From the NCBI GenBank assembly GCA_013076295.1, contig RQOL01000466.1:1240001-1304000 (forward strand): a DNA stretch of 64,000 nt. Direction: 5' to 3'. Under the pieces are notes generated by a model. The model saw only the letters and a list, made by a program, of their open reading frames with translations, ran no database searches and had not been told where the DNA came from. The position numbers and the translations under genes are program-made. Within the stretch, counting starts at the first letter, position 1. Each line of letters starts with the position of its first letter. Below, piece after piece: positions 1 to 64,000 of this stretch. The DNA comes from Sanderia malayensis. Lineage: Eukaryota; Cnidaria; Scyphozoa; Semaeostomeae; Pelagiidae.

Positions 1-1551
1 TAAATTCTCTTGTGTTTTTAAGCAGTATTATGCGAGAAGCATACACCGTTGTAAGAGAGCAGTAGTTGCATATATGAAGAGAAGGAGAGAGAGTGAACGT
101 TTGGTCTTCTACTTATGTGCAAGTATATAGACATTGGCCGACTTGAATGCTTTCCTGTTGGTGTTTGTCTGTCCATTTAGCGAGCGAAGTCGAACTGTTT
201 GAAATAAAGAGGCCGCGAGTTAGAAGATGAGAGCCATGTCTTTTTCTTAAACACAGGCTGCACTGTTTGAGCTGATGGAAATTGAAGCTGTTAAATAGGA
301 TTTACATTGCACGAAACGTCGCTGTAGATTATGTCAATATGTTAATTATTTATCAACCTACTCTAAGTGGAATAAATGAAGGACATCGATGGGAGACGAG
401 AAATTTTGAGCAAGCGCGTGCAAAAGCAGGTGTCCTTTTTGTTGCCAAATTCTTCTTGAACTGCAGAATTAGCGTTTCTCGCGCTTCATATCTCGTACTC
501 CTACGTTTTATGTATTGCTTTGCTTTGCTGCTAGTCATTTTTCGATCTTAAATTCGACTTATTTGTCAAAAACATGCAAACATTTAGGCCATTGTCTTGC
601 TATCCGTCGGTGGAAACCTTACCAAGTTACAATGTCATCCATTAAAAACAAATCAAATGTTCCATTGTGTTGTACTAGTGCATTTTATATCTTTGATTTT
701 GGGATTTAGATTGTGACAGAGCTTGTATAATATCTAGGTTTTCGCTACTAGCAAACGTTAGAGCACAGTGATTGGAGTAGATTTGGTTGGACGCTGATTC
801 AGTTGTTGAGATGAAGGATTTCTTTCTTTCTACTTCGAAACTATTGTTTTAAATAATAGATAGTGATACTTTGCATGCTTGAAACAAGGATTGGCGGAGA
901 GCGCCGAGAGGGTTATCTTCATAGCTATTTTGCTTTTCTTTCAATTCCACTAGTTGTTATAATTTCTGTGTTGATTTCTAATACAAGACTAGAAGGCTGT
1001 TTTGTGCTCGTTGAAGAGCATGTGGTTGGACCGACCTGCTTCACAAGCTCATCTGATCGCATCATTTCCTATTCTTTTCATCTTTTTGTGTATTTATCCT
1101 TAAGCTTAAATCGCCTTGGGGTTGTCAATCTTCGTTTATCTAAACGCGATTTTCGGTACATCCCTTATCAGGATGGGAGAAATCCTGAGAGAAAGCCATG
1201 TTTCACAACTCGATTCCGTGTGCTTGAATGCATTCCGCTTATTTGTGGTGAGATATTAAAGTGTGCTTATGCAGCTTTTGTGCCTAAACATGCATTTGTG
1301 AAAATCCCACTTCCCTAACAAGATAGATGGAACTAATGATAATCTATGTGAATATCCCGATTGAAAAGAGAGTTGTCTGATAAAGTTCCCTTTGAGGCAA
1401 ATGGATGATAATGTTAAGCACCGTCTCTCTGGCGATTAATGAGAGTCGATTGAACATGTTCTGCTGTTAAGTTGCAGTTAAAACTGTTGCCAGATTGTCG
1501 AGAAAGAGAGAGAGATAATAACTCTTATAACTCGTTTCTTTTTTCTTTCAG
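1..1551. other. Non-coding flank, probably intron
   Basis: I see no supportable exon here. The sequence ends in a pyrimidine-rich acceptor directly before the first recognisable cadherin exon at 1552, so at least its right part is intron of the cadherin gene, whose 5' exons lie to the left of the window. Open frames in this stretch have no recognisable domain and no consistent splice borders. Confidence 0.6.
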
Positions 1552-4500
1552 ATTGTCGATACGAATGATGCGCCTTCGGACATTTCTCTGTCCGCCTCCG
1601 TCGTTTCAGAAGATGCCAACAAAGGCACTGTAATTGGCCAGTTTGCCACTGTTGACCAGGACAATGCACAAAGCCACATTTATGCTTTGATCAATACAAT
1701 CGGTGAGTTTCTCATTGTTAGCATTCTCGGTATCTTTTCCGTGATTTTCGTTTATACATAATTATTCTATGTCGCATTTATCTCATTATCTGACAATGCA
1801 AGATTGGGAGATACGCAGAGACTCCTCGCTATCATACAACGGCTAACAGAACACAAAAAGTATTGAACAATGTCTTCAAGTATCTTTTCTTGTCTGTTCT
1901 TCTTGTCTCGCCTGGGTTTCCTTGGGTTATCGTATACAATACTTGGCCACTACTTTGTTATTTATCTTGACTCATGTCTAGCTTGTTTCTTATTTCTTCC
2001 AGTGCTCTTTGTTTCGAATTCTATTTTGTAGCTATTTATTTATTATTTATTATTACTATTTACTGTTTGGTTATTATTATAACTTATCGTGTACAACCCT
2101 TTGATTCAATGTACCACACTTTGTTATATTACATGCATTGGCGTAGGGCATGGTATGCGCCTTTGAACAAAAACTTATCGCCCCCAATTTAAGGGCCTCA
2201 AAGCACTACTTTAACCAGTTGCAAATTTAGGGACCAACTTAGTTGCAAATACCCTGCATACCCACAAATTGAAGGCTTTGGAAAAGAATGAGGAACGTTT
2301 TAAGGGTTTTCTCATTTTGGACTCTTTGCTGGTCCCTATAGTACACTGATACCCCTCAACTGCGAAAGAGTAGAACGTGGGAATCGTGGATCACTGCTTC
2401 CCCCATGAATGCAGCCTCCTTGATGTAAAAGCCTGGTTTTAACCCCAATATTTGTGCTGGGTGTGGGATTGTCCTTATTACGTTTTTATCTCGTACATGA
2501 CACTGTCTAATTATGTTTTTAATAATTTTAAGATATTTATGCTTTCACTAATCCTCGTAATTCTTTTTTGCAGATAACTTGGCGATAAATGGCGATAAAC
2601 TTGTCGTGTCCGGAAAGCTAAATTTCGAAACCGAGCCATTGATTTTGATCACTGTCCAAGTAACTGACTCTGGAAGCCCGGTTTTAACATTCCAAGTAAG
2701 TAACCTGCATTTCTAACTGAACAAATAACAATTGCATTATTGTCTGTGAACAAATTTTTGAGATACTGAAGTACAAGGAGAGGCTTAGGAACGCCTTAGA
2801 ACGCTTAAAACTTCCCAAGTTTTGAATTTTGTGACCACGTCGACCAAAGCTAGAAGGAAAGAGTAAGCTGGTGGATGTCTGTTCATTGGAACATAGCTAC
2901 TTTGTGGAGGCTGATCTTACCACAAGCAGCTCCAGAATGGTCTTGTTCTGAATTTTATTGATTCAACTTTCTTGCATCATTAATTATCGATACAATATTT
3001 CTCGATAAATTTCCTAATCCCCAGTTTCAAAGAATAATTTGATGAAGAGAGAGGCGTTACTGTTCAATGTGAGTGTGTTCTTATGTGCAAGGCAGAATTA
3101 CCACGACAGCGAAATGCAATGCCACAGCTTTCCTAATCTCATAGTACATTTGAACAACTTTCCAAGACTGTTCAATATTCTTCAATTTTTTTATTTGGTC
3201 AATTAGTAACTGTTCGTTTGCGGTAATGAAACTGTTTCAATTATCCGTCTCGGCTATATGGGGCTATATCGTTTTTTGTGATATGCAACATGGATTTATG
3301 TGCTACTTGTTTACAACATCCAATTCATAATTATCTGCATTAGTAAGTTAAATTTAGTATGTACAATCGATGTAGTTAGTACCATCAAAGTAGTTTGTAC
3401 TGTTACCGAATAGCAAAGAAAACTAAGGAAGTCAACTTTCTTCATACCTCGAATACCCTCTCTTTCTCAAACTGATTCCTGTAGATTCGTTACTAATTTA
3501 AGATAAAGACAACTGTTGCAGGTTCAAAACAGTCTTGACACTTGAATTCTTTCATAAATCTTTCACATTACATTCTGAAATGTTTTTGTTTGATTTTCCA
3601 GAAATCGTTCAACATTACAATCAACGATGCCAACGATGCGCCCTCGGCCATTTCAGTGACCATTTACCCTGTCCCAGAGAACAATACGGTGGACAGGATA
3701 GTGGCAAATGTGAAGGTAATCGACGAAGATGTCTCGCAGACGCACACATGCTCTGTGATTGGAAATCCAGCCGATTTTTTCACACAAGTGGACACCGTGT
3801 CGCATAATATCACGGTCTATATCAAGGGAACGGTTAGCCTCGATTTCGAGACGAGCCAAAGTATAATCGGTGAGTTAGACGGCTTTTTAGAGTATCTTAA
3901 AACGAGGCTGTTTACGCTGATGAATGAATCCAAGCTCAAACAGGTGGTTTTATTCTATCTATTGTAAAGTTATTATAAGCTATGGTCTCCAGCTTCCATC
4001 TTAACAAAAAACAAAGTTGAAATTGCTTTTTCAACTTGCCTTGTTTTATGCAATAGTTTACTCTTTCTTTCCAGACAGTTGACTCCTCCGTTCTATTCTT
4101 TACGGAAGTCTTTCTTGTCCCTGCCTCAAAGTCTCTCTTGTCCCTGCCTCAAAGTCTTTCTTGTCCCTGTCTTGAAGTCTCTCTTGTTCCTGCCCCGAAG
4201 TCTCTCTTGTTGCTGCCTCGCTCCATGCCTCTCTGTAAAACGAACTCATTTCACTTAAGCTTCTTAGTTAAGCTGTTGTGGCATGTTTTTGACGGATAAC
4301 TGTATTTTTTGGTTGTTATTTTTTTTAGATACAATCCGATGCTATGACAGTGGCGTGCCATCATTGTTTGTGGATCAACAGATCACCATTCCTGTGCTGG
4401 ACTCGAACGAGAGACCGACCAGACTGTTGATCAGTGGTGCTGACGTTGTCATGCTACCTGAAAACTCACCGAACGATGCCGTTGTTGGTCAGCTGAGTTG

Positions 4501-6743
4501 CACTGACCAAGATGCAGGCCAAAGCCATACTTACACACTTGAAACAAACACAGATGTGTTTAAGGTAGCTACCATTGATCAAAGAACTTTTTAACAAAGG
4601 GATTAGTGAATTTTATTCCATTCCTTACATTTCCCTCTTTTCTGGTCTTAACCCCCTTTCCCTTTGAATACATCAGCTGAATATCCCTTTTTCTGTTTAT
4701 TATTCATGTCTTAATCTTCTCCAATTTTTGCAGATTGATGCGGAGCTTCTACGTGTGAAAAACAATAGCAAATTGAACTATGAAGAGTTGCCAGGCAACA
4801 AGAGAATACCAATTAAAGTCACCGTGACAGACAATGGCAGCCCGAGCCTCTCTTTGACGGCCAGCCTTCAAGTGGAGATAACAGATGTGAACGAGGCTCC
4901 GTCAAACGTGAGAATGATACATGCTATTGGGAGCGAGGTTGCAGAGAATACGACAATTGGAACACATATTGGTGAGCTGTTTTGTGATAACCCTGAAGGC
5001 TTTAGACAGCTGATTTCTTACGAGTTGTTGAATTGGAATGATGTGTTTGTTGTGACTGAGAGTCACGGACCAGCCAAGGTCTCGTATTTAACGTTGAAAG
5101 GCGAGCTTGACTTTGCCAAGCAGAGCCAATACAACATCACAGTGAAAGGCACTGATAACGGCTCACCACCGCTCTCCGCACAAGCCGTTATAACGATCCA
5201 AGTCGGCCGTAGCGATCCTTGCTTTACTGGTGAATTGAACTGCGGCGGTGAGGTTTGTCAGCGCGTCAACAAAACGCGCGGTAACTGTGGCTGTTTGGCC
5301 GGTTTTAAGTTGACGGGCAATCGGTGTGTTGAAATTGACGACTGCAAGCCTAACTGCCAATATTGCGACAACCCGGTGCAGGCGTGTGCTGCCAAGAAGC
5401 CATGTCTGCCGTGTCAAAATAACGGCGTCTGCACTGATAAGCATCTGGGCTACACTTGCAGCTGTCCGCCAGGTTTCTCTGATCAGAGATGCGAGACGAA
5501 TATTGACGACTGTGCTTTGAATCAGTGCCAGTTCGGCACTTGTTTCGACCTCGTCAACAACTACCGTTGCGAGTGCATCGAAGGCTACGAAGGAAGGAAT
5601 TGCAGTGTGAACATCAACGAATGTGCCAAGAAGGAATGTTTGAGAGGAGATTGCAAAGATCTCGTTGCTGGATTTTCGTGCACGTGCGAAATGGGTGTTG
5701 ATGGTTTGCTGTGCAACAGAAAGCTCACTGACTGCAATCCGAATCCTTGCACGGAGAAAAAACAACGCTGTGTCCCCCCGGCGTACGCCGATGCGAAAAT
5801 GGCGAGCGGATTCAAAGAGTCTCTTTGCGCGGGGGACGAACACGTCAGTGAATTGACGTTCAACAATGTTCCCGAGGACAAGGATCAGTTGAACAAATGG
5901 AAGTATATTTTCAGGCAGTTCATCACGACTATGGTTGGAATTCCTTTTGGTGATGTTGGATTGAGCGAGGACTTGTCCAACGGAGGCATCTACTATCCCA
6001 CTGATGTGGTCATGTATCCCATGAAGCCGTCTAGGAGGAAAAGAGATACGACAATGAAGCAGTCATTCATCTTGCCAATTGTATTGAGAGTGAAGAATAA
6101 ACTCGTGACTGAAAACTCCACATTGATTGCCGTAAACAAGACATGTGCCACGATCCCACAGACATCCATATACTTCGTTTACTGTAATGCCACTTATTCA
6201 AGGATGGCCGCACTCGGGCTGACTACTGGCGCTGACGGCCAAAATGGAAAAGGCAAAGTCAACCGATCAACTGGGAAGGGGCCTACGTTTTTCACGCCAA
6301 ACAACATTTACATCATCGCTGGTAGTGCGGCTGGTTTCCTACTGCTCGTTGCCATTGCTGTGATGTGCAGAGCCAAGACGGGGAAGTACGTTGTACCGAG
6401 AGAGCGTTTATATGATGATGGCCCGCTTAGAGCGTCCGCCACAGAGAGCAGCTATTTCGACGCAGTAGAGCGCCAGTTGGTGAAGCGAATCGAAGACAGC
6501 TACATGGACTCGATCGATAATCCATTGTACGGTGACGGTGATACTGAAGTCGAGCGTGATCAGCGCATGTTTGACAATCCCTTGTTTGGCATATCTCATA
6601 GCAATGTTGATGATGCTGATGATGATTATGATGGCGGCAGTATGACCCCGCAGATAGATATTGAAGAAGATGGTGGTATCGTGAATCCCACGTATGGACG
6701 AGTTGCTGATTTGAAGGCACAACCTGGAGATACGGATTGTTGA
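1552..6743 (+). CDS. Cadherin/EGF single-pass transmembrane protein (3' part)
   Basis: Five exons are visible: 1552-1702, 2574-2695, 3602-3869, 4329-4564 and 4734-6743. All are joined by GT-AG introns in one frame, with the stop at 6741-6743; the 5' part is outside the window. The exons encode successive cadherin repeats, marked by calcium-binding linkers of the type DTNDAPS, DANDAPS and DVNEAPS. Four to five cysteine-rich EGF modules follow (about 5215-5745), two opening with NIDDC and NINEC, typical of calcium-binding EGF. After them come a non-EGF region with a basic RRKR site (about 6030), one hydrophobic membrane span (about 6315-6365) and a cytoplasmic tail of about 120 residues. The tail has three related motifs, DNPLYG, DNPLFG and VNPTYG, resembling NPxY sorting/PTB signals. 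It is presumably a cell-surface adhesion or signalling receptor. There is no laminin-G domain in the visible part, so it is not a typical Fat or Celsr cadherin. Confidence 0.88.
4104..4220 (+). repeat. Minisatellite in cadherin intron
   Basis: About five tandem copies of a 23 bp pyrimidine-rich unit, starting AAGTCTYTCTTGTCCCTGCC. The copies diverge by a few bases. The tract lies in the intron between the exons ending at 3869 and starting at 4329. Confidence 0.85.
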
Positions 6744-9281
6744 TACCCATCAAAGAACAGTCGTTTTTAAACATCATCACATACATTTCGAATAGATTTC
6801 AAAAGACATCGTTAAAGCATGGGTGAGTAATTGCCACCTTTGCTTTGTCATCGCTACCACGATGTAGTATGCATTGCAGTATGTGATGGCACAACAATTG
6901 AATAATTTTGCTGATTTGACTTGCAAATTAGTGCTGCGTAATTAATACTAAAGCTTTGTGCTCATATTAATTCGATAGACCAGTGCATGATTCAAATTCG
7001 TATAGGCTTATATTAGGTAGTAAGTTGCACTTAATTTTACTGCTTTTGAGGGAAGAGAAGCGATTGTAGAGAATGAATTAGAACATGGGACACCAGGATT
7101 TGGCGTTTTGAGGCACCGAACATTGACAAACCGTGTTAAACGGCATCTACTGACGTATTGGGGGTCTTTTAGTATATATCGCATTCTTCTCAATTGTTTG
7201 CTATGCACAAGCAGTTCAGGCTGTTTAATTTGAGGGTGGAACAGTATCGGGACAACAATACGCGCGAGTTTCGGTTTTCGTTTGGAACCAAAGTGGATAC
7301 TAAGGTTTGTGGCAAAGGGTCCTTGATTGATTTCGGTATTTGACTTGACTGGCCAAGATATTACCATGCAGGCTTTAGGGTTATAATATTGAACAATTTC
7401 GATGCGTTTTAATGCCGACAGAGACTTGCAAAAGGAGATGCAGGCTCGGTCCGAACTCGTTACCGGATGAATATTACCGTAACGTCTGCTTGTTGAACTG
7501 AAATTGCAAGTCTTTGACGTAAGCTCCAAATCTTTTGGCATCACAGCCAGAATACTCAACTGCCCGACTTTATGTGCACACAATTGTAAATCATAATTAA
7601 ATATATTTTACTCCACTTATTGTGCAGGCCGTTAAATGTTTTGATATTACGATGCAGCTGATTATATGTGGACGGAAACGAGACGCCTTCGAAGGAGATT
7701 TCGCTTGAATTTTGCATCAACTAATGACTAATTGTTCTGGCCATTCTTCACAGTCTTAATTGATCTATTTGTTAATCAGTGTTTACAATGGTTGAAAAGA
7801 TGAAGACTGATATTATATTCAATTAAGCTGCCTGCCAACTTTGCAGATTCTTTTCGTCGCGTCACAATGATATTTGATTAAAATTCTATGAAAATGAAAG
7901 GCTACTTCTTAGGCCCGTTGAAACAATTAATGCCATGTGCGTTTTCAATATTTCATTTGTCGCTCGGTTTGTTGATGCCTTCAAATCGTCATTTGTTGCC
8001 AATGGTAACCCTGAGTGTTTCTTGTTCTGAAGCATGTCACGTTGTATGTGTTATAAGAGGAGTCCCTTAGTTCCCTTTAGCTGAAATTGCCTCCACGTAT
8101 TTTTGTAAATATACATTTTTCTAATCTTTTTACACAACTTATTGATTGTTGCGATTTCTATTTTGTAATTTTTGTCACTTTGAGGTCGGATTCATGTCAA
8201 TTAAAAACGAAATCCAATAAATGGAAGTTGGAAATATATATGCTCTTTACATAATACTTTGCAATATTTTCCGCTAGTTCGGAATTGTACAGTAAATAAT
8301 TTGGATAATTTTCTTGATGATAATTATGTTATACGTATTTTTTATCATTTTGTATCACGAGAGATAATTTATAGGATTATAATTTTGAGTAATTGCACTC
8401 CAAGCTTAATCGTATTGAACGTGGTGCTTCGTACCATATTGGAGCTCTAGAGCTGTTTAAAATTCCACGTCATGTATATCTTTTCTTCAAGATAACTTTG
8501 TATGTTTTCAATAAATTAACAATGGGCTTCTCGTCTTGCATTCAGCTGCATTATATTGTTACTAGAGTTTATCATCATGTACATTTTCATTTATAATATA
8601 TACTTTTCCACTGTTTCTGTGAAACAAATGTTTATAATACGAACATATACACAACTGTATACAGCCTTTTTCTGTGAAAATACTAACATTTGTTTGTACT
8701 AAAAGATCTAGAAGTCGTAATGGTTCTCTCTTTGTACCTGGAGAAAAAACCCTAAAAGGACTATTCAGTCATTCATTCATTTGTTCTTTTTCATTTCACT
8801 GATCTTTTGAAAGGACCCCTTAAGCCCATTGGGTGGGAATAAGCAACCTTGAAATTCGATAAGCTCCCAAAACTGAGTCATTTTTTTCTAATCTTCATTG
8901 CAATGTCAATAAATGACAATGTTTCATCGGAAGGGAGGAACAATTCTGCATTATTAAACCCAACTGATGTATATTTTGTATTTGGTGGATCAAATTTACA
9001 GTTTCTTCTTTTCCTGGTGGATAAGTCTGTGTTAACTTAAGTGATGATTTGAAACTAGGAAATGGAAGATTTCGAGTCTTTAGTCATTGTATTGTAGCAG
9101 ATTTAGTTTTTCGTCTCTTGTTGTGAATGAATGGTCCATTATTCTGTGTTATGATGGCCTAAGGCTGGACAGTGTGGGTGTTAAATCAGTTGGTTTTGGT
9201 TCAGAAAACTGACACGGGCCACTCGTTTCCTTTGCTGCATGCAACATTCGTATGCTTGTGACAATACTATCACTTCAGGTA

Positions 9282-9335
9282 GATAAAAATATCTCTCAAA
9301 GCAATAGTTGGAATGCTTAGAGAGGTATTTTTGTC
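9282..9335. other. Near-perfect short hairpin
   Basis: The left arm 9282-9303 and right arm 9314-9335 pair over 22 positions with one A-A mismatch and two G-T wobbles, around a loop of 10 bases. The size is small for a microRNA precursor but the pairing is far better than expected for random AT-rich DNA. It could also be the remains of a MITE. Confidence 0.55.
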
Positions 9336-11390
9336 GTAAATGCTTTGAAATGTATTTTTATCAGCCTGAAATAATTTTATTTTAAAAAAGGCCATTGCAT
9401 CAACAATGGCCCCAGTGTCTGGAATTGTTACCCACCCTATTGGGACAACAAAACCGTACGGGCCCGGAATGAAACGGAAAAACGAAATTATGTGCATTCT
9501 CCTGTTATCTCGAATGACCTACAATACAGTATCACTGGAGAATGAGAATTTCGACTCAAGATATTCGAATGACATTAATATTAGCGAGTGTGTAATTGTT
9601 GGGTTATTTTGAATATTAATGCCTATTTAATTTCGATTCACACTGCTATAATGCGTGTAGCATGACAACAAAAGCCTGCGTAGCAAACAAGATAATATAT
9701 GTAATTCATCGTTAAGTCAACTATTTTAATTATTTTGCTTCATATCCTGTCCCCCGACGAATCCAATTTGATAATTTAATTCGTGAACTTCCCCACGAAC
9801 GCACAATGTAATGTATTAATCATCAGAAGTTTTCACTTGGGTTGGGAATCATCCAGTCATTACGTCATGCATTAGGCGTCACGCAAATATTGAATTCTGA
9901 CGTCACTCGCAGTCATTTAAAACCATGATTGAATTTTTGGAAATTTTATGTTTTGATTTCGAAACTCTACACCTGAACTTCTGAAAATGTCCGTAACTAT
10001 TGCCCTGACACGCCAACAACATATATCTCTCGTTTCACCGCAATTTTTATTCTGTTGGAAAGAAGGCAAGCCTATTTAAAACCAATTTAAAGCGAATTCA
10101 ATGTCGCAAAATTCAGAGTGAAACACCGACATGGCCTGCGAAAAGCAACTGTTGACAGAACACATGGACAAACGGATTTTGTTGTGTGTTTGTTGACTGC
10201 AATCTTGTGAAAGCGGTTGGTTTTCTGTTTCTGGTGGTTTGAGCAAATTCTGATTAATGCTTTTGCAAATCGGATTTCTCAAGCACTGTTCATTCCTACT
10301 TACCAAAGGTTTATATTGTTTCATCAAAACAAAAATTTGCCGATGAGAGTTGTGCAAGCTCAAGTTGTCCGCGTGAATGACGTGACATTGCTTTCTTGTT
10401 GTTTAGTGTCCGTCCACCCGTTATTCAGGTCGTCACTTTCCTTGTTTCTTACACTAACCCCCGTGCTAACAACACCTGTCTTGTGATAAGAAGAGCTGGT
10501 CGAAATGATTCCTATCTACAACAGGTTCTGTTTGATTGAAATTCAACTGGTTGGTAATGTTTACACACAGAGAATATAATGAAATAACACGTGTTTTCGC
10601 CATTGGTTCTTCTCTTGTCGTCTATCTTGCCACAAGAAAACTGAATTTGGTCTTTGAATTGTTTACAATCTGAAATACGAAATAAGATCTTAATCTTCGC
10701 TTTATATTGTTTCTAAACAGAGGTTCATAGTAATGTCACAGAATAGAAATGGTCTCTATTCTGTGGTAATGTTCACAAGAGTTGGTTGCAAAAAGCAATT
10801 GATGAAAGCAAATGCTTTTTATTTATAAGCGAAGTTCTAAAGCATGTTTGTTGTGTGGCGACTTGAAGTCATGTGCGTTCAGAAGTTGTTGTAATGTTGC
10901 TTATTAGGAGCCAAAACAACAAATCATGAGGGAAATTATAAATCAAGTTTCATGGTCCAACAAATTAACAGTTTGGAAGACACGTTGCAAATACAAGGCC
11001 TGCTGCCTCGGGACTTTTGAATTAAATAATAGAAGTTTGGACTCGTCGCCCGGACTATCCAAACAATAAGTCTTAAAGCTTTGATTATTTTAACAAGATA
11101 GATAAAGGTGTGTGACGAATTTTGTCTCCAGAGCGTGTGTAATATCGGGCCTTTTGGTCGGCCGCGATAAAAAATTTGCAAAAAACCAGTGAACAACGAA
11201 AGAATGAAAAAGTCAATTTCACGCCGGTGCATAAAGGAAGTGACAAGTTAACTTATTATTTTTCAACTTTCTTCACAAATTATGCACACGGCATGGACGG
11301 AACATTATACCAATGCAATTTAGGCCTCAATAGCATTAAAAAGCTTAATTATGTTATGTTTCAACTGAAAGTCTTGAATCTTTGCATATA

Positions 11391-11411
11391 TAATAATAAT
11401 AATAATAATAA
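11391..11411 (+). repeat. (AAT)n microsatellite
   Basis: Seven uninterrupted AAT/TAA units in the intergenic region upstream of the F-box gene. Confidence 0.9.
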
Positions 11412-12064
11412 CAAAATTAACACAGGGCAATCTCTTCACCACATGAAGTGCTGTTATCAATGAGGCGATGTATATTTGCAAAAGAAAGTCTTTAATAATT
11501 TTACACGAATTTTTTGTCAAATTAAAAGCGTAATTTGCATCATGCCACCTTTCCCCTTTGATAGTTTTAATTGTCGTTTTAAATGCAAGAATAAGTATTG
11601 TAAATGTAAGTATAGGTAGATCGAATATACATATATATATAGTTATTACGATATTTTCAGTACCACGTCTTTATCACCTGTTCGCCATATTACTTGCTAA
11701 TGTTTTGACGTGGCCCCCGTCTGCTTGAGCAGCAAACAAAAGTGGCAAGTTTGGAAAGGAAAATCCACCGTAAGCCAGCTGTTCTAATTGGCATGCGCAA
11801 TAGCAAAAGTATGCACGTGCAAAAATAGCGCGGAATTTATATTCATTGGGATCATTGTGTTCAGAGGATAAGAGTGATCATAATCACCAAACAGGAACGG
11901 TGATAACAAATACGGCACTGGCTTTGTGGCTCCTTTACAACAAGGCTATGCACGATCACAGTGGTCGCTTCTCGTTATTCTCCTAATTCAATAAATTACA
12001 CTGCTCTGCTCTCGCTCGGGTTAAATCAAACAGGCTCTTGGCAAACAGTTTTATTTTTCGCGAA

Positions 12065-15000
12065 ATGGGCTTCGGAGACGGCTGCATCGTTGAAGACTCG
12101 CAACCTAGGAGTAAAAGGATAAGAAGAACCGTGGAAAGATATGGTTTTGAGACGAAGAACTTCATATCATCTAGCACCACCGGCTGTTTTGTTAAATCCG
12201 TTAATAGAAGTAGAAATGTTTCTCGAGAATTGAGGACACAAACAAGAAATAAGCGAAGGACTAAATCGAGAAATTCGACGAATTCGAGAAGGAGAACTCG
12301 TGCGAGTGTTGTCGAACAAGAAGAAATTATTGAAGAAGAAAGAACATTACAACTTACGGATTTGAGCGAAGAAGTTCTTTTACTAATTCTCGAAAGAGTG
12401 CCAGCCTTTGGACTGATAAATCTTAGTAAAACTTCTTCACAATTTCATAGATTATGTCTTATGGATACAATTTGGAAACAGAGATGCAAGGTAAATATGT
12501 TTTCTGTTACTCTACTCCACGCGATAAATATCATTTCACGGGAAGGGCCTAAAGTTTTTAATTTGAGGAAATACGGATTTATAAAGTAGTCGATGCTTGG
12601 ATTTGATATTTCTGTGAAGCTTTAAAGATAAAGTTTATCATATTTTGTTCCTTAACGGTTTAAATTTTTGAACAAAATTTCAAGCAGAAACACGGTCTAG
12701 TTTCTTAATTACGAAAATTATCAACACAGCTTTTGAACGATATGAGCACCATATGTTACCAGTTTATCATTACGTTTATAGCCTAATTCTGAGTCACACA
12801 GAATTAGTTGTGGAATTCTTGGGAATTAATAAAGAATAAAACATTCTTGTCAACTGCGAGGAGTTAAAACCTTAAATCACGAGAACTTTAGTTGACTACT
12901 TATTCAATTACCACTTGGGGTCGCAGGATGGCAAGAGCTCTTTCACCAAGACAAAACCTGTTGAAAAATGCTACCCAGTCGGAAAGAATTGATGGAGCTA
13001 GATAAAATATTGATAAAATGCGGCTTCCTTTCTTGCTTAAGTCTTTTTCTTGTATAATTCTAAAGGATTTTACTAACGAGAAATAAGGTCTATCTACCAC
13101 CAGCTATTTGTATTTGCAATGATGTTAAGCAATTTGATCAGTCCATAGTGCAGCACCAGTGGGCACATTGCTAAATCAATGATTCCGAATTGATAAATCC
13201 CGCGTTTGGGAGGGTGGCTTTTCAAACATGCAATTTAGCAAGTGGTTAATTTTTCTATTATTTCAATATTTTTCTTGCTGCTTTAAATTTATCCATTCAT
13301 CCCTTTGATTCGTTTCTTATTAAATTTTTAGTAGTATTGTTTATCCACGAAGCACATTTGAAATGTGTGCTCCCTTTCACCTTAAATGCATGCCGTTTTT
13401 GTTTTGCCTAAATTATCAATACTCGAAAAGAACAGAAACCAAAATATTTCGATGAAACCTCAGCTAATTTATGGATATTTGTTCAGTTTATTTTCATAGT
13501 TGCCTAAAATTGTTTTCCAACAGTTTTTGGTCGATTGATTTGGCCTCCAACCCTGTCAAACCTATAATAAATATTCTCTTTATATTGGGCAGTGTGGATA
13601 AACAACTTCCTAACTATTGCGAGAAAGTCTATTATTTTTATTCACCTTCTAATATCTTCAAAAAAGAACATAAATTTATTGAAATGTGAAAGAATGACAT
13701 GAAATGTGGGCGACTATGGACTCAGTTATGTTACCATAATCACAAAGGCCTTACACATCAAATCCCGTACTTAAAAGTTAATTTCATTTTAGGGAAAAAT
13801 TATGAATTCCGAGACTGCCAACTGTTTTGTCTTCATATTTCAAGGTTCATAGACAATTAAATGTCGTTATGACCGTAATCCAGGCCAAAAGCCTCAGTTT
13901 GAAAATCTATCTTTTTGTCTAATGTGAATCATTTCAGCTTTTACTATGCCGCATGTCATATACACTTCAAATATTACATATCACTATTGTGCTGGATAAC
14001 AACAATCTCTCTTCAAGCGATTCCGAATTTTCCTATCTTTATTCAAATATCTAATTAATACACTTGTTGTGTGCTCCTGTGTGCTGGCAAATTGCCCGAC
14101 ATCTTGCAGGCTTTTCGCAAGTTCATAACAAAAGGAAAGGCCATGTTGTCCTTCAAAGTTTGCACTTCTGACCAGTGCTTGTTCCTTGGTGATATTCTTC
14201 CTATTCTTAATCGCTATGGGTGGGGTTTGTTGAATTGAAAACGAGAACAAACTTACTAAGAATTTCAATGTGCCATCACATTTATAATCTGTAAATTGGA
14301 TGTGAAGTGAAAAAGTAAAGAGTACGCTGATTAATTTGGAGCTAGGGGGTTCCGTTCTAATTATTTAGGTTGACATCAAAGAGCATTATTCGATTTCATC
14401 ATAACATTGAATCACGGCAGATAACAGTGAACTTTAAAATGCCTTCATGCAAATTCTCTCCCCCTCTCTCTCCCTCTTCACTCCCCCCTACACTCACCCC
14501 AGAGCTGTTATTAGAGGTAGGGTAAACATCTCATATGATATATGAAGATAACTTTTCGGTTGTATTTGTATTACTAGTATTACTACAAGAATTTATCTTG
14601 TTTTTCAATACTTGCTATTTCCGAAAATTTTTTTAGATTGACTTCAACATGCACGCAAGATGGCCGGAATTTTCCTTCTTGTATCTTTACGAAATGTTCT
14701 ACAAGGCCGATGCGTTGAGGTATGATCAAAACTTCTTCAAACCAGTCAGCCAATTGAAGACATCAGTCATAGTTTGGTACCTTATGAACCCCGAGCCTCC
14801 ATGTCATGTGGTCAGTCATCTTACAGCCAGCCAAGTGAAGTCAATATGGGGCATCACAGAAGAAGAACTCGAAGATATGTATTTCGATGATTCAGGTAAA
14901 AAAATATATGCATGTGCAATATGATGTGCCTTTTTATAATCTCAAATCAATCAATATCTTCGCATGTTACTGCACAGGCAAATTTGCATCATGACAGTGC

Positions 15001-18000
15001 AGTTGAGTGTATTTGTTTCAAAAGAAAGTGACTGATGATTTGTATCAGCTTGCCCAGAGGGAATTGCTATAATTGAAGATTATCGATAATATGGACAGCT
15101 TCACCTACTCTTACGTTAATTATTTTGATAAAATTGTTACCGTGGTGGCTCACCCTTACTCCCCCCTCCCCCACCTTGTTTCGACGTTAGTTGGCTGCGT
15201 TATAATACTTAATTTTAATTATGACTTGCTTCAAAATGTTGAAGTGCTTGCATTTTTTCATACTTGTAGAGGATAGGCCAGATATGTTTCCATTGTGCCA
15301 TTACGAATGGACGAAGCTGTACACGGTGTTCATGAAGAAGCATGGCGGATTGCTGTCAATGCAAAACTATGTGCTGAAGCGATGCCTGAGGAACAGACAG
15401 GCATTGGAAGAGCATTATCGACTCTCGCTGCACACGTCTCGAAGGCAGAAGTGGTATCAGTATCTCGAAGACAGAGATGTTGGCAATCGAGAAGCACTCA
15501 AAGCACTCACTGAACACATGCCTAAAGTTACATACGTCTACATGCTACACAAGGTGAAGCTGGTTTGTCTCTCGCTTTCTTACATGGTATTTATGTGTAA
15601 TATTCCTCCACGTGGAAGGAGTGGGAGATATAGTTGCTAACAGATGCTGCAAATATAAGTGCTGCAAAGAGGGGCCAAGGGGATTGCCCCCGAGGTTTCT
15701 TTCAGGTTGAATGAGGTCTTCAAAAGTTGTAGCAGTTTTCTTATATTGTTTACCCTTTCCGAGAAACTAAGAGGCTGGAAAGAATGAGAATAATCAAGAA
15801 AGAACCACTACTTCTACTTATAATCAAGGGGTGTTTTATTCATTTTGGCCCAGGGCCTCAAGTTCCTCTCTGCACCTGGACGAATATATAGCATGTGCAG
15901 TGACACGCATGCAATAATGCAATAATAAGATGGAAGTCTTTTTTATCCTTGCGTCTACTATGGTTTTTAGATGTAGGCCACATTATCTGATGGTCTTAAG
16001 AATGTTTTGGTTAAGGTTACTAGTTTCTTTGGAATAGCTAAATTGCTAAATTGATCCCTGCCCCCGGGAACAAGAAAATGATGATGTCGTAATGATTCTT
16101 CACATGTGCTAACGAAATCGGAAAGCAGTTAGTCAATGCACATGCCTTCGAAGTGAGCAAGAATGAGCTTGTATTGACAAATGACTATGGATAGGTGTTT
16201 GCGTTACTGAAGCGTCCCCTTTGAGAGACACGGCTATGGAGGTGTCCGCCCGCACCAATGATATAAAGCGCCGAAGGCGCTAGATACCTGACTCCGCACG
16301 ATTAGTGCAGACAAGAGTGATGCCATTTGGCGGCCATTTTAAAAGGTGGCAAATAGCTTTTGTAAATCAACGATTCCAAAGTTAAATGCTTGCTCTGGAG
16401 GAAAATAATTGTAAAAAAGTTTGACATATGCATACTGTTGCAGAGCACATAATATGAGGATACTAGTAGAATTTAGATAATGACAAAAAACGTTTCAAAT
16501 ATCGGTATTTTGTTTATTTTTTGCTGAACGATGGAACAGGCCTAAATTAATCGAAGAACAAAAACAGTTGTTGAATTAAAAGTCTTGGATTTACTGGATA
16601 TAATTTGTAAGCTCTAATTAAAGCTGAGTGACAGGGTTTTGATATCCCATATCCCAAAAGCTTACTGAAATATTAGCAAATACCACACTTCTCCAATTCG
16701 AAAGGAAACGCAGTGGCAGATTATACCTTTTACAAGTGAATTAATTCAAAGAATTGTAGCGGTCTGATATTCTGTTACATATTTAAAGTCACTTAGGCTG
16801 AAGCTAATTGATTTTCCTCGTTGTGGAACCTTTAGCAGGCAAAACCGTGTGGTTTTACTACTCAAGTACAAGTTGGAATTTCAGATTTTGGTATAGTTTT
16901 AAAATACTTCAGTAAAATCCCGTGTCGCATCAGCTAATATTTTAATAAGCTTTTGGGATGTCAAGACCATGTCACTTACCTTTGATTTGAGCATACATAT
17001 TATCCAGTACATCCAAAAGTATTAATTTTCACAACGTTTTTGTAATTCAATAAATTTAGGCCGGGTCCATCGTTCCGCAATAAAAAAACAAAATACTGAT
17101 ATATGGTGCGTTTTTTGCCATTCCAGCAATTATAATAGTATCATCATATTGTATGCTCTGTAAAAATATGTATATATCGACTGATTTCACCATTATTATC
17201 CCCAAAACAAGCATTGAATTTTAGTGTTTCTGTATTGACTTGATGACCAACATCAACTTTTTGCCCCCTTTTAAGATGGCCGCCAAGTTTTTATTGGCGT
17301 CACTGATTCGACGCGAGTCAGGTATCTAGCGCCTTCGGCGCTTTATATCATTGGCCCGCACATTCATTTTAAATGGGGAATTAATCGCAATCAATGCAGT
17401 GTCGTTGGCCGAAGTGAAGGCACTGCAAAACAAATATGTGTCACCGTCGTTGCCATCTGCATTGACAGACGATGATGTCATTGATTATAAGTGGACTTGT
17501 TTGAACAACAAGATGCATTGTAGATAATGAATGAAGCCGTGACTATGTGACTAGCTTGAGCGTAGAGTACACACTACCATGTACGTAATACACTGTACGT
17601 ATTGACTTAAGACGGTGATCATCGCCCTGGGATTTGGTCTGCACTTGTTTGGGATGAGACTGGACTATGAACAGGAAATCCTGGCCAGTTACGTGTCCTA
17701 AAAGCAATAAGCGTGGTAAGCATAATGGCGCCAGAACCACCCGATTATTTGAATTCGACATGAATCAGGCGTGCTAAATAAATATTTATTGACCGCATCA
17801 TAAATTTGCATAATTTATGTCCTTCTCCAGCGACATCTGCATGCTTGTGTGCAAGAAAAGTTAATAATGATGCAACGACCCAAGTTAGCTCTCTCATAAA
17901 ATATGAAACATCACGAGGCACAGTCGTTCTTGCGAAGAAAAGAACCCCTCCCAGGGGTTTTAGGGAGCAAGGGAGATTGCTCAATTATTTTTAGGGAGAC

Positions 18001-21000
18001 GGGGAGATCGTCAAGTTTTTTTCCGGGAGCTGGGAGCCTAGCTTTACATTTTAGGGATCAGGGAGATCCCGTTTTTTATTTCTTTGTTGTCACTGATTTG
18101 CCTGCAAAAACCGGTCGGTCTCCCTGTGCGCCCTCTGTCTCATGAAATGCAACCTGACGCTTGTTGTGGAGAATACATTCTCAGAGATGAGAAGTGGTGC
18201 AACCGACATGCCCATGCAACTTGAGTTCGATTATCGGCTAAGCAGGGCCATCAAAGAAAGATTGAAGCGACAGTGCGCTACACCATTTGAATATTTTACT
18301 GCCCGAAGTCCTTCTACCCTCACACCTCACGTCGACAAATTATAAGGATCTCCCAAAGCTGCGCCCACCAAAGCCTCGAGCACTGTCTGCAAGGCAGGGT
18401 CAACGAGATGAGGAACTGGAGAGCTATGTATGGCCAAAGTGTTCCCCAGAAAACGGTACGAATATGACAACAAAGGACAACCTTGGTACCCTGCCAATCA
18501 ACCTATATGCAGCTAACTCCTCCCCCTGTTGAGCCACTCGATTCTTCAGCTCTAAGTCAAGCGCCAGCTGTTGGAACGCCGCAGACGAACAGTCGACCAG
18601 AAACGCTATATGAGCAAGGCCAGTTTGTCTGTGTACGGGGCAATCGAAATGTCTTGTTCGTTATAGCCTCCCTTCAAGAGGATGCACTTGTTGGCGGAAA
18701 GAGGGTGAGAGCTAGCGTGTACAGCCAGGATCCCTTTAATCCCATTATATTTACAGAAAATGCAGAGAAATCTGTTGAAGTCATTTTGTCATTTAAAAAA
18801 TGGCACGTTAGAACTTGAGAAGGGAGATCTTACCCTCCTTCTTGAACAACTACAAACTACAAACGAACTGATCACTGTCACGGAGGCAGCTGATTTGTCT
18901 GCCGAAGAAGCAAACGCTGATAGTGAGCAACCGCGAACAAGGAGTTCAAGGGGAAGAAAGAGGGGATTTGAAGAAGACTTCTACTATTATGAATAACTTG
19001 TTTCGTACCCCAGAATAGAGGTGATTGTCAAGTAGCAAGGGTTTTTGGGAGCAAAGCAAAATATTTTTAAGGATCAAGGGAGCGAAGCGAAAATTTTGGG
19101 GATCACGGGAGCATAGAGAAAAAACATTTTGGGGAGCATTCGAATTTATTTATGGGGATCAAGGGAGAAAATGCAAAAACAAATAGGGATCAAGGGAGCA
19201 TATACCCCCCCTGGGAGGGGCTCAGAAAAAGTCCGCAAAATGTTGTCAAAATGCTAAGACCTTCTTTCTAATTAGAAATCCAATTTTCTTTGTACCTAAT
19301 CCGTGTGATTTAGAATCAGATTCGCTGACGCACAACCTTGTCACTCTAATCTATTCAGCAGGCACAGCTCGTTTGGCTAAATGAGAAACTGCCTGTGTTA
19401 GATTAGACAGAGGCCATTTTGTTTTCTACTGATTGGTTTCGCTGATGCTGAGGTTAGCTGGACTTTTAAGGACGTTTCACAACAGGTGTACAGTCAACTT
19501 TGTCTAATTTGAACGCCCTGGGGTGGAATGAAATTGTACGAATTACAAATAGGTTGAATTATAGAAGTTTGTTTTATAATAATTGGTTCGTTAGTGATTC
19601 TTGAAGGGACGGAGAATTTCGTTTGAATTTTGGAATTCGAACTACACGAGTTCGAGGCATGCATTGTTGATTGTATATTATATTTGGACATGGGTTTCGG
19701 GGGTCTGGACATGTAGGCCAAGTTAGTGTTCGGTTTGAGTTAGTGCCGTTTGAACTGATTGCATTGCAGAAGTTCGACTACAGTGAATCAATGTTTATCT
19801 GGTTTTGCCTGCAGAATTTGGCATCGGACCAGAAAATTTAATAATGCAGTCGGAAATGCAAAATTTCTTCAGTAAATAGAATTTGTTTCGGTCTTAATTT
19901 TAAAACCTGCGGGAAAATATTTAACCATAAAATAAGTCAAACTGAGAGTGTCGCTTCAATAAATTATGGCCATGAATATTCAGCTAAAACATCGAGTTTG
20001 CTTTATGTCTCACCTTCCCAAGCCCAAATTTAAGTTGGAGGGATTAGGGGTAGTATGTAGCGTGCAGGGCCCCGGCGTTCTAAACACCCGCGGTGAATAG
20101 ACTTTTCTTTCCAAGTGCTATGTAAACCTTGTTCAATCCCTCCCAGCTATCTTTGTTTCGCCATTGAGGTCATCAGGGCTTGCTAACCTCGTATTAAACT
20201 GCTTTGTTATATTTGGACTAACTCTTACTTTCATTCAATCATCCACAGATAACTGCGATGTACATCGATGGACAATTGAAGGGTGGCTTCCAAACAGTCA
20301 AAGACTATGCAGAATTCTGTGGAAGATTCAAGAGCTGGCTGGAAGAAAAGAGTTTGAAGCTGTGGCCTCCACGACATGGTGACGTTTTAGCTCAGGATTA
20401 TCGCGATGCTTTGGACTATGTCAATAAAGAGGTAACTGCGTGGCCCATCGTTCCGCCCACCTTTTTCTCCGTGATAAGCAGTATAATACGTTACTTTGAT
20501 CATGTTCAAGTGTTTAGCATTGTAGGTGAAATTGCTCCATTTCTCAACCATTTTGCTCTTCTGTTTTTCAGTTATCCTTGGTTGCAAATGAGCAGGAGTT
20601 GACAATGCACGATTTCTTAAGTAAAGCGTGCAATTTTATCGAAAGGCTTCACGAGGTGTGGCTATGGCAGAACCAACACGGTACTGCATACAGAAAAGAG
20701 CATAGATCTTCAATTCTTGTCAGAAGACATGAATGCTTCAGGTATGTGCAGGAACACATATTGTTTCAATTGTTTATCTGTTGCCTTAGAATGCTGTAGT
20801 TTCTACGAGTGTAGTTTAGTAATGAGAGCTCTTATGTAATGCAGTTTGTAATTCTTTTAATGTACGGGCCTTTGGATATGATGCTGGGCTTGTGGTGTAC
20901 ATAAATGCCGTGCCCTGTTCTACAAGCTTTTACTTATTGCGCTAATCTTGGCATTTGCAGGAAATACCTGGAGAAAGGTCACGTTGAAGACTGTATTCAA

Positions 21001-21712
21001 CTTCGTTTGTATTTTGAGAGAAGAGAAATACTGAGTCATTGGCTGAAGGACAACCTCTGGCTTGTATCTTTGATCGGAGATGCAGCTATTCAGAGCCTTA
21101 GGCCGCCTCTTTGCTCAGCCGAAGTGACAATTCCAGTACTGAGCGGAGATCCGGTTGCTTGCTTAGTTCAAAGGTACTTCGAACATTTCACCGCTTATAT
21201 CGACTTAAAACAACAACGAGACTCCCAAAAGATACTTAGGACACTTTTTCATTTAACTGCTTGCTTCGTTTTAAGATTGACCAATCATATTAAAGAATCG
21301 TAGTCACGTGCTTAGAAATGCTCGAGTTTGATTGGATAGGCGTGGAGTGTTAACCGAACTTGTTATTTGTAAACACGAATGCAATATTGGGAGAGAAAGC
21401 CCTATTTAACCTTTATCCTTTTTCTCCAGGTTTCTTGAAACTGGTTTACAATCTGACTTCAATAAAATCCGCATGAAACTGGTGGAAATATCCAACTTAC
21501 AAATTCACATGTTGATGGACAAGGTTCGAAATCTGCAAGAGGCCGTGTGCGCTGATTCGCTGAGACCCGACCGTCACTTCTACTTTGGACCGGCACCTAA
21601 GGTGATTATGCCGGGTGCTCAACCGTTTGTATTTTCGAATACTTCTCAGTTTTACCATTGCCGAGGCTTGCCTCGTGTTGACCCAAGAATGATTGTTGGT
21701 CACCAAAGTTGA
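12065..21712 (+). CDS. F-box protein, family not assigned
   Basis: Seven exons: 12065-12490, 14637-14895, 15270-15553, 20249-20431, 20572-20741, 20961-21173 and 21430-21712. Phases match at every junction and give 605 residues. The ATG at 12065 is the first in frame. The N-terminus is rich in Arg and Lys (residues about 8-85), like a nuclear localisation region. An F-box follows at about 98-140 (LTDLSEEVLLLILERVPAFG then IWKQRCK), the segment that binds SKP1 in SCF ubiquitin ligases. The remaining 460 residues are helical-looking with many Trp, Tyr and His. They contain no WD, LRR or Kelch repeats that I can see, so the substrate module is unknown. The C-terminal exon ends in a conserved-looking Phe/Pro-rich stretch (YFGPAPKVIMPG). 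The 4.7 kb intron 15554-20248 is a transposon landing site. Exon structure is confident; the name is open. Confidence 0.82.
12491..14636 (+). other. First intron of F-box gene
   Basis: A 2.1 kb GT-AG intron. I see no coding, RNA or repeat feature in it apart from a CT-rich simple stretch near 14455-14500. Confidence 0.7.
16256..17353. mobile_element. hAT-type foldback element, non-autonomous
   Basis: The element is 1098 bp long and begins CAATGATATAAAGCGCC; the far end is the reverse complement. It is flanked by an identical 8 bp duplication GCCCGCAC at 16248-16255 and 17354-17361, the target size made by hAT transposases. The inverted similarity is not confined to the ends. Pairs such as 16529-16552 with about 17048-17073, and 16440-16470 with about 17130-17162, are inverted copies around a centre near 16805, so the whole element is one large imperfect palindrome. 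No transposase frame is present. It lies within the F-box gene intron. Confidence 0.88.
17945..19220 (+). mobile_element. Transposon with inverted ends and subterminal repeats
   Basis: The ends are inverted copies of CCCCTCCCAGGGG (17945-17957, with the complement ending at 19220). Inside both ends are several degenerate units of the form TTTTAGGGAKCAAGGGAG: about four at 17958-18070 and six at about 19040-19200. A broken coding region (18142-18996) lies between. I could not find a clear target duplication, so the superfamily is unresolved. It is inserted in the 4.7 kb F-box intron, about 590 bp right of the hAT foldback. Confidence 0.65.
18142..18996 (+). pseudogene. Frameshifted transposon protein remnant
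   Basis: Four consecutive open pieces in shifting frames (about 18142-18345, 18330-18532, 18500-18818 and 18800-18996) read as one protein broken by about three frameshifts. The first piece has ENTFSEMRSG followed by DMPMQLEFDYRLSRA, which resembles the C-terminal part of DDE-type transposon proteins, where an E-x-x-F-S-x-x-R motif precedes a helical QF segment. The last piece is acidic and then basic (RTRSSRGRKRG), ending at a stop at 18994-18996. It is probably the tail of a transposase-like protein; the family is not identified. It sits inside the 17945-19220 element. Confidence 0.6.
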
Positions 21713-23732
21713 AATTTATATCGAGCCTCTTTTCCATCTTTCTTCCGTTTGTTGCGTTATTTGGTTTTATCATCAAACGTTGTCAAAAAAACAGTACTGA
21801 AAAAAATCAAAGAATTTTACCTCAGGGACCAACTAGAAAAAACTTGTAAATAAATATCTGGTCGGATAATTACTATTATGAAGATGATGATTAATGTTGC
21901 TATTGTACAAATTAACTGAATTGATGAATATTTCGAAATTTATGTTTACTTGGTTATATATGGAAGGAAGGTAATTAGCTGTGATTAAGAGCATTGGAGA
22001 GTCTTATATTTTAGTTGATTTCCGTTATAGTTTTATCCAATTAGATCACATTATTGTCATCATATGACCAGAGTCGCCCAATTGCGCTAGTCGAGGAGGA
22101 TTGATGAATGAAATTTGTCAACTTCGATGCATTTTACAGCTATTACCGTCGTAGTTATAGGAGTCAAACAATTTATTGGAATTTGTAATTGTAAAATAAT
22201 GCATGCAGATTTTTCTATATTATTATTATTGTTATCATTATACCGCTACAAGTCAGTTTAATTTATATAATCGTGTATTGTTTGTTGAAGAAACTTGTAG
22301 TTTCTGCCTTGACAAAGGACAATTGTTGGGTGATATACACTGGACAGTTGCCCCAGTACGTTTCCTTGCTAGCTGGAAATATGTCCTGTAAACTATCCCA
22401 GTTTCATTTTACCGTGGAAAACTTCAAACAAAAAACTTCAAGCATTCACAACTGTTCTGCGATATTTTCGTAGCATTTTCCATTCTTTAAAATCCCTTGA
22501 ACATTCAGGATAAAATAAAAATGGCATTATTTGTCACTTGTGTCTTTTGAGATAAAATGTATGGTAATTTAGTATACATTCAAACTCGTTTTTAATTGAC
22601 ATAATATTTTCTAAATGCATATAATACAAATATTGTTGCTTTTTGTTTTTAAACTGATCAATTTCACGTGCACTCGTCTTTTTTCCCGCGCTGCTATTTG
22701 ACTGACTTGAAATTGAAGGCCCAGAAGACCAGCCGGTTCCCAAGCGAAAACTTGTCTATTTCTTTGTCAATTAAAACTAAAACTTGCTTGAAAATATTGT
22801 TGCTTCACTGCATGGCCTCGCTGTTGTTCGCTCGGCCTAATTATCATCACTGCACACGGATAATCTTCCTTGCTATGCGAGAAGACACCATCTTGGCTGT
22901 TCTCGCAGGGAAGCCAATGTCATTGCTGGCTTAGGCCAATTATCGCAATTTCTCTATCTGTTAGTTCTTACTGGGAGCGGTGAAGAAGATATGTTCAATG
23001 AGTTCCTCCTGAAGCCGAAAGAAAAACAAAATTGGCAGGTCAAAGAAGCCCCTACTGCTGCAATTTTGCTGAGGTTTAGCATGCATGAAAGCTGGGAGTG
23101 ACTCATAACAAGCTGAGGTTTATTATCTAATGGCTAATAGCTATCAAGAATCAAGGGAAGTGATAAGAAGGTAGGAAGAAATTCTTTGAATTTATTCGCG
23201 ACGGTATGGACTGATATGAATAATAGCTTGTCGTCAGCTTGCCCAGGTCAACGTGCTTTTGAAGAGGAGGGGAGCTTGGAGCTGCTGGGTGGTGCAAGGA
23301 TTGTTTGTTAATGTCATATGCGCAATGTTTCTCTTCATTGATTTGTAATTGTAATAACTTGCGATGCGACAATTTAAAGCGCTTCAACCGTCGGAAATAA
23401 ACGCAAGCTGTACTGGAACTATAATTCAAACGGGCTTTAAAGCTCTACGGCTATCCTTCGTTCTTTTGTCGTTGAATTGATAAATAAACAACTATCTTCT
23501 GCTTCTCTTCTTCCCGCACTAGGTATTCAGCGACATAAGACGGCCACAGCACTGTTATAAGCTGTGCTTTAATGTCGGAAATGGTGCATTAATAATGTCA
23601 GAAGGCGTTGGTAATGAGTTTAATCAAATGTCCATCTCGACTAAACCTATGCCATCCGCGATAATTTGAAAGCGGTTATCCGCACTAAATTAGTACACTT
23701 AGGACAGTGAACTAATTTAGTTCAGTTGTGAC

Positions 23733-24156
23733 CAGGGTTGCCACATCCCTTTGGCCAGTCGAGGCCAGAGTTAGACTCGCGGGAGGCCAAATCCTTGCCC
23801 CTTGTAGCCAAGTTTCCAAAAGACAATAGCCATTGTTTTAGAACAAAGGATTGAGTGTCCCAAAACAAAAGACCGATTGTTTAAAATACAAAAAACAATT
23901 TACACATACAATGACCCGCCATGAGACAATTACGTCATGGACAGATGTCAGCGGTTGTAGCGGGTTTTCCTTTGATCTGAAGGGTTGAAACTTGTGAATT
24001 CGATGAATTTGTGACTGAAACTATTGTTTATGACAGAATTTCTCAATTAGGCCAGATTTACTGTGGAGGCCAAACCAATTTTTCGGTAGCCAAACAAGTT
24101 CCAAATAGGCCAGATTTTTCAAATTTGGCCTCCAAATAGGCCAAATGGCAACCCTG
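23733..24156. mobile_element. hAT MITE, 424 bp
   Basis: The terminal inverted repeats are CAGGGTTGCCA at the left and TGGCAACCCTG at the right, a classic hAT end. They are flanked by the identical 8 bp duplication GTTGTGAC (23725-23732 and 24157-24164). The interior repeats short GGCCA/TTTGGCC motifs and has no open frame. It is a non-autonomous element of a different family from the foldback at 16256. Confidence 0.88.
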
Positions 24157-24410
24157 GTTGTGACTTTGCACAGTGACAGTGTGAGCGAGTTTATCCGGGA
24201 TAGATTCTAGTTCAGACAAAAAAGCGCGTCACATTTTGTTGTTGTTGCTGTTCAGCGCATGCTCAGTTGCAAGTGAATGAAATGAATCCAGTACAGTGTG
24301 AACATGGTCTTAGTTTCCAGCTGAATCGATGCACCAGTTCAGCTTTAGAGGACCCCCATGAAAGCACTTTCGGGTGACTGTAGCCTTTCTTTGTAAATGT
24401 TATTATTATT

Positions 24411-24429
24411 GCCCCACTTGAAGTGGGGC
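24411..24429. repeat. Short perfect palindrome
   Basis: GCCCCACTT, one G, then AAGTGGGGC. The following 60 bases are GC-richer than the surroundings, so this may be the end of a repeat whose other border I could not define. Confidence 0.5.
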
Positions 24430-25271
24430 CCTATTAGCCCACCGCCCGCATACGAGGCTGCCATGGCTTGGGCCTTCAAATCTCAACTCCTTACATTCTT
24501 GGAATTCTTCGTCGTTGTCCAAGGATGAGCTGGTTTTTATTTCTGGTTTAAACTGGTTTCGCACAAACTGTTTTTTCATTGGTTTTACGGAAGGGGCGAG
24601 GTAAAAAAAATCATGATGTGATCACAGAGACTTGAAGATACGTGATGCACGTACCGTACAGTATTTGTTGGCAAAGATAAAGTACAAAGGAAGGTTAGGG
24701 AGGCCAGGCATTAATTTAAGGAATTTTCATCACTGCACAAAACAGCGTAAATCACAGTTTTCCTTATCAAAAGGGTGTGGTAAAAGGTGTGGCAATACGT
24801 TTGACTGGATTTCTTGTGAAAGAAAATAAGAGTTTTATAAGAGACCAGTAAAACAAGGGGGTACAGGGGGCGGAGCCCCCGGCAGCTCATGAGATTTCGC
24901 CATTCTTAAGGTCTTAAAATGGCTTAGAATCCTGAAAATTCTCTATCTGCACAGTAATATAGAGTAGAAATGGGAATGGTATCAGATAAAAATTTGTTGC
25001 AAGTACTGATCAAGCGCTCAACGTCTGCGGAATCTGGCATTGCTGCCACGATCCTGGCGATCCCCCAAAACCCCATCCACATTTTTAATTTCCAAGACCA
25101 CATTTTGGAATTCCAAGACCACAAAATGTGGGAAAACCCACACTAAATTAGGCTCTGGAAACTATAGTAGTACTTTCCGTCAAGGTTAAGAAACCGTGTC
25201 ACCTGGTACAACAGGCAAATGGGGCAGTTTCAATTGTATTTTGAAAACGGCAGTGATGATTATTTTAAATA

Positions 25272-25652
25272 CCGTAAATCCTCGAATTGGCCCCCCTCGA
25301 ATAAGCCCCCCCTCGAATAAGCCCCCACCCTAGAACAACAAATTGTTAATAAGCCCCCCCCCTCGAATAAGCCCCCACCCCAAACATGCTGATGTTTGCG
25401 TACAGCGAGTTCGAGAAAATTTTGTTTTTCTAACCATTTTTTCACCAATATCTGAGCATTCTTCTGCTTATCTGTGTATGTAAAATACTTTGCTTGAACA
25501 ACTAAACCAATTTCCCGTTTATTTTCCCAGTAACAACGTCAATTTTTGTGCCATATTTCAGATAGTTTTATAAGCCCCCCCCTCGAATAAGCCCCCCTCT
25601 GAAAATGTCAAAAATAAATAAGCCCCCAGGGGGCTAATTCGAGGATTTACGG
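25272..25652. mobile_element. TA-flanked MITE, copy 1
   Basis: The inverted ends are CCGTAAATCCTCGAAT and its complement, and the element sits between TA dinucleotides (25270-25271, 25653-25654), as expected for Tc1/mariner-like target choice. Internally the motif CCTCGAATAAGCCCCC is repeated several times near both ends. It has no open frame with features. A shorter relative is at 38421-38691. Confidence 0.85.
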
Positions 25653-25723
25653 TACGAAGACCTAGATTGAATTGACACAGTAATTTAAGTATTTTATGGC
25701 TGCAAAAATCAAAAAGTGAAACA

Positions 25724-25800
25724 TTTCATCACTGCACAAAACTTGTTTCATCACTGCACATTTTTGATTCATCACTGCACAAATTGGTCATCACTGCACC
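25724..25800 (+). repeat. Cluster of TCATCACTGCAC repeats
   Basis: Four copies of TCATCACTGCAC spaced about 20 bp apart, with a fifth isolated copy near 24727. The isolated copy is followed by the same CAAAACA-like bases, so the motif may be the subterminal repeat of a larger element between 24.7 and 25.8 kb. Confidence 0.6.
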
Positions 25801-27513
25801 TTAAATTAATCCTTGAGGGAGGCACTGTTTGCTGATAATACTGGTCAGATGGTTATTTCTATATGGGGGGATTTAATCAACCATGTGCAAGAATACGTGT
25901 CATGTGAAGTAACAAATGTTGTTACGGTTAGTTTCAATGGCCTAAAGTTGACTCTTTCCGTATGTTTTTCTTGTAAAAACTCACTTCTCACAAGGGCCTA
26001 TTTTTGTAAACAATGAAGACTGCGATGACAAAGTGTGTTGTATACATCTAATTTTTCATAAAGATGACGTTATGCATTTTTCGACCGATGAACTTATGAA
26101 TTCTTTTGTAAATAAAAATACTCTTAGAAAGAATACGTTTTGGGTATCCAAGTAGAAAGGTTACTGCTTAAACTGATATTACTTGTTTTTTTTTGTTTCC
26201 CGTATCATAAGAAACCAGAATGAAGTTTCCAAAAAAATTCCACTTGCGCCCCCCTGGAGAAAATATAACTCTACGCTTATGTTCCAGATCAAAATAATAA
26301 ATTTGTAATTTCATATTCTTAAAATATAGATCTCCACGGTGTGGTCATAAATTTTTGGCCGCTCTACTTTATTTCTTTCCTACAAAAATTTAAGTCTGAA
26401 AACGACTCAGCCACGAAAAAAGTGCTTGACCTGAATTCTGTAACAGTGTGCTGCTACGGAATGGACATCAACAATAAGCTTCGCCTTTTTCTCAAAAATT
26501 CTTGGTGGGGCATCTAGTGTCAACTATTGCTAGTTATTACAATTACTATTAACTATTGTTATTAGCTGTTCAGCTGTCATTCAATTGTAAGTGAATCCAA
26601 ATGTACATGAAAATGCTTATTGCTGTACCTCAGCATAAACAACAAACATCTTCCTTTATTTGTGCGCACTGCAAAGCGCAAAAGTAAATTGGAGGTGATG
26701 GTCGAAATAGCGTCATTTTTGCACAAAAAGGTGTTTTCAAAATGTTCAAATTATCCAGTGAAGGAGTTCCCGCAAGAAAGCACCGCTTATTCTATTAATT
26801 ATCCGTATAGTTTCGTTTGAGCTAAGGAAGCAATCCTTAGTGAACAGTAACAATGCTATAGTGAGCTTGTATTATAGTGGAGTCGTAGTTATTTTGAATT
26901 GGTCAAGAAAAGTTCCAAACATATTAAACATCTAAAAGTTCTAAAGTTGAATTAGAACAGAACATATCTCGACATAGTTCAGCAAAATTTACCTTGAGTT
27001 TGATTGACAAACTTCAAGTTTTATGATTGTAATTTGGTTTTTTTTATGCAACTTAAGCGTCAAATTACCCTGTGTATAACGAAACGTTATATTCTGATAG
27101 AACAACGCAAAATACTGCAAACAAGGTTTCAAATGAAGATCATATAAATCAAAAAATGAACAATTATATCATATGCAAATAAGCAAAAGGTAAAATTCCA
27201 AAATCTATGTTTAAAATAGGAAGAAGTACAACAATCCTTTTCTTCAAACAGTTCAGCTTTCCTACAAAGTTTCTTTTCTTGATCTGAAATGTTTCAAAAA
27301 TCCACACAAGTTAAAAGAGTTTTCAAATTAGACCTCAAATAGTGATTATGCATCGTATGACTATGATAATTGTTGTCAGGTGTTACATAAATAAATTAAG
27401 TAAATACGTAAAAATTGCTTCTACTCTTCACTAAATCAGGTTTTTCCAAAGTCAATTTCAAAATTTCACTATGAAGAGCAATACATGATGCATTCTCTTT
27501 TTTCAGTACAAAA

Positions 27514-30357
27514 TCATTTGTTTTCCTTTATGAATCCCCAAGATCTAGCAGCTTCCAGTGCTCTGTTGGCATGTTCAGCAATGGACTTTCTGTCATCCTC
27601 TTTACACTGACTCAATGCTAACAATATCTCGAACCAATCTCCTTCTATGAAGCGCTCAGCTATGTCCCTACAGTTCTCCATGATATTTGCAATTATGCAA
27701 ACCGCCCTGTGTTGCACTTCAATGCTGTCAGATACGAGAATCTGTTGCAGGATGTCGTTGCTAGATTGCACCTGCATTATCTTCTCGCAGATCTTCTCAT
27801 TGGCTGAGAGAATTGCCAGAGCGCCGGTGGCGGCCCGAACTAGCTTGGGCTGGTCGACCTCACCACTGAACAAAACAAGGAGTTTAAGTCTCTCTGTTGT
27901 TGAGTTCTCGTCCAAATACAGCTCGAGAACATCTTCGCACATAGTCAAATTACACATGCATTCAGTTGCTGCTTGCCGCAGCAAATCGTGTTCTTCGAAC
28001 ATGTGGGTCTCAATAGCAATAATACCTCTCTCTTTCAGAATTCGCCTCCGCACATAGTCGCTAACCTGCGCCAGGTTTGTCAATGCCATCAAGGCTTCGA
28101 ACTGCTGCAAACCGCTCTTCGTCGGCCCGAGGAGTTGAATGAGAGGCCGCACCACTTCGAGGCATCTTTGACCGGGGAATGCCAGTGTTGGATTGGTTGT
28201 TATTCCGATCTTAGCAATGGCTTGTGTAGCCAGATCCTTCCCTTTCACCGTTCCGTTGAGAGACAGTGGGATCAACGATTTGCCGCCACCTTGCTGGACG
28301 ACTGATCCACGGTGCTCTTGCTCCTCCACAATGGCATGGAATATCCTCGCAATCGTCTCGCGCGTGACGTCACTTGTTGTATTCGCCACCAAGCTGACGA
28401 GTGCGGACGTGATGCCGGCATTGACGAGTGTAGCAATGCGCTTCTTCAGGTATTCAGGCTCGTCCTTCTCGCCAAACGTTGGTACTTTGTGCTGTGCATA
28501 CTTAGCCAGGTCTTCCATCTCCTTGTTCTTCTCGGGCTTGTCGTAGCTGTTGGTGAGGTTGACGAACGTGTTGCACACGCCGTACAGCGTTGTATTGTCA
28601 CCTGATTTTGCCACGTCAAGAAGAGTGTTCAATGCTTGTTTGTCGGCGATAAATTCCTCTTTCAGGTCAGCATCCATCGTCAAGAAGGCCAGAGCTTCCA
28701 CGGCAAACTTTTTGTACTCAAAGTCCTTCTCGTCAGACACAAGGAAAGCTATACACGTCTTGTACAAGTTGGCGAGGCCATCATCTGAAATGTGTTTCTC
28801 GTGAATATTCCCACCACCGGTCATTCCAATCTTACACATGCCGACAAGGCCCCTGACTTTTAGTCGATCATCATCTGACTTAAAAAGCATCTTAAAAGTA
28901 CCCATTCCCTTTTCTCTCAGTGTAACACACAGCTTTTTTAATCCTGCTGCATATGCCAGAACCTCTCCTGCCAGTACCTTCATTTCAATGTCATCAGACT
29001 GGGCCATGTTCAGGACTCTCGTTAACACAACATCATTTCCGACAATGCTTTCCGCTGTTTCTCTTGAGCCCTCGAGGGTCGCAGTTAGAGCTGCCAACCC
29101 TTTGACATTCTCAGAATCTCTGCATTCGCTAAAGTACTTGCTAATCACTGTGTCAGCTTGCTTGTTGAACTCTAACCTATCCTTCTCAATCTCGTGAATA
29201 GAGTTGAAGATGTTTGACAGAGCAACTGATACATGGGTGTATGTGGTTTCTGTTACTGCCAACTCTGGTTTTCCCTTTGCTTTCAATGTTCCACAGCATG
29301 CTGCCACTTGCAGCAGGCATTCCACTCCATGCTTGCTCAGGATGAAATCAGATATGGCCTTGTGCAAAGGTGCTAGTTTGATGAGAGTGTCTACAACGCA
29401 ATCTCTAGCATCTGCAGTCAGGTACGGATTAGTAAGATTACCAACTAGCGAAAGCATAAGATCTCCATATTCGTTGACACCTTCCAACCAGGCTCTAATG
29501 TCCAAGTTATTCTGATTCCGTTTGGTCCATTTTTCAGCATCTTCATCCGTCAACGGATATACCCTTCTAGCTTCATAAATCATAGACATTATCACTTCAA
29601 TAACTACAGACAGTAGGTTACTGACAACATCTAAGTCACCGGTGAACTTTCCCAAACTGATCTTCAACTCGTGCACAGGCATCAGTTTCATCATTTCAAG
29701 AGATCGCTGGTAGCTATTCTTGCACAAGCCATGCATCATCTTGAGAAATGACACAACCTCCTCACTGTTCTCACCAAATATCAATGGCTTCAGTTTTTCC
29801 AGAACCTTCTGATTGTGCATAATAGCACATCCTGCAGACTGATGGGCCAGAATTGTAAGATTCTTTATGGCCTGTTTCCTTTTTTCCACATCTGTTTCTG
29901 CACTGGTTATTGCTTTTATCATCTCCCCTACCATACCCTCGGTGGTCTGTGTCTTACTGACCTTCTGCTGTAAGGTGACAGTCAATCTTCTCATGACATC
30001 CTGCACTGCACTGTTTTTAGGTTCAATGTTATAAGCCATTTTGATATCTTTGAATGCTTCCTCCATCTGCCCAAGTTGTTCGTAGGCCTGTGCTCGTCTA
30101 AACAATGCTTTGGCATCGTTCTTCACGAACTCCAAGGACTTAGTAGCATCTTCAGATGATTTCTTGTAATTTTGCAGTTTGAAATGACAAGCGGCCCTGT
30201 TTTTATAGAAAACAGCCAAGTCATTTATATTGACCGAAGGACAGAGTTTTATAGCTTTTGAATAGCACTCAATTGCTTGGTCGTAATTTCCCTGCTTAAA
30301 ATGAGTGTTTCCTTCTTCTTTTGATAACAGTGCTTGTCTTGATTCATCAACCGTCAT
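27514..30357 (-). CDS. UNC45: UNC-45 myosin chaperone, single exon
   Basis: One uninterrupted frame of 947 residues, starting at the ATG at 30357. UNC-45 is an Hsp90 co-chaperone that folds the myosin motor domain. Residues about 5-115 form three TPR units; EEGNTHFKQGNYDQAIECYS, YKNRAACHFKL and KALFRRAQAYEQL supply the Lys/Asn/Lys/Arg clamp that grips the Hsp90 EEVD tail. The central region and the C-terminal UCS domain (about 500-930) are armadillo-type helical repeats with typical segments such as EALMALTNLAQVSD and EATHMFEEHDLL-like motifs (here IAIETHMFEEHDLL). Length equals the 930-960 of animal UNC45 proteins, so the gene is complete. The lack of any coding intron is odd beside its intron-rich neighbours. 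I see no poly-A tract at its 3' side, so recent retroposition is not shown. Confidence 0.96.
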   Translation of the reverse strand: MTVDESRQALLSKEEGNTHFKQGNYDQAIECYSKAIKLCPSVNINDLAVFYKNRAACHFKLQNYKKSSEDATKSLEFVKNDAKALFRRAQAYEQLGQMEEAFKDIKMAYNIEPKNSAVQDVMRRLTVTLQQKVSKTQTTEGMVGEMIKAITSAETDVEKRKQAIKNLTILAHQSAGCAIMHNQKVLEKLKPLIFGENSEEVVSFLKMMHGLCKNSYQRSLEMMKLMPVHELKISLGKFTGDLDVVSNLLSVVIEVIMSMIYEARRVYPLTDEDAEKWTKRNQNNLDIRAWLEGVNEYGDLMLSLVGNLTNPYLTADARDCVVDTLIKLAPLHKAISDFILSKHGVECLLQVAACCGTLKAKGKPELAVTETTYTHVSVALSNIFNSIHEIEKDRLEFNKQADTVISKYFSECRDSENVKGLAALTATLEGSRETAESIVGNDVVLTRVLNMAQSDDIEMKVLAGEVLAYAAGLKKLCVTLREKGMGTFKMLFKSDDDRLKVRGLVGMCKIGMTGGGNIHEKHISDDGLANLYKTCIAFLVSDEKDFEYKKFAVEALAFLTMDADLKEEFIADKQALNTLLDVAKSGDNTTLYGVCNTFVNLTNSYDKPEKNKEMEDLAKYAQHKVPTFGEKDEPEYLKKRIATLVNAGITSALVSLVANTTSDVTRETIARIFHAIVEEQEHRGSVVQQGGGKSLIPLSLNGTVKGKDLATQAIAKIGITTNPTLAFPGQRCLEVVRPLIQLLGPTKSGLQQFEALMALTNLAQVSDYVRRRILKERGIIAIETHMFEEHDLLRQAATECMCNLTMCEDVLELYLDENSTTERLKLLVLFSGEVDQPKLVRAATGALAILSANEKICEKIMQVQSSNDILQQILVSDSIEVQHRAVCIIANIMENCRDIAERFIEGDWFEILLALSQCKEDDRKSIAEHANRALEAARSWGFIKENK

Positions 30358-30806
30358 TTTTAAATGATTAAGTTTATCCAACCACGAAAGGTATAGCGTA
30401 TTTAATAAACAGACTGACGGTGGAAATAGTAATACTCCACTTGTTGTTGAGCTTTCAAAGGATCCTTAGGCCGGAAATGAAGATAGGGGCGGAGCAAAGT
30501 TTTGTTTTGTTGTTGCCGCCCAGATGAAAAAGTGGGATCTAGTGATGCTTGAACAAAACAATAACATGCTTTTAGAGAACGATATACCCTGTTTTGTTTT
30601 ATTTGCTCAATAGAAACAATTTGCTCCAATTTACTGTATCTTACTGTATGTATCCGATGTAATGCCTGAGACCATGAAAGTTTTTCTCATCCAATTCAGT
30701 GGCACAGGAGCCGGGGGGAGGGGACACCTTCATTCTGCTAATAACGATGAATGCCCCTTTTATAGATGAGAGGTGCTCCCTTTGTAACATTTGTAGGAGA
30801 TTTGCA

Positions 30807-32605
30807 GCATTACGTCATGAAAAATCCTGCGCAGTAGCCTATATATGGCACTGCGCATCCACGTTGTAATACTACTGACAGTGTCTGGTGCAATCAGTTG
30901 GGGTTGGGGTTGGGGCTGGGGTTAGGGTTAGGGTTAGGGCTAGGGTTAGATGCCCAAAGGTGAGCGTGTATGCGCAGTGCCATATATAGGCTACTGCACA
31001 TGAGTATGCATGACGTAATACTACTGACAGTGTCTGGTGTATCAGTTACAGTTAGGGTGAGGGTCAAGGTTAGTGTTAGGGTTAGGGCTAGAGTGCCCTA
31101 AAGGTGGGTGTGTATGCGCAGTGCCATATATAGGCCACTGCGCAGGAGTAGGCATGACGCAATGCTACTGACAGTGTCTGGTGTATCAGTTACAGTTTGG
31201 GTGAGGGTCAAGGTTAGGGTTGGGGTTAGGGCTAGAGTGCCCTAAAGGTGGGTGTGTATGCGCAGTGCCATATATAGGCTACTGCGCAGGAGTAGGCATG
31301 ACGTAATACTACTGACAGTGTCTGGTGTATCAGTTACAGTTTGGGTGAGGGTCAAGGTTAGGGTTGGGGTTAGGGCTAGAGTGCCCTAAAGGTGGGTGTG
31401 TATGCGCAGTGCCATATATAGGCCACTGCGCAGGAGTAGGCATGACGTAATACTACTGACAGTGTCTGGTGTATCAGTTACAGTTTGGGTGAGGGTCAAG
31501 GTTAGGGTTGGGGTTAGGGCTAGAGTGCCCTAAAGGTGGGTGTGTATGCGCAGTGCCATATATAGGCCACTGCGCAGGAGTAGGCATGACGTAATACTAC
31601 TGACAGTGTCTGGTGTATCAGTTACAGTTAGGGTGAGGGTCAAGGTTAGTGTTAGGGTTAGGGCTAGAGTGCCCTAAAGGTGGGTGTGTATGCGCAGTGC
31701 CATATATAGGCCACTGCGCAGGAGTAGGCATGACGCAATGCTACTGACAGTGTCTGGTGTATCAGTTACAGTTTGGGTGAGGGTCAAGGTTAGGGTTGGG
31801 GTTAGGGCTAGAGTGCCCTAAAGGTGGGTGTGTATGCGCAGTGCCATATATAGGCCACTGCGCAGGAGTAGGCATGATGTAATACTACTGACAGTGTCTG
31901 GTGTATCAGTTACAGTTTGGGTGAGGGTCAAGGTTAGGGCTGGGGTTAGGGCTAGAGTGCCCTAAAGGTGGGTGTGTATGCGCAGTGCCAAATATAGGCT
32001 ACTGCGCAGGAGTAGGCATGACGTAATACTACTGACAGTGTCTGGTGTATCAGTCACAGTTAGGGTATAGGGTCAAGGTTAGTGTTAGGGTTAGGGCTAG
32101 GGTTAGATGCCCAAAGGTAGGCGTGTATGCGCAGTGCCATATATAGGCTACTGCGCATGAGTATGCATTGACGTAATACTACTGACAGTGTATGGTGTAT
32201 CAGTTGCGGTTAGGGTTAGGGTTAGGGTTAGGGTTAAGGTTAGGGTTAGGGTTAGAGTGCCCTAAAGGTGGGCGTGTATGCGCAGTGCCATATATAGGCT
32301 ACTGCGCAGGAGATGCATGCATGACGTAATACTACTGACAGGGCATCTAACCCTTGCCCAAACCCTGACCCAACTCTAATTGATACACCAGACACTGTAA
32401 GTAGTATTACGTCAATGCATGCTCCTGCGTAGTAACCTATATATGGCACTGCGCATACACCCCCACCTTTAGGGCATCTAACCCTAGCCCTAGCCCTAAC
32501 CCTAACCCCAACTGATACACCAGACACTGTCAGTAGTATTACGTCATGCATACTCCTGCGCAGTGGGCTATATGTGGCACTGCGCATACACGCCCACCTT
32601 TATGA
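30807..32605. repeat. Satellite array of ~146 bp units with telomere-like motifs
   Basis: Ten forward units of 140-152 bp have hairpin cores beginning near 30970, 31112, 31258, 31404, 31549, 31690, 31836, 31978, 32126 and 32278. Each carries a hairpin, GCGCAGTG then CCATATATAGG then CACTGCGC. It is followed by a GACGTAATACTACTGACAG block, GTGTCTGGTGTATCAG, and a run of GGGTTAGGG/GGGTTGGGG telomere-like motifs. Three more cores are inverted: one at the left border (about 30828) and two at the right (about 32430 and 32567), where the telomere-like motifs appear as CCCTAA. Several inner units are almost identical, suggesting recent amplification. Confidence 0.9.
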
Positions 32606-32903
32606 CATTTAAATTACAAATTGATCAAAACACAAAGTAGATGTTCTCATCAGGTTTTGAACCAGGGTTTCGAGCTCAGTGTGCGGGTAAGTTACCAGTA
32701 CTCCACAGCAGCGCTTATAAACAGCAGAGAATAATATAAAGGAATCAACGCACCAGACATATAGTAATCCTTCACCCGTTCATATTAGAGCAAATCATTC
32801 TCGGTTATCGAATTCAAATGCGCGCTTGACGTACGACAGAAGCAAGCTAGCATCTTACCCCTAGCTGTTCGGTAAAAGTTTAGTCGCAGCTTAACAAGAA
32901 AAC

Positions 32904-32925
32904 TTATTATTATTATTATTATTAT
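32904..32925 (+). repeat. (TTA)n microsatellite
   Basis: Seven TTA units just upstream of the LZTFL1 first exon. Confidence 0.9.
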
Positions 32926-33134
32926 CTCTCCTTATTATTGCAGGCCATGTTATATTTCATCAGCCATCTATCGGTTTCAATTTTTCACCCCCCACCCACG
33001 ACGACCACCACTTTCATATTGCATCGCATTGCAGGTGTTGCCAATAACAAACGTCAGTTAATTCTATTGAGCATTAATTTCACATTATTTCTGCTTAATT
33101 TCCAGATTATCATACATCGCAAATTGATTTCAAA

Positions 33135-36100
33135 ATGGTAAGGTTTTTTCAAAGTCCCGCTTTTTGCATTTTACTGCAGGCCAGCATTTTGAGAAGCATT
33201 TTGCATCGCAAATAATGGGGTCTGCGACTGACAAGATTATGTCACTTCGTACTAATTTGTTTTATATGCACATATGCAATGCACACATAAATTTTACTAG
33301 TTCAGGGTGCAATTATCTCTTCCTGAATTGAATAAAGTGTAAAGCAAATAGTAAATTCATTTAATCTACCACAGGCTAATCTGAATCTAGTTTTCAGCTG
33401 CAAACATTTAGTTTTAAGCGAACTTGCCTTCTTTTTATATTTATGGCCATCATCCTTCTGTGGTGGGTAAATAATAGTATACCTAGAATTCCTGGGGGGT
33501 CTTTACCAACTTGACTCACATTGACAAAAATTGCCTGACAACTAAACTGGCTATCCAGTATAAATATTCACAATTAGTTTTATTTTGTGCAACATTTTTT
33601 CAGAGTAATATTGGAATAAATGACAATCATCAGAATGAAATTGTGAATTACCTTCGATTTGCAAGATACAATCGAAGCCAAACCCTGAAATCAGTGGACA
33701 GTTGCTTTGCTGACATCAAGGATAGCAGGTATTCTATGCTTGTTATTAACTTTCTAAGTCAAATATCCAAATTATAATTCACACTTTTTATAAAGAACCT
33801 CTTTATGAGGAACCTATATCTGAGAGGGCCACAAATTCAAGTAACCTGTACTAGTAAAGATGAAATCCTTAAAGAATTTCGAAAAATTCAACAATTTTAT
33901 CACTATGAATACCTGAAAATCATAGCCAACCATTTACAGTCAAATCACACGCTTTTTTTAATTAAATTTTTTCTTTCCTCCTTTGAGTTTTTGGCTCTGT
34001 TTTCAGCCACAATTTTTTGCGTCTATGCTAGCTTTGGTTACCAAATAAGGAGGCCAATTTTAAGAAACTGTTAAGAAATTTTTAGTACTACAAATTGTTC
34101 AAAACTTGTCCTAAAATAAGAAACTCTAAAAACTAAGCCTTGTGGTAGAGTTCAACTATAATTTTGCATTTGCTGTCATTAATTTATTATTTTAATAATT
34201 AGATTCACACAGCAATGAGAAAGTTTTTCTATGTTTTCAGGCTTGAGGACACATATACCTTTGATGAAGTAATTGAAATGCTTGATAGTTTGTGTTCTGT
34301 TGTGAAAGGTGAAGTTGAATTAGAGTTGACAAATGCTTCACACACTAATGTTTTGTTGCTGAGACAGCTGTTTAGCCAGGCTGAAAAGTGGCACTTGAAG
34401 TTGCAGGCTGACATTTCAGAACTTGAAAATAGGTGAGTCAAGAAAGTGAAGTCAGTAACTAACTCCTGTTTTTCTCCATCAGATCTTGTCTGAGATATGT
34501 TGGTGCTAAGGATATTTGTTGACTCCTCGTCGGTGATTCGATTGCTCTAATGATGACCATGCTTTCTTTAATGATGACCATCTTGCTCTAATGATGACCA
34601 TGCTTGCTCTAATGATGACCATACTCTTTAAAATGATGACCATACTTTCTCTAATGATGACCATGCTTGCTCTAATGATGACCATATTTGCTCTAATGAT
34701 GACCATACCTTTCAGGAAACTTCTTGAAGAAATTGCTCAGTTTGAAGAGAATGAATTCTCAGCAGGAAAGTCAGGCGCAGTTGTAAGTTAACCTTCTTGT
34801 AACCTGATTATTATTCACAACCTATGAACATGCTTACTAATATCAAACCCCCTTAGCAATTAGTAACGGCTAGAAGAGCAAGTGCCATATTTTAACATAT
34901 GAAAATAGAATAAAACGGAGTCAGATAATGCTTGACAAAGCAATTTGATTGAACAGTAGCTAGCATATTGAGGTTTATATTGTCATCATTATACTGAATC
35001 TAATTTTGTCCTTTTTTCTTCCAGTCATTTCCTTCATTGGCCCAATCAAAACTGCAGCCTTTAAATGAGGGAGGGAGTACTGCACTACTGAAGATGGTAA
35101 GTGGTCATTTTTTCATAACTTGATTTCTGTCAATTCTGATTCACAGCCAACCTGAACAATATGTACTGACATCAGAGAGGCTTGATGAATTTTTGGGGGG
35201 CAGGAGGGGGGGGGCAGAAAACTAAAATGAATTAGAAAGAGCTATAGCAAACTTATCAAAGTATTCTCAAGATATTAGAAAAGGGGGACATTGGGGATAC
35301 AAAGCTCCTAAGATTGCCAGTTAATCTCGTGTTAGAAAATAAAAGGCAAATCATATCGCATTGCTGCTTGGGGATTCCTCCATGGGGATTCCTGCCTGGT
35401 ATGAAATTTAGCCCGTGCTCTGATAATGGTACAAGGTCTGACAATCGTTGATTGGGAATCCCCGCCGCAATAGATTACCACTTACGTATGTCGATATCTG
35501 TGATGTAAGCAGCGTTGTATCCCCCACCTCATACGTGACACGAGAGATATATCAATTCGCATTTTGTTGGCATGGTTATTAAATAGCGACGGTGTATAAA
35601 AGAATTATCATGAGATTTCATAAATCAAACAAAAGCGTAGTTGATATATCATTATAGTTTAATGATCAGTATGGATATTTCTTTACTTTTTGCGGTTTTA
35701 CTTTTCTCTTGGCCTCTATGAAATTTTCTTATTTCTTTTAACTTGGTGCGTTTTATTACAAGAAAGACTGATTTTCTATCGTTATCTACCACCGCAAAGG
35801 ATGCGTAAATAATTTATGTTCCCGCTTTACGCTGTTAACTTGCCATTGGCAATGCGTATGGGAGATTTATTCTGTCTTTAAACACGGTTACGAGACATTA
35901 TCGTGCACCTACTAATGTTACAGTAGCAGAGATTGTCATGCACTGTAATTATCTATTGAGAGAAAGTCTCGCATACTCGGAAGAACTCGATGAAATTCAA
36001 CGGAATGATGACCATAAAAAAGGACACCTACTCCATGTCTGAAAAGGATATCCTAACTGACTTAATACAATTGCAACAGAAGGTTTGATGATATGCCTTA

Positions 36101-38802
36101 ACGATCTTTCTAACTCAGGAAGATGCATTGTTATTGATCTGCCTTCAGCTGTTTTTAAAGACACGCATCGCTAATACCATTCGTAGTATTCAGCATTGAC
36201 TTAGCTCATCTGATCGATAGTGGATTACGTTATGGGATCGGCTGCATCAATCTGCAGTTGCAGACTCTTGTTTACAATATTGTTGCTTAGCTACGGATGC
36301 CAGAGCTTATGTGTCAGTGATAATCTCTAAATAGCTGTTGAGTATATATGTTTGTATAATGTCATTGAGAATATTTTTTTATGACTTTAGGAGATCAACA
36401 AAATTCAAGAAGAGAATGCGAAGCTGAAGGAACGAGTTCAAATGCTTGAAAGAAAGGTGACTCATTGAATACATCAACATTTATGGATCTCTCAGGCTTT
36501 ACCCAACTTGTTTGACCAAAAGCTTTGATGTTTCCAACACGGCATTAAGGGCTTTAATAATGCGTTATTCACAACTTGTTTTTTTTATGATTTGATGTTT
36601 ACTTTTCATCTTGCTTTGGTTTTGTAGGCTTCAAGTGCTCTTGACGAGAAGACAAAGTTATCGTCGGACTTGGACAAAGCCAAAGGACAGCTGAGTACTC
36701 GAACTAATGCCCCAGCAAAGGTATCGAACTTATACAATTGAGCATTCTTCTTTTTAAAGTGTCATCTCTTTTCCAGAGGTCTACGCGCCACGTCTCTCCA
36801 ATGTCTTCTACATTGGGTCCATCTCAAATATTTGTACCAGGTCTTTCCATCCAGTTCCTTGACGTGGCGCTGTTTTATCATATTTTCCTTGCTCTTCCTC
36901 CCCCTTTTGTTCTTTTCATTATTCCTTTTAAGTTCTTTAATTATTCTCCGATGTTTTGTTTTCTTTACAGCTCGACAATGATGCGGTGCAGGAGTTGTCA
37001 GATAAAGTTGCAATTTTGAATAGGGAATTGAAAGATGTAAGTAACACTATGCACTATATTAATGCCATTAGCACTGCAAGAATGATGTAATTTATGAACA
37101 CCATAAGATTCTTTGTTGACTTGTCTAAACGTAAATTGTTTCTGACTTTTACTGATGTGATCATTTTGTCAATAATTCAACTGAACTTGTCTCTGCTGCG
37201 CTTCAAACAATTCTTTCTGCAGTAAAGATTTTTTTAGAAGGACCACTAAAGGCGCTATGTTAAAGAGGCCGGGGATACTTATTAAGATTCTTCTAAACTA
37301 AGATTTCTGTCATCCTGTTGTTTAACGTGTTGCGTATTGTGTCATTATAGGCAGAGGTGCTTGCCAAAAAGAAGTGTAGCAGCATTGACGAGGAACTTGT
37401 AAATTCAAAGGTTAGTCAGGTTGCTTTGGGAATCGTAAGTGCAACATGGCGCTAACTGGTTGCTTCTTCTATCTGTTGTATTGTTTTATTACCTTTGAAA
37501 TTGCTACCTGTCATGTCCTTCTACTGCCTTTCGTGCTTCTTTCTTATATTTTGCATCCTACTACCTCTTATATTCTTCTACTATCTTTTGTATCTCTCTA
37601 TTTTTTATTATCCCTCGTGCTTATCTTGTACACCTTGTTGTATGCTTATTCTACCTCCTATATTCTTCTATGGCAGATAACGGGTTCCTAAATAACGGGT
37701 TAATCCCGAAACGTCATAAATATATTAGTTTATCTTACTTGTAACCATCATTCTAAATATAATTTTAATACTTAACTAACTGATTGGCGACACTCGCATA
37801 CTTTAATATTTCATTCTTCTATGATCTTTGAGATTCCTTTTTACCTCTCATGGCGCTCTGCTGCCTCTTATAATACCCATAAATTGTTTTGACTTTTTTT
37901 ACAGATTTCTCTTTCTTTATCTTACAGCACTATATTCTTGCTCTTCAACATGAGATTGAACTTCTTAACAAAGTAAGTTTGTCATAGTTCCTTCTAACTT
38001 ATTCTGGCATTTCAGTGTTTTAGCCATTTGATAAATTGTCAACTTACAGTGCATTCATATCTTTTCATCGATTAATTTTTATTTCATTTGATTACGTCTT
38101 TTGCCTCCAGGAGCTGGATATGAAGTTTTCACAAACTTCCCAGTATAAGAATCTGAAGAAAATGTTAGAAACAAAAAATGTACAAATTAAGGACTTGAGA
38201 GCTAGGCTCAGAAGGTAAGATGTTAGATATTTCTATTTGAGTTGTGACTACAACGAAACAAACTTGCTAGTTACACAACAGGAAAAGAAGTTTATCATGT
38301 CATAAGCAGGAGTGTTTATAAGCGCGACGTTTTGAGAGATTTATCTCTCGTCATCAAGCAAAGTGCTTCTCTCTTCTGAACAGACAAATGCAAACGTATT
38401 TACGATTAGCTTAATACATACCGTAAATCCTCGAATAAGCCCCCGGGGGTTTATTTGCAAAAACAAAATTTTAGTCTCATTGTTGTTCAATATTAAGCAA
38501 AATATAAGCTATACGATGCAGCCAATCAATGAAGTTATTGGTTTAAACTTGCTGTTATTTGCAATACACTCGCTAAACAACTTCAATGTCTCGATACTTG
38601 GGCTCAATATCCTTGCAAATGCTTATCAGGATGGGGGCTTATTCGAGGGGAGGGCTTATTCGAAGGTGGGGGCTTTTTCGAGGATTTACGGTATGCCACC
38701 AGAAGGAGAATTTTTTTACACAGGTTCATTCTATATTACCAGAATTAATACCATCTTTAATGCCATTAATTTTGCAGACATGAACCCGATGCCGAGGTTT
38801 AG
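33135..38802 (+). CDS. LZTFL1: Leucine zipper transcription factor-like protein 1
   Basis: Twelve coding exons: 33135-33137, 33604-33728, 34241-34432, 34716-34782, 35025-35096, 36391-36456, 36628-36720, 36971-37036, 37351-37410, 37928-37972, 38111-38214 and 38778-38802. They sum to 305 residues; vertebrate LZTFL1 has 299. Family hallmarks are visible: NxHHQNE-like NDNHQNEIVNYLRFARYNR, then LKSVDSCFADIKDSR, then NVLLLRQLFSQAEKWHLKLQ and DISELENR. A long heptad coiled coil follows from about residue 160 (exons at 36391-38214), and the tail is RRHEPDAEV against YEPED in vertebrates. LZTFL1 (BBS17) is a cytoplasmic regulator of BBSome entry into cilia and of Smoothened traffic. The initiator codon is the last three bases of exon 1. 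Introns contain a minisatellite, a pyrimidine-rich tract and a TA-flanked MITE. All phases are consistent. Confidence 0.95.
34546..34708 (+). repeat. Minisatellite abutting an LZTFL1 splice acceptor
   Basis: About eight copies of a 20-22 bp unit with core TAATGATGACCAT and spacer RCTTGCTC. The last copy ends within 8 bases of the exon starting at 34716, so it supplies the sequence in which branch point and pyrimidine tract should lie. Confidence 0.92.
37490..37680 (+). repeat. Pyrimidine-rich degenerate repeat tract
   Basis: Irregular repetition of units like CTACTACCTCTTATATTC, within an LZTFL1 intron; a weaker extension lies at 37815-37880. Related tracts occur at 41530-41740 and, inverted, at 45340-45560. 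Confidence 0.6.
38421..38691. mobile_element. TA-flanked MITE, copy 2
   Basis: Starts CCGTAAATCCTCGAATAAGC and ends with the complement GAGGATTTACGG, flanked by TA on both sides (38419-38420, 38692-38693). Same family as 25272-25652 but 271 bp, with a different interior. It lies in the last LZTFL1 intron, about 90 bp before the final exon. Confidence 0.85.
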
Positions 38803-39481
38803 GAACGGTGAATTGCTGGTGTAGAATGAATTACTTGTATACCTTGACCATAATGTGCATGTATGTAAGTACAGTTTTACCTATATGTGGATTAGATATT
38901 TATAGATTAGCTGTACAATTGCAAACGTATCTGTTACTACGTTGAATAGATTTGGAGAAAGACTTTTTATCTTTCATTAGCATTTGAAAATTTTATTGTT
39001 GCAAGTTGCATCAAATTATTGCATTATAAAGCATGTAGTGTATCAGTAACAAGATGTAAATTTTCTTGCTGAATTTGTTGTTTTATTAGTAGGATAATGT
39101 TTGAAAAAATCTGGCCGACAGTAAAAGTACCTCTTTCATAGCCCCGTAAAGGGGTTATCGTAAATGGTCTTTCAGACGTATTCATACTATTGTTCCTAAT
39201 TGGAAATTCAAACATTTGCGAGCTTAACTGTTCTTCAATATAACACTACCACACAGTGTTTTGGCTGAGCTATGGGTTAAGTTACATTCTAAATATTGCT
39301 TTCTGCTTTTGATGCTTGCAATGTTTTAGCATCATTTGGCGTATTTCGAATTCGGAACCCCAAGTCGAACCTAATCTTCCAATTTCGACTTTCACCACGG
39401 AATCAAACGTCAGACTAGTAAACAACTTTCTGCGTTGAAAACTGTTTACATTGGATGAGATGAATATATCTTGGAATCTCA

Positions 39482-42400
39482 ATGTTATTTTCATCGGTTT
39501 TATTTATCATCTGCCAAACTTTATCAAATTTGATCTCGCCACACAACAGTGTTTCAAATTCAGATTATGCATGTGATTGCGAAGAGTGCTGTATTATCAA
39601 CTCATCGCTAAATATTTCAATGAGCTCCTTCTTCAGGCAGCTATTCTCTAGGCTATTCACCAATACAACAGAAAGGCGAAGAAGACGACGAAGCATGAGT
39701 CTTGGGAATGGTACATTCTTATCATTTTTGCTAGTTAATAGCACTTTCGTTTGCCACACATAGATTTGAACGTTTAAAACAGTGACATGTCATATTTTCT
39801 CTTTCCCGTAGACTGGTCATACTGGGGAGATAACGGTAATTTTTATTGATATTTCAAGAATTTTTATCAACTACTTAAAACATCTTTATATTATTTTATA
39901 TTCCATTTTCATTGCAAATTGTAGTTACATTAGGCCTAAGACGCTTAGCTAAAATGTTTCAATGAGCGCTATATGGATGAGGATACATGTTATATTTTTA
40001 AAGAGACATCTGTACTGGTATAATTATGATGGTCATTTCTGATTCCCCAGGTCCTGAGAATTGGCACAAGAATTTCCCAGTAGCAGCAAGCGAGTACCAG
40101 AGTCCAATTAACATTGATACATATGAAGTAATATACGATCCAGCTCTAGGGGACATTAATTTTTTAGGATATCATTCTGTTGACAAAAAACAATTCTTTC
40201 GGTTAAAGAACACTGGCTACACAGTCAAGGCATGTATTTTTTCGACTTGTTTTCTTTTTAAATGATCACTCTTATATAGTGTCAACGAACATTGCGCACT
40301 TTATATATTATGCAGTGCATATTGTAAGGTATATTTCTTGTTTTCACTCCGTTTCTTATTCATTTATTCAGATTGATTTGCGAGGTGAGATGCAGTTAAT
40401 TGATTGTGATAATAAATGCTACGAAGCTTTTTCGCTGCAGTTTCATTGGGGTGGGGATGATAGCAGAGGCTCGGAACATCACCTTAACATGAAGACATTT
40501 CCAATGGAGGTAAAGTCTTTTGACGTATTTCTATATCATTTGTATTTGATTCATGTGTCATTATTTGGTGCAGAGGTTTCCCTATACTCGTGGTTTTGAT
40601 TCAATAGTAAATCGTTTTTAATCAGCCTTGTTATTTTGTCTGTCTGATGATGGTATCAACGTTTTCAAAGACAATGCAAGGTTTTGTTTCTTTGTCCTCA
40701 GGTTTCGCTATCTTCAGCTAAGCTACAATGGGCGATAAATGTTTTGGGACACTTAGACTTTCGCAAACGTCGCACATTCCCTTCACGTCTCATCCCCCCA
40801 AACAATATTGTTTCTAGAGACAGTCTTGCACGATATAAACAAAACTCTTTTTGCACGATTAAGACAAGGGTATGACTGAGAGAACTGCATTCTTTCAGGA
40901 ACAGTGGGGTTGAATTAATACCTTGAAAAAATAATTTTACAGATTGATGGCCTTTTTTCGTATTTTTACCAGCGCACTAAGAACTTTTGTTCACTATTGT
41001 AAGTTTCGCACTAACACGGACAGTATTTTTCATCAACTTTGGCTTTTTGTTGCGATGTGACCACCATTATATGTTGTCTCGCTAGTGTTTGCGTTGTTCA
41101 CTGGCCTCATCTAATTAACAAAGCATATTATTTTTTTGCAGATACACATATTACACAGAAATGTAAAATACAACGATAGCGAAGAGATGCTTTATAAGCT
41201 TGATGGCATGGCTACGATTGCAGTATTTGTTGAGGTATTTACCCTTTATTTTCTATTAAATCACTAGCCATTGGCCATTAGGTTGTTAATGTCGATTGCT
41301 CTGTACTTAACTCGGCATTTCTCGTGCTCAGTAAACGCAGAGTGCTTCATGATATAAATGACGATGATATTTATAATTTCAGATTGGAAGCGAAGAAAAC
41401 GAAGGCTTGGGACATTTCATCGACCAATTTAGGTTCATTAAATATGGAGGTATTTTTACTAACTTGTTCCATTTATTTTCAGTTTTAAAATGTTTTATAA
41501 AAAATCATATCGCACATCTCACAGGCTTATTTTTCATGTTCTTCCTCCCTTTATTAACCTTTTTATTATTTAAATCCTCTGATATCCTTCTGCTATCTGC
41601 TTTTGATATTTTACCTCTATCTTCCATATTCATCTACCAGCTTTTAATTCTTCCAATACCTCGTAGGTTCTTTTATCTTTGATTTCCTTTTATTACCTCT
41701 CATATCCATTTAAAGCCTCAGACTTTCGTCTAATCTAATCTGTCTAACATAACTGAGGGTCAGCGTCAGGGTCATCTATTCTTCCATTAACCCCCTTAGG
41801 TCTTTCTATTACCTGTAATATGATTAAATCAGGTCCAGTTCCCTGGGGTGGGTGGGGGATTTTGCGTGAAGGGCGGGGCTGTATGAATTGCTACGCAAAA
41901 TTGTAGCCTGCGACCCCCTGGGAAAATTTCTTGGAGCAGGCCCTGAATTGAATATATGACATGCTGATGATTCTCATTGCTCCACCACAGGTCAAGGGGT
42001 CGAGATACCAGCATTCCCCCTCGCATCATTATTGCCATTGGATACAACTAAATATTACACTTACGCTGGCTCACTCAGTGCTCCACCGTGCAATGAATGC
42101 AATAAATGGATTGTCATCCGTGATCCCATCAAAGTTTCTGCAGATCAGGTGAGGTTCTTTTGTTATGTGTTTCTAAAGTCACACTTATCAAGTCAGATTA
42201 AGAATGCAGATTCAATACCTTAGCTGTTCATTATTTGATCACTAGTGAAAGCACAACAAGTGCAGGTATTGGTCAAAATAAAAGCAAATGGTTTCAATTT
42301 TGTCTTTATAAAGGGTGACCTGAGGCGAATTGTTGGTAGATGTCTATGAACTACAGTATTAGAACTACAATGTTGGACAACAGAAGAATTTTGCACCCTT

Positions 42401-42913
42401 CCATTGCCCCCCCTTCACCCCCAAAAATGTTGTCTCAAGAGAAAGGCATATAAAATATCAAAAAAATTCTTGTTGAACAAAGATCACAGGGTCTAAGTGA
42501 GGAAACAGCATCGTTTCAGCAGTATGGGGGTTAATTACGTTCAACAAAGAATGAAATTTGTGGGTTGATTGCCTTTTGTATTTTTACTGTGTCCCAAGGA
42601 CTTTTGTCTCCTCTGCCAAGTCCACTGTTATAGACTTGTTAAAATAAGATAAATGAAGCAATTTGAAGCAGTTGGTTGTTTATTATCAGTAATTATTATG
42701 GATTACAAATACTTGCTGTAAAATATGTATGTCAATAAATCTCCTCTTTAGCTGGATGCATTTAGACAGCTGATGAAAATGCCAGAAAACAGTGCAGGTC
42801 AAGAATTCATCATTGATAATTTTCGACCAGTTCAGCCAATTTGTCGAAGAACTGTTACAGCAAGCTTAAAATTACAAGATGGAAGTTATAATCAGGTGAA
42901 TTTTCAAGAATAA
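39482..42913 (+). CDS. Carbonic-anhydrase-related protein (probably acatalytic)
   Basis: Eight exons: 39482-39710, 39812-39835, 40051-40229, 40372-40509, 41142-41234, 41383-41449, 41991-42148 and 42752-42913. They are in frame for 349 residues. The N-terminus is hydrophobic ([14 protein letters not shown]), a possible signal peptide, followed by a Cys-rich and Arg-rich linker (RRRRRR). An alpha-carbonic anhydrase domain then begins at [15 protein letters not shown]. The zinc-site segment reads FSLQFHWG, so the first ligand (His94 in CA II numbering) is Gln. His96 (HWG) and His119 (EIHILH) are kept. The conserved GSLTTPP is GSLSAPP, replacing Thr199 and Thr200. Loss of one ligand is the mark of CA-related proteins (CA8/10/11 type), which bind partners rather than hydrate CO2. 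The intron after 40229 begins with GC. A further upstream exon cannot be excluded. Confidence 0.88.
40700..41000 (+). repeat. Interspersed repeat in carbonic-anhydrase intron, copy A
   Basis: Diverged relative of 42350-42615 in the same orientation. Matching blocks include the CCCTTCACx...CCCCCAAA stretch, TTGTTTCTAGAGA, CAGTGGGGTTGAATTAAT, GATTGATGGCC and CGTATTTTTAC followed by AAGxACTTTTGT. It lies in the intron between exons ending at 40509 and starting at 41142. Confidence 0.65.
41530..41740 (+). repeat. Pyrimidine-rich degenerate repeat tract
   Basis: Irregular CTTCTRCTAYCT / TATTACCTCTCATATCC units in an intron of the carbonic-anhydrase-related gene. It is related to 37490-37680 and to the purine strand at 45340-45560. 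Confidence 0.55.
42350..42615 (+). repeat. Interspersed repeat in carbonic-anhydrase intron, copy B
   Basis: Second copy of the repeat at 40700-41000, in the next-but-two intron of the same gene. Conserved blocks are in the same order and orientation. Confidence 0.65.
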
Positions 42914-43143
42914 TTATAACTTGTAAATGTGAAAATATTACTTTGACATTGAGATTCAAACAGATGTATAGGATTTCGAAAATCCACAGAATGTTTTCAG
43001 TAATATATCATAGAGGTTTTGAATTTTCACAAACATTATAATATAACAGTCCACATGAGATATCTGTTAGTGATGATGAACTATGCTGGGTGGCCATGTT
43101 CAGAAAAGTCAAAAACACACTTGAAATCCAGCTTGTAAAGCAA

Positions 43144-43380
43144 TTATGTTTCTTTCACAAATTCCTCAATCTTGATGACGTCTTTTGTTTTGCTTTGTTT
43201 GTCAAAATAATAGTATGCAGCAAAGGATAATACCCCAGTTGCCAAAAGAGAACAGTACAGTCCAATTGTAAAATAAAATGTCATTTTTTTCCTTTTATTT
43301 GTCTCTCCTTTGATTTCTCTGAATACTTCTTGCATAAATGTCAGCGGAGACTGCTCTCCTTGTGTGTTGTCTTTAGACAT
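43144..43380 (-). CDS. Small single-pass membrane protein
   Basis: A 78-residue frame from the ATG at 43380 to the stop at 43144. It has a polar N-terminal part (residues 1-32, with a basic NKRKK just before the membrane), one hydrophobic span of about 22 residues (about 36-58, FYFTIGLYCSLLATGVLSFA) and a charged tail. This is the layout of small integral membrane or mitochondrial assembly proteins, but I do not recognise the family. It lies tail-to-tail with the carbonic-anhydrase-related gene, 230 bp away, and head-to-head with the doubtful unit at 43.6 kb. No intron is needed. Composition and a clean membrane span favour a real gene. Confidence 0.55.
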   Translation of the reverse strand: MSKDNTQGEQSPLTFMQEVFREIKGETNKRKKMTFYFTIGLYCSLLATGVLSFAAYYYFDKQSKTKDVIKIEEFVKET

Positions 43381-43632
43381 TTTTTAGGCTATAATATTCA
43401 CTCTAAGGTCATTCAGCAAGGCTTTTGGTCTCCAACATGTGTGAGAAGAAGTTAACCAATTTACTATACAAACGCGATACTCTTTCCCTGAAAACTAGGT
43501 ACTGCGTTTTGGGCCTTTGTGAGCTTTGGTGCCACAAATAATAAGAAGAAATATGACTATTTTATTGGCCCAACCAAACCAACTTCTCACTGGACATTGA
43601 ACATGTGTTTATATATAGACGTCACGTTGTTT

Positions 43633-44296
43633 ACAAACGAGGCTTATGCATGATTGTTCCGGGGCTGAGAGCCCGCTTTTTGGAGAATGCCGGGAAATTT
43701 TCAATATTTGACCACATGCTGCACGACTTTTTTTTCTCTTCGAAGAAAGTGGCGAACGAGCAGAGACGAAGGATACTTTTAGGTATTGTTACTGATGTTT
43801 TTCTTGTCCTATCTTAGTACCAGATATTCCTTAGCCCTTTTTTGATATCTATTGGGATAGATTTTATATTTATTCTGAGGGATTGGCCGTAAATTTTCAT
43901 TCTTGTTCACGCACCAGGTTTTCTTCCAAAGAAAATGGCGAAAATGAAGAGAAGGAAGGCCAGGAAATTAAAAGGATATTTATAGGTATGCTTGCTTATA
44001 CTCTTCTTGGCACCAAGTATTCTTTATAGTAACCTTTCCTCGACCATTGTTGGGATAAATTGTATATTTTGATCTGATACGTGATGCAAAAAGACGAGAT
44101 TAAAAAAGACTCGCTTAGGCCTAGTCTAGTTGATTTTGAAAATTACCAACTGACTGAGCCGAGCCTATTTGTTTTGTCTTTTCAGATAATTCATGGATGT
44201 ATAGTTACAGATGCTTCACAAGATATTTTCAAGAGGCAAGAAGAAAACCTTTCACTTTTACAAAGAATTATGGAGAACAATCAATCATTTCAATAA
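43633..44296 (+). other. Possible short transcription unit with duplicated exon
   Basis: Candidate exons are 43633-43774 (starting MIVPGLRARFLENAGKF), 43919-43985 and 44186-44296, with plausible GT donors (GGTATTG, GGTATGC) and AG acceptors. The first splice path ends soon in a stop; skipping the second exon continues for about 60 codons. The second exon and its following intron resemble the end of the first exon and its intron, so they look like a tandem copy. I do not recognise the product and cannot choose the frame of the last part. Confidence 0.3.
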
Positions 44297-44529
44297 TATT
44301 GTATAAATTTATATTTTTATTTTATAGCATTTCATGTAAAATTTCATTCATTATAAAAGCTTAGGAGTGTGTTTTATGGGCAACATTATAGGAATAGGCT
44401 AGCTTAAAACTTTATAAAAGTAGTAGCATAACTGTAAGCATTTAAAGTTCAGGATTTGATAAGGAATTCTCTTCTAGTTTTAGGATAACAGTGTAATCGT
44501 AGAATAGTGATATATATTTAGGCTAGCAG

Positions 44530-44700
44530 GGGTAGTTGTGGGTGGTTGAAATGCGGGGGCGGCGACGAACTGCGGCGATTGTTGGAGCCACGAGAAGGCC
44601 CGACAGTCGCCGTGGGCTATGGCCGTAGGGAACGAGAGACCCTACGGTCGCTGCTTTGTCCCGGACGGTCTGTTCCGTAAAAGGTGGGAGGAAGTAAAAT
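44530..44700. other. GC-rich block with nested hairpins
   Basis: About 170 bp of strongly GC-rich sequence in otherwise AT-rich DNA. Arms 44621-44630 and 44640-44649 pair over 10 positions (core CCGTAGGG with CCCTACGG) around a 9-base loop. Arms CGGCGA (44573-44578) and TCGCCG (44607-44612) form a second stem. It may be a structured RNA gene or a SINE head; I cannot identify it. Confidence 0.5.
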
Positions 44701-47700
44701 TTTAATGCTCTACTTGACCACCACCCCAAGTCTGGTCCATTGTCATGCTGTTGGCTGCCTTGTTGCTCATGTACTCAAGGTCCCTATTCAATCCAGCCAA
44801 GCTGTTTGAGCGACATCTCTATTCCCAGGAGATGCGAAAATGATGTGTCTATATTGTTACTCAATCACAATGCACCATTATCACAAGTTGTTTCCAAGTA
44901 TTGTTATGGAAATCGTCTCTTACTAAAATACTGGCTATAAGACATGTTACAAATCAGCATGTTGGTGGAGTGCAACTCTCAAAGTTTGAAAATTCAACCT
45001 GTTCACAAAAACTCAAATGTTCCTAGGCCTCACGTTTTGGTAAAAGAAAACATTGTCATTTTGACATTGAAATAAATTGTAGAGGCAAATATTAATGAGA
45101 GCAGTAAGCATTGCCCCCCGAAGGCCATAGCGTCATTGCATTTACTGCACCCCCCAGGCCGTATCATCATTATTTGATCAGACGAATGGCTGAACATCAA
45201 GATACAAAAGCAATGACCACACTTAATTCTAACCCAATGCTAAAGGCTTTAAAGTCAACTAAATAAATTTCTTTGTGCAGTAAAAACTAAAAACTTTTGT
45301 AAAGTAACAGGATAATGCAATGTTTAACAAGTATGTATAGTATAGGAAGTGAGAGGTAGGTGAAGGAAAAAAGAGTTATTAGAAGAGTATGATAAGTAGG
45401 GAGAAAAAGTGATAGAGAGATCTGAGAAGTAGTAGAAATAAATGAGAGGCAGAAGGAAGATATACCTGGTAGTAGAAATATATAAGAGTAGAAGCAAGAC
45501 ATATGAGGTAGTAGAAGTAAATGAAAGGTAGAAGCAAGACATATAAGGCAGTAAAGTAAATTAGACATAAAAATATGATATATAATTGAAGCCTTAATCT
45601 TAGAAAAATTATAAATCAAAAACTAATGTAAGAATAAAATATGAGAAATGGGCCATTCTTCTCATACTTTACTTTGCAACAACAAATAATATTACCACTA
45701 AGTTCAAAAACACTGGGCCTTAGCAATAACTCATAATAAATGTCCTGTATTATTATGAATAGTTGGAAGAAAAACAACTGTAGCTATTATCACCATTCAA
45801 ACTAATACTGCTGTTAATATTAACACTGCTCAACTAATGGTTCTAATACTTGGCCAATCTAGGAAGGTTAAGTGCAGGTTGAAAGAAAATAAAGATAAAG
45901 AACAGTGGAAGCATTAGAAGAAAGAAGTACCAGTAGAAGAAAAATGGAGAAGTAGAAGTAGTACATAGAACAAGAAATTTTCGGTTGAATAAAAAATGAA
46001 GGAAAAGTTCTGCTTCCACTACTAGTGTAATTTGAAATTAAGACAGTAGTTACTAAGGAGAGCTAAATTCACTGTCAATTAACACTGGCTTGGCTGGCTA
46101 GCAATACTCTCTCAACAATGGAGCACTCTCATTGTGAACTGAACTCTAATAAAGTCAACAATAATATTGATATAAAATAAATAAAATTCTACTCAGTTAT
46201 TTAAGACTAAGAAACCTAAAAATTGCACAAAGAAATTCATTGGAACTGGTGGGTTGCAGAGTAATTGGGACCCAGGGTCAGGGTTCAGGTACAAGCTTTT
46301 GTATAAATGATGTCAGAGCAGACCGATATCAAATTCAGCGACCCAGGCTTCAACTACGATGATGCGTACAATGCTTAATACATCTCCTAGTTTTGGATGT
46401 GAACAAGTCAAAATTCTCTTCCTCCTCAAATCACACAACAACAAAATGCCAATAAGTAACAATATCAAGCCTTTGGGCCCTAGTCCTTAGAGGTTTAGAA
46501 ACTTGGAAACTCATGTGGAATGAAAACATTGTGAAAGAGTAACAGATATAGATACAAACATTTTCTCACCCTGAGAATAGAGATGTCACCCAAAAACAAG
46601 ACAGCCTGGCTGAATCAGAATAAGGACCATGAGCCATGATGACCATATGAAGCAACAAGGCAGTCCAACAGCAATCCAACGGACCAGAACTTGGAATGAT
46701 GGACCAAGTGGAGCGTTTACCTGCAAAAAATAGAAAACAATTAATACGACAAATACAAAATTATTACTCAAGTATAAGAAAATTAAAAATAGTCAACAAG
46801 GTCACAGGCATTAGAGACAACACGCAAAAGTTTTTGTGGAAAAATTGTGTGAACTGAGGTCGAGATATCAATGAAACTGATAAGGCAATTGAGATGACAT
46901 GCAACATTGCTTTTTCATAAAAGCACAAAGAAGTTGCTTAATCTTAAATCAGCCAGTTCATAATCTGACATGGAAACATCTTGATTTGGGTAGCCCCGAT
47001 GATGGAAACATCTTGATTGAGGCTAGCCCCGATGATTAGGAGAAAAAGTGCACGGATTCTAATGCTTGTGACATTGTCAATTTTTAAAATGATAATGATT
47101 AAATAAATGAATTTAATTATCATTTAAGGATGGAAACTGTCTTTGTACCACAAAGTTTCAAACAGATACTTAAAATATCAAGTTGTTATTGTACATCTAA
47201 TCAACAGAGGCAGCATTGGAGCTTGATGAATATTGTAAAAAATTGCCAACAGTTTCGTTTCATCTTTAATTGGATAAAATTACTTAATTGGCCAGTTTCA
47301 TCTGTTCAATCTACATCAAAAGGGGTTAAGCAAGTTTGAAGCCTTGTGGTACAAAGGACTTCATATATGATAGCAAATAAAACAAAATAATACTAAATGA
47401 CAAGTCTTATCTTCCTGCTTGGTCACCATTAAAAAATCTTTATCAGTTGCAGGGCCAGGTCAACGTAAGGTAACTGAAATGACGAGAAAAGGAAATTTAA
47501 TTGAAGGTATTTAAAAGACTTCATTGAATGAATGAGTGAAAGAAGCAACAAAAGTAAAATGAAAACAATTGAAACAAAGAAAATAATAGTAACTAGAAGA
47601 GGAGGTTAAATTAAGAGAAGGAAGAACATATAATATAATGTAAGGTAAAACAAACAAAGAAAGAAAAACAAATCAACAAAAGTGAAGTGGATCATGAGGA

Positions 47701-49226
47701 GCGGGCCAGGAGACGCTTAGCTTACCAATGTTATTCTTTTAGATTGCTACTATAGCAAATCTTCTAAGTCATAAGTCTCAACAACAGCATATTTCAGTGT
47801 TGGTTGGGCAAGATACGGCTTGCAGTACATTGCACACGCAGGTCAGGTTTCAACATTCTTGATCTTTGCCACATTGGCACATATCCACTGAGACTATTTC
47901 TTCCATTCTCCTTAGAAAAAAATTAAGAATATAATATTACTAGCTTGTCAAGTGAATTAAAGTCTTGTTGGGATAAATTTTTCACACCTTGCCTTGCCTT
48001 GCATTATATGGCCTAATATTGGTAGCCAAACTCAATTATTGTACGTGTAGAAGAATTCTTGTTACTTGTTACATGCACATTAATACATATGCAGCGATTT
48101 TAAGAGTTTAATAACAAACCACAAGTGAAAAAATATTCTTACAAATGATATTTCAGTGCCACGTTTTTCACCTCGTCGCAGGTTTCCAGAAAAAATCAGA
48201 AAAAGACAGACGAATATTCGTCCAGAACCAGAGTCCAGACGTACATTGGAATTGGATTTTCGGTGCATACTACAATTGCAGCGGTTTGTGTTGTGGTTTG
48301 ATCAAGATTCAAGATCTGAAGATGTAAAGTAAAAGGCAACTCCGCTGCAACATATCAATCATCAGTGTTTTTCAGTTGAGCACATCAATCACAGTTCAAT
48401 ATCCATGCCATCCATCTTTTCTCTTCTAAATGTAAAAAAATGATAAAAATACAAACAAGGGCATTTTCGTGGTCACTCTGATCGAGTTAATCCATCCATG
48501 ATTTTAATTTTAAACCAACCAATCATTGTTGTATTTACAATTATTTGACCAATCATCATGGAGAATTTATCTCATTAAACAATTGTTGAATACTGTGTTC
48601 AGATTTGGGCCAGGTGTGCTGTTGCATGCGTTTTCGTTGAAAGATTGCCTAAAAATACTGGAAAAAATACAGAAAAATAGCATTTGAAGGTAAGAAACAG
48701 CTTTTCATTTTTTATAATTTTTGCGCATTTATTTCGGCACCTACCTTTCTTCGTTAATGAAGACTGCTTGGGCCAACTTTCTCCCAAGATCTCTCTGCTA
48801 TTTCGCGCCATCTTGTACAGAAGGTATCAAAGACGAAAACTTACCATAATCAGACGATGGTCATGTAATTTTTTGATTTATCAACTGAGCTCCATCTAAA
48901 ACTCCTAATAAATTGAAAATATTTAATATACACCAATGATGACTGTCAGAGCCTGACGGAATGTGGATACAACTGCTACGAACGACATCAAAAGACCTTC
49001 TTTTATTGATAGGCCTACTAGAGCTAGAGCCCCAGAGCTGTCGATGCACGTTGTAAAATGTCAAATTAAAACCCCGATAAAATAAATGCTACTTTAAAAG
49101 ACAACAGATGGCTTGTTTCATAATATTTTTCAAGGCTCAGTGCAATAACATATAAATTTTATGCTTTCTGTTTGCCTAGCTGAATATTTTATGAAATAAT
49201 TTCTTCCTTCGTCTCTCGTTTTCCAG
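44701..49226. other. Gene-poor intergenic stretch
   Basis: AT-rich DNA without a supportable coding region. It contains a purine-rich repeat tract (45340-45560, listed), further GAAGTAGAAG-type runs near 45900-45960, and a 34 bp tandem pair TGGAAACATCTTGATT...GCCCCGATGAT at about 46969-47036. The right end should contain the promoter and untranslated 5' exon of the HMGA-like gene. Confidence 0.6.
45340..45560 (-). repeat. Purine-rich degenerate repeat tract
   Basis: Units of the form GAGGTAGTAGAAGTAAATG / GGTAGAAGCAAGACATAT, about 40 bp apart. It is the inverse strand of the pyrimidine tracts at 37490-37680 and 41530-41740. Confidence 0.6.
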
Positions 49227-49251
49227 AAGCAAGCCAAACCGTCAAAGAAAG

Positions 49252-49623
49252 ATGGAAGTCTCAGAAGAAAAGGCACCCGCCGTTGAAGATGCTCCCGAAC
49301 CTGAGCAAAATGGAATAAGTGGAACCAAAAAGCTGCGAGGAAGGTTGGTAAACACAGATGAATCAGCTCCAGTCAGTGATAACGCAGATGAGGAAGATGA
49401 AAATGGACAACCAAAAGAAAAAAGAGGTCGTGGTCGCCCCAGAAAATACCCCATAGGTTATGTTAAGCCAAAGAGTGGCCGTGGAAGAGGACGTCCAAAA
49501 GGATCTATCAAAGTGAAATCCCCTGAACATGTACCTTTGGCAAGTGAGAAAGCAAAATCGAGAAGAAAAAGAGGTAGACCACGCAAGGTTGTGCCAGCAG
49601 TTGTGAGGGAGGAAAGTGACTAA
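49252..49623 (+). CDS. HMGA: HMGA-like AT-hook chromatin protein
   Basis: 123 residues in one coding exon. The exon is preceded by a good acceptor (TTTTCCAG at 49219-49226) and a 25-base leader, so an untranslated exon lies upstream. Three AT-hooks are spaced as in HMGA proteins: RGRGRPRKY (residues 58-66), GRGRGRPKG (76-84) and KRGRPRK (106-112). Each hook inserts its RGR/GRP core in the minor groove of AT-rich DNA. The N-terminal half is acidic (EEDEN near 47-51), and the end is only weakly acidic (REESD), shorter than the vertebrate HMGA acidic tail. It is a nuclear architectural factor by family. Another small AT-hook protein is possible, but size and three hooks fit HMGA best. Confidence 0.8.
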   Translation: MEVSEEKAPAVEDAPEPEQNGISGTKKLRGRLVNTDESAPVSDNADEEDENGQPKEKRGRGRPRKYPIGYVKPKSGRGRGRPKGSIKVKSPEHVPLASEKAKSRRKRGRPRKVVPAVVREESD

Positions 49624-50507
49624 AAACAAACAAATACATCTTCATCATAAAAAAGCCCAAATGACTGATCAACTGCTCTGTAAATATCTCCCCACATGTG
49701 TGCGACCAGCTAAAAGCTGGAACATTAAAGATATGGACCATTAAAGATGTTATATTTCAGAGCTGTAAACCATTAATTTGTTTTAAGATGCATGCATCCA
49801 TGCTATTACCATATATCATGCTGTATATTTAAAGTTGTTTTTAAATTTTAGCTGGGGGTTAACCTTGTACTCCCAATCAAAACTTTTGTATTTCTTCTAT
49901 CACACTGCTTGTTTTTATGTACTGTATTTAAACAGAATAACTATCATGCAACATTGTTTTAAAACAATTGATAATTGCTTTCTATGTTTCAAATCTAACA
50001 AGTATCTGGGTCTAGATGTGGGGGTCTAGATGTCAATGTGGTTGGATGGTACATGTCCAAAAACTTAAAGGTCCATGAATACGGCAAGTTTTGCGCCAAA
50101 ACATGACGTCATTCGAAAAAGGCGGTCAAGCTTTGCGCATGTTCAGCTCGTTCCATCCTCAAAAATGAAACAACGAAACGTATTGGGAATTGAAGATTTG
50201 GTAAAGTTGTAAAAATAAATATATTCACGGTATAAACAAAAGACTTGTGTATAGCAAAATAAATTAGCGGTTTAAAAATACTTTTAAAGACTAAGTCTAC
50301 TTGGACCCTTGTCAATTATTGTCCCAATAAGGATGGTCATCATACTCAATTTCGTTGATATCAATGAAGACCAAATCAAATTATATTCTTTACCCCAAAA
50401 TACTGTACTTTTCAATAGTTAAACGAAAGAAAAATCATCATATGTGTGTAGAAGTATTACGGTTAAGAAATAAAGAAGTGCACAAAACGCACCGGTGAGA
50501 AAAAGTG
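49624..50507. other. Convergent 3' flanks of HMGA-like gene and ATIC
   Basis: The two genes end tail-to-tail here. The stretch is AT-rich untranslated and intergenic sequence; I see no further gene. Confidence 0.7.
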
Positions 50508-53500
50508 TCAATGATGAAACAGCCTCGTGTTGGAGTGAATCAAAACGATGCCGTGATCATCAGCAGCTTGTACGACAATTGGATCAGCATTGGAGCCAGC
50601 TGGACTACAGATGTACCCAACACCAGTCTGATAGAAGAAAAATAGCATCAATTAAAACTAAATAGCCACTGTAGACAAACTGACACTGAGAGGAACGATT
50701 ATTTAAACAACAAGTTTTTTTAAAAAGTCTGTAAGATGGAGACTGTGGACAAGTGAAAGCGACATTCACTTATCTGTGTTGTCCTCGTATTTTTATAGCA
50801 CAATATTTCTAACGAGTTATCACATACAAATCTATAAAATACGATAATTATAAATATATATATAGTTATCGTAGATATAGATTGATAAACCGCAAAGAAA
50901 CGTGTGCACCAAAGCCCTATATAATATTGCATATAAATTATTAAAAAGGTATAAAAAAAGTCTTCAAACAGGTAAACACTGCTACTGAGCCATGTACTCC
51001 AATCATTTAAAGTATTCGGTTTAAATAGGATTGTGAAGTGACGACTAATATGCAACTATAAATATTTATTTCTCACCTGGACTGCTCTGTCCACACTGTC
51101 ACGGAATGGGAAGAAGGCATCTGAGCTCAGGACGACTCCTTCCAGTTGCTTCAACCATGCTGTTTTCTCATCCTACAAGAGAAAAGAGGACATACAAAAT
51201 TCAGCCTCAATTTGAATGCAGAATAAACAGAACAGTTGTATGTGCTAGATTACTAAAGAATACGCGACTCTAAGCAACGAGCATACCTCTGATAGCATTG
51301 CAGGGATGGTATCAAATGATGCCTCAAAAGCTGCTTTATCCATATCCTATTATAAAAAGAGCATAGATTGAACATATAAAGCAAGAGAAACGAACGCATT
51401 CAACTATAATACGACATTCAGGATATGTTTATCTGTAAGATGGAGACTGTGGACAAATGAAAGCAACATTCATTTGTCTGTGTTGTCCTCGTATTTTTAT
51501 AGCACAATATTTCTTACGAGATATCATATTCATCATTATGTACGATAACTATAAATATATTATATACAGATATGGTTATCGTAAATAAGGATCGACAAGT
51601 CACTAAGAAATGTGTGCATAAAAAGCCTTATAAAAACACTGCACATACCGGATTGCATGAGTATAAGAATAGTCGTCTGGAATTATAAAATTACCTGGCC
51701 GACAGTACCACATACGTAAGCGTCAATTAAATTGGACATTTCAGCTCTTTTAGTTCCCTACGAAGAACAGGAGAATTTCTAATTAAAATAACAATAATCT
51801 CTAGCACAGTATATTGCAATGAACATATAGCAATCAAAAAACCTTTTTAAATTGCATGCTGAGGACATTTTGGTGCTGTCGCAGCCACCTATAGATACAA
51901 ACATTCTATCAATACCTAATGTGCATACAGTTATTAGCAAACAAATAATAGTACAGTCTAAAACGTTAGAACTTTTCGATTGAAACGAGGTGATTATCTT
52001 TAAAGTGAATGAGCCTTACCAATTTTTCGTCTTTTCGCCTGCCAATCGAACGCAGTGTATGCGCGACTGCTGACCAGCCCCAACGCCCACAACCTGAATT
52101 TCATGAGAACAATATCAAATATGATACAGTCAAGTATTGATGTGTCCTACAACAAGATAAAGTAGCACTTCATTCAAGTCAGAGAGATTTCAAAATTTGG
52201 AGAGTTAAACGTTTATAAAGAAACGTTTAACTGTCTAAACTTGATAAAGTTTGAGCGTTTGAGCAGTTGAACGTTTGATAAAGAAAATTCATAGAACAAA
52301 TCAACATTTAAAAAAATACGGTCCTTTTCTACGGTCTGAACATTAAGAAATTCAAGTTACACGGTAGTCGACTCATCCAGGTTCAAATAAGGCATATGAA
52401 CAGATACAAAGCTGCATAATACCACAAGACAGTGTACGCATACCTGGCCTCGTTTGGCATAGCAGACAGAGTTGGATTGAGTGAACTTGACGGCAATAGT
52501 CGCAACAATCAGATCCCTCAACGCATCAACAGGTAGCTGCAATTAATAAACACAGCATGAGAGCTATAATTACCTGAACAAAACAACAAATGAGAATACC
52601 AGAAGAAGCAACATCCATAAATATCCCAATTCAGCAAATCAATATGAACATAGAATACCTCTTTATTCTTTGATGTGATATTTTCAAACAGTTTTGCATC
52701 GATAACAGCATCGTTGCGTTTCTGTTCCATCTTCAGTCCGTAGATTGTCCTCATTTCCATCTCGCTTGGCTCGTAATTCTCGTCCATCTAATGTAAGAAG
52801 AAATACTGAAAGATTTAAAATGGTCGAACAACAAACAAAAAATGCCTCTGCAAACTCAAGCTGTCATTGGTTGATGGATAATGTTGTATAATATACTTGA
52901 CAACTTTGCTCTTGATAATTCACCACTCTCGTGCAATTAGCAAGCACTTAAAATATTAAGTTTACCTGAAGAATGCAGTAATTTCCAGCCTTCTTCTTCT
53001 TCAGTATTTCAAGCGCATCTGCATGATATCCTGGTGCAATCACGCCATCTGATACCTAAAAAACGCGGGAAATTAATCAACGTGAGATCTCACTAATTCT
53101 ATTTGCGAGATGATGTCAACAAAAGCTAAACCAGTAGCATCACTAACATCAACAAATCACAAAAACAGACCATGCACTAAGAACAACCGGATCAGCAATC
53201 AAAAACAGTGCTTAGTCCAATGGAAAAGATTAAATAAAAAGTCTATCACCTACCTCTCTGGAAATGATTTTAGCCGTAGCTACGTCACACTCATCAGACA
53301 GCGCAATGAAATCTCCAAACGACGACATTCTATCCGCGCCACGTGCTCTTGCGTAAGCTGTTGCTAACGGCGACAAATGCTCCTTCATGTCGTCTACCAT
53401 GCACAGCTTCGCTTCATCGGCAGTAAGTTCGACTCCAACCGCAGCACCTTCAACCAAACAGAAAAATACATGCACACCTATGTGGGTAACTGAATGATAT

Positions 53501-56106
53501 TTTGTTTACGAATCAAATAGTCATCTGGCCCAATGTATGCTTGATGTCTGCTGTACCTGTCAGCTTTTTAAAAGAGCTTACAAATTAGAAGAAAGAAGAT
53601 TCTTGCTGAAGAAAATTATGAACAAACCTGCAGGACTGACATGTTTGAATGAAGTGGCTGCAGGCATGTTCAAAGCTGATTTCAATTCCTAAAAGTGAAA
53701 TCAAAGTAGTAATTAACATATGAACAAAACGTAATATCACATGACCTATCTACGACAGCAATTCTTGGGCGTGGTCCCCACCTAGAAGGGCGTGGTCGCA
53801 AAAATTATGACATAGTCCTCAACGAGTGCTGCAATTTGCCATCTACATTTACACACCCTTGATTCACTTCTACAAAGCAACAACAATTTCCACGCAACTA
53901 TGACATTCTCTCCTGCTCAAAAAAAAAATTTAAAACGCATCAGCAAATACTTGAATGAACCATCAAAGGTTAACAGTGCTGAACATATGTGACAAAGAAA
54001 TGCACACCTTCACGAGTTGCCAGCCATTGATAGCATCACACAAATTGATGAAACCAGGGGAGCCATTAACCACACTGATTGGCAGCTTTGGTTCAGTGGT
54101 GTATAGCTGGGCGGGCTTCTGATGAGGATTCATTCCATATCTCAAAGGAAGGTGAGATATTCCTGCTGAGTATTCTTTACGGAAATAGTTTGAGATGGCT
54201 TCGTCGTACTGTGCAGTGTGAGTAAATGCCTAAGATGCAATGTAACAAATGTTTTTAATGCGTTATAGTGCATTTTGCTCACAATGCACAAACTATTGCA
54301 TGTGTATCATAAGCAAAAATGTACTTGGTACAATTACTTATATAATAAATATTATGAGAGCTATACCTTAAGAGCCAAGTATTTTCTTGTTTCAAGAGTT
54401 GTATCCCGACTTTCAGAATTTTTAATTTCATCAAGCACTCTGTGACAAAATATGGCAAATAAATCTCACAAAAAGTTAAGAAATGTCAAAAGAGTTGATA
54501 AACGAATGGGAAGTAAGCAAGAAAAAATAGCAAAGTTGAATGACATCATTATTACTTTGAATAATCTGATGGATCGCATACAACAGTGACACGAGCATGA
54601 TTCTTGGCAGCTGCTCGAAGCAAAGTTACCCCACCTAGAAAGATTTATGCAACAAAATTTGTTACAACTTCAGCCAAGCAACTATATAAATGGTTAATGC
54701 AATTTCCTTCAATCTCGCTAAGCATCTGGAACTTTGATTAAATTTTATACATTATAAAATAGTAAAACAGGCAAATGAAATTCTTAACAACAACTTTAAT
54801 GAAAGCATAATCTTACCAATATCAATATTTTCAACTGCATCTGCAACAGTTACATCTTCTTTGGAAATGGTTTTCACAAATGGATAAAGATTGCACACAA
54901 CCATTCTTAAGTAAGAAAACACAGTTCAATGGTTACTTTAAGTTGCAGTTTAGTCTTTAATCTACTTTTCTATATCCAAATGTCAATTGACGCCAATAAT
55001 AAAATGTTGAATGAAGAACTACCTAATCATTCCATAAGACTGTTTCTCCATATCAGCAATATCGCTATCTGTCAGTCTTGCCAAAATTCCTTGATGAAAT
55101 CAATATTCGTATCACTACTGTCACAAGCATAATAATTATTAGTATGTTATTTCTGTTACAACATTGTCTAAACTGCTGAAATTTTTCAAAATATATGTTT
55201 GTAAGATGGAGACTGTGGACAAATGAAAGCAACATTCATTTGTCTGTGTTGTCCTCAGATTTTTATAGCACATATTTCTCATGAGTTATCATCATATATA
55301 TCAATAACTCAATAAGAAATGCATGCGTTGATGCCCCTTAAATGCATGCATTGATGCCTGTTAGCACTAGGTAACTCATTCCATTGCATGATGGGTTTCT
55401 GTGATATCTGTCTCTGATGTATTTAGTTTGGGCTTCTAAAAGCTTTCATTGGCTATGATTTTAGCTATTCAATATATCTTCACGAAGAAAAAGCAATGAA
55501 CTGAATTAATTGCTTTTTTCTATCATTGTACCTGCATGAACAGTGGGGTGCAATGTCTTCACTCTTCCCCCAAGCATCTCAGGGGCACCAGTTATGTCTG
55601 AAACATCCCTGGAAAAGGAAAAGCATTCGTTATCATTGAAAACTTATCACAAAGTCTTTAAGCATTCTAATTTGGTAAAATGTTAATGAAAGAAATGAGA
55701 GCAACGGGCAAGTACAGTGGTTCTTCAAGGATCAGTACCTGACGTCAACACCAGCCGCTCTGATAGCTTTTGCAGTGCCCCCAGATGCAATCAGATTTAG
55801 ACCATGCTTGTTGAGTTCAGAAGCAAAACCTTCAAGGCCAGTTTTGTCAGATACACTCAATATAGCTAAAATAATGATAAATATGATTTTCAGCTAAAAA
55901 AAGACGCACGGTACTGGAAAAACTTAACAGCACAAAACAAAAGGCAGGAGGGTGGTATGGTAGGCCTAGCGGGTTCCTTTGCTTCAGCAAGAGCGATAAT
56001 ATATCCTCAACACCGAAAGATGTTCATGAATACATTTACTACAGATTAAATAGCTTAATACTTAAACTAGCTATATAATCTTACCAAGGTTTCTTGATAA
56101 AGCCAT
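50508..56106 (-). CDS. ATIC: Bifunctional AICAR transformylase / IMP cyclohydrolase
   Basis: Nineteen exons, 5' to 3': 56085-56106, 55739-55865, 55532-55608, 55023-55089, 54817-54905, 54556-54634, 54367-54439, 54008-54229, 53628-53688, 53254-53447, 52966-53055, 52659-52787, 52444-52536, 52020-52093, 51843-51888, 51695-51757, 51287-51346, 51077-51172 and 50508-50627. They sum to 593 residues (human 592). The enzyme catalyses the last two steps of de novo IMP synthesis in the cytosol. The N-terminal cyclohydrolase half shows [32 protein letters not shown] and [16 protein letters not shown]. The C-terminal transformylase half shows [17 protein letters not shown] (catalytic Lys-His), [40 protein letters not shown] and the RLFHH end. 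Three introns carry H/ACA-like snoRNA candidates on the sense strand. Confidence 0.98.
50727..50910 (-). ncRNA. Candidate intronic H/ACA snoRNA, copy 1
   Basis: Sense-strand copy in the last ATIC intron (50628-51076). Reading 5' to 3', the 5' hairpin has a basal stem GCACA/UGUGC plus UUUCU/AGAAA and an expanded upper stem ending in UACGAUAA/UUAUCGUA. The H box AUAAAA follows. The 3' hairpin has upper stem GAUAAGUGAA/UUCACUUGUC, then 15 bases to the ACA box (50730-50732), with three bases after it. The 15-base spacing to ACA matches the 14-16 rule for H/ACA guides. The weak part is the short basal stem of the 3' hairpin. Confidence 0.7.
51431..51619 (-). ncRNA. Candidate intronic H/ACA snoRNA, copy 2
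   Basis: Sense-strand copy in the ATIC intron 51347-51694. It has the same architecture: GCACA...UGUGC and UUUCUUA/UAAGAAA basal stem, inner stem UACGAUAAC/GUUAUCGUA, H box AUAAAA, 3' stem GACAAAUGAA/UUCAUUUGUC, and the identical CACAGUCUCCAUCUU spacer to ACA (51434-51436). Relative to copy 1 the 3' stem has two changed pairs, both still paired. Confidence 0.7.
55197..55327 (-). ncRNA. Candidate intronic H/ACA snoRNA, copy 3
   Basis: Sense-strand copy in the ATIC intron 55090-55531. At about 131 nt it has the canonical H/ACA length. The 5' hairpin upper stem is GAGUUAU/AUAACUC, a different sequence from copies 1 and 2 but still fully paired. It is followed by 16 bases to the H box AUAAAA. 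The 3' stem is identical to copy 2, and ACA (55200-55202) follows after the same 15-base spacer. Confidence 0.72.
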
Positions 56107-56930
56107 TTTAGATGCAAATTCTGAAAATTTCCGACAGTTCTTTCGGAAGACCTTTTGAAAAAGAATGAAGAAACTCGCGCCGCCCACCAAACCAAACGCA
56201 CGTGCTGCAAAACTTACCACGTGAATTATTTTGTGCCTGTACGCAAGCGCCAATACTGACCATTCTTCGCGAAACTTAGGCTGCTGAGCGTCACCCATCC
56301 CTGCGGAGTATCCCCAACAACTCGAGCAACACAATGCTCCATTCGAATTAAAGACAGGGACAAAAACGCAAAAATACCCTCATCTCCAGAAAAACGTCCA
56401 TCAACTTTAAGACTGCATACTTAAATAGCAGGCAAATACAAAAAAACATTTTACAAAAAAACCAGACTTGAACAATTCACTCCAATACTTATTAATTCAA
56501 TGTATTTACCCATTTAAAGTTTATTAAAACGATACGTTTGAACCTAACCACCCGACACGAATTTGAGCAACAACAATAAAGACCAAGGTTAATTTACTCT
56601 CCCTACTTAATCTATCATGATGATCGACTCAATATCTCCGTATATAACATTTCATTTCACTTTATTTCGGGGAAGGCGTGAAGAAGTAGTCCAGCTACTC
56701 ACGAGTAGTAAAAATGATGAGCTGTTTATAAACCAATTCGGGGTGTGGTAAACAAAAGCTTCACGGTTGGGCTTGGTCTTCACGTTAATTCGCATATTTA
56801 CACGTTATAAACAATATATTAAACTATCAGCTTCACACAATTAGAAAATTGGTAGTTACATTCAACAAGAAGTTTCATATTAGTAGCATTAGAATATTAG
56901 TGTAGCTATTACCCTTCGAATTCAAAAACG
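56107..56930. other. ATIC promoter side and 3' flank of next gene
   Basis: Both neighbours are on the minus strand: the 3' end of the PH/DEP gene lies at 56931 and the ATIC start at 56106. The 820 bp between should hold the ATIC promoter. No coding feature is visible. Confidence 0.65.
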
Positions 56931-59900
56931 CTATAGGATGAAGTATGGCAAGACCTCTGAAGGCAAATCAACTTTGAGTTCGCCTTCCCAAACCGTTTTT
57001 AAAAAGTTGACCAATTTATTCATCTCCTCTATTGTCTCGAAGGCAATCAGCCAGCAACTTTCTCTCAGATCAGAATCACATAGCTGCAGAAAAACGAGAA
57101 TAAAACGATCAATTTCTTCACACAGATATTCAAAAGATACAGATGCACTAAGATGGCGGCGGGATGGAAAACACAGGCTGCAATTGATGCGACTTAAACA
57201 GGCAAAAATTATCATACATTAACATGCATTATTGAACACAGAATAATCACCTCGTCTAAGAAGTGCATGGAAAGGTGGCAAGGTGAATCTTCGAAGTAAA
57301 CCTGCACGTGATAAATAAATGAAATTAAGGCACAGAAAGGCAACCTTTCAAGGGTGTCTCTATATTATGTCTCAGTAGAAAGAAAAACATCACAGATGAA
57401 TGTTACAGTATCAGGGTTATAACAGTGCAAATTCTGCAGAAAGCACAAAATCTGCAGAGGTACATCAGTGCAAGCAGATGTAAACAAACACAAGATCTGT
57501 AGAGGTATACAAGCATAGCATGGAGAGGCCACCAGAGACATATAGTTGTAGAGTTGAGAGGTATAGAATCACAACATATACAGAGTAACATAGGGTATAA
57601 AACTTGTTTTTACAACTATGTTGTTAACATGACATACCACTTTAACTACATCAACAATTCTGTGTGCCCTGTAGATTTTGTATTGCTGGTTGAGGAAGGA
57701 TGGTGGTTGGTGGAGCCTTGACAATGGCCACTGATGTGATTCGTCAACGAGGAACAAATGAGTCTTTGTCATGCAAATTGTTCGCGTAACCAATGGGGAA
57801 TCTGCAACAGACAATGTAAGCCCATGAGAGACATCTTAAGAAGATGATGAAGTTTATACTAATAACCAAAATGATGTTAATAATCATGATGTTAAATTAA
57901 GGATAATCAGAGAATAAACTAGGTCTGACAGCAAACCTTCATCTTCAAGTTTTGAATTTACTATTTGATATACAAAAACATCAGTATTCATGTCGAAACC
58001 ATCAAAACTGCTTTGAGATAAATCAGAATGGTCGCTTTCATGACTCGTATTTCTTCTTAGGAACGACGAAGGCTGAGAAGCAAAAAAAATCAAAATTAAT
58101 CAGATGCTAAAAATATTGCTACCACTCTGCTATGCAATTGACTTGGCTCTCAATATCACAAACCCTGAACATAACGAGCATTCTGGTATGATGAACCAAA
58201 GAGGGGGAAACTTCTAATGACTATGAATGAACATCTGCTGTGTCCCTTGTACTGTCTCACAGTATACAATTCACTTTCGATTTAACGAGCTCACCATGAC
58301 AAAGCACATTTTATTTCCCTCCAGTCAAAATCAGGTTAATTGCATCGAAATTCCTCTGTACAATCTCAAACAGCACAGCTTGGCACTCTGGCCACAATAA
58401 CTGCTTTCTTGCAAAATTACCGGCCATCAACAATCGATCATCAACAATAAAACTAAAAACCAACAAAGTATCTAAGAACCTTTTTATGATTGTCCTGAAT
58501 ATCAAACTTATACAATGCATCGACATCTTCGAACTGCAATTCTTTTGAAACGTGATAGACCAGACCAACGTCAACAAGTTTCTGCATCAAAATAACAGCC
58601 TACAGGGACGATAAAAATCAAGTTATTCGCTTGAATAAGCGCCCATTTAAATAAGAAGCGTTTATCACAAGAGTTACGATAAAAGGCTGACGATGTTTGG
58701 TAGAAAGCTGTGCTTGCTTACATCACTACGCGATTTCGCTTCTTTCCGAGAAACCAACCAGTCTACAAGCTCTCTGCCAACAATGCATTGATGATGAGTG
58801 CGAATCCTGATCTGCAAAGATAAATGCACACTCGATTTCAAACAGCCTCGATCTCAAACAGCCTCTATTTCAAACGGCTTTCAGCCTCGAATCAAGTTCT
58901 CAGTCGCTTGGATATTAAAATATCCCAATTTTCTCTCTACGATGAACTCTATATGTCTCAAACAAATTCCCCGACCCCTTACAACTCAATGTACAGAGCC
59001 CACTATATAGTGTAGCTAGTGGAAGAAGAACTAGTTGGTAGCAGTAACCATCAGTACATGATTATGTCTTATGCGATCCCCAGAGTTTCTTCATGTTAGT
59101 TTGAATCAGTTCACTATTGGCCATCACTATAACTATGGTAAATACCAATAATAAATAGCTTCACTGCTTAGATAATAAAAATCATACCTTTTTACTTTTC
59201 AATAAAGACGGAACGGTATAAATGGCAACCTGTTCGCATAACCTTTTGGTCAGGGTCAAAGCATCTTCTTTCAATCCAAAAATTTGAGATCTGAAAGAAA
59301 GTGATAAAAAATGAGAGGTATCGATGACAAAAGTTATAGGTAACTAAAAGAAAAGTTGCAAAAACGGTTCTCCTATTGTCTAGTGTAGCAGTAAGACCTT
59401 TCTTCAAAGGCCCAGACATAAAAGCAGCAATTAGTTATGTTGAGTTGAATTAACAATTGTTTTTCGTGTTGTTAATAATTGTATCGTGTGATCAGATCAG
59501 CGATTGCGTAAATTTAAGGTCTTATGAATAAGATACCAACACTGACCTCACGTTAGACAATGTTCTTGGGTTTGGTTCCTCGGTGATGATGGGACATTCT
59601 TCTTTGTTCTTTGGTCCACTTTTCAGTGACTCTACAGATAGATTTAAAATGTTTACGTTATTCTCTGACTCTCATAGAGCAATGGAATAGAGAGGTTGCA
59701 ATGCCAGGACATTATTGCAAACCCTTCATATGAAATCTGAATAAGAGAATCTGCGATTGATGATTATTTATTAGCCTGCAACTTACGGATAAATGCATCT
59801 AAGAACTTCTGACAACGGTTGGTATCGCCAACAATGAATTTATAAGAGCCAAAATCACGAAGACATTCGATGCGAAAACTCTGCAAAAAAGTTAGATTGC

Positions 59901-62900
59901 TTTAGCTGACAAACGAAACCCGTGCTCTCAATTTCACGAAGAGTTATCAAGTAGATGTGATATGGTCTCATATATGCAGCTACCCATTGAGAAAAATGAC
60001 AATATATGAGCGAACCTGATTGAAATAACCATAGTCAATGAACTTGATTTCACGGAATGCATATTTGACGAGGAGCTTCATCCATTCCTTCGGCTTATTA
60101 CTAAAAGAAAAACATACGAAAAACAGGTTAATGAGTTGGAACAGACTATATGTCGGTAGATGTGACATGGCTGCTGGAAACCAGGAAATTATCGGGAACT
60201 TCGGAAGTCAAAACAATGGAACCGATCGCTCGAAAACGATATTCGAATTTGTTCGCTTCTCAAAGCAGCGGGCAGACAGTAGCTAATCAGGTAGATAAAT
60301 ATTTAGAAGGCTTCTTACCTGTCAATCTCCTTTACTCTGATGATGTATATGTTCAGATTTGAAGCAAGAAGAACGCACTCTTCAGCGTGATCTCTATCAT
60401 ACCTCATAAAAGAGCACTAAAAATAATATTTATAACTATTTATAACTGATGCTTCGCTCCGTGATGTGTTACCATTCGCTATTAATTCCACAGTCTTCTT
60501 CATCTCAAGCACCATGCATCTCAAACCATCTATCTATCTATTTCAGATAAATCCCTTCGTCAAATGGTCATTGTAATATGGTAACTGCTCTCTCTCTCTC
60601 TACCTCAAACCTCTCTTTATTTCAAGCAAACTCCTACGTTCAAAGACCGAGAATTTAATCAGTGTCCAGTGATTAAGAGTCCAGTGTATCGCCCCCTGGA
60701 TAAACCGACGTATCTAATTTATAACAATAAAAAGTCTAATGATTCCAGGAGGTACATACCCTCAGCATACAGGAGAACTCCTCTCCGTCATCTTTGAACA
60801 GATCCATTGAGAAATAAAGCTTCAATCTGTGATCACACCTCAGCACGTCATCCTTGTTTATGCATATCAAACTGCCTGACGACCCAAAATTAGGAGACAC
60901 CGTACTACTCGGTCGCGAGGTGAATCTCGAATGTGGCCTTTTCAATTCGTGCGATGGACACGGAGTACTGCTGCGTGATGTAGGCTCCGAATCAGCCGCA
61001 GTGGAGGAGCCTCTACCGTTGGATGACGTCATCGATTCAATACTACCCGACATCTTCTTGAAGTGTGACTTCATATTCAAACCATCCACAATGTCCGCTG
61101 CGTATGATCTGCTTGTACTGTTGTGTCCTTCGCCATTGGTCATCTTCGTTGAAGGCGTAATCTCTGTGTTTGATTCAACACTTTGCATTGATGAGCTTGG
61201 CATGCCGCTACTGTTCAGCCTGGTATATAAAAACAATATATGAATATAACTGGAATTTGCATGCTTTCGGGGTAAACACAAAAAAACTGAGCATAACATG
61301 ATGTTAATTCTTCTTACGTGACTCAAAGCCGTCTGCTTTGGCTTCCAGAATCGGGGCACATGAAGACAAAAGCAAAATGGCTTCCACTCATTGTGTCCAG
61401 AGAATCGAGGCATTACGTAGGTGCAATGCACACTCCTCTCTTTCCCACCCAATTTCCCTTATTGATAAAAAATTTGGACAAAAAACGCACAAACTACGAG
61501 CAAGACAGAGCTGGATGTTTATTATGATAGCATATTGTCTACTCACTTTAGGGCAAGACCTTGGTCCGCCGGATCTCCATCATCCATAACATTCCCATTG
61601 CCTTTTCCAGCCGGCAATGAAACATCTCCATTTTGAAACGGGGTGATGATTTCTATGGACGAATCGCGTTGCAGAATGACGTCACCATGCTGCTCCTCTT
61701 CTTCGACTTGCAATGTCAGCTGGGATAGGTGGCTGTTCACAGAACTGCCCGTCACATCACCGTTCATCCTCGCATAGTTCAGCGACGGGCTGCTGCTACC
61801 ATCTTCAATCTGCCTCGCTTTCGCAGATGATTCCCCGGTACTCAACAGGGACATCTCCTCTTTTTCCACCACCATACTGCTCTTACAGTTGGGACAGAGG
61901 TTGAAGGAGGTTTCAGAGCTAATCTTCTCAAACACAGTTAGGCATTTCAGACACTGGAAAGGAAGCACGAAAATACAAATGTATATTTTAGAGCATACAA
62001 TCACTGCATTCACAGCGTCAATATGAGAAGTGGCTTTTTATTCCTACTAAAGTTAACAGGCGCTAAGTATTTCAAAACAGCTCGTCTGAATGAATAAGAT
62101 TCATACACTCAAGCAAAGATAATAATAACTTGAAAAACAAAAGCAAAACTGTAAAGTTCTACCTGCCAGCGTTCAACTTTTAATTTAATAATGTCGTTAT
62201 TCTTCGACGCAACTGGCCTTAGCCTCTCTACGAATTCGTCGAACTCCTGAACAAAACAATGCAGAATATTTTCAAAATGCGACACCCGTCCCACACGCTC
62301 ATCTGTATGGATAATCGGGGGTTAGTAATAGACTGGGACGGGGGTAGCACTCACGTGAATACTGTCCATGTCTTCGAATAGGTATATTCTTTTCTTTCGG
62401 TCAGCACGTAATAAATCGAACTTCAAACTCACTGTGAGTGTGCCATTTTTAGAGGGTGTTACTTCGCGAAGGTAGTTTAAATCCAGTTTGACAACCTAGG
62501 AACGAAATTCAATGATGAAAATATCAATCAAAAAAATCCTAGTGAGGATTGTTACTGTTGAAGACCTCAACAGTGTGAAAAGACAAATGGAAGCTCTGAG
62601 CATTAAGTATAGGGACTCAGAATCTTGCATTGTACTAAAACTTGTGATCATTAAGGGCTAACAAGGATCCACAATTGCTTGAAACAGTTTACCTGACCAG
62701 TGAATGGATCCTTTTCGACGAGATACGAATTTTTCAAGATTACAAACAACGATTCTTTCTCTTCTGTGTCGTTTGTTAAGCCAGGCACGATGCTTTCCAC
62801 TAAATACGTTGGCGAATCAGTGTCGTCTTCGGAATCTTCTACAAAAAGACAATCATATCACGATCAATTCGGTCTAACTCCATTTCATATTTCTAACTCG

Positions 62901-63855
62901 AAAAAACTTCTAATTGAGTAGCAGAATCCAATTTCTTAACAGACCAGCCATGATAATGAACCCCCCTAGGATTCCTGAATATCCATTGGCTTGCACTGCA
63001 TTCTGCAGCCAGTTCTGAGTGTCGAGAAAGTTTAAGAACCATTGAGATAACGCACCTTGTTCTGAAACAACAATCACAGAGCTGCCGCTTGAAGAAGATG
63101 GACTCGCTTGGATCGGTACGCTGTCGTAGATACTATCATCAGCCTCGGTTGCAGGTGAATGCTCCTCCGCAGATAGTGAAGCTGAATCATGCAATTCGAA
63201 ATAGCGTCAGAACAAGAATTCATCAGTTTCGTAGGAAAAGCATAAAAAAGTTTAAAAATATTATGCCCCAATAACGTGCAAGAAAATGCAAGGAATAACA
63301 ATGCTGAGTATACTCACTCAGGGGGTTCGTCCTCTGCTCCGAAATGTGATCTGTTGACGCATAATCAATGTCTGGTAGACTTCTTGATACTGATTCAAAT
63401 CAAACGATACAAATTCAAATCAAACGCTTACATAAACAAATTAAACAGTAGGTATGGAGCCCCAGGTATGGAATCCCTATAAAAAACCTCGCATAGAGAC
63501 AGTAACCTGTGATATTCGCAGTTCGGTAACCTGAGGATTAGTAGTGCTTTGAAGCAGTTCTAGAGACCACATTTTTAGTCATCTATGCTAGAAATCTTGT
63601 TTTTGTATGAGGATATTGTAATGTAGATACGACTTCAATAGAATTTGATATAAAAACAATCGATTAAATCAAAAGAAACCCCCGTCATTGAGAATAAATT
63701 GCAGTGGCATTCATTGTTGAAATTAGATGGACCGGGCGTCTACTAACCTTCGACTTCACCAAAACTGCTTCTATGCACCCAAATAACACGATCATCTCTG
63801 GAGCTCTTTCTGCTACTCATCGATGACCTTTCCAACGACTCGTACTCTGAGCTAT
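56931..63855 (-). CDS. PH-like / zinc-ribbon / DEP protein, STK11IP- or nischarin-like (3' part)
   Basis: Nineteen exons in consistent phase, 5' to 3': 63748-63855, 63318-63389, 63056-63181, 62693-62838, 62355-62495, 62163-62246, 61547-61953, 60760-61219, 60319-60416, 60016-60100, 59787-59880, 59547-59631, 59188-59290, 58722-58811, 58480-58599, 57937-58072, 57638-57801, 57251-57301 and 56931-57083. The 5' part is off the right edge. Order of modules: Ser-rich acidic linker; a PH-like domain (SLFVILKNSYLVEKDPFTGQ onward); a four-Cys zinc ribbon (CLKC...CPNC); a long Ser-rich linker; a second PH-like segment (ECVLLASNLNIYII...FRIECLRDFGSYKFIV); a DEP-like domain (CIVGRELVDWLV...GLVYHV); and a final PH-like segment (TICMTKTHLFLVDE...CWLIAFETIEEM). 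PH-like repeats with a CxxC pair near the C-terminus recall STK11IP and nischarin. The leucine-rich repeats expected at the N-terminus are not in the window, so the name is tentative. Confidence 0.75.
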
Positions 63856-64000
63856 CTGTAATACGAATGAAACTATTGATACGAGAATCAAGCAATGTCC
63901 ACGCACGTGTATAGGGCGTCCATATGAGCGCAAAGCAACCGAGTGTAAAAGGATGAAAGTCCCCCATTGATTGGTTGATAAACTTTACTTAAAAAGGATA

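Follow-up and report, generated by a model that had tools for sequence, protein, structure and literature searches.

Three similar stretches of DNA lie in three introns of the ATIC gene of the jellyfish Sanderia malayensis, which raises the question of what kind of element they represent. The region belongs to a window of 64 kb, the whole stretch of DNA analysed here, located in contig C405 of the assembly; genome searches covered all 918 contigs (184,004,477 bases). Mapping of the Rhopilema esculentum ATIC protein (P0002) with tblastn places the host gene at 50511..55869 on the minus strand, running from 55869 down to 50511 and finishing with the protein end RLFHH. We interpret the 16 tblastn rows, two of which cross an intron, as 18 exons. 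One exon matches the ATIC chains of the PDB with an E-value of 2.2e-40, and the nearest named entry to the exon peptides is that of Rhopilema esculentum, with 66% identity.

Copy 1 of the element (184 nt, 50727..50910) occupies the last ATIC intron, copy 2 (189 nt, 51431..51619) the intron between exons 51757-51695 and 51346-51287, and copy 3 (131 nt, 55197..55327) the intron between the exons at about 55610-55535 and 55096-55020. All three are on the minus strand and hence sense to ATIC, each in a separate intron, so that the tblastn mapping bears out what an earlier note had read from the sequence, namely an element recurring in three ATIC introns and always on the sense strand of the gene. 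Animal H/ACA box snoRNAs usually lie in this way, sense within an intron of their host gene. The copies also appear as direct repeats at 50728-50828, 51432-51532 (92% identical to the first), and 55198-55298 (76%). A near copy of the 5' end of copy 3 precedes it at 55316-55358 of the window (GGCATCAACGCATGCATTT, GGCATCAATGCATGCATTT, minus strand).

Read 5' to 3' on the minus strand, the predicted folds of all three copies display the same order of a 5' hairpin, the H box AUAAAA, a 3' hairpin, and an ACA followed by 3 nt, as the earlier note had described. The AUAAAA hexamer is present in each copy and fits the ANANNA hinge consensus. The 64 nt after it comprise a lower stem (GAGGA/UCC-A-UC), a left pocket strand CAACACA, a 10-bp upper stem with a 7-nt loop, a right pocket strand CACAGUC, and the ACA with its 3 nt. 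The lower stem is predicted to be short and bulged; in the best fold of copy 3 its pairing is slightly shifted, with the common pairing only 0.2 kcal/mol behind. The distance from the upper stem to the ACA is 15 nt in every copy, within the 14-16 nt usual for H/ACA box snoRNAs, and this 15-nt strand, CACAGUCUCCAUCUU, is identical in all three, in agreement with the earlier reading. In the aligned sequences, the conserved block extends at most 3 nt past the ACA found in all copies, which marks the end of the block and not necessarily that of an RNA.

The 5' half is more variable in length, the 5' hairpin of copy 3 being shorter than those of copies 1 and 2. In all three predicted folds, the strands expected to form a 5' pocket are base-paired to one another, and this speaks against a second guide pocket; on these models, the 5' hairpin is probably structural. 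A CAB box (ugAG) in a terminal loop is the mark of H/ACA scaRNAs; UGAG is absent from the terminal loops of the predicted folds of the three copies, occurring in copy 3 only within a stem, and we do not assign the element to the scaRNAs. The long 5' hairpin of copies 1 and 2 (-33.4 and -34.1 kcal/mol), together with the sense, intronic position of every copy, would also suit a structured intronic element that acts in ATIC splicing or serves as a small-RNA precursor while yielding no stable snoRNA. We consider this decidedly unlikely, given that copy 3 lacks the long hairpin, that conservation is strongest in the short box-bearing 3' hairpin, and that the sole miRNA model listed for copy 3 reaches 20 bits where the cut-off is 83.

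The copies fold more stably than expected from their composition, with z-scores of -4.77, -4.83, and -3.81 for copies 1, 2, and 3, and none of 200 shuffles of each was as stable. The plus strand of copy 1 is likewise stable (z -3.54), and energy alone therefore cannot tell the strand. Using a descriptor drawn up post hoc, with the element already known (ANANNA, a 10-bp stem, 14-16 nt, and ACA), we obtained exactly three matches on the minus strand of the window, the three copies, and none on the plus strand; in copies 1 and 2, the scan took ATACGA, 6 nt downstream of AUAAAA, as the H-box hexamer. Twenty random 64-kb strands gave 12 matches in total (mean 0.6), and one of these strands had three. 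What stands above chance is less the motif than the fact that the three matches are copies of one element.

Searching the 184-Mb genome with the 184-nt copy returned the three ATIC sites alone, and the 85-nt 3' part again found just these three, both counts being lower bounds. Resemblance between the copies, unrelated flanks, and strong inverted repeats are also what a short interspersed or foldback transposable element would leave after three landings in one gene. However, the copies found in 184 Mb (again a lower bound) number three, in one gene and one orientation, and the longest words common to the 50-nt flanks (7, 5, and 6 nt) are no longer than ordinary, since 81 of 500 random placements give 7 nt or more. 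Neither target-site duplications in these flanks nor dispersed copies in both orientations across the genome, the marks of a SINE or MITE, were found. Genome-wide scatter of this kind had been named by the earlier note as the observation that would speak against a snoRNA; only the three ATIC copies turned up, which makes a SINE or MITE very unlikely indeed.

Analysis of the differences between copies points to the 3' half as the part that has changed less. Between copies 1 and 2, 5 of 70 sites differ in the part that starts with the H box, compared with 22 of 110 in the part upstream (Fisher P 0.019). Across the 67 positions that span H box and ACA, pairwise differences amount to 4 between copies 1 and 2, 6 between 1 and 3, and 2 between 2 and 3. 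Three of the variable columns belong to the upper stem, one to the loop, and two to the stretch between the H box and the lower stem; no change was seen among the three copies in the pocket strands, the lower stem, the H box, or the ACA. Gene conversion between copies could be an alternative cause of the similar 3' halves. Two positions of the upper stem had been reported to change and stay paired. One pair does change on both sides (A-U/G-C), but the other is one-sided (C-G/U-G), and the remaining eight are invariant. With three sequences, the covariation is not above chance, the score being equalled by 181 of 500 shuffles. When the fold of copy 1 is mapped onto copy 2, 5 pairs are broken versus 9.2 expected (P 0.03); the fold of copy 2 mapped onto copy 1 breaks 7 versus 8.6 expected (P 0.28), and the antisense strand gives P 0.14 and 0.44. 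The argument from compensatory change is thus thinner than first claimed.

The earlier proposal that ATIC hosts a snoRNA family duplicated within the gene is supported by sequence features that suit an intron-encoded H/ACA snoRNA, namely the architecture, the strand, the intron placement, the failure to find other copies in the genome, and a 3' guide half that has changed more slowly. The H/ACA class of the element is well supported, and it is very probably an H/ACA guide RNA gene. We regard as likely the full reading, in which the three copies are cis-paralogues of one H/ACA snoRNA that are released from the ATIC introns, trimmed, protected by the dyskerin core, and active as guides through the 3' pocket. 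The snoRNAs would be freed from the spliced introns and then trimmed, the H and ACA boxes would be protected by the dyskerin/NOP10/NHP2/GAR1 core, and the left strand CAACACA and right strand CACAGUC of the 3' pocket would guide pseudouridine formation. Intron processing, binding of the core proteins, and guide activity are general properties of H/ACA RNAs, and it is from this general knowledge that we infer them for the ATIC copies.

A covariance-model scan, one of the checks proposed by the earlier note, agrees with the H/ACA class for copy 3. At gathering scores, no Rfam family was found in the 64-kb window, and copies 1 and 2, taken whole, gave no H/ACA match at E <=10. For copy 3, three of the five Rfam matches at E <=1 are HACA-box families (SNORA19, SNORA40, and snoR135), aligned over their full length in sense orientation, and the other two are a bacterial sRNA model and the miRNA model mentioned above. 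The best is SNORA19 (ACA19, RF00413), whose gathering score is 80 bits; the match has 27.4 bits and covers model positions 1-131 of 131 with the ACA in register (E 0.31 for the 8 kb searched, E 0.0065 for 166 nt). The eight matches of the 3' half of copy 2 include two HACA families, SNORA19 at E 2 and a second at E 6.5, which rank below non-snoRNA models.

In a whole-genome search with the SNORA19 model, which scored 54 of 23526 first-look candidates, the best of the matches listed falls within an intron of eIF3B, at C613:2089384 (45.3 bits, E 1.9e-4). Neither of the two rows listed was an ATIC copy; as copy 3 outscores the second row (25.4 bits), the absence of the ATIC copies is a matter of the filter and not of the score. 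Near C613:2089384, two SNORA19-like copies stand in tandem among the eIF3B exons (L030 1125-1256 and 1501-1634), with 45.3 and 29.8 bits. The host was identified by the Pfam eIF2A family in two exon peptides and by a match of one of them to PDB eIF3B chains (E 8.7e-21). A passage of PMC8759569 places human SNORA19 in EIF3A, which is another eIF3 subunit. SNORA19 also matches weakly at a third place, C726:2643173 (L031 1501-1616, minus strand; 25.4 bits, E 4.78 genome-wide).

The ATIC copies might then be divergent SNORA19 members that arrived in ATIC, which would leave them H/ACA guides and is thus a special case of the main reading. Copy 3 agrees with SNORA19 in box positions and length, the pocket strand CAGUCUCC of the 3' hairpin and GUGCUAUA.AAA are common to both in the alignment, and its 27.4 bits are close to those of the weaker eIF3B copy. 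Both eIF3B copies themselves fall below 80, and the gathering score therefore cannot decide membership. The left pocket strand and the stems differ, however, and comparison with the eIF3B pair speaks against kinship. A model built from the two eIF3B copies did not find the ATIC copies at E <=10, nor did the ATIC-copy model find the eIF3B copies. In a crude alignment test, all 12 comparisons between ATIC and eIF3B copies were not above shuffles (79 to 300 of 300 as good), whereas the two eIF3B copies aligned with each other better than all 300 shuffles. As these sequence tests find no kinship, we do not file the element as SNORA19, leave its family unassigned, and hold SNORA19 membership to be unlikely.

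A search of the pocket strands against 18S and 28S rRNA and snRNAs, also proposed by the earlier note, yielded no convincing site in one rDNA copy (L028, with conserved 18S, 5.8S, and 28S words) and single U1, U2, and U5 genes, in a scan that is uncalibrated. In strict register against the rDNA copy, 89 of 100 shuffled targets were as good with the upper stem closed and 48 with one pair opened. Allowing offsets in the 3' pocket, 7, 69, and 32 of 100 shuffles were as good with zero, one, and two pairs opened. The strongest single lead is in ITS1 of the pre-rRNA, where 9 of 10 positions of the right pocket strand are paired but the left arm is weak (7 of 100 shuffles as good). For the 5' arms, four partitions gave 88, 4, 93, and 27 of 100. 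A site for copy 2 in 28S, GAUUAACGAGAU[U]C (4 of 100), was taken as chance among 12 scans, because its distance from the H box is 22 nt and copies 1 and 3 have a different sequence in this strand. The U1, U2, and U5 scan gave nothing useful. The same procedure applied to one SNORA19-like eIF3B copy (18, 43, 97, 1, and 24 of 100) recovers no clear known site, hence its uncalibrated status. The difficulty of such predictions is also shown by human SNORA19, which failed at one predicted 18S site according to a passage of PMC8522698. A medusozoan guide family with no Rfam counterpart, hosted by a purine-synthesis gene, keeping the 3' pocket alone, and directed at a non-canonical target would be a bolder reading, which we consider speculative and improbable.

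Several observations were made on rRNA and snRNA genes of this genome. A U6 model run over the whole genome gave a single partial match, 44 nt long and with 33.6 bits, which is unexpectedly little for an animal genome of 184 Mb; this scarcity may be an effect of the assembly or of the search filter. U1 snRNA genes on contigs C495, C563, C806, and C807 repeat every ~1.77 kb, with at least 42 U1 matches. The universal 3' word of 18S is present in 18S-like copies L014 and L015-L018 (contigs C305, C303, C478, C675, and C348). L014 contains a 1632-nt 18S and no 28S in 9.8 kb by Rfam, none of the 28S words tried occurs in L015-L018, and these five copies look decayed. On C305 and C668, 18S-like copies are spaced ~13.1 kb apart.

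The arrangement in ATIC has parallels in other animals. In three sponges, according to a passage of PMC3412847, an H/ACA snoRNA has been duplicated into a neighbouring intron of RPL13A, and a passage of PMC2653536 terms such spread within one host gene cis-duplication. Cis-duplication is an ordinary mode of multiplication, already described in vertebrates and sponges, and the ATIC trio is a new example. Like animal intron-encoded H/ACA snoRNAs, the element has a hairpin-hinge-hairpin-tail layout with H and ACA boxes and 15 nt from stem to ACA, and like cis-duplicated ones it is sense in introns with paralogues in several introns of one gene. The jellyfish case differs in its ATIC host, its three copies, and its self-paired 5' pocket strands. 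No snoRNA survey of any jellyfish appeared among the literature matches listed, and the word snoRNA is absent from the main text of the Sanderia malayensis genome paper (PMC7305137). What the trio contributes is a probable jellyfish H/ACA family and an unusual host gene for it; together with the SNORA19-like eIF3B pair, it would make H/ACA cis-duplication occur twice in one genome, while the general picture of H/ACA RNAs is unchanged.

Two further open frames were seen in the window. The first, at 49195-49623 on the plus strand and convergent with ATIC, contains several GRGRP/KRGRP motifs, which we take to be AT-hook-like, and matches no Pfam family. The second, at 58674-58853 on the minus strand, is exon-like and resembles a DEP domain in Pfam with 26.2 bits, below the cut-off of 32.7.
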